Virus record (IMG/VR): IMGVR_UViG_3300020160_002672
Location: 1-38,257 of that record
Source of the DNA: a virus
Length of the DNA: 38,257 nt
Strand: one strand, 5' to 3'
The notes under the pieces were generated by a model, which had not been told where the DNA came from, made no database searches, and saw only the letters and a list, made by a program, of their open reading frames with translations. Positions 1 to 38,257 of the stretch are shown here, piece after piece. Position 1 is the first letter of the stretch. Each line of letters begins with the position of its first letter. The position numbers were made by a program, and so were the translations under genes.

Positions 1-294
1 ACCCCCACTTATTACTCTAGTCTTAGCGGAACTTATTATTTGTCGGGAAATATAACATTTAATGATATTCGGCCCGGCTATCGAATATATGGAACCGATT
101 CACAGAAAATTGCAAACTATGATAATTCTGATGGTACTGGTGTAAAATCAACAAAGATGTACCTATATTCATCATATATAAACACAAGCCCCTCAGCAAC
201 TAGTGGCGCAACTATATCTTTATCAGATCATATAGGTTGGGCTAAATCAGTTCTTCAAGTTGGAACTGGGCCGCGTGCGGGGCAGAACCCTTAA
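1..294 (+). CDS. tail/virion protein, C-terminal fragment (partial)
   Basis: The reading frame is open from base 1 to a TAA at 292-294, so this is the last 97 codons of a gene that begins outside the window. The fragment is rich in Ser, Thr, Tyr, Asn and Gly, as is common in beta-rich tail fibre or adhesin ends, but I see no diagnostic domain. It is followed after 10 bp by a small gene whose paralogue at 36592-36966 also directly follows a tail-fibre gene. That position is the main reason to call this a tail protein. Confidence 0.5.
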   Translation, partial: TPTYYSSLSGTYYLSGNITFNDIRPGYRIYGTDSQKIANYDNSDGTGVKSTKMYLYSSYINTSPSATSGATISLSDHIGWAKSVLQVGTGPRAGQNP

Positions 295-304
295 AGGAAA
301 AATA

Positions 305-685
305 ATGACTAGAGAATATACGTGGACTATACACAGTCTTGAAACTGTAAGCGTAGTACCAGATAAACCAAAAATTGTTACTTTTATACACTGCGGCTTA
401 ACTGCAACTGAGACTATGCCCGACGGTAAAGTTATGTATGATGGTATTGGTGGAACTCTTTGTGTATACTGGGGCAATGGTGATGATTTGGATAATTTTA
501 CGCCATACAATGAATTAACGGAAGAACAAGTTACCACATGGTTAATGACTGTCACCCCCCAAGCTGACAGAGATGCTTTGAAAGCTAGGCTAGATAGTAT
601 GATGGATACTAAAAAACTAACTTCAATAGAAATCCCACCTTGGGTTCCGGTAAATCCTGTTGGTACTGAAAGTAAGGCCACCTAA
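305..685 (+). CDS. small conserved phage protein following a tail gene (paralogue of 36592-36966)
   Basis: The start is taken as the ATG at 305 because AGGAAA lies just upstream (295-300); the frame is open further upstream, but those starts fall inside the previous gene. The protein is 126 residues and begins MTREYTWTIHSLETV. The minus-strand protein at 36592-36966 begins MAITYTWKVTSLKTK and shares the same plan: an N-terminal YTW strand, a central F(T/V)P(Y/F)xxLTE followed by a Trp, and a C-terminal PW(V/A)PV segment. Similar proteins occur beside tail-fibre genes in marine T4-like phages, as I recall. The function is unknown; a small tail-associated or assembly role is inference from position. 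A terminator follows at 702-726. Confidence 0.65.
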   Translation: MTREYTWTIHSLETVSVVPDKPKIVTFIHCGLTATETMPDGKVMYDGIGGTLCVYWGNGDDLDNFTPYNELTEEQVTTWLMTVTPQADRDALKARLDSMMDTKKLTSIEIPPWVPVNPVGTESKAT

Positions 686-701
686 AAACCTTTATAAGTT
701 A

Positions 702-726
702 ACCTGAGCACTACGCTCAGGTTTTT
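702..726 (+). terminator. rho-independent terminator
   Basis: ACCTGAGC (702-709) pairs perfectly with GCTCAGGT (715-722) around a 5-base loop and is followed by a short T run. It closes the transcript of the first two genes. Confidence 0.85.
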
Positions 727-741
727 CTATGGAGAATCAAA

Positions 742-888
742 ATGTGGGCAATTTGGGCAAAAGCCCTAGGCGAAAAAGCAGGAGACGATTCGACTGCTGA
801 TAAAGTCGCCATAATAAGAACAATTATAGTAGTTAGTTACTTGGTAACTAACTGCTTTATCATTGCCGGTGTTATTCACCACTGGTAA
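742..888 (+). CDS. small single-pass membrane protein, 48 aa
   Basis: A short frame from ATG 742 to TAA 886-888 is preceded by GGAGA at 731-735, a good ribosome binding site. The product starts MWAIWAKALGEKAGDD and has one hydrophobic segment of about 20 residues (roughly 24-44, IIRTIIVVSYLVTNCFIIAG) before a short HHW tail. The Shine-Dalgarno sequence and position between a terminator and a tRNA make it likely to be real. The function is unknown. It might be holin-like or host-membrane-directed, but nothing specific shows this. Confidence 0.6.
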   Translation: MWAIWAKALGEKAGDDSTADKVAIIRTIIVVSYLVTNCFIIAGVIHHW

Positions 889-894
889 ATATAT

Positions 895-970
895 TCCCCA
901 GTAGCACAGCGGTAGTTGCAGTTGACTGTTAATCAACGTGTCGGTGGTTCGATCCCATCCTGGGGAGCCA
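895..970 (+). tRNA. tRNA-Asn (GTT)
   Basis: A full cloverleaf: acceptor TCCCCAG/CTGGGGA, anticodon stem GTTGA/TCAAC with loop CTGTTAA, T arm with TTCGATC, discriminator G and an encoded CCA (968-970). It stands alone, away from the main tRNA group. Confidence 0.95.
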
Positions 971-987
971 ACTTAAAGGAGTAGCAT

Positions 988-1287
988 ATGGCTCATGGAT
1001 TACAGATATATAATTCTACTGGTAGCTTAACATATTCTAGTACTGATGTTACTTGGAATCAAGTAGATTACTTTTATGTTACAGCCTTGCCCGCACCACA
1101 ATCTGTTACTAACGTTTATCCAGTAATTATCGGCAAAGAAGTTAAAATTTTACAATTATTAATTGATGCCCCTCCCACAAATCGTAGAGCAGTAGCTCAT
1201 ACCATTACAAAAGAAACAGGCAATACAGGTAGTGTAACTGTTTCAGGAGGTTCTGAAAACGCACTTATATTGGTACTAATGCGATGA
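988..1287 (+). CDS. small virion-associated protein, probable tail/adhesin companion
   Basis: A 99-residue protein with AAAGGAG just upstream of ATG 988. It overlaps the next gene by 4 bases (ATGA). Its N-terminus (MAHGLQIYNSTGSL) matches in pattern the N-terminus of the much larger next protein (MSYGFQALNDNNQV), so both seem to start with the same short beta-rich module, which could be a tail-attachment element. The rest is beta-prone with a Ser/Gly/Thr-rich end. No catalytic motif is visible. The structural role is inferred from the shared N-terminus and the neighbours. Confidence 0.55.
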   Translation: MAHGLQIYNSTGSLTYSSTDVTWNQVDYFYVTALPAPQSVTNVYPVIIGKEVKILQLLIDAPPTNRRAVAHTITKETGNTGSVTVSGGSENALILVLMR

Positions 1288-3698
1288 GTTATGGATTTCA
1301 AGCACTAAATGACAACAATCAAGTTTTAATTTCCAGTGAAACCAAAAACTTGCACTTTATACAAAAATTAACTGGGCCCAGAAATACAACAGTGTCTATT
1401 TCTGACCCTGATGCAGGTATTATTTATTCCACTAATATTAATGGTGGAATTCGTCGTTGGAGATACACAGCTACTTGTGCAAATACTCCTGTACCGTTTT
1501 TTACAATGCCTACAAATGATTTTTATGGCATTTTACGAATAGTAAATAAAAATAATAGTCGCTGGGACATTGAAATTTTTAGATCAGGAACCAGCGATAC
1601 TGTTCCTGAACTTTATATTTTTTCCGACCCTGCTCTGCCTTTTACACTTCCACATAGAGGCAGTTCCGCCTATGAAACTGCTTTTACTGCTGCGCAACAA
1701 AGTAGTGGTAGACTAGTACCCATAAGAGCGTATCCTGATTCAGAATATGTAATTTATAAATACACCGTTAGTGGTGGGGGCTTTTTTGCGTCATATTTAG
1801 AATCAGCGCGTCAAGGCAGCATAGTGCCGCTTCAAGATTTTACAACAATGACAGCGCTTAGTCCAACAGGTCAGACAGCTACTTCAGACGTATCATACAC
1901 GGTATTATTGCCGTGGAACATTAGTTTTGGAACTAGAGACAACATAGATAGACTTTATATTAGTAAATGTAGTGTTGTTACTTTTGATACTCCCAGACTA
2001 GATATACCAAATGTACACGTTCCTTATTCAGGGTGGTCAACTCCTAATTTAGATGACTGCATTCTGTTAAGTAGTGCAGACCGATGGAGTTTTGATGATA
2101 CTGCATACAGTAATCAATTTAATCCAGCTGGCGTTTGGGTAACCACTACAGGAACAGCCCCCAATAGAAGATTCTATATAAGAGCTAGATTTCACGATAT
2201 AACGGGGGGAGCGCTTACAGCAGCGCTTAACTTGCCGCCACCATTATCCTGGCAAATAATGTTACCAGAAAATGACCCTGGTAAACAGTGGATACGTTTT
2301 GGACAAAATAGTGACTACACTTGGCCAGAAAATTTCCCAAAAGCGTATATATACAAAGATACTACAGAATATGGAATGGTAGTTTACAGAGACGATGGGT
2401 CTCCAAGTTTTGATAGTAGAAAACAACCTCTTGTAGTTAATGCCGCTGTTACAGTAACACACCCTAGTAATCCTAGAACTGTGTCTGCTATAAGTTCTGA
2501 GGCAACCGCCGCTCGAAGTTGTAATGCTGTTAATGCTGATAATGCCTATATGTTTCAAGCAGATCAGACTAACTCATACATAATGTATCCGTCTAGCTTA
2601 TCAACAAACCCAGCAAAACCAATATTTAGCTTTTTAAGTATTGCCCAATCTCAAAGACAAATAACTGCCTATAATACTCAAGGATATAACGATCAATTTT
2701 GGGGGCAAGAAACCAACCGAGACTATTTTTACAGCTATTATTGGCAATTTTATCGCGGGGCAATTTCAAATCCCGTAACTACTCTAACAGGATTACACAT
2801 ACTGAGTGAAGATATTACTAGAACACTTGGTACACAGCCGAATTCCGAATTCAATATTACAAACAACTTTTTTTTCAATAAAAGTAGTACCGGTGCTTGG
2901 GAACAGCGTGCAACGCCATCAGGAGACGATGGTCTGTGGGTACAATATCTTCCCTGGGATATTTACTTTACTAATAAAGAAGGTACCGCTGCGGTAGCTT
3001 ATAACGCAGTTTTTATTTCTACAAATGGATATTTAACTTTTAACTATTTTAATTACTCTAGTAATACATATAGAGATCCCGACGCTGGCAGCTTTGAGTA
3101 TAGTAACTTAATTACAGCAAGTACTTTAGTAGGAGCACGTATAATGATTTATGGTGCAGATAATAGTGCATACAGATATTATGCAGATATTACAGGAACA
3201 GCTCCTAATAGAGTTTACCGTATTCGTTATACAGGATATCCAAGTTCTAATGGTTGGACGCAATATGCAACTGCGACCCCAACTTTAGTATGGGAAATTC
3301 AATTTCCAGAAAATAAACCAGATGAAATGTACATTGTATTTCCTGCAATAATCCAAGTACAGGGCGGCGCAGTACTTGGCGTAGGTACTTCAAACGGCTG
3401 GCAAACTGTATCACAGCCATCGGCGTTTAGCGAACAAATTACTCCCAAAAATTTAATAATTAAAAAGGTTAGATCAGCTGCAGATTATAGAGATTCACCA
3501 GTACTACGGGCTGGATGGGGCACACATGATTTTGGTTGTAATTATTACTTTTATAATAGTGGTGGAGGCGGTGCAATTGGTGGACTATTTGGGCCTGGTA
3601 GTAATACTAGTACTGGGGGGGTCTGGCCTTATACTAACGACACCTTAAACTTAGCAGATAACACTGTGATAGTAGCAGACGGAAGTAAGTATGATTGA
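1284..3698 (+). CDS. large adhesin/tail fibre-like protein with an internal duplication
   Basis: An 804-residue beta-rich protein, translationally coupled to the gene before it. After the shared N-terminal module (MSYGFQALNDNNQV) there are two related blocks, one around residues 205-345 and one around residues 545-690. Each contains LPW(N/D)I, a run with ISTNGYLTF-like character, TGTAPNR followed by an IR(A/Y)R-type strand, and W(Q/E)IxxPEN followed by a YI/WI strand. The C-terminus is Gly/Ser-rich, with GGGGAIGGLFGPG. It is followed by three genes that overlap it or lie close behind. A receptor-binding or tail-decorating role is inference from size, composition, repeats and position. No S74 chaperone or lyase motif is seen. 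Confidence 0.6.
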   Translation: MSYGFQALNDNNQVLISSETKNLHFIQKLTGPRNTTVSISDPDAGIIYSTNINGGIRRWRYTATCANTPVPFFTMPTNDFYGILRIVNKNNSRWDIEIFRSGTSDTVPELYIFSDPALPFTLPHRGSSAYETAFTAAQQSSGRLVPIRAYPDSEYVIYKYTVSGGGFFASYLESARQGSIVPLQDFTTMTALSPTGQTATSDVSYTVLLPWNISFGTRDNIDRLYISKCSVVTFDTPRLDIPNVHVPYSGWSTPNLDDCILLSSADRWSFDDTAYSNQFNPAGVWVTTTGTAPNRRFYIRARFHDITGGALTAALNLPPPLSWQIMLPENDPGKQWIRFGQNSDYTWPENFPKAYIYKDTTEYGMVVYRDDGSPSFDSRKQPLVVNAAVTVTHPSNPRTVSAISSEATAARSCNAVNADNAYMFQADQTNSYIMYPSSLSTNPAKPIFSFLSIAQSQRQITAYNTQGYNDQFWGQETNRDYFYSYYWQFYRGAISNPVTTLTGLHILSEDITRTLGTQPNSEFNITNNFFFNKSSTGAWEQRATPSGDDGLWVQYLPWDIYFTNKEGTAAVAYNAVFISTNGYLTFNYFNYSSNTYRDPDAGSFEYSNLITASTLVGARIMIYGADNSAYRYYADITGTAPNRVYRIRYTGYPSSNGWTQYATATPTLVWEIQFPENKPDEMYIVFPAIIQVQGGAVLGVGTSNGWQTVSQPSAFSEQITPKNLIIKKVRSAADYRDSPVLRAGWGTHDFGCNYYFYNSGGGGAIGGLFGPGSNTSTGGVWPYTNDTLNLADNTVIVADGSKYD

Positions 3699-4059
3699 AG
3701 AAAAAGTAATACCTGAATTCGACCCAGATGCTGTAAAAGTAAACCCTTTAAGCGTTGTTCCGCAGCAGTTTGCTCAACAATTGCCTACAGATACATACAC
3801 TAGTCCTGCTCCTGCTTTTATTACGTATAATTCGCAAGATACAGAACAATCCCTACGACCTTTTAAAATTGACCGAACACATCTAGAAGAGGACGGCACT
3901 ACCACAGTATACTATTCAGCATTTCGCAGTTCCGTGCCTACAAAATCTGAAGCAAGTACTAATAATACGGTCGGCGCAATTAATATGCGTGTTTATGATA
4001 AAACTGAGGCAGAAAAACTAATTTTTGAAACTGTAGTCAACAAAGGGTGGTATTCATAA
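3691..4059 (+). CDS. hypothetical protein, adhesin operon
   Basis: A 122-residue protein whose ATG lies within the last codons of the adhesin gene (8-base overlap), and whose TAA overlaps the next ATG by one base. The acidic N-terminus (MIEEKVIPEFDPDAV) leads into a Pro-rich stretch, then a predicted alpha/beta C-terminal half. I do not recognise a family. Tight coupling to the adhesin suggests a structural or assembly partner. Confidence 0.5.
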   Translation: MIEEKVIPEFDPDAVKVNPLSVVPQQFAQQLPTDTYTSPAPAFITYNSQDTEQSLRPFKIDRTHLEEDGTTTVYYSAFRSSVPTKSEASTNNTVGAINMRVYDKTEAEKLIFETVVNKGWYS

Positions 4060-4673
4060 TGCTCTATACTTCTAGCTATAATTTATGCGATGAATTTAAA
4101 CTTTATAGTGAAATTTCAGACGAAACTATTGCACTTATTCAACAAAAGTTTAGTTGGGTAACAGATAAAACAAGCTATGTGGGTATAAATTCTTTAGAAT
4201 ATAAAGAAGTTATACAAGAAAATACCTACACAGGCCTACTCCCCGGAGAACAGTGTAAAACTTTATTTGGCGATGAAGTTATTGTATCAGAGCGAGTTTT
4301 TTGTATGGATAGTGCCACAAGTTTTATTACTGGATTTAAACTACCAGAAATTGATACGGCTTTAAGTTGGTTACCTAGTTTTTGCAAAGTACTTTTTAAA
4401 GCAAAGAACTACAAAGAATATGGTTTACCTTACCCCGCATTAGCAGACAACTATGAAAACTATATTTTTTCTGGTAATCCTTCACAAGTAGAAGCTGCTT
4501 TTGATTTATCAGAACTACGTGGTACATACGATACTTATTACAGAGCAACTGTAGTTAATAATCAACCCGTAAAGGTTGACCGGTATGTAGTAAACGAAGA
4601 AAATTCAATATTTGTTTTTGACCTACAGTACCTAAAACTAGCTAAAAGACTAAAACGCACAGACTTATTATAA
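4059..4673 (+). CDS. hypothetical protein, adhesin operon
   Basis: The start is set at ATG 4059, which overlaps the preceding TAA by one base and has AAGGGTGG upstream; the GTG at 4047 is in frame but has no better ribosome site. The protein is 204 residues, acidic and aromatic-rich, ending in a basic KRLKRTDLL. The C-terminal half (FSGNPSQVEAAFDLSELRG) looks globular. No family is recognised. It is the third member of a coupled set of four genes behind the large adhesin. Confidence 0.5.
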   Translation: MLYTSSYNLCDEFKLYSEISDETIALIQQKFSWVTDKTSYVGINSLEYKEVIQENTYTGLLPGEQCKTLFGDEVIVSERVFCMDSATSFITGFKLPEIDTALSWLPSFCKVLFKAKNYKEYGLPYPALADNYENYIFSGNPSQVEAAFDLSELRGTYDTYYRATVVNNQPVKVDRYVVNEENSIFVFDLQYLKLAKRLKRTDLL

Positions 4674-4686
4674 AAGGAACCTAAAC

Positions 4687-5454
4687 GTGTTGTTTAAATT
4701 TAAACAATCAAAAATTACTGTTGATTGTTTTACTCATGATAAAGCAGCTTTTGAAGTATATAAACTTAGAAAGTCCATATATTACTATCCAGAAATGATA
4801 AAAAATATGGAATCTAGTTTTGAAACTACGGACAGAAATACAAATATAAAGTATACGCTTCCTACCATTAAAAAATGTAGTGGTATCAATAGCTTATATA
4901 AGCAAGGCGCTATTATGCCGTTGTGGGCTGATTTTATATCTCAGCCTGTAGATTATGTAGCCGGAAACGCTGCCGTAGGACTATTCTTTAATCCAGAAAG
5001 AGTAGGATCTCATGATATTAAACAATATCCTGGAATAATGAGTGAATATTTTAATGTTAAAATTCCAGGTGCATGGCACTTGGTAGAACCTTCGGGTATT
5101 AATTTTCTGTGGCAAGCAGCAACTTGGAATTTAGACAATCAAAATACAGATTTTGTGATTCCACCAGGCGTTTTAGACTTTAAATGGAATGTACAAACTA
5201 ATGTAAATATGTTTGTTAAAAAAGACTTAGCCAATTTTAAGTTAGTTGCTGGTACTCCACTTATACAAATTATTCCGTTAACTGAAAAAGACGTAGAATA
5301 TCAATGCCACTTAGTAAGTGCAGAAGAATATTGGAATAAACCAGCACAACCTGGGCATTTTAAATCAATGCTTAGATGGAAAAAAGAAAAAACACAATCT
5401 GCTAAATTAGATGCAGAAGAAAAAAAGGGCAAATGTCCTTTTGGATTTAAATAG
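4687..5454 (+). CDS. conserved phage protein of unknown function, 255 aa
   Basis: It starts at GTG 4687 with AAAAGGAA about 8 bases upstream. The protein (MLFKFKQSKITVDCFTHD...) contains motifs I recall from conserved hypothetical proteins of T4-like marine phages: a KKCSG(I)NSLYKQG strand, IMPLWADF, a central W...E..G, IPPGVLDFKW, and a TPLIQIIPLTEKD segment. It ends with a charged Lys/Glu-rich tail and a Cys-Pro-Phe end. The function is not known to me. The last codons run up to the tRNA-Gln gene, with one base between. Confidence 0.55.
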   Translation: MLFKFKQSKITVDCFTHDKAAFEVYKLRKSIYYYPEMIKNMESSFETTDRNTNIKYTLPTIKKCSGINSLYKQGAIMPLWADFISQPVDYVAGNAAVGLFFNPERVGSHDIKQYPGIMSEYFNVKIPGAWHLVEPSGINFLWQAATWNLDNQNTDFVIPPGVLDFKWNVQTNVNMFVKKDLANFKLVAGTPLIQIIPLTEKDVEYQCHLVSAEEYWNKPAQPGHFKSMLRWKKEKTQSAKLDAEEKKGKCPFGFK

Positions 5455-5455
5455 T

Positions 5456-5529
5456 TGGGGAATAGTGTAATGGTAGCACTCGTGATTTTGATTCAAGCAG
5501 CCTAGGTTCGATCCCTAGTTCCCCTGCCA
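5456..5529 (+). tRNA. tRNA-Gln (TTG)
   Basis: A cloverleaf with acceptor TGGGGAA/TTCCCCT, loop TTTTGAT (anticodon TTG), T arm CCTAG/CTAGT with TTCGATC, and an encoded CCA. Position 1:72 is a T-T mismatch, which fits the weak first pair preferred by glutaminyl-tRNA synthetase; the anticodon stem has one mismatch. Confidence 0.9.
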
Positions 5530-5530
5530 C

Positions 5531-5607
5531 ACGGCCTTAGCACAACTGGATAGTGCACCTCGCTACGAACGAGAAGGTTAGGAGTTCGAATCTCTTAGGC
5601 CGTACCA
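5531..5607 (+). tRNA. tRNA-Arg (ACG)
   Basis: Acceptor ACGGCCT/AGGCCGT, anticodon stem CCTCG/CGAGA with loop CTACGAA, T loop TTCGAAT, encoded CCA. Anticodon ACG would need host TadA to make inosine. It begins two bases after tRNA-Gln. Confidence 0.93.
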
Positions 5608-5620
5608 ATTAGTAACAATC

Positions 5621-6091
5621 ATGCAAGCCTTTGACATTGAACAAGTAAAAACATTTATTAAACAACAATCTCCTGAGACTAAAGTATACTTAGGTGCTGA
5701 TAGCGAACGTTTAAATGTTCGTGGTATTTGGTACGCAGACTATACTTTAGCAGTAGTTGTTCATATAGATGGCAAACATGGTTGTAAGATTTTTGGTGAT
5801 ATACAACGCGAACGCGATTACGACCAAAAAGCCAATAAGCCTGCAATGCGATTAATGAATGAAGTTTATAAAGTATCAGAACTATTTCAACAGCTTGCAG
5901 ATGTTCTAGAAGATAGACACGTTGAAGTACACTTAGATATTAATCCCAACGATAACTACGCCAGTAATGTAGTAGTAAGTCAAGCTATTGGGTATATTAA
6001 AGGTACTTGCAATCTTACCGCGCACGTAAAGCCAGACGCATTTGCTGCTAGCTACGCTGCAGACCGATTAAAATTTATACTTGCAAATTAA
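5621..6091 (+). CDS. YkuK-like (DUF458) RNase H-fold protein
   Basis: A 156-residue protein with the layout of the YkuK/DUF458 family, predicted RNase H-like proteins: VYLGADSER near residue 22 (candidate acidic site), a GCKIFGDIQRERDYD strand-turn, then RLMNEV, VEVHLDINPN near residue 107, AIGYIKG, and a C-terminal KPDAFAASYAAD. The carboxylates D27, E29, D111 and the late D could make a metal site, but activity for this family is only predicted. It sits inside the tRNA group, between tRNA-Arg and tRNA-Cys, so an RNA-directed role is tempting but unproven. There is no strong ribosome site before the ATG. Confidence 0.7.
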   Translation: MQAFDIEQVKTFIKQQSPETKVYLGADSERLNVRGIWYADYTLAVVVHIDGKHGCKIFGDIQRERDYDQKANKPAMRLMNEVYKVSELFQQLADVLEDRHVEVHLDINPNDNYASNVVVSQAIGYIKGTCNLTAHVKPDAFAASYAADRLKFILAN

Positions 6092-6092
6092 T

Positions 6093-6239
6093 GTGAAAAC
6101 AGTTACAATACACTTTGATAAAAAATTATTGAAACAGTGTAAGCGTTTAGCCAAAGAGCAAAACATTACGCTGAGTCAATTAGTAGAAAACGCAATTAAA
6201 CAATTACTAAAGGAAATAGAAAATGGCCGACAGATTTGA
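6093..6239 (+). CDS. ribbon-helix-helix DNA-binding protein, 48 aa
   Basis: A short frame beginning with GTG one base after the stop of the YkuK-like gene and overlapping the start of the next gene by 17 bases. The product reads KTVTIHFDKKLLKQCKRLAK at the N-terminus, followed by a helix with ITLSQLVENAIKQLL. That is the strand-helix-helix pattern of the CopG/MetJ/Arc family: alternating residues in the strand, then an amphipathic helix, a short turn, and a helix ending in basic residues. Such proteins bind DNA as dimers, often as autorepressors. The GTG start and absence of a clear Shine-Dalgarno suggest translational coupling. Likely a phage regulator; its target is unknown. Confidence 0.65.
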   Translation: MKTVTIHFDKKLLKQCKRLAKEQNITLSQLVENAIKQLLKEIENGRQI

Positions 6240-6450
6240 TCTTGAACAGCAAATTCTTGATTGCTGGAGAATTACTGATGAAGTTCAGCTTTTAAACAAA
6301 AATGTTTTAGAAGGCAAAATTGGTGGTGGAACAATGACCCAAGATGAAATTTCCAATTTCTTGCTGGGTTTAGAAACCATTTATGAACTAAAATTTGGTC
6401 AGTTATTTGATACCTTTAGTGAATTGGTTCACGATAGAAAATTACTTTAA
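6223..6450 (+). CDS. small conserved phage protein, 75 aa
   Basis: ATG 6223 has AAAGGAAAT upstream. The protein opens ADRFDLEQQILDCWRITDE and has two helices with NFLLGLETIYELKFGQLFDTF. I recall proteins with the same DRFDLEQQIxxCW opening in several large marine phages, where they have no assigned function. It is helical, acidic and probably soluble. It precedes tRNA-Cys by one base. Confidence 0.6.
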   Translation: MADRFDLEQQILDCWRITDEVQLLNKNVLEGKIGGGTMTQDEISNFLLGLETIYELKFGQLFDTFSELVHDRKLL

Positions 6451-6451
6451 T

Positions 6452-6527
6452 GTTGGTGTGACCCGAAAGGCTAGGGAGCAGATTGCAAATCTGTTATATG
6501 CAGGTTCAAATCCTGTCACCAACTCCA
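6452..6527 (+). tRNA. tRNA-Cys (GCA)
   Basis: Acceptor GTTGGTG/CACCAAC, anticodon stem GCAGA/TCTGT with loop TTGCAAA, T arm GCAGG/CCTGT with TTCAAAT, encoded CCA. Confidence 0.93.
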
Positions 6528-6531
6528 GGTT

Positions 6532-6606
6532 GCCGACTTAGCACAGTGGTAGTGCAATCGCCTTGTAAGCGATAGGTCATCAGTTCGAATCCGATAGTCG
6601 GCACCA
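6532..6606 (+). tRNA. tRNA-Thr (TGT)
   Basis: Acceptor GCCGACT/AGTCGGC, anticodon stem ATCGC/GCGAT with loop CTTGTAA, T loop TTCGAAT, encoded CCA. Confidence 0.94.
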
Positions 6607-6648
6607 ACTAATTTCCAATTATAGAATTGCAACAAATATATAGATAAT

Positions 6649-7785
6649 ATGACTAAAAAAATAGCAATTATTGGGAACGGAACGGCCGGTTGTTTAACTG
6701 CTTCTCATTTCAATCGTTTTAGTGTCAATACTGAAATTGAATGGTATTTTGACCCTAGTATTAAACCTCAAGCAGTTGGGGAAGGGTCGTTAATAGATTT
6801 AGCAGTTGATCTACACCGCAGTTTAGAGTTTAGTATATCAGATCTTTATAGCATAGGCGGAACAATAAAAACGGGCATTAGAAAGATTAATTGGGGCAAT
6901 GTTGATACGTTTGATGAAAATTTTACGTTTGGTAAACATGGATTACATTTTAATGCACTACATTTACAGGATTTTATATTAAAAAAAGTGCATCAAGAAG
7001 GCAAAGTTAAAATTATAGAAACTAATATAAATCATGCACAAATAGATGCTGATCATATTATCGATTGTTCAGGATTTCCAAAAGATTATTCTCAACATAT
7101 AGAATCAGAATATATTCCTGTAAATTCTGCATACGTAACACAATGTTTCTGGGATTATCCAAAGTTTAATCATACACTAACAATTGCAAGACCATACGGT
7201 TGGGTTTTTGGTATTCCTTTACAGAATAGGTGTGCTATTGGTTATATGTATAACTCCAGTTTAAATTCTTTAGAAGAAATTAAAAAAGATGTGCTTAATG
7301 TATTTGATAATTTTAACCTTACTCCTAGTAGCACTACAAATCATTTAAATTTCAAAAACTATCATAGGCAATATAACTTTTCAAAACAAGTAAGTTATAA
7401 TGGAAATGCTTCATTGTTTTTAGAACCTCTAGAGGCAACCACACTAGCAGTTGTTAACAAAAATAAAAAACTAGCATTTGATTTAGTATACAATAATATT
7501 TCAATAACCATATTAAACAATTATTATATTAATATGGTAAATGAGATTGAAACCATTATAATGCTTCATTATTATGGCGGATCTAAATTTAATACAAAAT
7601 TTTGGGAATTTGCTCAGGACAGGGGTTCTAAAAAAATAGAATCTATGAAATCTTCAACAAAATTTATGGAATTCCTAATAAAAAGTAAACAAAATAATTC
7701 TAATGAATATGCAGAATTTGGTACGTGGGAAAAAACAATTATGCATCAAAATATAAAAACTTATAACTTTTATTCTACTATTTAA
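6649..7785 (+). CDS. flavin-dependent tryptophan halogenase-like protein
   Basis: A 378-residue FAD-binding protein. GNGTAG (residues 9-14) is the dinucleotide-binding GxGxxG. GEGS (44-47) is where halogenases have GEAT. IKTGIRKINWG (73-83) holds K74, which lines up with the catalytic lysine of PrnA-type enzymes. IIDCSGFP (137-144) is the second FAD strand. GWVFGIP (184-190) corresponds to the WxWxIP signature with the second Trp replaced by Phe. LEPLEATT (258-265) corresponds to the LEPLES region, with Ser replaced by Ala. It is shorter than cellular enzymes (about 500 residues). Halogenase activity is therefore uncertain; the substrate and partner flavin reductase are unknown. Related genes are known from cyanophages. 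It is more AT-rich than its neighbours by eye. Confidence 0.7.
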   Translation: MTKKIAIIGNGTAGCLTASHFNRFSVNTEIEWYFDPSIKPQAVGEGSLIDLAVDLHRSLEFSISDLYSIGGTIKTGIRKINWGNVDTFDENFTFGKHGLHFNALHLQDFILKKVHQEGKVKIIETNINHAQIDADHIIDCSGFPKDYSQHIESEYIPVNSAYVTQCFWDYPKFNHTLTIARPYGWVFGIPLQNRCAIGYMYNSSLNSLEEIKKDVLNVFDNFNLTPSSTTNHLNFKNYHRQYNFSKQVSYNGNASLFLEPLEATTLAVVNKNKKLAFDLVYNNISITILNNYYINMVNEIETIIMLHYYGGSKFNTKFWEFAQDRGSKKIESMKSSTKFMEFLIKSKQNNSNEYAEFGTWEKTIMHQNIKTYNFYSTI

Positions 7786-7792
7786 TAGTACT

Positions 7793-7812
7793 TGGTAGTA
7801 AAACAACTACCA
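7793..7812. other. hairpin after the halogenase-like gene
   Basis: TGGTAGT (7793-7799) pairs with ACTACCA (7806-7812) around a 6-base loop, starting 8 bases after the stop codon. No T run follows, so I do not call it a standard terminator; it may protect the 3' end or act with the inverted repeat that overlaps it. Confidence 0.5.
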
Positions 7813-7931
7813 CCATATTATAACACACTACTCGCCACTTAATAAATATATGCGGAGTAAACGTACGCACACCTTCCGCGGGTAACTAGGATTAGCTTAA
7901 CCTAGCTTGGGTAGTGTGTTATAATATGGTT
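7812..7931. repeat. 20-bp perfect inverted repeat around a 79-bp spacer
   Basis: ACCATATTATAACACACTAC (7812-7831) is the exact reverse complement of 7911-7930. Each arm carries TATAAT on its outward-facing strand, and the right arm supplies the -10 of the tmRNA promoter. The 79-bp spacer has no gene; it contains GCGGA/TCCGC (7852-7856 with 7875-7879) and CTAGG/CCTAG (7886-7890 with 7901-7905) pairings. It could be a divergent promoter pair, an operator, or a strong RNA hairpin for read-through from the halogenase gene. Confidence 0.8.
7897..7925 (+). promoter_or_regulatory. sigma-70-like promoter of the tmRNA gene
   Basis: TTAACC (7897-7902), a 17-bp spacer, then TATAAT (7920-7925). It predicts a start near 7932, which would make a tmRNA acceptor piece of about 58 nt. 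The -35 matches the consensus at four of six positions. Confidence 0.65.
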
Positions 7932-7989
7932 GTATGAAGCAAACAGAACGGTGTCTTGGACGGGGGTGCGAATCCCCCCAGGTCCACCA
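7932..7989 (+). ncRNA. tmRNA acceptor piece
   Basis: It contains a T arm of GGGGG (7962-7966), loop TGCGAAT (7967-7973) and CCCCC (7974-7978), then the acceptor 3' strand, discriminator A and encoded CCA (7987-7989). The T loop has G where T55 is usual. GTGTCTTG (7951-7958) can pair with CAAG and ACGT at 8110-8118 of the coding half (one bulged T), giving the P2-type helix that joins the two pieces. Confidence 0.85.
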
Positions 7990-8083
7990 CAAGCACTATC
8001 AACCTTGGCACCTCGTGGTGGTAGATAGCGACTGCAGCGCGAACGGTATAGATAGAAACCTGCTACCAGATAGTGCTTATGAT
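7990..8083 (+). other. tmRNA intervening segment, removed during maturation
   Basis: AAGCACTATC (7991-8000) pairs perfectly with GATAGTGCTT (8069-8078), and TGGTAG (8019-8024) with CTACCA (8063-8068). The precursor would thus form a long rod stacked on the acceptor stem. In permuted tmRNAs this loop is cut out by tRNA-processing enzymes (RNase P at the coding-piece 5' end, 3' trimming after CCA); that step is inferred here. Confidence 0.85.
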
Positions 8084-8250
8084 GGGCCTGCATAGTTTCG
8101 ACAGGGCGACAAGTACGTGAGTGGACAACTCAGCAGAGTAGCTGTAAAAACTAAACAAAAGTAAACGCAAACGACTCACAGTTCGCATTAGCAGCCTAAA
8201 CACTGCTTAGGGTTTCCGTCAGCTTTCCTCGTAACAGAATAAGCTGGCAT
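8084..8250 (+). ncRNA. tmRNA coding piece with tag ANDSQFALAA
   Basis: It begins with acceptor strand GGGCCTG and the D-loop-like CATAGTTTCGACAGGG. GAGT/ACTC (8119-8122 with 8128-8131) and CAGC/GCTG (8131-8134 with 8141-8144) lie where pseudoknot 1 is expected. The tag codons GCA AAC GAC TCA CAG TTC then GCA TTA GCA GCC end at TAA 8197-8199. CCTAA/TTAGG encloses the stop codon, as in helix P5. GTCAGCTT (8218-8225) pairs with AAGCTGGC (8241-8248) at the end and has no T run. Confidence 0.9.
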
Positions 8251-8264
8251 TAACAAGGAATTTT

Positions 8265-8807
8265 ATGAAAAAAATCTTAACCGCAAGTTTACTTGCACTA
8301 TCTATGTCTGCAATGGCAGCGGATTATTTTAGCGTTGACATTGATTCTGTCAATGACCAAACTTCTGGTGCTCGCAGTACTGCTCAGTACATTCGTGCTG
8401 GTAAAGAAGTTAGTGGCATTCAGTTTGGTGCACAAGGGCGTACAGCCACATTTGAAACTGGTGGCATGATTCATAGCCTAGAAGTTACAGCTGGTAAATC
8501 CGTGTTTGGTGTCACACCTTTTGTTGGTGTTGGCTTTGATAACGGATTGAACGGTGCTCGTAATGCTGATTATAAATACGGCTTAGTAGGTGCAACTGCT
8601 GGTTTAAAAGTTGGCCCTGGTTTTGCTTTGGCTGGTGTAAAAACCCGTGTTGGTACAACTGCCGTCACTGAAACCAAACAATCTGTCGTTTTTGGCACTT
8701 ACAGTGTTGCTGTTGCCAAAAACGTAGCCATTAATCTTAACGCGAGCAAAAGCTACCAAGACATTCAAGAGAATGCTTATGGTTTGGGAATTGGCTTTAG
8801 CTTCTAA
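8265..8807 (+). CDS. outer-membrane beta-barrel protein with signal peptide
   Basis: A 180-residue protein with a textbook signal peptide: MKKIL, a hydrophobic LTASLLALSMS stretch, and a likely AMA-A cleavage after residue 18. The mature 162 residues alternate polar and hydrophobic residues in about eight strands with Gly-rich turns, and end in GLGIGFSF. A terminal Phe preceded by alternating aromatic/aliphatic residues is the beta-signal read by the BAM complex. AAGGAA lies upstream of ATG 8265, only 15 bases after the tmRNA coding half, with no terminator between, so it may be co-transcribed. Possible roles are receptor masking, superinfection exclusion or altered permeability; none can be chosen from sequence. 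It implies a Gram-negative host. Confidence 0.75.
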   Translation: MKKILTASLLALSMSAMAADYFSVDIDSVNDQTSGARSTAQYIRAGKEVSGIQFGAQGRTATFETGGMIHSLEVTAGKSVFGVTPFVGVGFDNGLNGARNADYKYGLVGATAGLKVGPGFALAGVKTRVGTTAVTETKQSVVFGTYSVAVAKNVAINLNASKSYQDIQENAYGLGIGFSF

Positions 8808-8818
8808 GTAGTAATACA

Positions 8819-9415
8819 ATGACAAATAGCCTAGATGATTTACTTGACCCTAAATCAGGGTCAACAGAGTTTTTTACTAAAAACACAAGTAATTCTTACG
8901 AGTTTTATTTGTCAGGTGAACTATTAGAACCAGAACATTATACTGCCTGGTTTGATATTATCCGTAATGCTAGAACTTATGATTCCATTAAACTGTACAT
9001 CAATAGTTGTGGTGGTGATTTATACACTGCAATTCAATTTTTACGCGTAATGGGTGAAAGTGCTGGACACATTACCACTAGTGTAGAGGGTGCTTGTATG
9101 AGTGCCGCAACTATGGTATTCCTATCAGGGCACAGTTACGAAATAACTCCACACAGTTTGTTTATGTTTCATAACTATTCAGCCGGAGTATTTGGTAAAG
9201 GTGGTGAAATGTACGATCAGCTACAGTTTGAACGAGTGTGGTCTGAAAGTTTCTTAAGCCAAGTCTACAAAGATTTCTTAACTAACGAAGAAATTCAAGC
9301 TATGTTACACAACAAAGATATTTGGATGACTTCAGAACAAGTAATACAGCGTATTGATAAATTAATAGAATCACGTAAAGAAAAATCGCCAGACCTGTCT
9401 ACAAATGCTTCTTAG
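8819..9415 (+). CDS. ClpP-like serine protease (S14 family)
   Basis: A 198-residue protein with ClpP landmarks: INSCGGDLYTA (61-71, for the family's INSPGG), a catalytic Ser95 in GACMSAATM, His118 in FMFHNYSAG, and a third residue Asp167 in HNKDIWMTSEQV. The order Ser-His-Asp and the spacing fit the family, as does the length (ClpP is about 195-207 residues). The N-terminus is longer and acidic rather than a propeptide. Phage ClpP-like enzymes are often prohead proteases, but here no head gene is near and the gene lies 11 bases after the outer-membrane protein gene, downstream of a tmRNA. It may degrade tagged or host proteins, alone or with host ClpX/ClpA; this is inference. Confidence 0.85.
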   Translation: MTNSLDDLLDPKSGSTEFFTKNTSNSYEFYLSGELLEPEHYTAWFDIIRNARTYDSIKLYINSCGGDLYTAIQFLRVMGESAGHITTSVEGACMSAATMVFLSGHSYEITPHSLFMFHNYSAGVFGKGGEMYDQLQFERVWSESFLSQVYKDFLTNEEIQAMLHNKDIWMTSEQVIQRIDKLIESRKEKSPDLSTNAS

Positions 9416-9497
9416 CTTCTGGCTCCGCTGACGCGAAAACAGGATGGGCTGCGCTCACGGGGTTTGCTAGTTTCCTGACACAAAAATAACTAGCCTT
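9416..9497. other. spacer between ClpP-like gene and tRNA-Ser
   Basis: 82 bases without a gene. GCTAGTT pairs with AACTAGC just before the tRNA, leaving a 15-base loop. The stretch is more GC-rich than its surroundings by eye and fits no RNA family I recognise. Confidence 0.4.
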
Positions 9498-9589
9498 GGA
9501 AGATGATGCAGTGGGGTTGGTCCCGCGACTGGCCTTGAAAACCAGGTTCTCTTAACAGGGATGGGGTTCGACTCCTCCGTCTTCCGCCA
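9498..9589 (+). tRNA. tRNA-Ser (TGA)
   Basis: Class II tRNA of 92 bases with a long variable arm. Acceptor GGAAGAT/GTCTTCC, anticodon loop CTTGAAA, T loop TTCGACT, discriminator G and encoded CCA. One C-A mismatch closes the anticodon loop. Confidence 0.9.
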
Positions 9590-9590
9590 T

Positions 9591-9665
9591 GCAGGATTAA
9601 TTCAGTGGTAGAATGTCTCGTTGCCAACGAGAATGTCATCGGTTCGAACCCGATATCCTGCTCCA
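9591..9665 (+). tRNA. tRNA-Gly (GCC)
   Basis: Acceptor GCAGGAT/ATCCTGC, anticodon stem TCTCG/CGAGA with loop TTGCCAA, T loop TTCGAAC, encoded CCA. Confidence 0.95.
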
Positions 9666-9671
9666 GATTTT

Positions 9672-9745
9672 GCGGGGTTAGTTTAATGGTAAAACAGCAG
9701 ATTTCCAATCTTCGGTCGAGAGTTCGATTCTCTCACTCCGCTCCA
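9672..9745 (+). tRNA. tRNA-Gly (TCC)
   Basis: Acceptor GCGGGGT/ACTCCGC, anticodon loop TTTCCAA, T arm GAGAG/CTCTC with TTCGATT, encoded CCA. Second glycine tRNA in tandem. Confidence 0.92.
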
Positions 9746-9820
9746 GTCAGTTCCGAGACGACTTAAAAAATGTCGGCTGCGAAAACGCCAACGGTTTAGC
9801 GTAAGGTCACAGTTGGAAGT
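9746..9820. other. 75-base untyped spacer inside the tRNA cluster
   Basis: It sits between two tRNAs and is tRNA-sized, with CGAC/GTCG and GCG-AAAA-CGC hairpins, but has no acceptor stem, no TTC T loop and no CCA. It may be a decayed tRNA or a structured spacer. Confidence 0.4.
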
Positions 9821-9895
9821 GCCTGGTTAGCTCAGTGGTAGAGCTACGCCTTTACACGGCGAGGGTCGGCGGTTCGAACCCGTCACCAGGTACCA
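9821..9895 (+). tRNA. tRNA-Val (TAC)
   Basis: Acceptor GCCTGGT/ACCAGGT with a G-T first pair, D arm AGCTC/GAGCT, anticodon stem ACGCC/GGCGA with loop TTTACAC, T loop TTCGAAC, encoded CCA. Confidence 0.93.
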
Positions 9896-9906
9896 ATTAT
9901 TCAAAC

Positions 9907-9935
9907 TTGACAATAATCCTTGAATTTAGTATAAT
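9907..9935 (+). promoter_or_regulatory. promoter, TTGACA-17-TATAAT
   Basis: Perfect -35 TTGACA (9907-9912) and -10 TATAAT (9930-9935) with a 17-bp spacer, 36 bases before the metallophosphoesterase ATG. The best of the recurring promoters in this window. Confidence 0.9.
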
Positions 9936-9970
9936 ATATACTTGTTCAGGGATTTTTTATTTATAGTGTT

Positions 9971-10501
9971 ATGCCTAACATCTTTTTTGCATCAGATCAT
10001 CATTTTCATCACAAAAACATTTTAACGTTTAAAAACTTTGATGATACGCCTGTGCGCGTGTTTGATTCGGTCGAGCACATGAATGAGCACATGGTTACTA
10101 TGCACAACAGTGTAGTAAGACCTAACGACAAAGTGTACTTTTTAGGTGACGTAACTATGGCACGTAATGCTAAGGGTCTAGAAATCTTAGCGCGCATGAA
10201 TGGTGAAAAAGTCCTAATCAAAGGCAATCACGACCTATGCAGTGCTCAGCAGTACCTACAGTACTTTAAAGACATTCGTGGCTCGCATCAGTTTGACGGA
10301 ATGATCTTAACTCACATTCCTATTCATCCTGAAAGTCTAGCACGTTGGGGTCTTAATGTGCACGGTCATTTACACAACAATGTAGTGCGTATGCAATTAG
10401 CGCAGATTCCCGATCGCCGATACTTTAATGTATCAGTAGAACGCATCAATTACACACCAATCTCACTAGAACAAATTAAAAAACAAGCGCTGATAGCTTA
10501 A
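9971..10501 (+). CDS. calcineurin-like metallophosphoesterase
   Basis: A 176-residue protein with the full metal-site pattern of the family: ASDHHFHHKNI (residues 7-17, Asp and His ligands), FLGDVTMAR near 57 (Asp), IKGNHD near 83 (Asn-His pair), LTHIPIHP near 113 and NVHGHLH near 129. Such enzymes cleave phosphodiesters or phosphomonoesters; the substrate cannot be told. It is driven by its own strong promoter. Its last five codons and stop lie inside tRNA-Met, whose acceptor stem and D arm encode the C-terminal ALIA. There is no clear Shine-Dalgarno before the ATG. Confidence 0.85.
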   Translation: MPNIFFASDHHFHHKNILTFKNFDDTPVRVFDSVEHMNEHMVTMHNSVVRPNDKVYFLGDVTMARNAKGLEILARMNGEKVLIKGNHDLCSAQQYLQYFKDIRGSHQFDGMILTHIPIHPESLARWGLNVHGHLHNNVVRMQLAQIPDRRYFNVSVERINYTPISLEQIKKQALIA

Positions 10502-10561
10502 TGGTAAAGCAGCCGACTCATAATCGGTCGAGTCTAGGTTCAATTCCTAGTCAGCGCACCA
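10487..10561 (+). tRNA. tRNA with CAT anticodon (Met, or Ile if modified)
   Basis: Acceptor GCGCTGA/TCAGCGC, anticodon stem CCGA/TCGG with loop CTCATAA, T arm CTAGG/CCTAG with TTCAATT, encoded CCA. It lacks initiator features such as three G-C pairs under the anticodon loop. It overlaps the upstream coding region by 15 bases. Confidence 0.92.
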
Positions 10562-10591
10562 CCTACTTCCTTGCGATTAAAAAATATTTAC

Positions 10592-10620
10592 TTGAACTGC
10601 TGAGTATTTTTTAGTATAAT
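10592..10620 (+). promoter_or_regulatory. promoter, TTGAAC-17-TATAAT
   Basis: -35 TTGAAC (10592-10597), 17-bp spacer, -10 TATAAT (10615-10620), 35 bases before the next ATG. Confidence 0.85.
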
Positions 10621-10654
10621 ATTAACTTCACAATAACTTTAAAGCAAAATAACT

Positions 10655-10987
10655 ATGAAAATTTACTTTTCTGAAGTCCTAGACCTCGAAGACTCTGATG
10701 AAACCTTTGAGTACAATGATACCAAATTCTACAACTATGTTGAGTTTGGTACTAACCCTGGTGGCAGAGACGAAGTAGCCATTGCAGATACTTGCAATCG
10801 CATGATGCCAATCTGTATTGAACAAGTGCCTGATCTAATTGCAGCTTTACAGGCTTGCTATGACATTCACTTGAAAGTGCTTAAAGCCGAAGAATTAAAA
10901 GAACTTGCTGAAAGTGACGAGGGTGCTTATGTGGAATTTAACGAAGTCTTTTACAACAACGAATCCCTTCAAGATTCTCGTTGGTGA
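10655..10987 (+). CDS. hypothetical acidic protein, 110 aa
   Basis: First gene after a promoter. The protein is strongly acidic (MKIYFSEVLDLEDSDETFEYN...), with an amphipathic helix around VPDLIAALQACYDIHLKVLKAEEL. No family is recognised. Its 3' end overlaps the likely start of the next gene. Confidence 0.55.
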   Translation: MKIYFSEVLDLEDSDETFEYNDTKFYNYVEFGTNPGGRDEVAIADTCNRMMPICIEQVPDLIAALQACYDIHLKVLKAEELKELAESDEGAYVEFNEVFYNNESLQDSRW

Positions 10988-11183
10988 ACTAAGCACTGAG
11001 ACTTGGAAACTAGTAACCCTAGAATACTTAAGACACGTTGCTGATCTTGTTAATACAGAAGAGCGACGTGTTATTACTTATGGTGAAGCATTCACAGTAT
11101 TAGAGTATTTAGAACAAGCTAAAATCGTTGTGCTTGAGCCAGTAGAAGATACTGGCATATTTAAAATAAAAAAAGGATATTAA
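10929..11183 (+). CDS. hypothetical protein, possible winged-helix fold
   Basis: The frame is open from 10905. ATG 10929, inside the end of the previous gene, is the last ATG before the conserved-looking part (FKILVGELSTETWKLVTLEY), so I use it, but the start is uncertain. The body has TYGEAFTVLEYLEQAKIVVLEPV, which resembles a helix followed by a small beta wing. The function is unknown. A Shine-Dalgarno for the next gene lies at its end. Confidence 0.45.
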   Translation: MWNLTKSFTTTNPFKILVGELSTETWKLVTLEYLRHVADLVNTEERRVITYGEAFTVLEYLEQAKIVVLEPVEDTGIFKIKKGY

Positions 11184-11184
11184 A

Positions 11185-11577
11185 TTGGCTAAATCAGCTA
11201 GTAAATCAAAACAAAACTACAGTGCAGTTTACAAAAGTAGTAATAAGTACGAAAAGAATCGTAAACTAAAACTGCAAAGATTGTTAAAGCAGCAACCTAA
11301 TAACGAACAAATTAAAAATGCTTTAACTAATATCCGTGCACGCAGAAAAGCTCCCAACAATCCACAGTGGTCACATACAGACATTCGATTAGCTAAAATA
11401 TTTAAACTATTTACTGGAAGAGCAGATAAAGAGCTATTTAGTAGTAATCCTAAAGTACAATCAGAAGCTGTTCAAGCTGCGCGTAGCAACCCAGACAAAA
11501 AAGTGCCTGAAGGCAGAGTTAGTTTTCAACTAGGTGCTCGTGCTCACGACAAGTACGGAAAGCTAGTATGGATGTAA
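11185..11577 (+). CDS. basic hypothetical protein, 130 aa, TTG start
   Basis: AAAAAGGA precedes a TTG start at 11185, two bases after the previous stop. The protein is very basic and Ser/Lys-rich at the N-terminus (AKSASKSKQNYSAVYKSSNK), with further Arg/Lys clusters, suggesting a nucleic-acid-binding role. No domain is recognised. The last codons overlap the next gene's start. Confidence 0.55.
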   Translation: MAKSASKSKQNYSAVYKSSNKYEKNRKLKLQRLLKQQPNNEQIKNALTNIRARRKAPNNPQWSHTDIRLAKIFKLFTGRADKELFSSNPKVQSEAVQAARSNPDKKVPEGRVSFQLGARAHDKYGKLVWM

Positions 11578-11828
11578 TAGAATACTATTTGCTATTTGCG
11601 CTTAGTACTTCTATTACTGCTTGCTATATATGGTTTTATCCCCTACTACAAAAAGCACGTGCTAATAATATAGAAAACGGATTTACAAATAATCCTAAGT
11701 TAAGTATATTTGTTTATATAGTAGTTAGTACAATTGTTGCTCCTTTTTTGGTACTTCCACTGTTATTTACAAAATATGGCGAAGCATTTGAGCGAGGGTT
11801 ATCAAAAGAAATGTTAAAACAAGATTAA
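11568..11828 (+). CDS. small two-pass membrane protein
   Basis: 86 residues with two hydrophobic segments (about 6-27, YYLLFALSTSITACYIWFYP; and about 46-68, LSIFVYIVVSTIVAPFLVLP) and charged ends. It overlaps the preceding gene by 10 bases. The function is unknown; inner-membrane location is inferred from hydrophobicity. Confidence 0.6.
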   Translation: MDVIEYYLLFALSTSITACYIWFYPLLQKARANNIENGFTNNPKLSIFVYIVVSTIVAPFLVLPLLFTKYGEAFERGLSKEMLKQD

Positions 11829-11838
11829 AATTTTTTAT

Positions 11839-11867
11839 TTGAATCAAAGGCTATTATAGTTTATAAT
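11839..11867 (+). promoter_or_regulatory. promoter, TTGAAT-17-TATAAT
   Basis: -35 TTGAAT (11839-11844), 17-bp spacer, -10 TATAAT (11862-11867), 31 bases before the next ATG. Confidence 0.83.
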
Positions 11868-11897
11868 ATATTCTTAATCAATTAGAAAAGGCACAAC

Positions 11898-12170
11898 ATG
11901 AAACTTTTGGAATTTAAATACACTAAAACTGATGGCTCTGTCTCTGAACGAGCTGTAATTGAGTTGGTTACGCCTACTCAATTCATTGAAGGCATTGATG
12001 TTACCAAAATGCCAGAAGATGAGTTTGCCCTGTTTGCCAATGAAATGCGTGAATTAAAAAATGCACAACACGAAGCAACTATGAACTTATTGGCTAAACA
12101 CGACCTAAAACACAACTATCGCCGGTTTTCTCCAAATCAAATGTCGGCGATCAATACAGAATACATCTAA
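11898..12170 (+). CDS. hypothetical protein, 90 aa
   Basis: It has AAAAGG upstream and its own promoter. The sequence opens MKLLEFKYTKTDGSVSERAV, two short strands that look like a small beta hairpin, followed by helices with ELKNAQHEATMNLLAKHDLKH. No family is recognised. It precedes an HTH gene by 10 bases and is likely co-transcribed with it. Confidence 0.55.
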   Translation: MKLLEFKYTKTDGSVSERAVIELVTPTQFIEGIDVTKMPEDEFALFANEMRELKNAQHEATMNLLAKHDLKHNYRRFSPNQMSAINTEYI

Positions 12171-12180
12171 AAGGAAAAAT

Positions 12181-12543
12181 ATGGCAAGCGCATGGACTGA
12201 AGAACTCAAAACTAAAGTTATTGAAATGTATGAAGGAGCAGGCCCAACACCTGAGTCCTCAACTGAAATTATCAAAGATATTGCAGAAGAAATTGAAATG
12301 TCGCCTAACGGCGTTCGTATGGTACTAGTACAAGCTGGTGTTTATGTTAAGAAAGAGGCTGGTGCTTCTACTAGCAAAACTGCTAAGCCTGCTGGTGAAG
12401 GTAGCAAGCGTGTTAGCAAAGAGTCTAGCATTGCTGATCTTAAGGCCGCAATTGAAGCCAAAGGTGCTGAAGTTGACGAAGATATTTTGAGCAAATTGAC
12501 TGGCAAAGCCGCAATTTATTTCTTAGGCGTGTTGAAAGCGTAA
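12181..12543 (+). CDS. putative HTH DNA-binding protein, 120 aa
   Basis: The N-terminal half (SAWTEELKTKVIEMYEGAGP then EIIKDIAEEIEMSPNGVRMV) has the pattern of a trihelical DNA-binding fold: a Trp-led helix, then an IAEE...SPNGVRMVL helix-turn-helix, ending LVQAGVYVKK. A low-complexity Ala/Ser/Lys linker (residues 61-85) leads to a C-terminal helical domain with EAKGAEVDEDILSKLTGKAA. Similar short regulators are common in large marine phages. It is transcribed from the promoter at 11839 and closed by the terminator at 12546-12574. The target is unknown. Confidence 0.6.
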   Translation: MASAWTEELKTKVIEMYEGAGPTPESSTEIIKDIAEEIEMSPNGVRMVLVQAGVYVKKEAGASTSKTAKPAGEGSKRVSKESSIADLKAAIEAKGAEVDEDILSKLTGKAAIYFLGVLKA

Positions 12544-12545
12544 AC

Positions 12546-12574
12546 AAGGCGGCCTAGTGCCGCCTTTTCTTTTT
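12546..12574 (+). terminator. rho-independent terminator
   Basis: AAGGCGG (12546-12552) pairs with CCGCCTT (12560-12566) around a 7-base loop, followed by TTCTTTTT. Confidence 0.88.
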
Positions 12575-12584
12575 AAGGATTATT

Positions 12585-13205
12585 ATGGCAAGAAAAAAAT
12601 CAGCTAGTGAAGAAGAATTGATGACTGATGCTAATATAGCAAAAGTTATCAAACTGCTTGAGCCTGAACAAGGTACAAAAGCAATTACTAAAAAAGATGC
12701 TTGCCAAATCTTAGGCATGGCATATAATACTACCAGACTTGGTACTATTATTGAGGAATGGAAAAAGAAACAAACTAAAAATGCAGAACGCAGAGCAGAG
12801 AAACGCGGAAAGCCGGTAACTGGCGAAGAACGGATTTATATAATCTCAGAATACCTTGCTGGTGAAACTGTAGACTCTATTAGTAAAGCTACATATCGTA
12901 GTAGTACATTTGTTAAGAGTGTGCTGGAAACAAACTCAGTACCAATCCGTGTACCTGGGTCTAGTTATTTTTGCCCAGAACTAATCCCTGAAGGTGCTGT
13001 GCGTGAGCGATTTAAAGTTGGCGAAGTAGTGTACTCGGCCAGATATGACTCTACAGCTAGAATTGATGCGGAGTCTTTTAGTGACAAGCATGGTTGGATT
13101 TATAGAGTATGGTTGCTATCAGAAAAGTGGCAGCAAAATGCCTATCAAGAAGCAACAGAGCTTGCATCACTAGAGCATCTACGAGAAATGGGTGTACGCA
13201 TATAA
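12585..13205 (+). CDS. putative DNA-binding protein with two HTH-like segments
   Basis: 206 residues with AAGGAT upstream. The N-terminal part has TKKDACQILGMAYNTTRLGT (residues 35-54), an HTH shape followed by a basic WKKKQTKNAERRAEKRGK run. A second segment, ISEYLAGETVDSISKATYRS (87-106), resembles the HTH of resolvases. The C-terminal part (EGAVRERFKVGEVVYSARYD, then YRVWLLSE and QQNAYQEATELASLEHL) forms a distinct beta-rich domain seen, as I recall, in conserved hypothetical proteins of other large phages. Probably a regulator or DNA-organising protein. Confidence 0.55.
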   Translation: MARKKSASEEELMTDANIAKVIKLLEPEQGTKAITKKDACQILGMAYNTTRLGTIIEEWKKKQTKNAERRAEKRGKPVTGEERIYIISEYLAGETVDSISKATYRSSTFVKSVLETNSVPIRVPGSSYFCPELIPEGAVRERFKVGEVVYSARYDSTARIDAESFSDKHGWIYRVWLLSEKWQQNAYQEATELASLEHLREMGVRI

Positions 13206-13262
13206 AAACGCAGGCGCCAAACCAGCAAAAATCTAAAAGTTAAAAAGTTCACCGGAGCCTAA

Positions 13263-13538
13263 ATGGATTCAAATATACAATACAGTAAACTAATTGAAGA
13301 AAATCTAGAAAAGGGCTACCAGGTGCGCTTAGTAATTAATGATTTTAGAGAAACTACTTATATTCAACTTAGAAAGTATTTTTTAAGCTACGAGGGTGAG
13401 TGGATCCCTAGTAGGGAAGGAGTTTCTATAGCTGCATCAACAGAAAATATCTATGCCATTTTAGATGGATTATTTGATATATGTTCTAAGGCTGAGGGGC
13501 ACGAAATTATTAAACATTACCACAATAAAATATCATGA
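13263..13538 (+). CDS. PC4-like single-stranded DNA-binding protein
   Basis: 91 residues; GGAG lies 6 bases before the ATG. Residues 20-70 fit the PC4/Sub1 fold: VRLVINDFRETTYIQLRKYF, then GEWIPSREGVSIAAS, then a helix NIYAILDGLFDICSK. PC4 proteins read ExRG.yvdiReyY...g...PgkKGisl with a final helix, and bind ssDNA as dimers. PC4-like proteins are known in some phages and bacteria. It sits just before the ligase genes. The assignment rests on pattern only. Confidence 0.55.
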   Translation: MDSNIQYSKLIEENLEKGYQVRLVINDFRETTYIQLRKYFLSYEGEWIPSREGVSIAASTENIYAILDGLFDICSKAEGHEIIKHYHNKIS

Positions 13539-13702
13539 TTAAAGGCAGAGTTCATATTAATATTAGATTTGGTAAATACCACTTACAAGTACACCAAGAA
13601 CCTTTCTCGATTGCATTCTTTAAAAATACGTTTTGGGATTTTAAGCCATATGGTAGTAAATACTTTAAAGTTTACTGTTGGTTTGGAAAGAACTATCTAT
13701 AA
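13535..13702 (+). CDS. small basic hypothetical protein, 55 aa
   Basis: The ATG overlaps the stop of the PC4-like gene (ATGA, 13535-13538), which suggests translational coupling. The product is basic and aromatic-rich (MIKGRVHINIRFGKYHLQV, and a Phe/Tyr/Lys-rich end), and predicted to be all-beta. No family is recognised. Confidence 0.5.
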   Translation: MIKGRVHINIRFGKYHLQVHQEPFSIAFFKNTFWDFKPYGSKYFKVYCWFGKNYL

Positions 13703-13709
13703 AATATAC

Positions 13710-13738
13710 TTGATTTACTAAGGTTAAAGTGGTATAAT
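13710..13738 (+). promoter_or_regulatory. promoter, TTGATT-17-TATAAT
   Basis: -35 TTGATT (13710-13715), 17-bp spacer, -10 TATAAT (13733-13738), ahead of the first ligase gene. Confidence 0.83.
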
Positions 13739-13765
13739 ATCTTCTTAATAAGCGACATTTATACA

Positions 13766-14719
13766 ATGAATAAACTAGAACAATATTTAAACCTAGCTTC
13801 CAGAGCATACTATGCCGGTAGTCCAATTATCAGTGATGAGCAATTTGATAGCTTAGCTGAATCAATTGGCTACAATAGTGTGGGCGCTAAACAACATACT
13901 AATGTTGAGCGTCATGTATATCAAATGTATAGTTTACAAAAATATTATGACGACGAAGATAAGAAACGTCCTTTGGAAGGTATTCGAGATATTGCTGTTA
14001 GTACTAAGTTGGACGGGGCAGCTGTTAGCTTACTGTATGTTGATGGCAATCTTGTTAGGGGTCTTACACGCGGTGATGGTGTAGAAGGTCAAGTAATTAC
14101 TGACAAGTTGTTAGCTACTAAACTTGTACCCCATGAAATACCTATTAAGGGTGTATTTCAAGTGACTGGTGAGATCGTGGCTCCTAAAAACATTGAAAAT
14201 GCTAGGAATTATGCGGCAGGCGCACTAAATCTAAAAAATGCAGATGAGTTTAAAACTAGAGCTATTAGTTTCTTTGCATATGGGATACAACCAAGTATTG
14301 GTTCAACATTTAATCAAGATATGGTTGAGTTGAAATCTTTTGGATTTAGTGTAATTAATGAACCTGATCTAGATAAAATCTATCCTTGCGATGGAGTAGT
14401 GTTTCGTGTAAATGATAATAAAACATTTTACGAAATGGGATATACAGCTAAACATCCAAGAGGCGCATATGCAAGAAAAGAGCGAGCCGAACACGTTGAA
14501 ACAAAACTCATCGCAGTTGAGTGGCAAGTGGGTAAATCAGGTAAGGTTACACCTGTCGCTATCTTAGAACCGGTTTATATTGGTGATGCTCTAGTCTCTA
14601 GAGCTACTCTTAATAATCCTGGTTTTATCGAAATGCTTGATCTCCAAATCGGAGACACAGTAGCGGTAATTCGCTCTGGTGAGATTATTCCTTGTATCTT
14701 ACACAAAGTAGATGCTTGA
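13766..14719 (+). CDS. ligA: NAD-dependent DNA ligase, N-terminal subunit (Ia, adenylation, OB)
   Basis: 317 residues covering the first half of LigA. A short Ia-like segment (AYYAGSPIISDEQFDSL, residues 15-30) would bind NMN. VSTKLDGAA (78-86) holds the adenylated Lys81 (KxDG), TRGDG is at 101-105, and TGEIVAP at 134-140 supplies motif III. DGVVFRV (209-215) is motif IV, Lys238 in GAYARK is motif V, and the OB fold runs through WQVGKSGKVTP to SRATLNN. It stops before the zinc finger, HhH and BRCT domains, which are encoded by the next gene. Cellular LigA is a single chain of about 670 residues. Its role is sealing nicks at the phage fork, using host NAD. Confidence 0.92.
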   Translation: MNKLEQYLNLASRAYYAGSPIISDEQFDSLAESIGYNSVGAKQHTNVERHVYQMYSLQKYYDDEDKKRPLEGIRDIAVSTKLDGAAVSLLYVDGNLVRGLTRGDGVEGQVITDKLLATKLVPHEIPIKGVFQVTGEIVAPKNIENARNYAAGALNLKNADEFKTRAISFFAYGIQPSIGSTFNQDMVELKSFGFSVINEPDLDKIYPCDGVVFRVNDNKTFYEMGYTAKHPRGAYARKERAEHVETKLIAVEWQVGKSGKVTPVAILEPVYIGDALVSRATLNNPGFIEMLDLQIGDTVAVIRSGEIIPCILHKVDA

Positions 14720-14750
14720 GTTGCCAGACCCAGGGTAGTAAAATTTACAC

Positions 14751-14779
14751 TTGATAAAGCGTCCTTAATCGGTTATAAT
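14751..14779 (+). promoter_or_regulatory. promoter between the two ligase genes, TTGATA-17-TATAAT
   Basis: -35 TTGATA (14751-14756), 17-bp spacer, -10 TATAAT (14774-14779), 26 bases before the ATG of the C-terminal ligase subunit. It shows that the split is not a recent frameshift. Confidence 0.83.
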
Positions 14780-14804
14780 ATACATATAAATTGATAATGA
14801 AACT

Positions 14805-15566
14805 ATGAGAATCGAAATACCAACCGAATGTCCTTGCTGTAATTATACCTTAGAACTGGTCAACGATCAGCTCTTTTGTAGAAACACAGCTTGCGGTGCT
14901 CAGTTAAATAAAAAGCTCGAACACTTCTGTAAGACGCTTTCTATTAAAGGTATGGGTACTCGTACAGTAGAAAAACTTAGTCTAGCAGATATTACTGAAT
15001 TGTATTATCTAGACCGAGACCAAGTAGTTGAAGCAGTGGGTAGTACAAAAGTAGCAGAAAAACTTCTTTTAGAAATTGAAAAATCTAAGTCAGCCGATTT
15101 AGCAACCATTCTAGCATCGTTTTCAATACCTCTTGTGGGTAATACTGCTTCAACAAAAATTTGTCAAGTTGTTAACTCAATTGATGAAATTAATCAGGAA
15201 ACTTGCAAGCAAGCAGGTTTAGGCGAGAAAGTTACACAAAACTTATTGTCTTGGCTAGAAACTGATTTTATAGAAATGAGAGAGTTTTTGCCTTTCACAT
15301 TTCATTCTCAGAAAAGTTCTGTTGTAATTGGGGATTTAAAAACCATTTGCATTACAGGAAAATTATCTTCATTCAAAACTAAAGCAGAAGCACATAAAGC
15401 GCTGGAAGTTGCAGGATACAAGGCAACAGAGTCTGTAACAAAAACCACAGACTATTTAGTAGATGAAGAAGATAAAGGTAGTACAAAACGCAAAAAAGCC
15501 GAATCACTCGGAATAACCATAATCACAAACTTAAATAATTTCTTGAAAGAAAATAAAAATGACTGA
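14805..15566 (+). CDS. NAD-dependent DNA ligase, C-terminal subunit (Zn finger, HhH, BRCT)
   Basis: 253 residues covering the second half of LigA. A four-Cys zinc finger is formed by Cys9, Cys12, Cys25 and Cys30 (ECPCC...LFCRNTAC). Helix-hairpin-helix repeats follow (KGMGTRTVEKL, then VGNTASTKI and AGLGEKVTQNL). A BRCT domain lies in the last 80 residues (TICITGKLSSFKTKAEAHKA, then DYLVDEEDKGSTKRKKAESL). It should bind DNA and hold the adenylation subunit on nicks. The Lys-rich end overlaps the following gene by 8 bases. Confidence 0.9.
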   Translation: MRIEIPTECPCCNYTLELVNDQLFCRNTACGAQLNKKLEHFCKTLSIKGMGTRTVEKLSLADITELYYLDRDQVVEAVGSTKVAEKLLLEIEKSKSADLATILASFSIPLVGNTASTKICQVVNSIDEINQETCKQAGLGEKVTQNLLSWLETDFIEMREFLPFTFHSQKSSVVIGDLKTICITGKLSSFKTKAEAHKALEVAGYKATESVTKTTDYLVDEEDKGSTKRKKAESLGITIITNLNNFLKENKND

Positions 15567-16308
15567 AAAAGCCACTAAAAAATGGTCTGACGAAACTGTT
15601 AGCCAACTTTTGAATATCGTTGGTAACTCAAGCCCCGTTAGCGTAGAGTCCGTTGAACACGCTGCTGAAGCCCTTGGATTCACAACTCGCAGCGTTGCTT
15701 CTAAATTGCGTCAATTAGACCGTGAAGTTGCTTCACTAGCTAAAGAAAAAACTAGCGCATTTACCCCCAATGAAAGCGCTGATCTCGCTGACTTCGTAAA
15801 TGCAAACGCCGGTAACCTAACCTACAAACAAATTGCTGAGCATTTTGCTGATGGTAAGTTTACTGCCAAACAAATTCAAGGTAAATTGCTTGCCCTGGAA
15901 TTGACCGGTTCAGTAAAGCCTGCTGAAAAAGTTGAAGTTGCTCGCACTTATAGCGACTCAGAAGAAGCCAAGTTTATCAAAATGGCAGAATCTGGTAGTT
16001 TCATTGAAGAAATTGCTACTGCATTGAATAAAACTGTTGCCTCAGTTCGTGGCAAGGCACTTAGCTTGACACGTAAAGGTCAGATTTCTAAGATTCCTGC
16101 TCAAAAGCAATCCCATGCTAAGGAATCTGTTGATCCAGTTACCGCTTTAGGCGATAAAATCAGCACTATGACTGTTGCTGAAATTGCTGCAAGTGTTGAC
16201 AAAACAGAGCGTGGTCTTCGTACTTTGCTTACCCGCCGTGGTATCAAAGTTGCTGACTATGATGGTGCAGCTAAAAAAGCTAAAGCTGAAGCTAAAGCAG
16301 CTGTTTAA
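15559..16308 (+). CDS. tandem HTH (SANT-like) DNA-binding protein
   Basis: 249 residues made of about four tandem trihelical units. Unit 1 opens KWSDETVSQLLNIVG and ends TTRSVASKLRQL; unit 2 AFTPNESADLADFVN to TAKQIQGKLLAL; unit 3 TYSDSEEAKFIKMAE to TVASVRGKALSL; unit 4 is looser, TVAEIAASVDKTERGLRTLL. Each ends in the SxxxKLxxL-type recognition helix. A basic Ala/Lys tail closes the protein. This design suits a protein that coats or organises DNA rather than a single-site repressor. It overlaps the ligase gene and is followed by a terminator. I do not recognise a named family. Confidence 0.6.
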   Translation: MTEKATKKWSDETVSQLLNIVGNSSPVSVESVEHAAEALGFTTRSVASKLRQLDREVASLAKEKTSAFTPNESADLADFVNANAGNLTYKQIAEHFADGKFTAKQIQGKLLALELTGSVKPAEKVEVARTYSDSEEAKFIKMAESGSFIEEIATALNKTVASVRGKALSLTRKGQISKIPAQKQSHAKESVDPVTALGDKISTMTVAEIAASVDKTERGLRTLLTRRGIKVADYDGAAKKAKAEAKAAV

Positions 16309-16326
16309 TACGCAGTATAACCTATT

Positions 16327-16362
16327 AGCTCGGAAGTTCATAAAAGCTTCCGAGCTTTTTTA
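16327..16362 (+). terminator. rho-independent terminator
   Basis: AGCTCGGAAG (16327-16336) pairs with CTTCCGAGCT (16347-16356) around a 10-base loop, followed by a run of T. Confidence 0.92.
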
Positions 16363-16379
16363 CTTTGTAGAGTTGTAAC

Positions 16380-16679
16380 ATGAAAGTAACATTAACATAC
16401 CACGACAACGACTCATTTACAGTAGAGGAAGTCGTTAAGCAGGCGATGCACAATTATGGTAAAGCTATACAAGTAGAAATTACGCCTGAATCTACTTTAG
16501 CATATGACCACATATATTTTGGGTTACAACAGCTTATAACCCACGAACAATTAAGTTTATTATACGATAGCGGTGCAACCTATCAACAAGACTTAAAAAA
16601 GCTAAGAGAGTCCGTAACCTATAAAGTTAGCGAGATTATTGACCAAGTTATTATAGATAACGAATCGAAAGTAGGATAA
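16380..16679 (+). CDS. hypothetical protein preceding the helicase, 99 aa
   Basis: An acidic alpha/beta protein (MKVTLTYHDNDSFTVEEVVKQ...) with a C-terminal helix (LKKLRESVTYKVSEIIDQV). Its stop is 2 bases before the helicase TTG start, so the two are coupled. By position it could be a helicase partner, but no loader motif is visible. Confidence 0.5.
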   Translation: MKVTLTYHDNDSFTVEEVVKQAMHNYGKAIQVEITPESTLAYDHIYFGLQQLITHEQLSLLYDSGATYQQDLKKLRESVTYKVSEIIDQVIIDNESKVG

Positions 16680-16681
16680 CC

Positions 16682-18070
16682 TTGGATACATCAGCAGTAG
16701 TCTTAAATAAATTATTAACTGAAAGAAATTTAGACATATGGTCTAAACTTAAGTTAGTATTTTTGGACGCTGCGTACTCTTCCTTGTATAGCGTAATTAA
16801 TAAGTACTATGATAAGTACAGCGCTATACCGTCATTTGATGACCTAGAATTAACCTTAAGGGAGGGTCCGGCGTCTAAGACGTTAGCAACTCTCCGTTTA
16901 ACTGAGGTTCCTGACGTTTCAGCTGAAGTAGCGCTAGATGCGCTAATTGATCAGTATACACAAAATGAAACAGTAAAATTATTAGATAAATTTGTAGACA
17001 AACTACCGCTTTACGATTCCGCAGAAATAAAAGATAACTTAGCAAATATAGCCCTAACAATAGAAGAAAAGACTCATACTAGTGAGAAAGTTTTTACAAT
17101 GGCGGACATAATGATGTTTCGCCATCCAGAAGATTTGGAGAAAGAACGTGTATATCTTGGCCTTAATAATACTTTTGACGCTGTTCTTGGTGGCGTTGCT
17201 CGTCAGGAACTCATACTCGTTGGGGGTAAACGAGGCTCCGGTAAATCTATTACTAGTAGCAATATCTTTGTTAATCAATATGAGTCTGGTAACAGCAGTA
17301 TTTATTTCTCTATTGAGATGACAGCAATGGAGACAATGGAACGTAACCTAGCAATTTTAGCTAATGTTAATCTCCAGAATCTCAAACAACACAAGCTAAC
17401 AGATGAAGAAGTACTTAAAGTTGTAAAAGCTAGAGCAGGTATGTTTAAAGACTCTGAGCAAGCAATTTTAGACTTTATGCGTCACAGAGACAGATTTAAA
17501 TTTGAAGAGCAATTAGTAAGACAACATCAACTAAAAGAAAATAATCAAATGATTATTGTAGATGATCGCGACTTGACCCTAAGCAGTATTGATCTGCACA
17601 TTGGCAAAGCCAAAGCTAGATTTGGTGATAAACTAAAAGTAGTAGTTGTTGACTACTTAAATCAAATTGTGCTAGAAGGTAGCGATCAGTACGATTGGAA
17701 ACCACAAATTGAAGTATCAAAGAAACTTAAAAATCTTGCACGAAAATATGAAATTGTTTTGGTCTCGCCATACCAGATCGATGCAACAGGCGAAGCACGC
17801 TTCGCAAAAGGTATATTGGATGCGGCGGACATTGCTCTTACGATGGAAGCACACGATAAAGAAACAAACGCGATCAGTTTTGAAACCACAAAAATTCGTG
17901 GCGGCAAGGAAATGGCATTTACGTGCCCGATCGATTGGGATACCTTACGCATTAGCCCACAGTCTGTGGACAGGCCTGCCGATAAGGAAGTTATTAAGAA
18001 AGCTGGTAAGAAACCAAAAGAACAGGTAAAACAAGATGACACACAATCGGATTTACCCTGGAACGCTTAG
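16682..18070 (+). CDS. DnaB-like replicative DNA helicase
   Basis: 462 residues starting at TTG 16682, with AGGATAA just upstream. The N-terminal third is helical and resembles the DnaB N-domain. The RecA-like core has Walker A GGKRGSGKS (181-189), SIYFSIEMTAMETMERN (the H1a region), Walker B VVVVDYLNQI (320-329), and the H3/H4 region ARKYEIVLVSPYQIDATGEA. The C-terminus is Lys-rich and ends QSDLPWNA. It should unwind the fork ahead of PolA with the primase encoded two genes downstream. Confidence 0.93.
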   Translation: MDTSAVVLNKLLTERNLDIWSKLKLVFLDAAYSSLYSVINKYYDKYSAIPSFDDLELTLREGPASKTLATLRLTEVPDVSAEVALDALIDQYTQNETVKLLDKFVDKLPLYDSAEIKDNLANIALTIEEKTHTSEKVFTMADIMMFRHPEDLEKERVYLGLNNTFDAVLGGVARQELILVGGKRGSGKSITSSNIFVNQYESGNSSIYFSIEMTAMETMERNLAILANVNLQNLKQHKLTDEEVLKVVKARAGMFKDSEQAILDFMRHRDRFKFEEQLVRQHQLKENNQMIIVDDRDLTLSSIDLHIGKAKARFGDKLKVVVVDYLNQIVLEGSDQYDWKPQIEVSKKLKNLARKYEIVLVSPYQIDATGEARFAKGILDAADIALTMEAHDKETNAISFETTKIRGGKEMAFTCPIDWDTLRISPQSVDRPADKEVIKKAGKKPKEQVKQDDTQSDLPWNA

Positions 18071-18251
18071 TGGTCGCACAGGCCAGTATGTGCCTGGGGA
18101 TTTAGTTTATGTAAGTACTACACGCAAACAAGCTGTAGTAGATACTTACAATCATGACGCAGAAAAATATTGGCCAGATGTAACAGTGCGCTATGACGAC
18201 GGCATCATAGCAGCTGTGCATAGCTGGCAACTAAGTAAAGTAGTAAAATGA
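18036..18251 (+). CDS. small hypothetical protein between helicase and primase
   Basis: 71 residues starting inside the helicase tail (35-base overlap) and ending over the primase start (ATGA-type overlap). The sequence GQYVPGDLVYVSTTRKQAVV then YWPDVTVRYDDG looks like a small SH3-like barrel. No family is certain. The nested position strongly suggests translational coupling within the replisome operon. Confidence 0.55.
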   Translation: MTHNRIYPGTLSGRTGQYVPGDLVYVSTTRKQAVVDTYNHDAEKYWPDVTVRYDDGIIAAVHSWQLSKVVK

Positions 18252-19102
18252 GCGACCCAGTACTGGACATATTAAATAAAAATAACTTGGCATTTATGGT
18301 GTCGGGTCGCGACTACTTAATCAAATGCTTAAACCCTGAGCATGAAGATTCAAATCCCAGCTTTAGGGTTGACAGAGTAAGTGGAATTGCTCACTGCTTT
18401 AGCTGTGGGTTTAAAACCAACATTTTTAAATATTATGGAATATTTACTAATCCGGTTCCACTTAAAATATTAGCGCTAAAAGAAAAACTGGCAGAGTTAA
18501 AAAACTTTGGCCTAGACTTAGAGTTACCGGCAGGATACACTCCTTATACAAAACAGTTTCGTGGTATTAGTCCACAAACCTTAAAGTATTTTGGGGCATT
18601 CTATACCAATCAAGTAGAAAAACTACAAGACAGAATTATATTTCCTGTCAAGGACATAACTGGAAAGACTGTGGTTTTTGTTGGTAGACACACCCTATCA
18701 AATGGTAATCCACGCTATTTAAACTACCCTAGCGGAGTTCAGTTACCGGTGTTTCCTAGCCATTTACCAACAGGCTACAAGTCTATGGTAATTGTTGAAG
18801 GTATCTTTGATATGCTAAATTTGTACGACAAAGGCTTACACAATGTTGTGTGCGCTTTTGGTACAAATACCCTTCAAAATAACACAAAACAAAAGCTACT
18901 ACCCTTCAAAGCACAAGGTATTACTCACATATACCTAATGTTTGATGGCGATGATGCTGGTCAAAAAGCGGCACACAATCTTAAACCCCTAATTGAAGAT
19001 GCTGGATTTATTGTAGAGCTAATAACCTTACCAGACAATGTAGATCCAGGTGAATTGTCGCAAGAAGATGTAGACTCAACTGCTGAGTATATCGCAAAAT
19101 GA
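18248..19102 (+). CDS. DnaG-type DNA primase
   Basis: 284 residues. A CHCC zinc-binding domain is made by Cys27, His32, Cys50 and Cys53 (KCLNPEHEDSNPSF, AHCFSCGF). The core contains DRIIFPVKD and a TOPRIM domain with VEGIFDML (Glu184) and MFDGDDAG (233-238, metal-binding Asps). It lacks the long C-terminal helicase-binding domain of bacterial DnaG, which is usual for phage primases. It makes primers for lagging-strand synthesis with the DnaB-like helicase. Confidence 0.94.
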   Translation: MSDPVLDILNKNNLAFMVSGRDYLIKCLNPEHEDSNPSFRVDRVSGIAHCFSCGFKTNIFKYYGIFTNPVPLKILALKEKLAELKNFGLDLELPAGYTPYTKQFRGISPQTLKYFGAFYTNQVEKLQDRIIFPVKDITGKTVVFVGRHTLSNGNPRYLNYPSGVQLPVFPSHLPTGYKSMVIVEGIFDMLNLYDKGLHNVVCAFGTNTLQNNTKQKLLPFKAQGITHIYLMFDGDDAGQKAAHNLKPLIEDAGFIVELITLPDNVDPGELSQEDVDSTAEYIAK

Positions 19103-19251
19103 AATCATTAACTGAACTGGTTTTTATAATTTGGTGGATTGCAGGAATAGTGTTAGCTAAAGGCTTTTGGTCAACACTATTTGCTGTAGTTATCCCCCCT
19201 TGGTCATTTTACCTAGTTGTAGAACAGCTAGTAGTAAAGTACCTAATATAA
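19099..19251 (+). CDS. small membrane protein, 50 aa
   Basis: The ATG overlaps the primase TGA (ATGA). The product is hydrophobic almost throughout (MKSLTELVFIIWWIAGIVLA, then KGFWSTLFAVVIPPWSFYLV) with two likely membrane segments joined by a short Lys-Gly-Phe-Trp turn. I recall similar short GFWSTLFAV...PP.xxYLVVE proteins in other large phages, with unknown function. Confidence 0.6.
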   Translation: MKSLTELVFIIWWIAGIVLAKGFWSTLFAVVIPPWSFYLVVEQLVVKYLI

Positions 19252-19257
19252 ATCAAC

Positions 19258-19286
19258 TTGAAAATATTAGCTAAATACGCTATAAT
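19258..19286 (+). promoter_or_regulatory. promoter, TTGAAA-17-TATAAT
   Basis: -35 TTGAAA (19258-19263), 17-bp spacer, -10 TATAAT (19281-19286), close before the DNA polymerase gene. Confidence 0.83.
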
Positions 19287-19294
19287 AAAGTATT

Positions 19295-21586
19295 ATGGAA
19301 ACAACTATGAAAATTGCAATTATTGACAAAGCCCCGAATCGTACACGTTATTCAGATTATTTTGAATTTGAATACGACCACTATCACATGAGTTCTAAGC
19401 CAATTACCAAATTACTGAAAAAAGACGTTGATTTGGTAGTAGACCTAGAACCCTATACTTATGTTATTTTAGTGGGTGCAGAAGCTGCTAAAGAATACGC
19501 CAAGATTACCTCAGTAACTAACATGGCTGGTCAGTTAGTTAGTGACAAATTTATTGCTATTTCAAATCCAGCAATGTTGTCTTTTAAGCCAGAAGGTAGG
19601 CCTGATTTTGATCGTGCCGTAGACAGAATTCACAAATACGTAAAAGGTGCTTTACAACCATCAGTAACTGGTGATTTTAAAGGCATTGACGATACTGAAG
19701 AAGCAAAAGAATTCTTTAGAGAAGTCTTAGCCAATGCCGAGGGCTATGTTGCCTGGGATACAGAGACTACAGCACTTTATCCAAGAGACGGATATGTGCT
19801 TGGTATTTCCATGAGTTATAAATCTAAGCATGGCAGATACATTCTAACAGACTGCTTAGATGACGAATGTTTGGACTTACTGCAAGAAATTATAAGTAAT
19901 TTTTCTACTATATTTCACAACATGAAATTTGACTACAAGATGATTAAATATCACCTTGGATTAGATTTTAACCGTACTCGTGTACATGACACTATGGTTA
20001 TGCATTATGTATTGGACGAAACTGATAGTCATGGACTAAAACAACTGGCACTTAAGTACACTGATTACGGTGACTATGATGCCGAACTAGACGATTTTAA
20101 GAAAGCGTATTGTGCACAAAATGGTATCCTGCAAGATGATTTTACGTATGATCTCATACCTTTTAGTGTTATTAGCCGTTATGCTTCTATTGACACTGCC
20201 GTAACTTTTGATTTATTCCAGAAATTTTGGCCTATTGTTCAAAAGAACGGCAATCTACTAAAAGTCTATAAAGAAATCTTAATTCCAGGTACCCTGTTTC
20301 TAATGGACATGGAAGAAGTCGGTATTCCTGTTAGCAAAGACCGAATGGCTGCTGCTAATGTCTACTTAGACGAGCAGATTGCACAAGCAAAGGAAGTTGT
20401 TTATGGGTTTGACGAAGTTAAGCGGTTTGAAAAAGATACTGGTAAGATTTTTAATCCTAATAGTGTTTTGCAGTTGCGTGTCGTCTTGTTCGATTATTTG
20501 GGTTTACAACCAACTGGAAAAAAGACAGCAACAGGAGCAATCTCAACCGATGCCGAAGTCCTAGAGCAGTTATCCGAAGAACACCCATTGCCAGCTGCAA
20601 TTTTAAAGGTAAGACAACTTGGCAAAATTCAAAATACCTACATTTCCAAGATTTTACCAGAAATTGATAGAGACGGTAGAATTCGTACAAATTTTAATCT
20701 TATCTTTACCACTAGCGGTCGCCTCAGTAGTTCTGGTAAGTTTAATGCTCAGCAAATACCTAGGGACAATCCTATTATCAAAGGTTGTATCAAAGCTATT
20801 GAAGGTTATAAAATTGTTTCGCAAGACTTGACCACAGCAGAAATGTACTATGCTGCGGTGCTATCAGGAGATAAAAACTTACAACAAGTTTTTTCTAGTG
20901 GCGGCGATTTTCACTCTACAATTGCAAAAATGGTGTTTAGCTTACCCTGTGCAGTTGAAGATGTTAAAAAGCTATACGGTAGTATGCGTCAGAGTGCTAA
21001 AGCTATTTCTTTTGGTATTTTGTATGGTTCGGGTGCTAATAAAGTGTCTCAGACTGTATCAAAAGCTACTGGCCAACCATATCCAGTTGAACAAGCTCGT
21101 GAAGATATTAAAGCCTACTTTAGTAAGTTTAGTAAATTGAAAAAGTGGTTAGATGAGCGTAAAACATTTATTGAAACAAATGGATACACATACTCATTCT
21201 TTGGACGCAAACGCAGACTTCCAAACGTGTTCAGTAGCGATAAGGGAATTGCAGCTCATGAAGTTCGTAGTGGAATTAATGCTGAAGTACAGTCTCTTGC
21301 TAGTGATGTTAATTTGCTTGGTGCTATGGCTACTGCTAATGAAGTTAAAGCCAAAGGGCTAGACGCAAAAATCTTTATGCTTGTACACGATTCAATCGTA
21401 TCTCTTGTACGAGAAGATCAAGTTGAAGAATACTGCGAAATCTTAAAGCGTAACACACAACATCAATGGGGTTGCGAGATTCCTAATACACCTATTGGTG
21501 TAGATCAAGACATTGGAGATGACTATAGCTTTGGACACTTTGACGAAGTTTACGGCGTTACAGGAGATAACCTGGCCCGTTTATAA
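19295..21586 (+). CDS. polA: family A DNA polymerase with 3'-5' exonuclease
   Basis: 763 residues from ATG 19295 (an ATG at 19307 is also possible; with a start near 19293 from the promoter, the downstream one leaves more leader). Exonuclease motifs are AWDTETTAL (Asp155, Glu157), FHNMKFDYKM (207-216) and RYASIDTA (295-302). Polymerase motif A is SQDLTTAEMYYAA with Asp511 and Glu516; its Tyr, Gln and Arg usual positions are changed. Motif B is RQSAKAISFGILYG with Lys569 and Phe573 (the 762 position of E. coli Pol I), and motif C is LVHDS (696-700). No 5' nuclease domain is present; that activity is encoded at 28363. This is the replicative polymerase. Confidence 0.95.
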   Translation: METTMKIAIIDKAPNRTRYSDYFEFEYDHYHMSSKPITKLLKKDVDLVVDLEPYTYVILVGAEAAKEYAKITSVTNMAGQLVSDKFIAISNPAMLSFKPEGRPDFDRAVDRIHKYVKGALQPSVTGDFKGIDDTEEAKEFFREVLANAEGYVAWDTETTALYPRDGYVLGISMSYKSKHGRYILTDCLDDECLDLLQEIISNFSTIFHNMKFDYKMIKYHLGLDFNRTRVHDTMVMHYVLDETDSHGLKQLALKYTDYGDYDAELDDFKKAYCAQNGILQDDFTYDLIPFSVISRYASIDTAVTFDLFQKFWPIVQKNGNLLKVYKEILIPGTLFLMDMEEVGIPVSKDRMAAANVYLDEQIAQAKEVVYGFDEVKRFEKDTGKIFNPNSVLQLRVVLFDYLGLQPTGKKTATGAISTDAEVLEQLSEEHPLPAAILKVRQLGKIQNTYISKILPEIDRDGRIRTNFNLIFTTSGRLSSSGKFNAQQIPRDNPIIKGCIKAIEGYKIVSQDLTTAEMYYAAVLSGDKNLQQVFSSGGDFHSTIAKMVFSLPCAVEDVKKLYGSMRQSAKAISFGILYGSGANKVSQTVSKATGQPYPVEQAREDIKAYFSKFSKLKKWLDERKTFIETNGYTYSFFGRKRRLPNVFSSDKGIAAHEVRSGINAEVQSLASDVNLLGAMATANEVKAKGLDAKIFMLVHDSIVSLVREDQVEEYCEILKRNTQHQWGCEIPNTPIGVDQDIGDDYSFGHFDEVYGVTGDNLARL

Positions 21587-22085
21587 ATTAAGTGATAAAG
21601 AACCAACCCAATATGATGGGTTGGTTTTCTTTCATACTGAATATGTAGATGAGACTAATATTAGTAGTCTTACGATTAAAATCATAGACGATAAAAATCT
21701 ACCACAAAAAACACTGGGTTTACGCAGGCTTGCACTACAAAAAGACCCAAAAATAAAATTACATAAAATATCAACCGCAATATATTTTTTAGCTGATTTA
21801 ATAAAACTTGCAAAAGCTACTACTTGGTTTATAGATAATAGTGGCAAAGTATTTCAGTGGAAAAAATATACGCGCGCCAAACTCACCGCAAAAAAGATTC
21901 GTCAAGTTTTACCCGCAGATGGCATAGGGTGTGTACTAGAAGTAGAAGGTCTATCTCAAAGATTTAAATGCTTACACCGACCCGAAAGCTTTCAAGAGTA
22001 TGCAGTATTTTTACTAATAAATAAAATGCACTTATTATACGGTCTTAGCGAAACTGCTACAAACGATAGTTGGAGACTAGTATAA
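21519..22085 (+). CDS. hypothetical protein between polymerase and helicase
   Basis: The frame is open from TTG 21513 and overlaps the polymerase 3' end. No start has a well-placed ribosome site, so ATG 21519 is provisional. The conserved-looking part begins ITWPVYKLSDKEPTQYDGLV, with YVDETNISSLTIKIIDD, then LRRLALQKDP and a long positively charged section (KKYTRAKLTAKKIRQV). The late ALEVEG-like strand and CLHRPESFQEYAVFLL suggest an alpha/beta fold. The function is unknown. Its stop overlaps the helicase ATG by one base. Confidence 0.5.
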   Translation: MTIALDTLTKFTALQEITWPVYKLSDKEPTQYDGLVFFHTEYVDETNISSLTIKIIDDKNLPQKTLGLRRLALQKDPKIKLHKISTAIYFLADLIKLAKATTWFIDNSGKVFQWKKYTRAKLTAKKIRQVLPADGIGCVLEVEGLSQRFKCLHRPESFQEYAVFLLINKMHLLYGLSETATNDSWRLV

Positions 22086-23374
22086 TGCCTAAAGCAATTA
22101 TATCAAACAGAATTTATATGGATGATCCTGGGTCTGACCACCTAAAAAAGATTATCAAAACTCTAACATATAAAATTGCAAAAGACACTGGCTCAAAGAA
22201 ATTTTTTGCCATAGAAACTATAAAAAACTACAAGATGTTGCCCAAAGGTATCGTTAGTATACCACAAGGCAGACAGGACTTGATTCCCGAAAATTTCGAA
22301 ATTATAGATAAGCGGAGTTTAGTTACTGTTCCTTTTCCTGAGCCACTACACAGTCTACGAGACGACCAAGTACTAATCTATGATAAAGTAGATGATACTT
22401 GTTTCATTAATGCACTGCCAGGCTGGGGCAAGACATTTACTGCCCTGCACTTAGCACATAAGTTTGGTCAGCGTACTTTAGTTATTACCCACACTGCTGC
22501 ACTAAGAGATCAGTGGATAGAAGAAGTAAAAATCTTATTTGGTATGACTGCTGGAGTAATTGGCGGCGGTGAGTTTGACATTGAAGACAGGGCAATAGTA
22601 GTAGGAAACATACAGTCCGTAGTTAAACATCTAGCAACTTTATCAAAAGAATTTGGTACAGTTATAATGGATGAAGCACACCACTGTCCTGCCACTACTT
22701 TTTCCACAACAGTAGACAGTTTTTACGCTAGATACAGAATTGCTCTTTCGGGTACAATGATTCGTAAAGACGGTAAGCACATATTATTTCCTGATTATTT
22801 TGGTACTCATGTATTAAAACCTCCGGAAGCTAATACACTTATTCCTAAAATCAGAATAGTTAAAAGTGGTATAACACTAAAGGCAGGTGCAACTTGGGTA
22901 GAAAAAATCAATGATTTGTGTGAAAACGATAAATACCGACAATTTGTTGCTGGTATAGCAAATATAGAAATTGATAATGGTCACTCTGTATTGATTATTG
23001 CAGATAGAGTTGAATTTTTACAAAAGGTCAAAGAATATGTTGGAGAAACGTGTTTGTTGGTTACTGGAACCGAAGGCGACAGAGATCAAGCAAAACAACA
23101 AATCCTCAATGGAGAAAAGAAAGCCATTGCAGGATCAAGGCAAATCTTTTCAGAAGGCATTTCTATTAATGCCTTATCGTGCGTTATTTTAGCAGTGCCT
23201 ATGTCTAATGATAGCTTATTAGAACAAATCATAGGTAGAATTCAAAGAATTTTTCCAGGAAAATTAAATCCCTTAGTAATAGATATTAACTTTGCTGGTT
23301 ATGCTGATAAAAAACAAAACAATGATAGGCTTGGTCTTTATATGCGTAAAGGTTGGCAAATAACTACCATATAA
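22085..23374 (+). CDS. SF2 DNA helicase (UvsW-like/RadD-like)
   Basis: The start is set at ATG 22085 (MPKAIISNRIYMDD), which overlaps the previous stop by one base; the frame extends to 22070 without better support. 429 residues: an N-terminal phage-type domain, Walker A LPGWGKTF (111-118), motif Ia VITHTAAL, DEAHH (196-200) as Walker B, LSGTMIRKDG as motif III, and in the second RecA lobe LIIADRVEF, IFSEGISINAL and the arginine-finger motif QIIGRIQR. This order fits UvsW/RecG-like phage helicases that remodel branched DNA. It would work with the SbcCD-like pair and resolvase. Confidence 0.9.
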   Translation: MPKAIISNRIYMDDPGSDHLKKIIKTLTYKIAKDTGSKKFFAIETIKNYKMLPKGIVSIPQGRQDLIPENFEIIDKRSLVTVPFPEPLHSLRDDQVLIYDKVDDTCFINALPGWGKTFTALHLAHKFGQRTLVITHTAALRDQWIEEVKILFGMTAGVIGGGEFDIEDRAIVVGNIQSVVKHLATLSKEFGTVIMDEAHHCPATTFSTTVDSFYARYRIALSGTMIRKDGKHILFPDYFGTHVLKPPEANTLIPKIRIVKSGITLKAGATWVEKINDLCENDKYRQFVAGIANIEIDNGHSVLIIADRVEFLQKVKEYVGETCLLVTGTEGDRDQAKQQILNGEKKAIAGSRQIFSEGISINALSCVILAVPMSNDSLLEQIIGRIQRIFPGKLNPLVIDINFAGYADKKQNNDRLGLYMRKGWQITTI

Positions 23375-23384
23375 AAAAATTAAC

Positions 23385-23413
23385 TTGCAATACAGCTGTT
23401 AATCTGTTATAAT
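23385..23413 (+). promoter_or_regulatory. promoter, TTGCAA-17-TATAAT
   Basis: -35 TTGCAA (23385-23390), 17-bp spacer, -10 TATAAT (23408-23413), 19 bases before the next ATG. Confidence 0.82.
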
Positions 23414-23432
23414 AATCATTAAGTTACAGAAT

Positions 23433-23828
23433 ATGACTTTTTTCTTTAACCTTTCAGTTTTAGAGTCTGAAACTAAAAACGATCCTAACTTAATTGTTGA
23501 AAAACTTCGTTTGCATTTTACTAAAAAATCTATACCAAAAAATTACTTATCTAAAATTAAACCCATTAGTAATTTAGTTGGTAATAGTTTTTTAGTAAAC
23601 CCTGCAGACTTATTTGCAGATAGAACAACTGATATAATTTATAAATCACAGTACATACAGTTAGCCGGAAGACGCGATTACAGCTCTTACAAACTTTACA
23701 ATATTAATTACTTAGACTTATCTTATTTTAAAGATATTGATATAGACAAAATAATTACTAATCCGCTACTAACTATAACAAAAAACAAAATACACTTCAA
23801 ATACGAGGACATTAAAAATGGCAATTAG
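23433..23828 (+). CDS. conserved phage protein upstream of SSB
   Basis: 131 residues, Lys/Asn/Ile-rich. A central run NSFLVNPADLF then QYIQLAGRRDYSSYKLYN, and a C-terminal TNPLLTITKNKIHFKYED, recall a conserved hypothetical protein of several marine phages found next to the gp32-like gene. The function is unknown. Its 3' end overlaps the SSB start by 11 bases, so co-expression and a replisome role are likely. Confidence 0.55.
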   Translation: MTFFFNLSVLESETKNDPNLIVEKLRLHFTKKSIPKNYLSKIKPISNLVGNSFLVNPADLFADRTTDIIYKSQYIQLAGRRDYSSYKLYNINYLDLSYFKDIDIDKIITNPLLTITKNKIHFKYEDIKNGN

Positions 23829-24465
23829 CTTTAAGAACACTAAAGGTAAAGCGCAATCAAACAAAGTAGAGGCTTATGAGTACAAAGACGGCGAAAACTC
23901 AGTTCGCTTAATTGGTGGACTCTTACCACGCTACATTTATTGGATTAAAGGCACTAACAATAAAGATATTCCTGTTGAGTGTCTGGCTTTTAGCAGAGAA
24001 AAAGAAAAATTTGATAATCTAGAAGTAGATCATGTACCAAAATTCTTTCCCGAACTAAAATGCACTTGGTCATACACAGTAAACTGTATTGACCCTAAGG
24101 ATGGCAAAGTTAAGGCACTTAACCTTAAAAAGAAATTGTTTGAACAGATTATGACAGCAGCCGAAGATTTAGGCGATCCAACTGATTTTGATAGTGGTTG
24201 GGATGTTGTTTTTAAACGAGTTAAAACTGGCCCTTTACCATTTAACGTTGAATACCAACTGCAAGTACTTCGTTGCAAGTCACGCCCCCTATCGGACGCA
24301 GAGCGTGAACTAGCTGCCACCAGTAAAGCTATTGATGAAAAGTATCCTCGTCCAACCGCTGATGAAGTTTTAGCCCTGTTAACCAAAGTTACTACAAACA
24401 GTGACGATGAAGCAGACGAAGGCGCTTCAGAATCTGAGCGTGAAGCCGTTAAAGACTTAGGTTAA
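23818..24465 (+). CDS. single-stranded DNA-binding protein (gp32-like)
   Basis: 215 residues. The N-terminus is basic with a KNTKGKAQSNKVE segment; the core has NSVRLIGGLLPRYIYWIKGT, VECLAFSREKEKF, and aromatic strands (KCTWSYTVNCIDPKDG) of an OB-like fold; then RPLSDAERELA and an acidic C-terminal tail (SDDEADEGASESEREAVKDLG). An acidic tail for partner binding is shared by SSB and gp32. No zinc motif like that of T4 gp32 is clear, so the class is inferred from the core pattern, tail and location next to gp47/gp46. Confidence 0.75.
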   Translation: MAISFKNTKGKAQSNKVEAYEYKDGENSVRLIGGLLPRYIYWIKGTNNKDIPVECLAFSREKEKFDNLEVDHVPKFFPELKCTWSYTVNCIDPKDGKVKALNLKKKLFEQIMTAAEDLGDPTDFDSGWDVVFKRVKTGPLPFNVEYQLQVLRCKSRPLSDAERELAATSKAIDEKYPRPTADEVLALLTKVTTNSDDEADEGASESEREAVKDLG

Positions 24466-24470
24466 AAATT

Positions 24471-24510
24471 ATAGCCCGCAAAACTTTATGCTTTGCGGGC
24501 TATTTTGTCT
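24471..24510 (+). terminator. rho-independent terminator after SSB
   Basis: ATAGCCCGCAAA (24471-24482) pairs with TTTGCGGGCTAT (24492-24503), a perfect 12-bp stem with a 9-base loop and a short T-rich tail. Confidence 0.92.
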
Positions 24511-24517
24511 ATAAAAT

Positions 24518-25483
24518 ATGAAAATACTATTCACAGCCGATGTACATATAAAATTAGGTCAGAAAAACGTACCTATTGAGTGGGCAAAAAATCGTTTTCG
24601 TTTGTTTGTTGAGCAGTTTCAACAAATGCAAGAAGGGGCTGATTTAGTAATTATTGGTGGCGATGTTTTTGACAGATTACCAACAATGGATGAAGTTGAA
24701 CTTTATTTTGACTTTGTGGCTAGTTTTACAAAGCCAACCATTATATATTCTGGCAATCACGAAATGCTAAAGAAAGACACTACTTTCTTAACAAACCTTA
24801 AAAAATCAACCAATAGATTAAATTCACTAGTAGAAGTCATTGATGATTTTTACAGTTACAATAATATTGATTTTATTCCGTACAACAAACTAAAAGAGTT
24901 TGAGAAAGCCCCTCACTTAACGCACGGTAAGATTTTGTGTACCCATGTTCGTGGTGAGATTCCACCACACGTTAAACCAGAAATTGATTTAACTCTTTTT
25001 AACCGCTGGAACATAGTTTTGGCAGGTGACTTGCACTCATATGAAAACTCTCAACGTAATATTCTTTATCCTGGCAGCCCTTATACTACTAGTTTTCACC
25101 GCCAGCGAGTCGATACTGGCGCTATTCTCCTTGATGTTGATACTCTTGGTCATGAATGGATCAGGTTCGACCTACCGCAGCTTATCAAGAAAACGATCAC
25201 TGCCGAAGAGGCCTCCACCTCCGCCACAGCCACCTCCTTTGACCATACAGTGTATGAAGTGCAAGGCGATATGCAAGAACTAGGAGAGCTAGAAGATAGT
25301 GAACTTATTACTTCAAAAGTTATTAAGCGAGAAACAGACTCTGCACTTATACTAGACCCTGAAATGAGCCTAACTGAAGAAGTAAAAGAGTATTTAGCCT
25401 ATATTCTGGAACTACCAGAAGAAACCATAGAATCTGTACTAAAGGAGTTACAAAATCATGCGGAAAAATTTGAGTCACTTTAA
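24518..25483 (+). CDS. SbcD/gp47-like recombination nuclease subunit
   Basis: 321 residues with all five metallophosphoesterase motifs of Mre11/SbcD: TADVHIKLG (residues 6-14), IIGGDVFDR (46-54), SGNHEM (77-82), CTHVRGEIPPH and AGDLHSYEN, then LYPGSPYTTSF. The C-terminal part is acidic and helical. Together with the SbcC-like ATPase two genes downstream it forms the gp47/gp46 complex that resects DNA ends for phage recombination. The start has no strong ribosome site and lies 7 bases past the terminator. Confidence 0.93.
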   Translation: MKILFTADVHIKLGQKNVPIEWAKNRFRLFVEQFQQMQEGADLVIIGGDVFDRLPTMDEVELYFDFVASFTKPTIIYSGNHEMLKKDTTFLTNLKKSTNRLNSLVEVIDDFYSYNNIDFIPYNKLKEFEKAPHLTHGKILCTHVRGEIPPHVKPEIDLTLFNRWNIVLAGDLHSYENSQRNILYPGSPYTTSFHRQRVDTGAILLDVDTLGHEWIRFDLPQLIKKTITAEEASTSATATSFDHTVYEVQGDMQELGELEDSELITSKVIKRETDSALILDPEMSLTEEVKEYLAYILELPEETIESVLKELQNHAEKFESL

Positions 25484-25718
25484 AGCCGAAGTTTGGTCAC
25501 AAACAAATTGCCCTGCTTGCACAGAAGCAAAACGATTATTAGAACAACGAGCAATTACCTATGTAGAGTGTATGATAGGTATTAACGGGTATTCAAAAAA
25601 AGATTTAATTCAAAAAGTACCTGATGCACGTAGTGTTCCGCAAATATTTTTAAACGGAAAATATCTTGGCGGATTACAGGAATTGAAAAAAGAACTATTA
25701 GAACATGATAACAATTAA
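25458..25718 (+). CDS. glutaredoxin
   Basis: 86 residues with the glutaredoxin fold: EVWSQTNCPAC with redox Cys18 and Cys21, a TYVECMIG strand, DARSVPQIFLNGKYLGG with the cis-Pro, and a final helix LQELKKELLEH. AGGAG is upstream of the ATG. It overlaps gp47 by 26 bases and gp46 by 14 bases. It probably supplies electrons to the class II ribonucleotide reductase encoded downstream, or to host targets; the CPAC active site is atypical compared with CPYC. Confidence 0.92.
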   Translation: MRKNLSHFKAEVWSQTNCPACTEAKRLLEQRAITYVECMIGINGYSKKDLIQKVPDARSVPQIFLNGKYLGGLQELKKELLEHDNN

Positions 25719-27543
25719 AAAATTAAGTTGGAGTAATGCTTTTAGTTATGGAAAAGATAATACTATTGATTTCATTGCTTCACCACTAACACAGTTAGTG
25801 GGTCGCAATGGTCATGGAAAAAGTTCAATTGCTCTTATCTTAGAAGAAGTGCTTTTTAATAAAAACTCAAAAGGCATTAAAAAAGCTGACATATTAAACA
25901 GATATATAAAAGATAAAACATATACTATTGAACTAGACTTTGAGCGTGACGGCGTAGAGTACAAGATAAAAACTTCTCGCGGTACTGCTCAGACTGTTAA
26001 GTTATTTAAAAGTGACATAGATATAAGTGCTCACACAGCAACAGCAACCTATAAAATGATTGAAGACATTCTTGGTTTTGATCACAAGACTTTTGCACAA
26101 ATTGTTTATCAAAGCAATGCGTCTAGTCTTGAGTTTTTAACTGCTGCAGATACTGCCAGAAAAAAGTTTCTTATAGAAATCCTAAATTTAGGCAAGTATA
26201 GTCGTGCACAAGAAGTATTCAAAGACGTTGCACAAGATTTAACTAAAGACATTGCATCTACACAATCACAAGTTAATACAGTCAACAGCTGGTTAGATAA
26301 GTATTCGAACATGGATTTATCTCACAAAGAATATTGTGAAGTACCGGTTCTAGACGATGACATGATAACTGTGGCTGCAGAACTTGACAATCAAATTCGT
26401 GGGCTAGAATCTACCAACAAAAAGATTACGCAAAACAACACTTACAAACAAATACAAAGCAACATTAAACTATTTCCACTACCAGAGACTCCTGTAGATA
26501 CAGTTAGTGTGCTTAATCCAGAAATAAAACAACTTAATACCAGCTCTATTGAGTTAGCAAAGTCTGTTAAAGATGCAGATGCTTTTGTTAAAAAGATAGG
26601 TGCTCTACAAGGAACCTGTCCTACTTGCCTACAAACTATTGATGAAGAAAAAATTGCAGCACTAGTAGCGGAACAACATGCTATAATAGTGAGTGCAGCT
26701 GCAAAAATAGCTAATATTAACACTCGACTTAATGAAATAGATGCAATTGAACAAGAGTTTACTAATAAAACTGCAACATGGAAATCAGCTAATAAAGCAC
26801 GAGATGAGTGGGAAAAATATCATCAATTAATTAACCCTGATTTACAAGAAAATTTACTAGATAAAAACGAATTAGAGTCTAAATTTACAGCCGTACAAAC
26901 AGCAATAGCCAACCTTAAATCAACTATTGCCTTAGCAGAAAAGAAAAATGCTGTTGCTAGTGCTCACAATGCTAAAGTAGAAACTATTAGTAATCAATTA
27001 CTAGAAATGAATGCAGAACTTGAAGTTTATAGTTCAAAACTGCACGAATTAAGTGAAAAAATGTCTATAGTTAATGTTTTAACCAAAACGTTCTCAACTA
27101 CTGGTTTAGTGGCATATAAAATTGAGTGCTTAGTAAAAGACTTAGAAGAAATTACCAACAAGTACTTAATCGACTTATCTGATGGCAGATTCCAAATTGG
27201 TTTCAAAATATCAGCTAGCGATAAACTAAATGTGGTTATTACTGATAATGGCAAAGATATTGAGATCTTAGCACTATCAGGCGGTGAAAAAGCCAGAGTT
27301 AACGTGGCAACTTTATTAGCTATCAGAAAGCTAATGCAAACCTTATCTAGTTCAAGAATTAACTTATTGATCTTAGATGAAACTGTCGAAACACTAGACG
27401 TAGACGGCAAAGAAAAATTAGTAGAAGTATTGCTCAGAGAAGAGCATTTAAATACTTTTCTTGTTTCACACGGATTTACTCATCCACTATTAGAAAAAGT
27501 AAATGTGTCGAAACGCAACAACATCTCACAAATAGAGGTATAA
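25705..27543 (+). CDS. SbcC/gp46-like recombination ATPase
   Basis: 612 residues, an SMC-type ATPase. Walker A is GRNGHGKSS (33-41), with the start at ATG 25705. A zinc hook CPTC lies near residue 305 between two helical coiled-coil arms. The signature LSGGEKARV is near 524 and Walker B LLILDETVETLD near 554, followed by FLVSHGFTHP. It pairs with the gp47-like nuclease. The gene extends to 27543 and the next ATG follows after one base. Confidence 0.94.
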   Translation: MITIKKLSWSNAFSYGKDNTIDFIASPLTQLVGRNGHGKSSIALILEEVLFNKNSKGIKKADILNRYIKDKTYTIELDFERDGVEYKIKTSRGTAQTVKLFKSDIDISAHTATATYKMIEDILGFDHKTFAQIVYQSNASSLEFLTAADTARKKFLIEILNLGKYSRAQEVFKDVAQDLTKDIASTQSQVNTVNSWLDKYSNMDLSHKEYCEVPVLDDDMITVAAELDNQIRGLESTNKKITQNNTYKQIQSNIKLFPLPETPVDTVSVLNPEIKQLNTSSIELAKSVKDADAFVKKIGALQGTCPTCLQTIDEEKIAALVAEQHAIIVSAAAKIANINTRLNEIDAIEQEFTNKTATWKSANKARDEWEKYHQLINPDLQENLLDKNELESKFTAVQTAIANLKSTIALAEKKNAVASAHNAKVETISNQLLEMNAELEVYSSKLHELSEKMSIVNVLTKTFSTTGLVAYKIECLVKDLEEITNKYLIDLSDGRFQIGFKISASDKLNVVITDNGKDIEILALSGGEKARVNVATLLAIRKLMQTLSSSRINLLILDETVETLDVDGKEKLVEVLLREEHLNTFLVSHGFTHPLLEKVNVSKRNNISQIEV

Positions 27544-27544
27544 T

Positions 27545-27850
27545 ATGATTTTAGAAGAAATTAATGGTAGTGTAACTTGCACTATTACTCGCGAAAACGT
27601 TGGCCAAGTACAGCTTAGCGTTGGTGATTATTTTAGTGACCACGAAAGTGCAACACTAACAGCAATTGGTATTGGAAAAGTTATAGTACGGGTTGACCCT
27701 AACTGTACTTTTGAAGTACCTGGCGTAGAAGCTGAAGTTACAGAACTTGCTGTAGAAACTCCACCACAAGCACAACAAATAGCAATAGCCGATACAGTTG
27801 CTGCTACAGAAACTCCTGTTATTGTTTTTCCAACAAAAACGCAAGCATAA
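27545..27850 (+). CDS. hypothetical acidic protein, 101 aa
   Basis: Follows the SbcC-like gene with a one-base gap. The first 60 residues look like a small beta barrel (VTCTITRENVGQVQLSVGDY, then ATLTAIGIGKVIVRV); the rest is a Pro/Ala/Thr/Val-rich acidic tail. No family is recognised. Confidence 0.55.
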   Translation: MILEEINGSVTCTITRENVGQVQLSVGDYFSDHESATLTAIGIGKVIVRVDPNCTFEVPGVEAEVTELAVETPPQAQQIAIADTVAATETPVIVFPTKTQA

Positions 27851-27853
27851 TAA

Positions 27854-28306
27854 ATGGTAGATAGCAGAGCAAAAGGTGCTCGCACTGAAACTGTAGTACG
27901 TGATGCTCTTAAAAAGCACACAGGATTAGGTTGGGAAAGAGTTCCTGGATCAGGGGCTCTTGACCCTAAACATCAACTTAAGGGCGATTTATACGTGCCT
28001 GGTAGAACTAATCTGTGGTGTGTAGAAGTCAAAGGCTACGCAGAAGATCATATTTCTAGTGCTTTATTAACGGGTAAAAACCCACAATTAATAGAGTTTT
28101 GGAAACAGTCAGTGCGTCAAGGCCGCCAAGTAAACAAAAAACCCTTACTAATATTTAAATTTGACAGATCAAAGATATTTTCTGCATTTTTAGATATGCC
28201 TACAACTAATTACAGATACATATTTGCGTCAATTGACGAACACGAATTTTATGTGTCTTTGTTAGACGATTGGTTAGCTAATGAGCAACCACAATTTGTA
28301 ACTTGA
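27854..28306 (+). CDS. Hjc-like Holliday junction resolvase/PD-(D/E)XK nuclease
   Basis: 150 residues with the PD-(D/E)XK core of archaeal-type resolvases: a first helix SRAKGARTETVVRDALKKH carrying the glutamate, then VPGSGALDPKHQLKGDLYV (catalytic Asp), and WCVEVKGYAED (E-x-K). After the core there are FWKQSVRQGRQVNKKPLLIF and a C-terminal strand-helix. Junction cleavage is inferred from this motif order. It lies between gp46 and the flap nuclease, as expected for a recombination operon. Confidence 0.75.
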   Translation: MVDSRAKGARTETVVRDALKKHTGLGWERVPGSGALDPKHQLKGDLYVPGRTNLWCVEVKGYAEDHISSALLTGKNPQLIEFWKQSVRQGRQVNKKPLLIFKFDRSKIFSAFLDMPTTNYRYIFASIDEHEFYVSLLDDWLANEQPQFVT

Positions 28307-28331
28307 AATTTTTAGTAAATTAAGTTATAAT
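28303..28331 (+). promoter_or_regulatory. promoter, TTGAAA-17-TATAAT
   Basis: -35 TTGAAA (28303-28308), 17-bp spacer, -10 TATAAT (28326-28331). The -35 overlaps the stop codon of the resolvase gene. Confidence 0.82.
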
Positions 28332-28362
28332 ATACAATATTAAACAATAAATTAACACTAAA

Positions 28363-29208
28363 ATGAGCAAAAGTTTTCAACAAGTTACAGCACAAGAAAA
28401 TACCCTAATGGTTGTGGATGCCCTAAACTTAGCTTTTCGCTATAAACATAGCGGCGCTACTGATTTTGCTGAAGATTACTTACGAACAGTAGTTAGCTTA
28501 CAAAAAAGTTACAAAGCCTCAAAAGTTATCTTAGCTTGCGACCAAGGCTCATCAAGCTACCGCAAAGCAATTTATCCAGAATACAAGCAAAATCGTAAAG
28601 ACAAATTTGAAACTCAGACTGAGGCTGAAAAAGCAGCTTTTCAGTTATTTTTTGAAGACTTTCAAGCAGCTTTAGCACATATTGCAGAAAATACGCAATA
28701 CCCTGTTATCAAATTTCAAGGTGTTGAGGCAGACGACATAGCTGCGTACATTGTCAATAAAAAATCAAAATTACCGCTAGAAAATATTTGGCTTGTATCA
28801 AGTGATAAAGACTGGGATTTATTAGTTCAACCAAACGTATCAAGATTTAGTTATGTTACCAGAAAAGAAGTCACCATTGATAACTGGAATGACCACTATG
28901 ATTTTGAACCCAAAGACTACATTAGTATTAAGTGTCTTACAGGCGATAGTGGTGATAATGTTGCTGGCGTGCCTGGTATTGGGCCTAAGCGAGCCATTGG
29001 ACTTGTTAATAATTATGGGACTACTTACGATATTATTGCGAGTATTCCAATTAGTGGTAAATATAAATACATCGAAGCGCTGAACCAGTGCCGAGAACAA
29101 CTAATGTTAAACTATCAACTAATGGATTTGGTCACATACTGTGAAGAAGCTATTGGTGTAGATAACTGTAAACAAATAGACGAAACCCTAGAACTATACT
29201 TAAAATGA
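28363..29208 (+). CDS. 5'-3' exonuclease / flap endonuclease
   Basis: 281 residues of the FEN family: VVDALNLAFRYK (Asp18) near the N-terminus, CDQGSSSYRKAIYPEYKQNR (the arch/entry motif), GVEADDIAAYI, SSDKDWDLL (metal-site Asps) and LTGDSGDNVAGVPGIGPKRA, a helix-hairpin-helix. PolA here has no 5' nuclease domain, so this enzyme should remove RNA primers. The ATG is 31 bases after the -10, and the stop overlaps the dUTPase start. Confidence 0.93.
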   Translation: MSKSFQQVTAQENTLMVVDALNLAFRYKHSGATDFAEDYLRTVVSLQKSYKASKVILACDQGSSSYRKAIYPEYKQNRKDKFETQTEAEKAAFQLFFEDFQAALAHIAENTQYPVIKFQGVEADDIAAYIVNKKSKLPLENIWLVSSDKDWDLLVQPNVSRFSYVTRKEVTIDNWNDHYDFEPKDYISIKCLTGDSGDNVAGVPGIGPKRAIGLVNNYGTTYDIIASIPISGKYKYIEALNQCREQLMLNYQLMDLVTYCEEAIGVDNCKQIDETLELYLK

Positions 29209-29681
29209 GTAAATTTTTAAATATTAACCAAACCTACGACCACAATCGTGCTTGCGAAATCAAACAAATGCTGCCTTGTCTAGTAGAAGACAAACAATTT
29301 CTTCCAAAACGTGCTAACCCCACCGATGCTGGCGCAGATTTAATGAGTACGGAAGATTTGGAAATCTATCCTGGAGAACAAAAACTTGTTGGTACAGGAG
29401 TAGCGACAAAAATTCCAGAGGGCTACGCAGGCTTTATATTTAACAGAAGCAGTCAAGGAAAAAAGGGAATTACTATGCCTCATAGCGTAGGCGTCATTGA
29501 TGCGGACTATCGTGGCGAAATCAAAATTCTCTTAAAAAATATTTCCGAAGACCCGTATAAAATTCAACGCGGCGATAGAATTGCTCAGCTGGTTCTTATG
29601 CCAGTTTTGCTGCCTGAATTTACGGATATTTGGAACGACACAGAACGCGGTACTGGCGGCTTCGGCAGTACTGGTACATAA
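29205..29681 (+). CDS. dut: dUTPase (trimeric Dut family)
   Basis: 158 residues. The five conserved motifs are in order: NPTDAGADL (motif 1), FNRSSQGKKG (2), GVIDADYRGEI with the catalytic Asp (3), GDRIAQLVLMP (4), and RGTGGFGSTG (5). It hydrolyses dUTP to dUMP, keeping uracil out of phage DNA. The N-terminal 30 residues extend beyond the usual start of the fold. Confidence 0.95.
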   Translation: MSKFLNINQTYDHNRACEIKQMLPCLVEDKQFLPKRANPTDAGADLMSTEDLEIYPGEQKLVGTGVATKIPEGYAGFIFNRSSQGKKGITMPHSVGVIDADYRGEIKILLKNISEDPYKIQRGDRIAQLVLMPVLLPEFTDIWNDTERGTGGFGSTGT

Positions 29682-29689
29682 AGGAAATC

Positions 29690-31654
29690 ATGACATTCAG
29701 TACAAGAGCACAAGTAATAACACGTCGTACATATAATAGACCAATTTCAGACGACGGAAAACAATTTGAAACTTGGCAAGATACAGTTGCCCGAGTAGTA
29801 GATCACCAAGAATGGCTGTGGCAACGAGCCGTAGCCCGCGATCTCACAGACGAAGAATACGCAGAACTTTATGATCTTGAGCAGTTAATGCTAGATCGTA
29901 AAGTTTCAATGAGTGGTCGCACACTTTGGTTAGGTGGCACAAATGTAGCACAGACTCGCGAAGCATCACAATTTAATTGCAGTTTTACACAAGTTGAAAC
30001 AGTCTATGACGTAGTAGATGTTCTATGGTTGCTGTTACAAGGTTGTGGAGTAGGATTTAAACCTATTGTTGGTACACTAAACGGATTCTCAAATCCCATT
30101 AAAAATATTCGTGTAGTACGCAGCGAACGCACTGCTAAAGGTGGTCGAGAAAGTAATAACGAAACTTGGGATTCACAAACCAAAACGTGGACTCTGCAAA
30201 TTGGTGACTCAGCAGAAGCTTGGGCAAAGTCTATTGGTAAGCTGTTAGCAGGTAAATATCCAGCAGATACATTAGTGCTAGACTTCTCACAATTACGTCC
30301 TGCTGGCGAAAGGTTAAAAGGCTATGGTTGGATTTCTAGTGGTGATAGTGCGATTAGTAGCGCTTATGTTGCTATTGCCAATATTCTTAACGGTCGTGCT
30401 GATAGCTTACTTAGCCGGATGGATATTCTGGATATTGTTAATCATCTGGGCACTATATTATCTAGTCGTCGTAGCGCTGAGATCGCCCTCTTTGATTACG
30501 GACAACCAGAATGGGAAGAATTTGCAGTAGCTAAAAAAGATTGGTGGTTACATAATAACAGTCACCGTCAGCAATCAAATAATAGCCTAGTATTCAAAGA
30601 AAAGCCGCATCGTAGCGACCTAGAAAAGATTTTTCAACTAATGTTGGAGGCAGGTGGAAGTGAACCAGGTTTTATCAATGAAGTTGAGGCGTTACGCAGA
30701 GCCCCTTGGTTTAAGGGTGCCAATCCTTGTGTCGAGATCTTGCTTGGAAACAAAAGTTTCTGTAACCTTACGGAAACGGACATTGGCAAGTTCAAGGGCG
30801 ACACCGCAGGGTTACACAAAGCCATTAGACTGGCGGCTAGAGCAAATTACAGACAGACTTGTGTTAACTTACAAGATGGTATCTTACAAGAATCCTGGCA
30901 CCTCAACAATTACTTCTTGCGTCTTTGTGGAGTCGGTCTCACGGGGATCGCTAAGCGTCCTGATATGACTGGCTATGACTACGAATACCTAAAGCGTACT
31001 GCAACTGCTGCGGCTGTAGGTATGGCGGAAGAATTAGGGTTGCCAGCTCCTAAAAATATTACTTGTGTTAAGCCATCCGGTACCTTATCAAAGATCATGG
31101 ATACTACAGAAGGTATTCATAAACCGTTAGGCAAATATATTTTCAACAATGTTCAGTTCTCCAAGCATGACCCTGTTGTTGATAAGCTTCGCGAAGCTAA
31201 CTACAGGGTAATTAATCATCCAACTGATGATAGTGGTGTATTAGTAACTTTCCCAGTTTGTTGGGACGACGTTCCATTTCATAAGCACGAAGGAAAAGAA
31301 GTTAATTTAGATTCCGCAATTGAACAGCTAGAAAAGTATAAACTAATTCAAACCAGTTGGACACAGCAAAACACTAGTGTAACAATTAGCTATGGTACAG
31401 AAGAAGTGCCTGCTATTATTGACTGGTTACTTGAAAACTGGGATTGTTATGTAGGCGTTAGTTTCATCTATCGTACAGACCCTACTAAAACTGCCAAGGA
31501 CTTAGGTTACTTATACCTTCCGCAAGAGGTAGTAACCGAAGAAGACCATAATGAGTATGTAAAATTACTCTTAGAAGTCAACTTAGAAAACACCAACAGC
31601 TTCGATGAAATTCTAGATGCTGAGTGTGCCACGGGCGCGTGCCCAATTAAATAA
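29690..31654 (+). CDS. nrdJ: class II (adenosylcobalamin-dependent) ribonucleotide reductase
   Basis: The start is at ATG 29690, with AAAGGAAA upstream, 8 bases after dut. 654 residues, somewhat shorter than the 739-residue monomeric lactobacillal enzyme. QFNCS has Cys97, followed by LLLQGCGVGFKPIVG. ANPCVEILLGNKSFCNL carries the thiyl-radical cysteine (Cys347). Then GVGLTGIAKRPDM and VKPSGTLSKIMDTTEG. The C-terminus ends with the redox pair Cys646 and Cys651 in CATGACPIK. It reduces ribonucleoside triphosphates and needs vitamin B12; reductant probably comes from the encoded glutaredoxin or host thioredoxin. Confidence 0.94.
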   Translation: MTFSTRAQVITRRTYNRPISDDGKQFETWQDTVARVVDHQEWLWQRAVARDLTDEEYAELYDLEQLMLDRKVSMSGRTLWLGGTNVAQTREASQFNCSFTQVETVYDVVDVLWLLLQGCGVGFKPIVGTLNGFSNPIKNIRVVRSERTAKGGRESNNETWDSQTKTWTLQIGDSAEAWAKSIGKLLAGKYPADTLVLDFSQLRPAGERLKGYGWISSGDSAISSAYVAIANILNGRADSLLSRMDILDIVNHLGTILSSRRSAEIALFDYGQPEWEEFAVAKKDWWLHNNSHRQQSNNSLVFKEKPHRSDLEKIFQLMLEAGGSEPGFINEVEALRRAPWFKGANPCVEILLGNKSFCNLTETDIGKFKGDTAGLHKAIRLAARANYRQTCVNLQDGILQESWHLNNYFLRLCGVGLTGIAKRPDMTGYDYEYLKRTATAAAVGMAEELGLPAPKNITCVKPSGTLSKIMDTTEGIHKPLGKYIFNNVQFSKHDPVVDKLREANYRVINHPTDDSGVLVTFPVCWDDVPFHKHEGKEVNLDSAIEQLEKYKLIQTSWTQQNTSVTISYGTEEVPAIIDWLLENWDCYVGVSFIYRTDPTKTAKDLGYLYLPQEVVTEEDHNEYVKLLLEVNLENTNSFDEILDAECATGACPIK

Positions 31655-31672
31655 CCCTTTATCTATATAAAC

Positions 31673-31852
31673 ATGAACGATATTAAATTTACTTTAACCG
31701 AACTTTCCGTTGACGAAATAAACGCTATTTTAGCTGGTTTGCAAGAGCTGCCTGCCAAAATTGCTAATCCTTTGACACAAAAGGTTCGTGAGCAAGCTGA
31801 AGCACAATTGCCCAAGCAAGATAGCGCTCCACAAGCTGCTACCATGCAATAA
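31673..31852 (+). CDS. small hypothetical protein, 59 aa
   Basis: ATG 31673 to TAA 31850-31852. The product (MNDIKFTLTELSVDEINAIL, then LQELPAKIANPLTQKVREQA) has a first strand and two helices and ends in a Gln/Ala-rich tail. Similar short proteins often sit at the end of phage replication operons. It is the last plus-strand gene before the terminator. Confidence 0.6.
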   Translation: MNDIKFTLTELSVDEINAILAGLQELPAKIANPLTQKVREQAEAQLPKQDSAPQAATMQ

Positions 31853-31867
31853 ATTTTGCTGTAAAAC

Positions 31868-31904
31868 AAAAAGCCCCTAAGTAGTAATACTTAGGGGCTT
31901 TTTT
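31868..31904. terminator. bidirectional terminator between convergent operons
   Basis: AAGCCCCTAAGTA (31871-31883) pairs with TACTTAGGGGCTT (31888-31900) as a 13-bp stem with a GTAA tetraloop, flanked by A on the left and T on the right, so it can work on both strands. Confidence 0.95.
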
Positions 31905-31905
31905 A

Positions 31906-32286
31906 TTAGCCGTCTGAACTTGAAAGAAATACAGCTGCAAACTCCAGTGTTTTTGAATCACTGCGCTCACGCATGATTTGGTCGCGTTTTTGACGGCTCC
32001 AGCTAAAGCCACCATCACCGCCCCATAAGTCCCAAGCTACTCTACCCTTACTTGGGAAACCTTCTTCGCCACTGTTAAAACCTGGGGCTTTTTTGTCTAC
32101 CTCATGCCTGCTAAAAAATGAAAACATTCTTAGCACAGTTGTAGCCGTTAGTGGGTCTCTGTCTTTTAGCTGGTTAGCTCTGGCTAAGCCCACTAAAGTA
32201 CCTCCAGGATAACCTTCGGCCCGCCACTTTAGGGCTCTTTTAGCGGCAGTAGCCATGCCTTCTGTTGGTGTATATGTCTCTGCCAT
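31906..32286 (-). CDS. conserved phage protein (head-maturation-associated module), 126 aa
   Basis: The stop directly touches the shared terminator. The protein contains TEGMATAAKRALKWRAEG, GGTLVGLARANQL, then TTVLRMFSFFSRHEVDKKAP and GRVAWDLWGGDGGFSWSRQK. This conserved module is familiar from many phages, alone or fused to prohead proteases and other head-region proteins; its biochemical role is not established as far as I know. It is downstream of phoH in a minus-strand operon. Confidence 0.7.
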   Translation of the reverse strand: MAETYTPTEGMATAAKRALKWRAEGYPGGTLVGLARANQLKDRDPLTATTVLRMFSFFSRHEVDKKAPGFNSGEEGFPSKGRVAWDLWGGDGGFSWSRQKRDQIMRERSDSKTLEFAAVFLSSSDG

Positions 32287-32294
32287 AATTACCT

Positions 32295-32978
32295 TTAATT
32301 TCTATAAGCTATAATAATTTGTTTACACATTTTAGACCTGACAATGTCCTCGTCTAAGAATCTAACAATTTCAATACCAGGTAAGCCTGTTAACCTATTA
32401 ACAGCATCAGTTAAACCTGATTCTGGAATATCAGTTTGATCTGGATCTCCTGAAAGAATTACTTTACAGTTTTTACCTATTCTGGATAGCAGCATTTTAA
32501 ACTCGGCTTTAGTCATGTTTTGAACTTCGTCTACTAAGACTACTGCATTTTCAAAACTTGCACCTCGCATAAAACCCAGCGGTTTTGGTTCGATAGTTTT
32601 TGATTTAAGAGCGTATTCGTAGAAACCTGCGCCAAGCGTGCGTTTAAATACTTGGTCAAAAGGATCTAAGTAGGGCGCGTATTTCTCGTCTAGTTCTCCA
32701 GGTAAGAATCCTAGACCACGTCCCGTTTCTACATTAGGTCTTGTTAAAATAATTTTTTGAATTCGTCTATGAAATAACTCTCCTGCCGCATAGCTAGCGG
32801 CTACATATGTTTTTCCAGTACCTGCGGAGCCTATACCAAATATAATCTCATTATATTTAATTGCCTCTAAATACTCACCCTGTATATAATTTAAGGGTTT
32901 AACATCTTTAAATCCAAACTCAATCGGGTTTGATTCAGTTTGAGATCTACGAGCTTTTTTTCCTGATGAATTTGACAT
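32295..32978 (-). CDS. phoH: PhoH-like ATPase
   Basis: 227 residues. Walker A GSAGTGKT (50-57), then LTRPNVETGRGLGFLPGELD, Walker B VLVDEVQN (147-154), and LSGDPDQTDIP, all diagnostic of the PhoH family. Phage PhoH proteins are ATPases common in marine phages; their role is unresolved, and a link to RNA handling is suggested by the bacterial PhoH2 and YbeZ families. The N-terminus is a short basic extension. Confidence 0.94.
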   Translation of the reverse strand: MSNSSGKKARRSQTESNPIEFGFKDVKPLNYIQGEYLEAIKYNEIIFGIGSAGTGKTYVAASYAAGELFHRRIQKIILTRPNVETGRGLGFLPGELDEKYAPYLDPFDQVFKRTLGAGFYEYALKSKTIEPKPLGFMRGASFENAVVLVDEVQNMTKAEFKMLLSRIGKNCKVILSGDPDQTDIPESGLTDAVNRLTGLPGIEIVRFLDEDIVRSKMCKQIIIAYRN

Positions 32979-32996
32979 ACCTGTACCTGGTTAGTT

Positions 32997-33025
32997 AATA
33001 AAACCAGGGCCTAAATAAACCCTGG
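32997..33025 (-). terminator. probable terminator, minus strand
   Basis: CCAGGG (33004-33009) and CCCTGG (33020-33025) pair; read on the minus strand the hairpin is followed by TTTTATT. It lies just after the small secreted-protein gene and before phoH. Confidence 0.7.
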
Positions 33026-33038
33026 GAGCTTATTTAAG

Positions 33039-33260
33039 TTACTTTTTTTCTGGAACTTTAGTGCCTTCTAGCTTTTTGTGCTGTTTAACTTCTTTACAGC
33101 TTTGTTTTGGATTACCTTTAGCATCTTTAGCAACTTTGCCGTCTTTGTCCTTAACGTCAATACAAACCCGCTTAGTTTCTGCTTCAGCAAGTACTGGATT
33201 GTTTAAAGTTAATAAAGTAACTCCTAGAACTACACATATTGAATAAAATAAGTTTTTCAT
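33039..33260 (-). CDS. small secreted protein, 73 aa
   Basis: MKNLFYSICVVLGVTLLTLN with a likely cleavage after VLAEA is a signal peptide. The mature part is very Lys-rich and has one Cys pair (RVCIDVKDKDGKVAKDAKGN, then QSCKEVKQH), which could form a disulfide in the periplasm. The overlap with the upstream gene is ATGA-like. The function is unknown; it lies in the lysis-region gene string. Confidence 0.6.
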   Translation of the reverse strand: MKNLFYSICVVLGVTLLTLNNPVLAEAETKRVCIDVKDKDGKVAKDAKGNPKQSCKEVKQHKKLEGTKVPEKK

Positions 33261-33475
33261 TTAGGTTCCTTGGTTGGTGCAAACTTTTCGCTTGCGGTAA
33301 ATCCTATTCCTGCAATTACAATGTACATCATAGAATCAAATACTTTTTGGTCTATTGTGTAACCACATACCATTGCTATAAAAGCACCAGCACACAGTAA
33401 AAAAGCAAGAAAAGTAACTACACGTTTACTGCTAACGGCAGGATCGCCAGATAGCATAGTTTTTAAACTGTTCAT
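33257..33475 (-). CDS. small two-pass membrane protein, holin candidate
   Basis: 72 residues with two hydrophobic segments (VVTFLAFLLCAGAFIAMVCG, and DSMMYIVIAGIGFTASEKFA) separated by a short loop, a charged N-terminus, and a Lys/Pro/Glu-rich tail. This is class II holin-like, and the SGDPAVSSKRVVTF opening is common in small phage membrane proteins. It overlaps the next downstream gene by 4 bases. The holin role is inference. Confidence 0.6.
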   Translation of the reverse strand: MNSLKTMLSGDPAVSSKRVVTFLAFLLCAGAFIAMVCGYTIDQKVFDSMMYIVIAGIGFTASEKFAPTKEPK

Positions 33476-33913
33476 TTAAATCTCCGGCTGAGGTGGTTGT
33501 TGTGGGGCAGGTTTGCCGTTAATCATAATAATGTTGGCAGGTGCAGCAGTTGCTTGTAGAGGTGCTTGAGTAAATGCCGGTTCAATTTTAACAGGATTTG
33601 CTTTAGCATAAGTATTTGAATTTTCTTGTGCTTGCTTAATCATGTCTCGTTTCATGTCCATTTCTTCTTTGCTGCCACCAGCTAGCATAATCCCACTTAA
33701 TGTACCTGTTAAAAAGGTAGCGATTGGAATAATCATTTCAAAAAACTTTTGGTCAATTGGGCTGATTGCGTTTAGCGGCTGAGTAATAAAAATAATTGAG
33801 TATAAGACTACAAACACAATACCTGTAAGTGTAAGAGCTAAGCAAATACCAATAAAAAACTTTAGACGAGCCATCAACTGGTCTTCAGTATAAATAACTG
33901 TATTATTTTCCAC
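33476..33913 (-). CDS. two-pass membrane protein with Pro/Ala-rich tail
   Basis: The start is set at GTG 33913, because AAGGA lies 7 bases upstream and this GTG overlaps the stop of the preceding gene; the frame extends to 33991 without a ribosome site. 145 residues: segments LKFFIGICLALTLTGIVFVV and EMIIPIATFLTGTLSGIMLA, then a charged helix (KEEMDMKRDMIKQAQE) and a Pro/Ala/Gln-rich end. It might be a holin or an accessory lysis protein; the tail resembles no enzyme. Confidence 0.55.
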   Translation of the reverse strand: MENNTVIYTEDQLMARLKFFIGICLALTLTGIVFVVLYSIIFITQPLNAISPIDQKFFEMIIPIATFLTGTLSGIMLAGGSKEEMDMKRDMIKQAQENSNTYAKANPVKIEPAFTQAPLQATAAPANIIMINGKPAPQQPPQPEI

Positions 33914-34208
33914 AGTTTGTTCCTTGTGTTTGTTGTGAAACGCAGGCACCAGCTGGCGCAAATGATTGAGTAGGTGTTTGAGTTTGTCCATCTTTAAGAG
34001 GTCCTAGTCTTGGGTCGCGCTGTCCTTTAAAAATATGTTCTGGACAAGTTCTGGTTACGTCACATACAGGCATTTTACAAAAGTCTTTGTCCCAATTTTC
34101 TGGGTTTTGGCAAGGATAGCGAAAGCTATCTCTACCAAAAAAGGCTAAAGCTACTGGCAATAATAATAAGATTATTACCCACTTAAATAACTTTAAATCG
34201 TTATGCAT
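33903..34208 (-). CDS. membrane-anchored Cys-rich small protein
   Basis: Start ATG 34208, with AAGGAAAAT just upstream; the longer frame to 34331 overlaps another real gene. 101 residues: one N-terminal membrane segment (LFKWVIILLLLPVALAFFG), then a periplasmic-looking part with six or so Cys (RYPCQNPENWDKDFCKMPVC, then CPEHIF and CVSQQTQGTNC), which suggests disulfide bonds. The function is unknown. Confidence 0.55.
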   Translation of the reverse strand: MHNDLKLFKWVIILLLLPVALAFFGRDSFRYPCQNPENWDKDFCKMPVCDVTRTCPEHIFKGQRDPRLGPLKDGQTQTPTQSFAPAGACVSQQTQGTNCGK

Positions 34209-34216
34209 TATTTTCC

Positions 34217-34366
34217 TTAGTGTTTTAAATACCACCATATTAATAAAAGTGTTATACCTGCTGCAATTAATTCTGCGCACCAGACTATTAAAATTGCTGG
34301 CCAAAATCTCATAGACAGCAACCAAGCACAAAAAGATTGTGTAGTTGATTTTTCTTCATCCTTCAT
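34217..34366 (-). CDS. small membrane protein, 49 aa
   Basis: A strong ribosome site, GGAGGTT, precedes ATG 34366. The product is MKDEEKSTTQSFCAWLLSMR followed by FWPAILIVWCAELIAAGITL and a LLLIWWYLKH end, one long or two short membrane segments. The gene fits neatly between its neighbours (8 bases before, 8 after). Function unknown. Confidence 0.65.
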   Translation of the reverse strand: MKDEEKSTTQSFCAWLLSMRFWPAILIVWCAELIAAGITLLLIWWYLKH

Positions 34367-34374
34367 ACAACCTC

Positions 34375-35139
34375 CTAGCGGCCTAAATAAGTTGGTGGTA
34401 TTGCATCTGTGCGTTGCTGAACCTCTGATTTAGGAATCCACCCTGTTCCAAGATGGGGATATTTTCTAATGCGATCTTCTACTATAAACGCAAATAATAT
34501 TCCAACACTACAACAAACGGCTACAGCTACTATACCCCAAACAGCTTCTGAGTACATTTTACGCATTCTACGTTTTTTACGCTGTTCATTTGCATAGTCT
34601 TCACGCATTTTTTTAGCTAAGGCTGCTGTTTGCTCTTTATTGATTTTTTCCATCATTTCAGAAACATCGGTGTATAGTGCACCTAGTTCTGGAGGGCTTT
34701 CGTAGATTAGCAGCTGGCGCAATTCTTTGGCCATCTGTTCCAACTTTTTACGCATTAACACACGTTGTAGTGCACGTTTGCCTAAACTTTCTTCGCCTGT
34801 ATAAAGTTCTTTGCTACGACGTTCTTCTTCAGCAAAAATAGCCATGCACTTAGCCATGTTTTCAAAGTACACGCCTAATTGGTCGCCAATTTGGGTATAT
34901 ACATCACCAGGGTCTTTTTTGCTTAGCTCAACAATTCGTTCTTTTTCTTCGTGAAGTTGCTGCTTAGCCTCCTTAGGTATAGGCTTGCCTTCGTACTGCT
35001 TGTTAAACTGCTTGTCAAGGTCTTTAATAATGTCTTTGACTTCACCGGCAGCTCCTTTTATATCTTTGTAGAGTTTACACCCTGCTTTTACAGCAGACAC
35101 AGCACCATTGGCTAATGCAAAGAGTGTAAAGGGATCCAT
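34375..35139 (-). CDS. conserved phage membrane-anchored helical protein
   Basis: 254 residues, strongly helical and charged, with long coiled-coil-like runs (KEAKQQLHEEKERIVELSKK, LMRKKLEQMAKELRQLL, TAALAKKMREDYANEQRKKR) and one membrane segment near residue 205-225 (GIVAVAVCCSVGILFAFIV) ahead of a short tail. It opens MDPFTLFALANGAVSAVKAG, an amphipathic or weakly hydrophobic helix seen in conserved phage proteins. No ribosome site precedes the ATG; the small frame at 35141-35191 may couple its translation. Function unknown. Confidence 0.55.
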   Translation of the reverse strand: MDPFTLFALANGAVSAVKAGCKLYKDIKGAAGEVKDIIKDLDKQFNKQYEGKPIPKEAKQQLHEEKERIVELSKKDPGDVYTQIGDQLGVYFENMAKCMAIFAEEERRSKELYTGEESLGKRALQRVLMRKKLEQMAKELRQLLIYESPPELGALYTDVSEMMEKINKEQTAALAKKMREDYANEQRKKRRMRKMYSEAVWGIVAVAVCCSVGILFAFIVEDRIRKYPHLGTGWIPKSEVQQRTDAIPPTYLGR

Positions 35140-35140
35140 A

Positions 35141-35191
35141 TTACAAAACTACTTGTAGTTTGCTGTAAGACAGCGGTTTAACGTTAGACAT
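35141..35191 (-). CDS. possible 16-aa leader peptide
   Basis: ATG 35191 to TAA 35143-35141 encodes MSNVKPLSYSKLQVVL, with AAGGGAC 8 bases upstream. Its stop is one base from the next ATG (TAATATG), and that gene has no Shine-Dalgarno of its own. The reading frame also spans two hairpins, GCTGT-CTT-ACAGC and AAACTAC-AA-GTAGTTT. It may be a translational coupling or attenuation leader, or a chance frame. Confidence 0.4.
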   Translation of the reverse strand: MSNVKPLSYSKLQVVL

Positions 35192-35245
35192 ATTAGTCCC
35201 TTATAGTTACGTGGCTTCGATAGATTAACCTCTATAAAATCGAAA

Positions 35246-35866
35246 TTAAGTTAAAACATGCAGTGCATGTTCATAGTGTTTTTTACGGTCTTCTAAACCA
35301 ATTGTACCACCATTAATCTTTTTAGTTAATGTTAGTATGTCGCCAGCATCTGCCCAGCGATTTAAGTTGTTGGTTTCCCAAAACCAACAAGCTGACTGTG
35401 CAGCACCTTCAAATGTTTGAAGATATTCTGAGGCTTCTTCTACCGTTATACTTAAGCTAGCCGCAAACCACGAATAGTTGTCGCGTCCAGTTAGCTGAAT
35501 TAAACCACGACCACAAAAACGGAATCCGTCGCCCGATTCTTCTGAGCCATTGCCCATGCGGTTAGCATATACTTTATTGGCAATGGCTTCTTGTTTATTA
35601 GGCAGGCTGGCATAGTGTGCAGCAGTAGCGTCATCTGGAAAATATTTTGGAAATATCTTGCGTAGGGTAGCTGCTTTGTAATTTAAATTTTCTTTAAGCG
35701 CAGTAAAACCCCCAGACTCGTGTGCACATTGTGCAACAAAAGCGGCTATTCGCTCAGCTGTATTGATTTCGTAGTCTGGAAGTAATTGCGACAAAGCATT
35801 ATGCCATTGTTTCACATAAAGGTTTTTAGGGATTAGTTGCTGCAATTGCTGTAAAGTTATGTTCAT
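35246..35866 (-). CDS. GH19 chitinase-like endolysin
   Basis: 206 residues. AQCAHESGGF (Glu50) and the nearby LKENLNY (Glu59) fit the catalytic glutamates of family 19 lysozyme-like endolysins. FRFCGRGLIQLTGRDNY (115-131) is the strongly conserved substrate-loop motif. LTKKINGGTIGLEDRKKHYE closes the domain. There is no signal peptide, so release needs a holin. It is the peptidoglycan hydrolase of the lysis cassette; the o-spanin gene overlaps its start. Confidence 0.93.
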   Translation of the reverse strand: MNITLQQLQQLIPKNLYVKQWHNALSQLLPDYEINTAERIAAFVAQCAHESGGFTALKENLNYKAATLRKIFPKYFPDDATAAHYASLPNKQEAIANKVYANRMGNGSEESGDGFRFCGRGLIQLTGRDNYSWFAASLSITVEEASEYLQTFEGAAQSACWFWETNNLNRWADAGDILTLTKKINGGTIGLEDRKKHYEHALHVLT

Positions 35867-36171
35867 TTACCTAATCTTTCAAAAATAATTTTTTGTTTTT
35901 GATACCACTCAATCCAAGCGTCCGTTTTAACAGCACAGGTATAGTACTCTGTATAATTGACTGCCACAGTTTTTGCTACATCAGAAAGCTGTGCAGTTTC
36001 TTGAAGCTTGTTTAGCTGAGGGCAAGCTATTAAGGCTTGTGCGGCTGGAGCTTCTGGAAATTTTGCGGTAACAGGAACTACAGTTGAACAGGCAGTAAGT
36101 GCTAAAACAAGTAAAAATATAATGGTAACTGTTAGCATAGAGCTAATAACGCCTTGATCTTCGTGTTTCAT
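35863..36171 (-). CDS. o-spanin (Rz1-like outer-membrane lipoprotein)
   Basis: 102 residues with a hydrophobic N-terminal segment (VTIIFLLVLALTACST), ending in an LTAC lipobox with the lipidated Cys28. The mature part is 75 residues, helical, with two further cysteines. It overlaps the endolysin start (ATGA) and the i-spanin end. O-spanins pair with i-spanins to fuse the inner and outer membranes at lysis, which needs a Gram-negative host. Confidence 0.8.
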   Translation of the reverse strand: MKHEDQGVISSMLTVTIIFLLVLALTACSTVVPVTAKFPEAPAAQALIACPQLNKLQETAQLSDVAKTVAVNYTEYYTCAVKTDAWIEWYQKQKIIFERLGK

Positions 36172-36584
36172 TTGGGCTGCTCCGCAGCACGATTGTGCTG
36201 AGTAATAAATTCTTTGGGAATTTCACATTGTGTGTTGTACTTGACGATTTCTCGGTCAATGTACTTGACGATTTCTTCGCCTCGCACTTTAACAACTTGA
36301 GTTTTAGTTACTAGTTGTTTTTCAATTACAGTATTTGTTTCAGCACTTTTTGCCGCCAATTCAACAACTTGTTGTTCAAGTGCGGCCGCTTTGTCTTTCC
36401 ACCAGTTATTTACTTTCAACATACCCAGCAGGTAAATTGATACTACTAGCACAACAACGCTAGTAATTTTTACTTGTTTTTTAAGTATGCTGCTGGGCAG
36501 TAATAAGCTAACTAAATAGCCTATTACTGCTGCAATAAATAACGCATAAAACAAGATTTCAGGTATAAAGTTAAAGAACCACAT
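36168..36584 (-). CDS. i-spanin (Rz-like inner-membrane protein)
   Basis: 138 residues. The N-terminus has two hydrophobic segments (about residues 8-28 and 38-57), followed by a periplasmic coiled coil (AAALEQQVVELAAKSAETNT) and a C-terminal CEIPKEFITQHNRAAEQ, typical of Rz-type proteins. Two membrane segments instead of one is unusual. It overlaps the o-spanin gene by 4 bases. Confidence 0.78.
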   Translation of the reverse strand: MWFFNFIPEILFYALFIAAVIGYLVSLLLPSSILKKQVKITSVVVLVVSIYLLGMLKVNNWWKDKAAALEQQVVELAAKSAETNTVIEKQLVTKTQVVKVRGEEIVKYIDREIVKYNTQCEIPKEFITQHNRAAEQPK

Positions 36585-36591
36585 AATTTAC

Positions 36592-36966
36592 TTATGTTGC
36601 TGCTGGTGGTGACATAGGTGCTACGGGTGCTACGGGTGCCCAAGGCATACTAGCTTCAGCAACAGGACTAATTTTTGTGTCAATTTGTTTTTGGATTTGA
36701 GCATTTACATGCTCTTCGTAGTTGCCAGTAACAACTGCTTTAATCCATGTAAGAACAATAGCTTCTGTTAACTGAGAAAACGGAACAAACGCATTGCCGT
36801 TAGTCATTGTTGTTGAAGTAAATGGTGTGGCACCAGAGAATGTTCCGGTATTGCCCGCATCATCAGTACCAATCTTTTCCCAGTAAGTTTGTACTACTGC
36901 ATTATGATTTGTACCCTCAGTTTTAGTTTTTAGACTGGTAACTTTCCAGGTATATGTAATAGCCAT
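36592..36966 (-). CDS. small conserved phage protein following tail fibre (paralogue of 305-685)
   Basis: 124 residues. The N-terminal AITYTWKVTSLKTK and central FVPFSQLTEAIVLTW match the pattern of the plus-strand paralogue at 305-685, and it too ends with PWAPVAPVAPMS before the stop. It is directly downstream of the S74 tail fibre gene, as its paralogue is downstream of the tail protein at 1-294. Function unknown. Confidence 0.7.
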   Translation of the reverse strand: MAITYTWKVTSLKTKTEGTNHNAVVQTYWEKIGTDDAGNTGTFSGATPFTSTTMTNGNAFVPFSQLTEAIVLTWIKAVVTGNYEEHVNAQIQKQIDTKISPVAEASMPWAPVAPVAPMSPPAAT

Positions 36967-36991
36967 TATTTTCTCCTAAAATGTTGGCGGG

Positions 36992-38257
36992 TTAAACTGC
37001 CTCTAAAATAGCAATTCTTTGGTTTAGTTGTTCAATTTGTATTTGCTGTTCTTTAACTGCTTCAATTAATAAGGCAACCATGTTACCGTAGGCAACATTT
37101 TTTATTCCAGAATTATCTGTTGCCACAACTTCTGGTAATACTAGTTCTACTTCTTGAGCAATAACACCAGCATGGCGCTGTTCTTTATCTTCTGTATCAT
37201 TTCTGGTAAATGTTACACCACGAATTTGTTTAACTTTGTGTAAAGCATTGGTAATAACTTCAATATTTTCTTTTAATCTAATATCAGAATATGCGGTTAC
37301 GTTACCGGCCATGGTCAAGTTACCACTCATATCCATTTGCAGACGATTAGCCGAAGCTGACCAGCCACCAAAACGAATTACGTTATCTGAATCTAAACCA
37401 AAGTTGATAGCGTACGCACTGCCACGATGGAACGCCATGATTGCACCACCACCATCGCTTGAATACGCCTGAAGTGGAGGGCTGTCGCTTGTAGTATTTC
37501 TGTTTGACCTAAAATACATATAACCAGTGACAGTTGTAGCAAGATTAGAAGTACCTGTTGGATCTAAATAATAAGTGGTGTTGTCGTAATCGTAGTAAAT
37601 TGTTCCACGAATATCACCTGGAGTTCTAAAACTTCCTCCACCCCATGCGCCTTTAAATGTTCCGTTTTGTAATATTAGTAGACCGTGGTCTCCTAAGTTC
37701 GCTGCCATACCGCCAGCGTTAGGATGACTCCAAGCTAGACCGTATAAGTTACCAGCAGCACCGGCAGCAGTCAACTTGTAAGCGTCTCCCATAGCCCAGA
37801 CGCCTTGAAGGATATATGAATCATACTTGCCAACCACACTGTGACCATAGCTATTATCGATATACAACCAATTGTCAGTACGAACAGTGGAAATACGATT
37901 CATCACCGATGTACTTGCTGGGTCTGTGTAATAAGCAGTGTCATTTGAATCATAGAATAGTGGAGCACGCCAAGAGTTTGATGCTAGTCCCCATCCATCT
38001 GCGTGTAATGAAAATGGTTCAGCGCCATTGGATCTTCTAAAGAACCAGTACCCATTGTTCATGTTCTGGAAATACATATGATCAGAATGCCACTGAATTT
38101 TATTATGCTCTCCAGTCCACGCTACGTGGTTACCTTGGATAGCACCTGCAATTCTTAACGCTACGCCAGTGGAATTAGGATCTACATAATAACCAGTATC
38201 ATTATTATCGTAAAAGATGGGTGCTCGCATTGATGCACCTGCATAACTAATAGTATC
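36992..38257 (-). CDS. tail fibre with S74 intramolecular chaperone (partial, 5' end outside window)
   Basis: The frame is open to the right edge, giving 421 residues here. Three copies of a short repeat are visible: FYDNNDTGYYVDP, FYDSNDTAYYTDP and YYDYDNTTYYLDP. These are typical of trimeric phage tail fibres. The last 90 residues are a peptidase S74 chaperone: SDIRLKENIEVITNALHKV, then HAGVIAQEVELVLPEVV, then VAYGNMVALLIEAVKEQQ and a coiled coil. It cleaves itself off after the trimer folds. It is probably the receptor-binding fibre. Confidence 0.9.
   Translation of the reverse strand, partial: DTISYAGASMRAPIFYDNNDTGYYVDPNSTGVALRIAGAIQGNHVAWTGEHNKIQWHSDHMYFQNMNNGYWFFRRSNGAEPFSLHADGWGLASNSWRAPLFYDSNDTAYYTDPASTSVMNRISTVRTDNWLYIDNSYGHSVVGKYDSYILQGVWAMGDAYKLTAAGAAGNLYGLAWSHPNAGGMAANLGDHGLLILQNGTFKGAWGGGSFRTPGDIRGTIYYDYDNTTYYLDPTGTSNLATTVTGYMYFRSNRNTTSDSPPLQAYSSDGGGAIMAFHRGSAYAINFGLDSDNVIRFGGWSASANRLQMDMSGNLTMAGNVTAYSDIRLKENIEVITNALHKVKQIRGVTFTRNDTEDKEQRHAGVIAQEVELVLPEVVATDNSGIKNVAYGNMVALLIEAVKEQQIQIEQLNQRIAILEAV

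Follow-up and report, generated by a model that had tools for sequence, protein, structure and literature searches.

A phage-borne permuted tmRNA gene of the beta type with an attached, covarying RNA that may dimerize through a palindromic loop

The IMG/VR record IMGVR_UViG_3300020160_002672, analyzed here in its whole length of 38,257 bases (hereafter, the window), carries a complete beta-type tmRNA gene of the permuted, two-piece kind, the 5' end of which is touched by a conserved structured RNA. Taken alone, the tmRNA adds one more example to a known kind, which the occurrence of the beta type together with T5-like replication genes extends only modestly. The new part is the attached RNA, which is undescribed, widespread and strongly covarying; its loop palindrome is kept by compensatory change, a testable sign of RNA dimers. 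Considering the evidence jointly, we are inclined to regard the locus as a working beta-type two-piece tmRNA of an uncultured phage, placed in a tRNA array and doubling as a carrier of separate structured RNAs, the upstream one of which would be a homodimer acting in trans.

Results

The tmRNA gene was called as permuted by ARAGORN (7897-8290, tag ANDSQFALAA) and was matched by two Rfam models, RF01850 (beta_tmRNA) at 7883-8255 with 104.1 bits against a cut-off of 84 (E 8.2e-31) and RF04321 (tmRNA_permuted) at 7928-8199 with 114.8 bits against a cut-off of 47 (E 7e-22). Since both scores exceed the cut-offs, the match is far from chance, and the comparison with tmRNA models that a sequence-only reading of this DNA had proposed thus came out in its favor. 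We delimit the gene at 7930-8253 on the plus strand, where all the features described below lie unless stated otherwise. The acceptor half (7930-7989, TTGTATGAAG...CAGGTCC-ACCA) contains the T arm GGGGG-TGCGAAT-CCCCC (7962-7978) and the acceptor 3' strand CAGGTCC (7979-7985), followed by ACCA (7986-7989), so that the CCA end is encoded. It lies upstream of the coding half (8084-8253), which comprises the 5' strand GGGCCTG (8084-8090), TTTCGACA, the PK region and the 3' part. As that reading had described, the two halves pair over 7 bp (7979-7985 with 8084-8090), and the third pair of this acceptor stem is G3:U70, the identity determinant for alanyl-tRNA synthetase. Between the halves lies a structured intervening segment of 94 nt (7990-8083), closed by the 10-bp helix already noticed there (7991-8000 with 8069-8078). 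The tag frame stands at the expected place (8167-8199, GCA AAC GAC TCA CAG TTC GCA TTA GCA GCC TAA); it is open, starts with a resume alanine codon and encodes ANDSQFALAA with its hydrophobic ALAA end, followed by a stop.

The start of the gene needed correction. The sequence-only reading had let it begin at 7932; the tmRNA itself stood, at 7930-8253, but GGUUG at 7928-7932 pairs with CAACU at 8126-8130 in the coding half, the same 5' helix being drawn in the Rfam models, and a conserved leader RNA (7808-7934) belongs to the locus. At that stage neither this leader nor the proposed role of the intervening segment as a carrier of cargo was recognized.

Comparison with a sister phage, L003, agrees with a two-piece product. 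While the two phages are about 86-90% identical elsewhere, identity reaches 96.7% in the acceptor half and 96.5% in the coding half. The intervening segment measures 94 nt in the window versus 67 nt in L003 and is mostly unalignable, only the ends of the closing helix and a TAGAT..AGAAACCT core being common to both; that is, the halves are conserved and the segment between them is free to vary. We have practically no doubt that 7930-8253 is a genuine permuted tmRNA gene, and we consider it highly probable that the gene works.

That the gene is phage-borne, as had been proposed, is secure, and its setting is one of T5-like replication genes: the family A DNA polymerase and the flap endonuclease have their nearest matches in T5-like Vibrio phages (about 49-50% identity). 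A DnaB-type helicase, a ribonucleotide reductase, PhoH and an endolysin are also encoded in the window, together with nine tRNAs plus the tmRNA. The NAD-dependent DNA ligase is represented by two ORFs (13766-14719 and 14805-15566), split as in T5.

Whether permuted tmRNAs had been described in phages was left as a question by the sequence-only reading, and the answer is positive. The phage Melnitz, infecting OM43, carries one, and among 133 distinct phage tmRNAs 53 two-piece structures were found, 50 of them marine or aquatic, while any tmRNA is carried by 2.3% of phages overall (PMC9004378). The tmRNA database holds 79 bacteriophage sequences (PMC11915505); a tally of 2014 had counted only about ten phages with a tmRNA (PMC4131195). 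In our searches, too, permuted tmRNAs were common among viral contigs. With Melnitz and the pelagi- and cyanomyophages the window shares a complete permuted ssrA, an aquatic phage as carrier, location in an early or tRNA region and an attached structured RNA; Melnitz, however, has an alpha-type tmRNA and a glutamine riboswitch, whereas the window has a beta-type tmRNA, T5-like replication genes and an unrelated leader RNA. The RF04321 and RF01850 models have the same gene order (acceptor half, intervening segment, coding half), G3:U70, the T arm and the tag end ALAA, but a hairpin of roughly 30 nt between the halves in place of the 94-nt structured segment. The window tmRNA also lacks the 3' terminator hairpin of the beta type and differs further in being phage-carried. 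In Cupriavidus (L299, L301) the acceptor stem CAGGTCC/GGGCCTG and the ends of the segment (GAAGCAC...CTTCTGAT) are the same as in the window; the Cupriavidus tmRNA differs in having a bare 32-nt hairpin as the segment and the tag ANDEKFALAA in place of ANDSQFALAA, and no leader RNA was seen with it.

Two further loci deserve mention. The cultured cyanophage Synechococcus phage BUCT-ZZ01 (L203) has an apparently unannotated permuted tmRNA with a 111-nt intervening segment, adjoining a tRNA with a CTA anticodon that ARAGORN calls tRNA-Pyl. One contig (L205) contains two tmRNA-like genes, at 2072-2362 and 2951-3156, of which one is a full permuted tmRNA and the other is partial (Rfam model positions 3-131); the intervening segment of the partial one holds the putative dimer RNA described below.

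The leader RNA (7808-7934) is a three-way junction that abuts the tmRNA on its 5' side. Its P1 arms form a 24-nt inverted repeat (7808-7831 and 7911-7934), which encloses the hairpins P2 (7852-7879, strands 7852-7856 and 7875-7879) and P3 (7886-7905, strands 7886-7890 and 7901-7905). The region has a folding z of -5.46 and is 95.8% identical in L003, and the same RNA, with compensatory changes, precedes the tmRNA in L004, L005, L006, L019 and L021. Patterns taken from the leader core recovered more instances from viral contigs, about 50 distinct contigs in all. The consensus order is P1, the invariant strand GCCACUUAA..AUA.AUG, P2 (G-N-GGA / UCC-N-C), GGGU and P3, and the unpaired core is invariant in 40 sequences. 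Across 22 relatives 13 of the 24 pairs were changed on both sides, with 96.5% of cells paired; one pair column of P2 (37/64) varies between CG, UA and AU, and three pairs of P3 are changed on both sides. The covariation score was 0.434 and dropped to 0.02-0.11, with 2-4 pairs, when the partners were slid by 1-3 columns. A covariance model built for the family, R1, found the window copy (7819-7923) at E 9e-23, recovered the other pattern-found instances and added two that every pattern had missed (L029, L198). From these data the leader is, in all likelihood, a real structured RNA. Bases 7928-7934, the last of P1, are claimed by the 5' helix of the tmRNA as well, so that full formation of both helices at once is impossible.

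A short ORF over the leader hairpin (ATG CGG AGT ... GGG TAA) was considered and rejected: it seemed to be kept in the window, L004 and L005, but its frame breaks in L009, L205 and L237.

Candidate structured RNAs of phages have been catalogued in print on a large scale. Judged against Rfam, INPHARED and PLSDB, the leader RNA family is undescribed. In the window and its relatives the 4227 models of Rfam 15 gave only chance microRNA and snoRNA scores far below cut-off, and the searches of INPHARED and PLSDB produced nothing convincing among 50,697 phage records and no plasmid. There was likewise no match in the E. coli genomes searched, and none in 380 genomes from the phylum of the bin that contains L204, the latter search being one without a positive control.

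The position of the RNA relative to its neighbors was counted in the 49 instances with a defined P1. It touches a permuted tmRNA in 33 of them, directly 5' in 12, inside the intervening segment in 14 and directly 3' in 7; among the remaining 16, located elsewhere, 8 touch a tRNA, and in the tRNA-flanked cases the RNA mostly starts immediately behind the CCA of the tRNA that precedes it. For eleven instances the available DNA contains no tmRNA. A permuted tmRNA is present in 19 of the 24 motif-bearing records, to be set against the 2.3% of all phages that have a tmRNA of any kind. In a set of loci retrieved by an acceptor-half pattern, and hence unselected for the motif, the leader occurred in only 1 of 120, which marks it as a feature of certain aquatic phage groups. 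Release of the leader RNA by tRNA-trimming enzymes would be the natural model for these arrangements.

The P2 loop of the window contains the palindromic hexamer CGUACG (7862-7867). In 33 of 38 distinct loops the hexamer three bases past GGAGU is its own reverse complement, as compared with 0-3 loops at other offsets, although its bases had been left unspecified in the search patterns. The palindromes account for 13 of the 18 different hexamers (CGUACG, CUCGAG, UGUACA, CGCGCG, GCGCGC, CUGCAG, UCUAGA, ACUAGU, ACCGGU, GCCGGC, CCUAGG, UCCGGA and GUCGAC), for which P is 2.6e-20 at a chance of 1/64 each. Maintenance of the palindrome while its letters change points to pairing with an identical partner. 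Such a partner could be sought in the same record or in a second molecule, and it is the latter, a homodimer, that is favored, since all 24 of 24 records hold one motif copy each and a second hexamer copy nearby was not in excess (7 versus 8.1 expected). We consider it likely that the leader RNA forms a homodimer via kissing P2 loops. Kissing-loop dimers are known among RNAs, the retroviral dimer initiation site being an example; it resembles the P2 hairpin in that its loop presents a self-complementary hexamer with purines on either side, but we claim no sequence or structural relation, and the leader differs in being of phage origin and a three-way junction. The idea that every cargo class would have palindromic loops was not supported, the other classes showing no clear enrichment (7 versus 3.1, reached by 4 of 60 shuffles).

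As to the intervening segment, 76 distinct ones were extracted, mostly from viral contigs; the extraction rule captured 93 of the 167 permuted calls. The viral segments are 30-211 nt long, with a few shorter, and those of Cupriavidus 32 nt (three plasmid tmRNA loci of this one genus). The closing helix is at least 8 bp long in 60 of 70 segments, as against a mean of 17 and a maximum of 23 when 3' ends were swapped among segments. What the helix encloses varies: it can be the putative dimer RNA, a member of one of at least six further classes of recurring sequence, or a small ORF. An ORF running from an early ATG to the segment end is present in 11 of the 47 segments of at least 80 nt; in 500 dinucleotide shuffles of the segments the number of open ORFs averaged 3.4 and never exceeded 9. 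Several of the segment ORFs start behind a Shine-Dalgarno-like stretch. A further pair of segments, in L149 and L236, encodes homologous proteins of 49-50 aa (50% identical, E 2e-16), and the pair has a dN of 0.39, a dS of 2.7 and a dN/dS of about 0.14, a sign of purifying selection on segment ORFs. A homologue search with an ITS protein returned the same sequence only. In L247 and L272 two cargoes stand in tandem in the segment, with a mini acceptor hairpin GGAGATGATAGGTATCTCTACCA between them. The segment of the window is a structured RNA and not an ORF, and has no recognized relative apart from its near-twin L002, L003 sharing the short core only.

Discussion

The proposed action of the locus is as follows. 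Once transcribed, the precursor would be cut by host tRNA-processing enzymes at its encoded CCA (7989) and just ahead of GGGCCTG (8084), and two helices, the acceptor stem and GGUUG/CAACU, would keep the two tmRNA pieces together. The tmRNA would be charged with alanine by virtue of G3:U70, bind SmpB and rescue stalled ribosomes; it might, as the sequence-only reading suggested, replace the tmRNA of the host or compete with it. The SmpB would need to be that of the host, as smpB was found neither in the window nor in 18 related records (19 records in total) by a search that was positive in 10 of 14 control genomes. Nascent chains would receive the tag ANDSQFALAA and thereby be marked for Clp proteolysis, in which the ClpP encoded by the phage may also take part. 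The same cuts are expected to release the segment (7990-8083) and the abutting leader as separate structured RNAs, the P2 loops of the latter kissing, most likely in a homodimer, which probably acts in trans. One might guess that the leader is a decoy or a protein-binding RNA in translation or anti-defence. More generally, there is perhaps an even chance that phage permuted tmRNA genes serve as expression cassettes, in which the excised segment and the abutting RNA are slots for trans-acting small RNAs and nested mini-protein genes, freed by host tRNA-processing enzymes. If the segment is such a cargo slot, tmRNA maturation also makes small RNAs and nests mini-genes, which would explain the preference of these phages for the permuted form. 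The covariance model and the patterns provide a search handle for hosts and functions.

The chief competing explanation, which we hold to be rather unlikely, is that of an ordinary phage tmRNA whose leader and segment have no independent function and just act as spacers in the precursor, their pairing only aiding maturation (as an RNase III helix or by presenting ends for RNase P). Both elements do abut processing sites, and bacterial intervening segments also have a closing helix. Yet the invariant unpaired core of the leader and the maintenance of its palindromic loop by covariation are not expected of a spacer, nor is the occurrence of the same RNA before, inside and after tmRNAs as well as between tRNAs without a tmRNA; the selection acting on segment ORFs argues in the same direction.

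Still less probable, in our opinion, is that the leader acts in cis, as a riboswitch or promoter controlling the tmRNA. There is a precedent, a glutamine riboswitch having been proposed as controlling tmRNA in Melnitz (PMC9004378); in the window, as in 11 further instances, the RNA stands 5' to the tmRNA, and its 3' arm contains a promoter match, TTAACC-17-TGTTATAAT, ending at 7925. However, control of the tmRNA in cis alone does not fit the 21 instances in which the leader is inside the intervening segment or downstream of the tmRNA, and Rfam riboswitches, glnA included, gave no match at E <= 10 in 7795-7945 and none in the relatives either. A sigma-70 promoter in place of a leader RNA was specifically rejected: the -10 TATAAT is lost in L004 (GTTTTTTTATGG) and L005 (GCTAAAATATGG), and it is only the pairing that is conserved. 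The least probable alternative, and one we think very doubtful, is an RNA element, mobile or selfish, that would insert beside tRNA-like genes without being of use to its phage. Although several positions relative to tmRNA and tRNAs are occupied and the cargo differs between close relatives, the element is present as one copy in each of 24 records, has no endonuclease or transposase seen adjoining it and is strongly conserved in its core.

In the window a tryptophan-halogenase-like ORF (6649-7785; PF04820, phrog_2928) separates tRNA-Thr from the leader RNA; L003 has no such ORF at that place, and its tRNA-Thr is directly followed by the leader RNA and the tmRNA. An ORF with a signal-peptide-like start (8265-8807) lies between the tmRNA and clpP, its ribosome-binding site being located a few bases past the tmRNA 3' end with no intervening terminator. 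On the minus strand, a 63-aa ORF antisense to the tmRNA (7902-8093), containing GGPGGIRTPV, is spurious; false genes of this type are predicted on the strand opposite tRNA-like sequences. A different signal-peptide-like ORF is found upstream of the tmRNA in L204 (CAIMDH010000093.1), a contig in a bacterial MAG; it is a viral fragment with tRNAs, a permuted tmRNA and a ClpP-like gene, and has probably been misbinned. As the sole genome match with this tag class, L204 was considered as a pointer to the host and rejected, being a viral fragment; the sampled phylum of the MAG has genomes of 0.5-2 Mb.

Downstream of the tmRNA, at 8819-9415, the window encodes a ClpP-like protease, assigned by its match to phrog_1827 and by motifs resembling the catalytic S95/H118/D167. 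Among relatives of this gene, a permuted tmRNA lies within 1.5 kb upstream, often abutting, in 29 of the 68 viral loci with enough upstream DNA. In the unbiased tmRNA set a ClpP relative was found at only 7 loci, all downstream, on the same strand and within 2.5 kb, several of them in one lineage. The tmRNA-ClpP linkage is real in the relatives of the window, and much of it is explained by shared descent. It is conceivable that a phage-made tag and a phage-made ClpP operate together using host ClpX. A ClpP-like gene shortly downstream of the permuted tmRNA, on the same strand, is regular in the phage group of the window (L003-L043), and the gene also follows the tmRNA in a few other lineages (L082, L110, L123, L132, L154 and L173).
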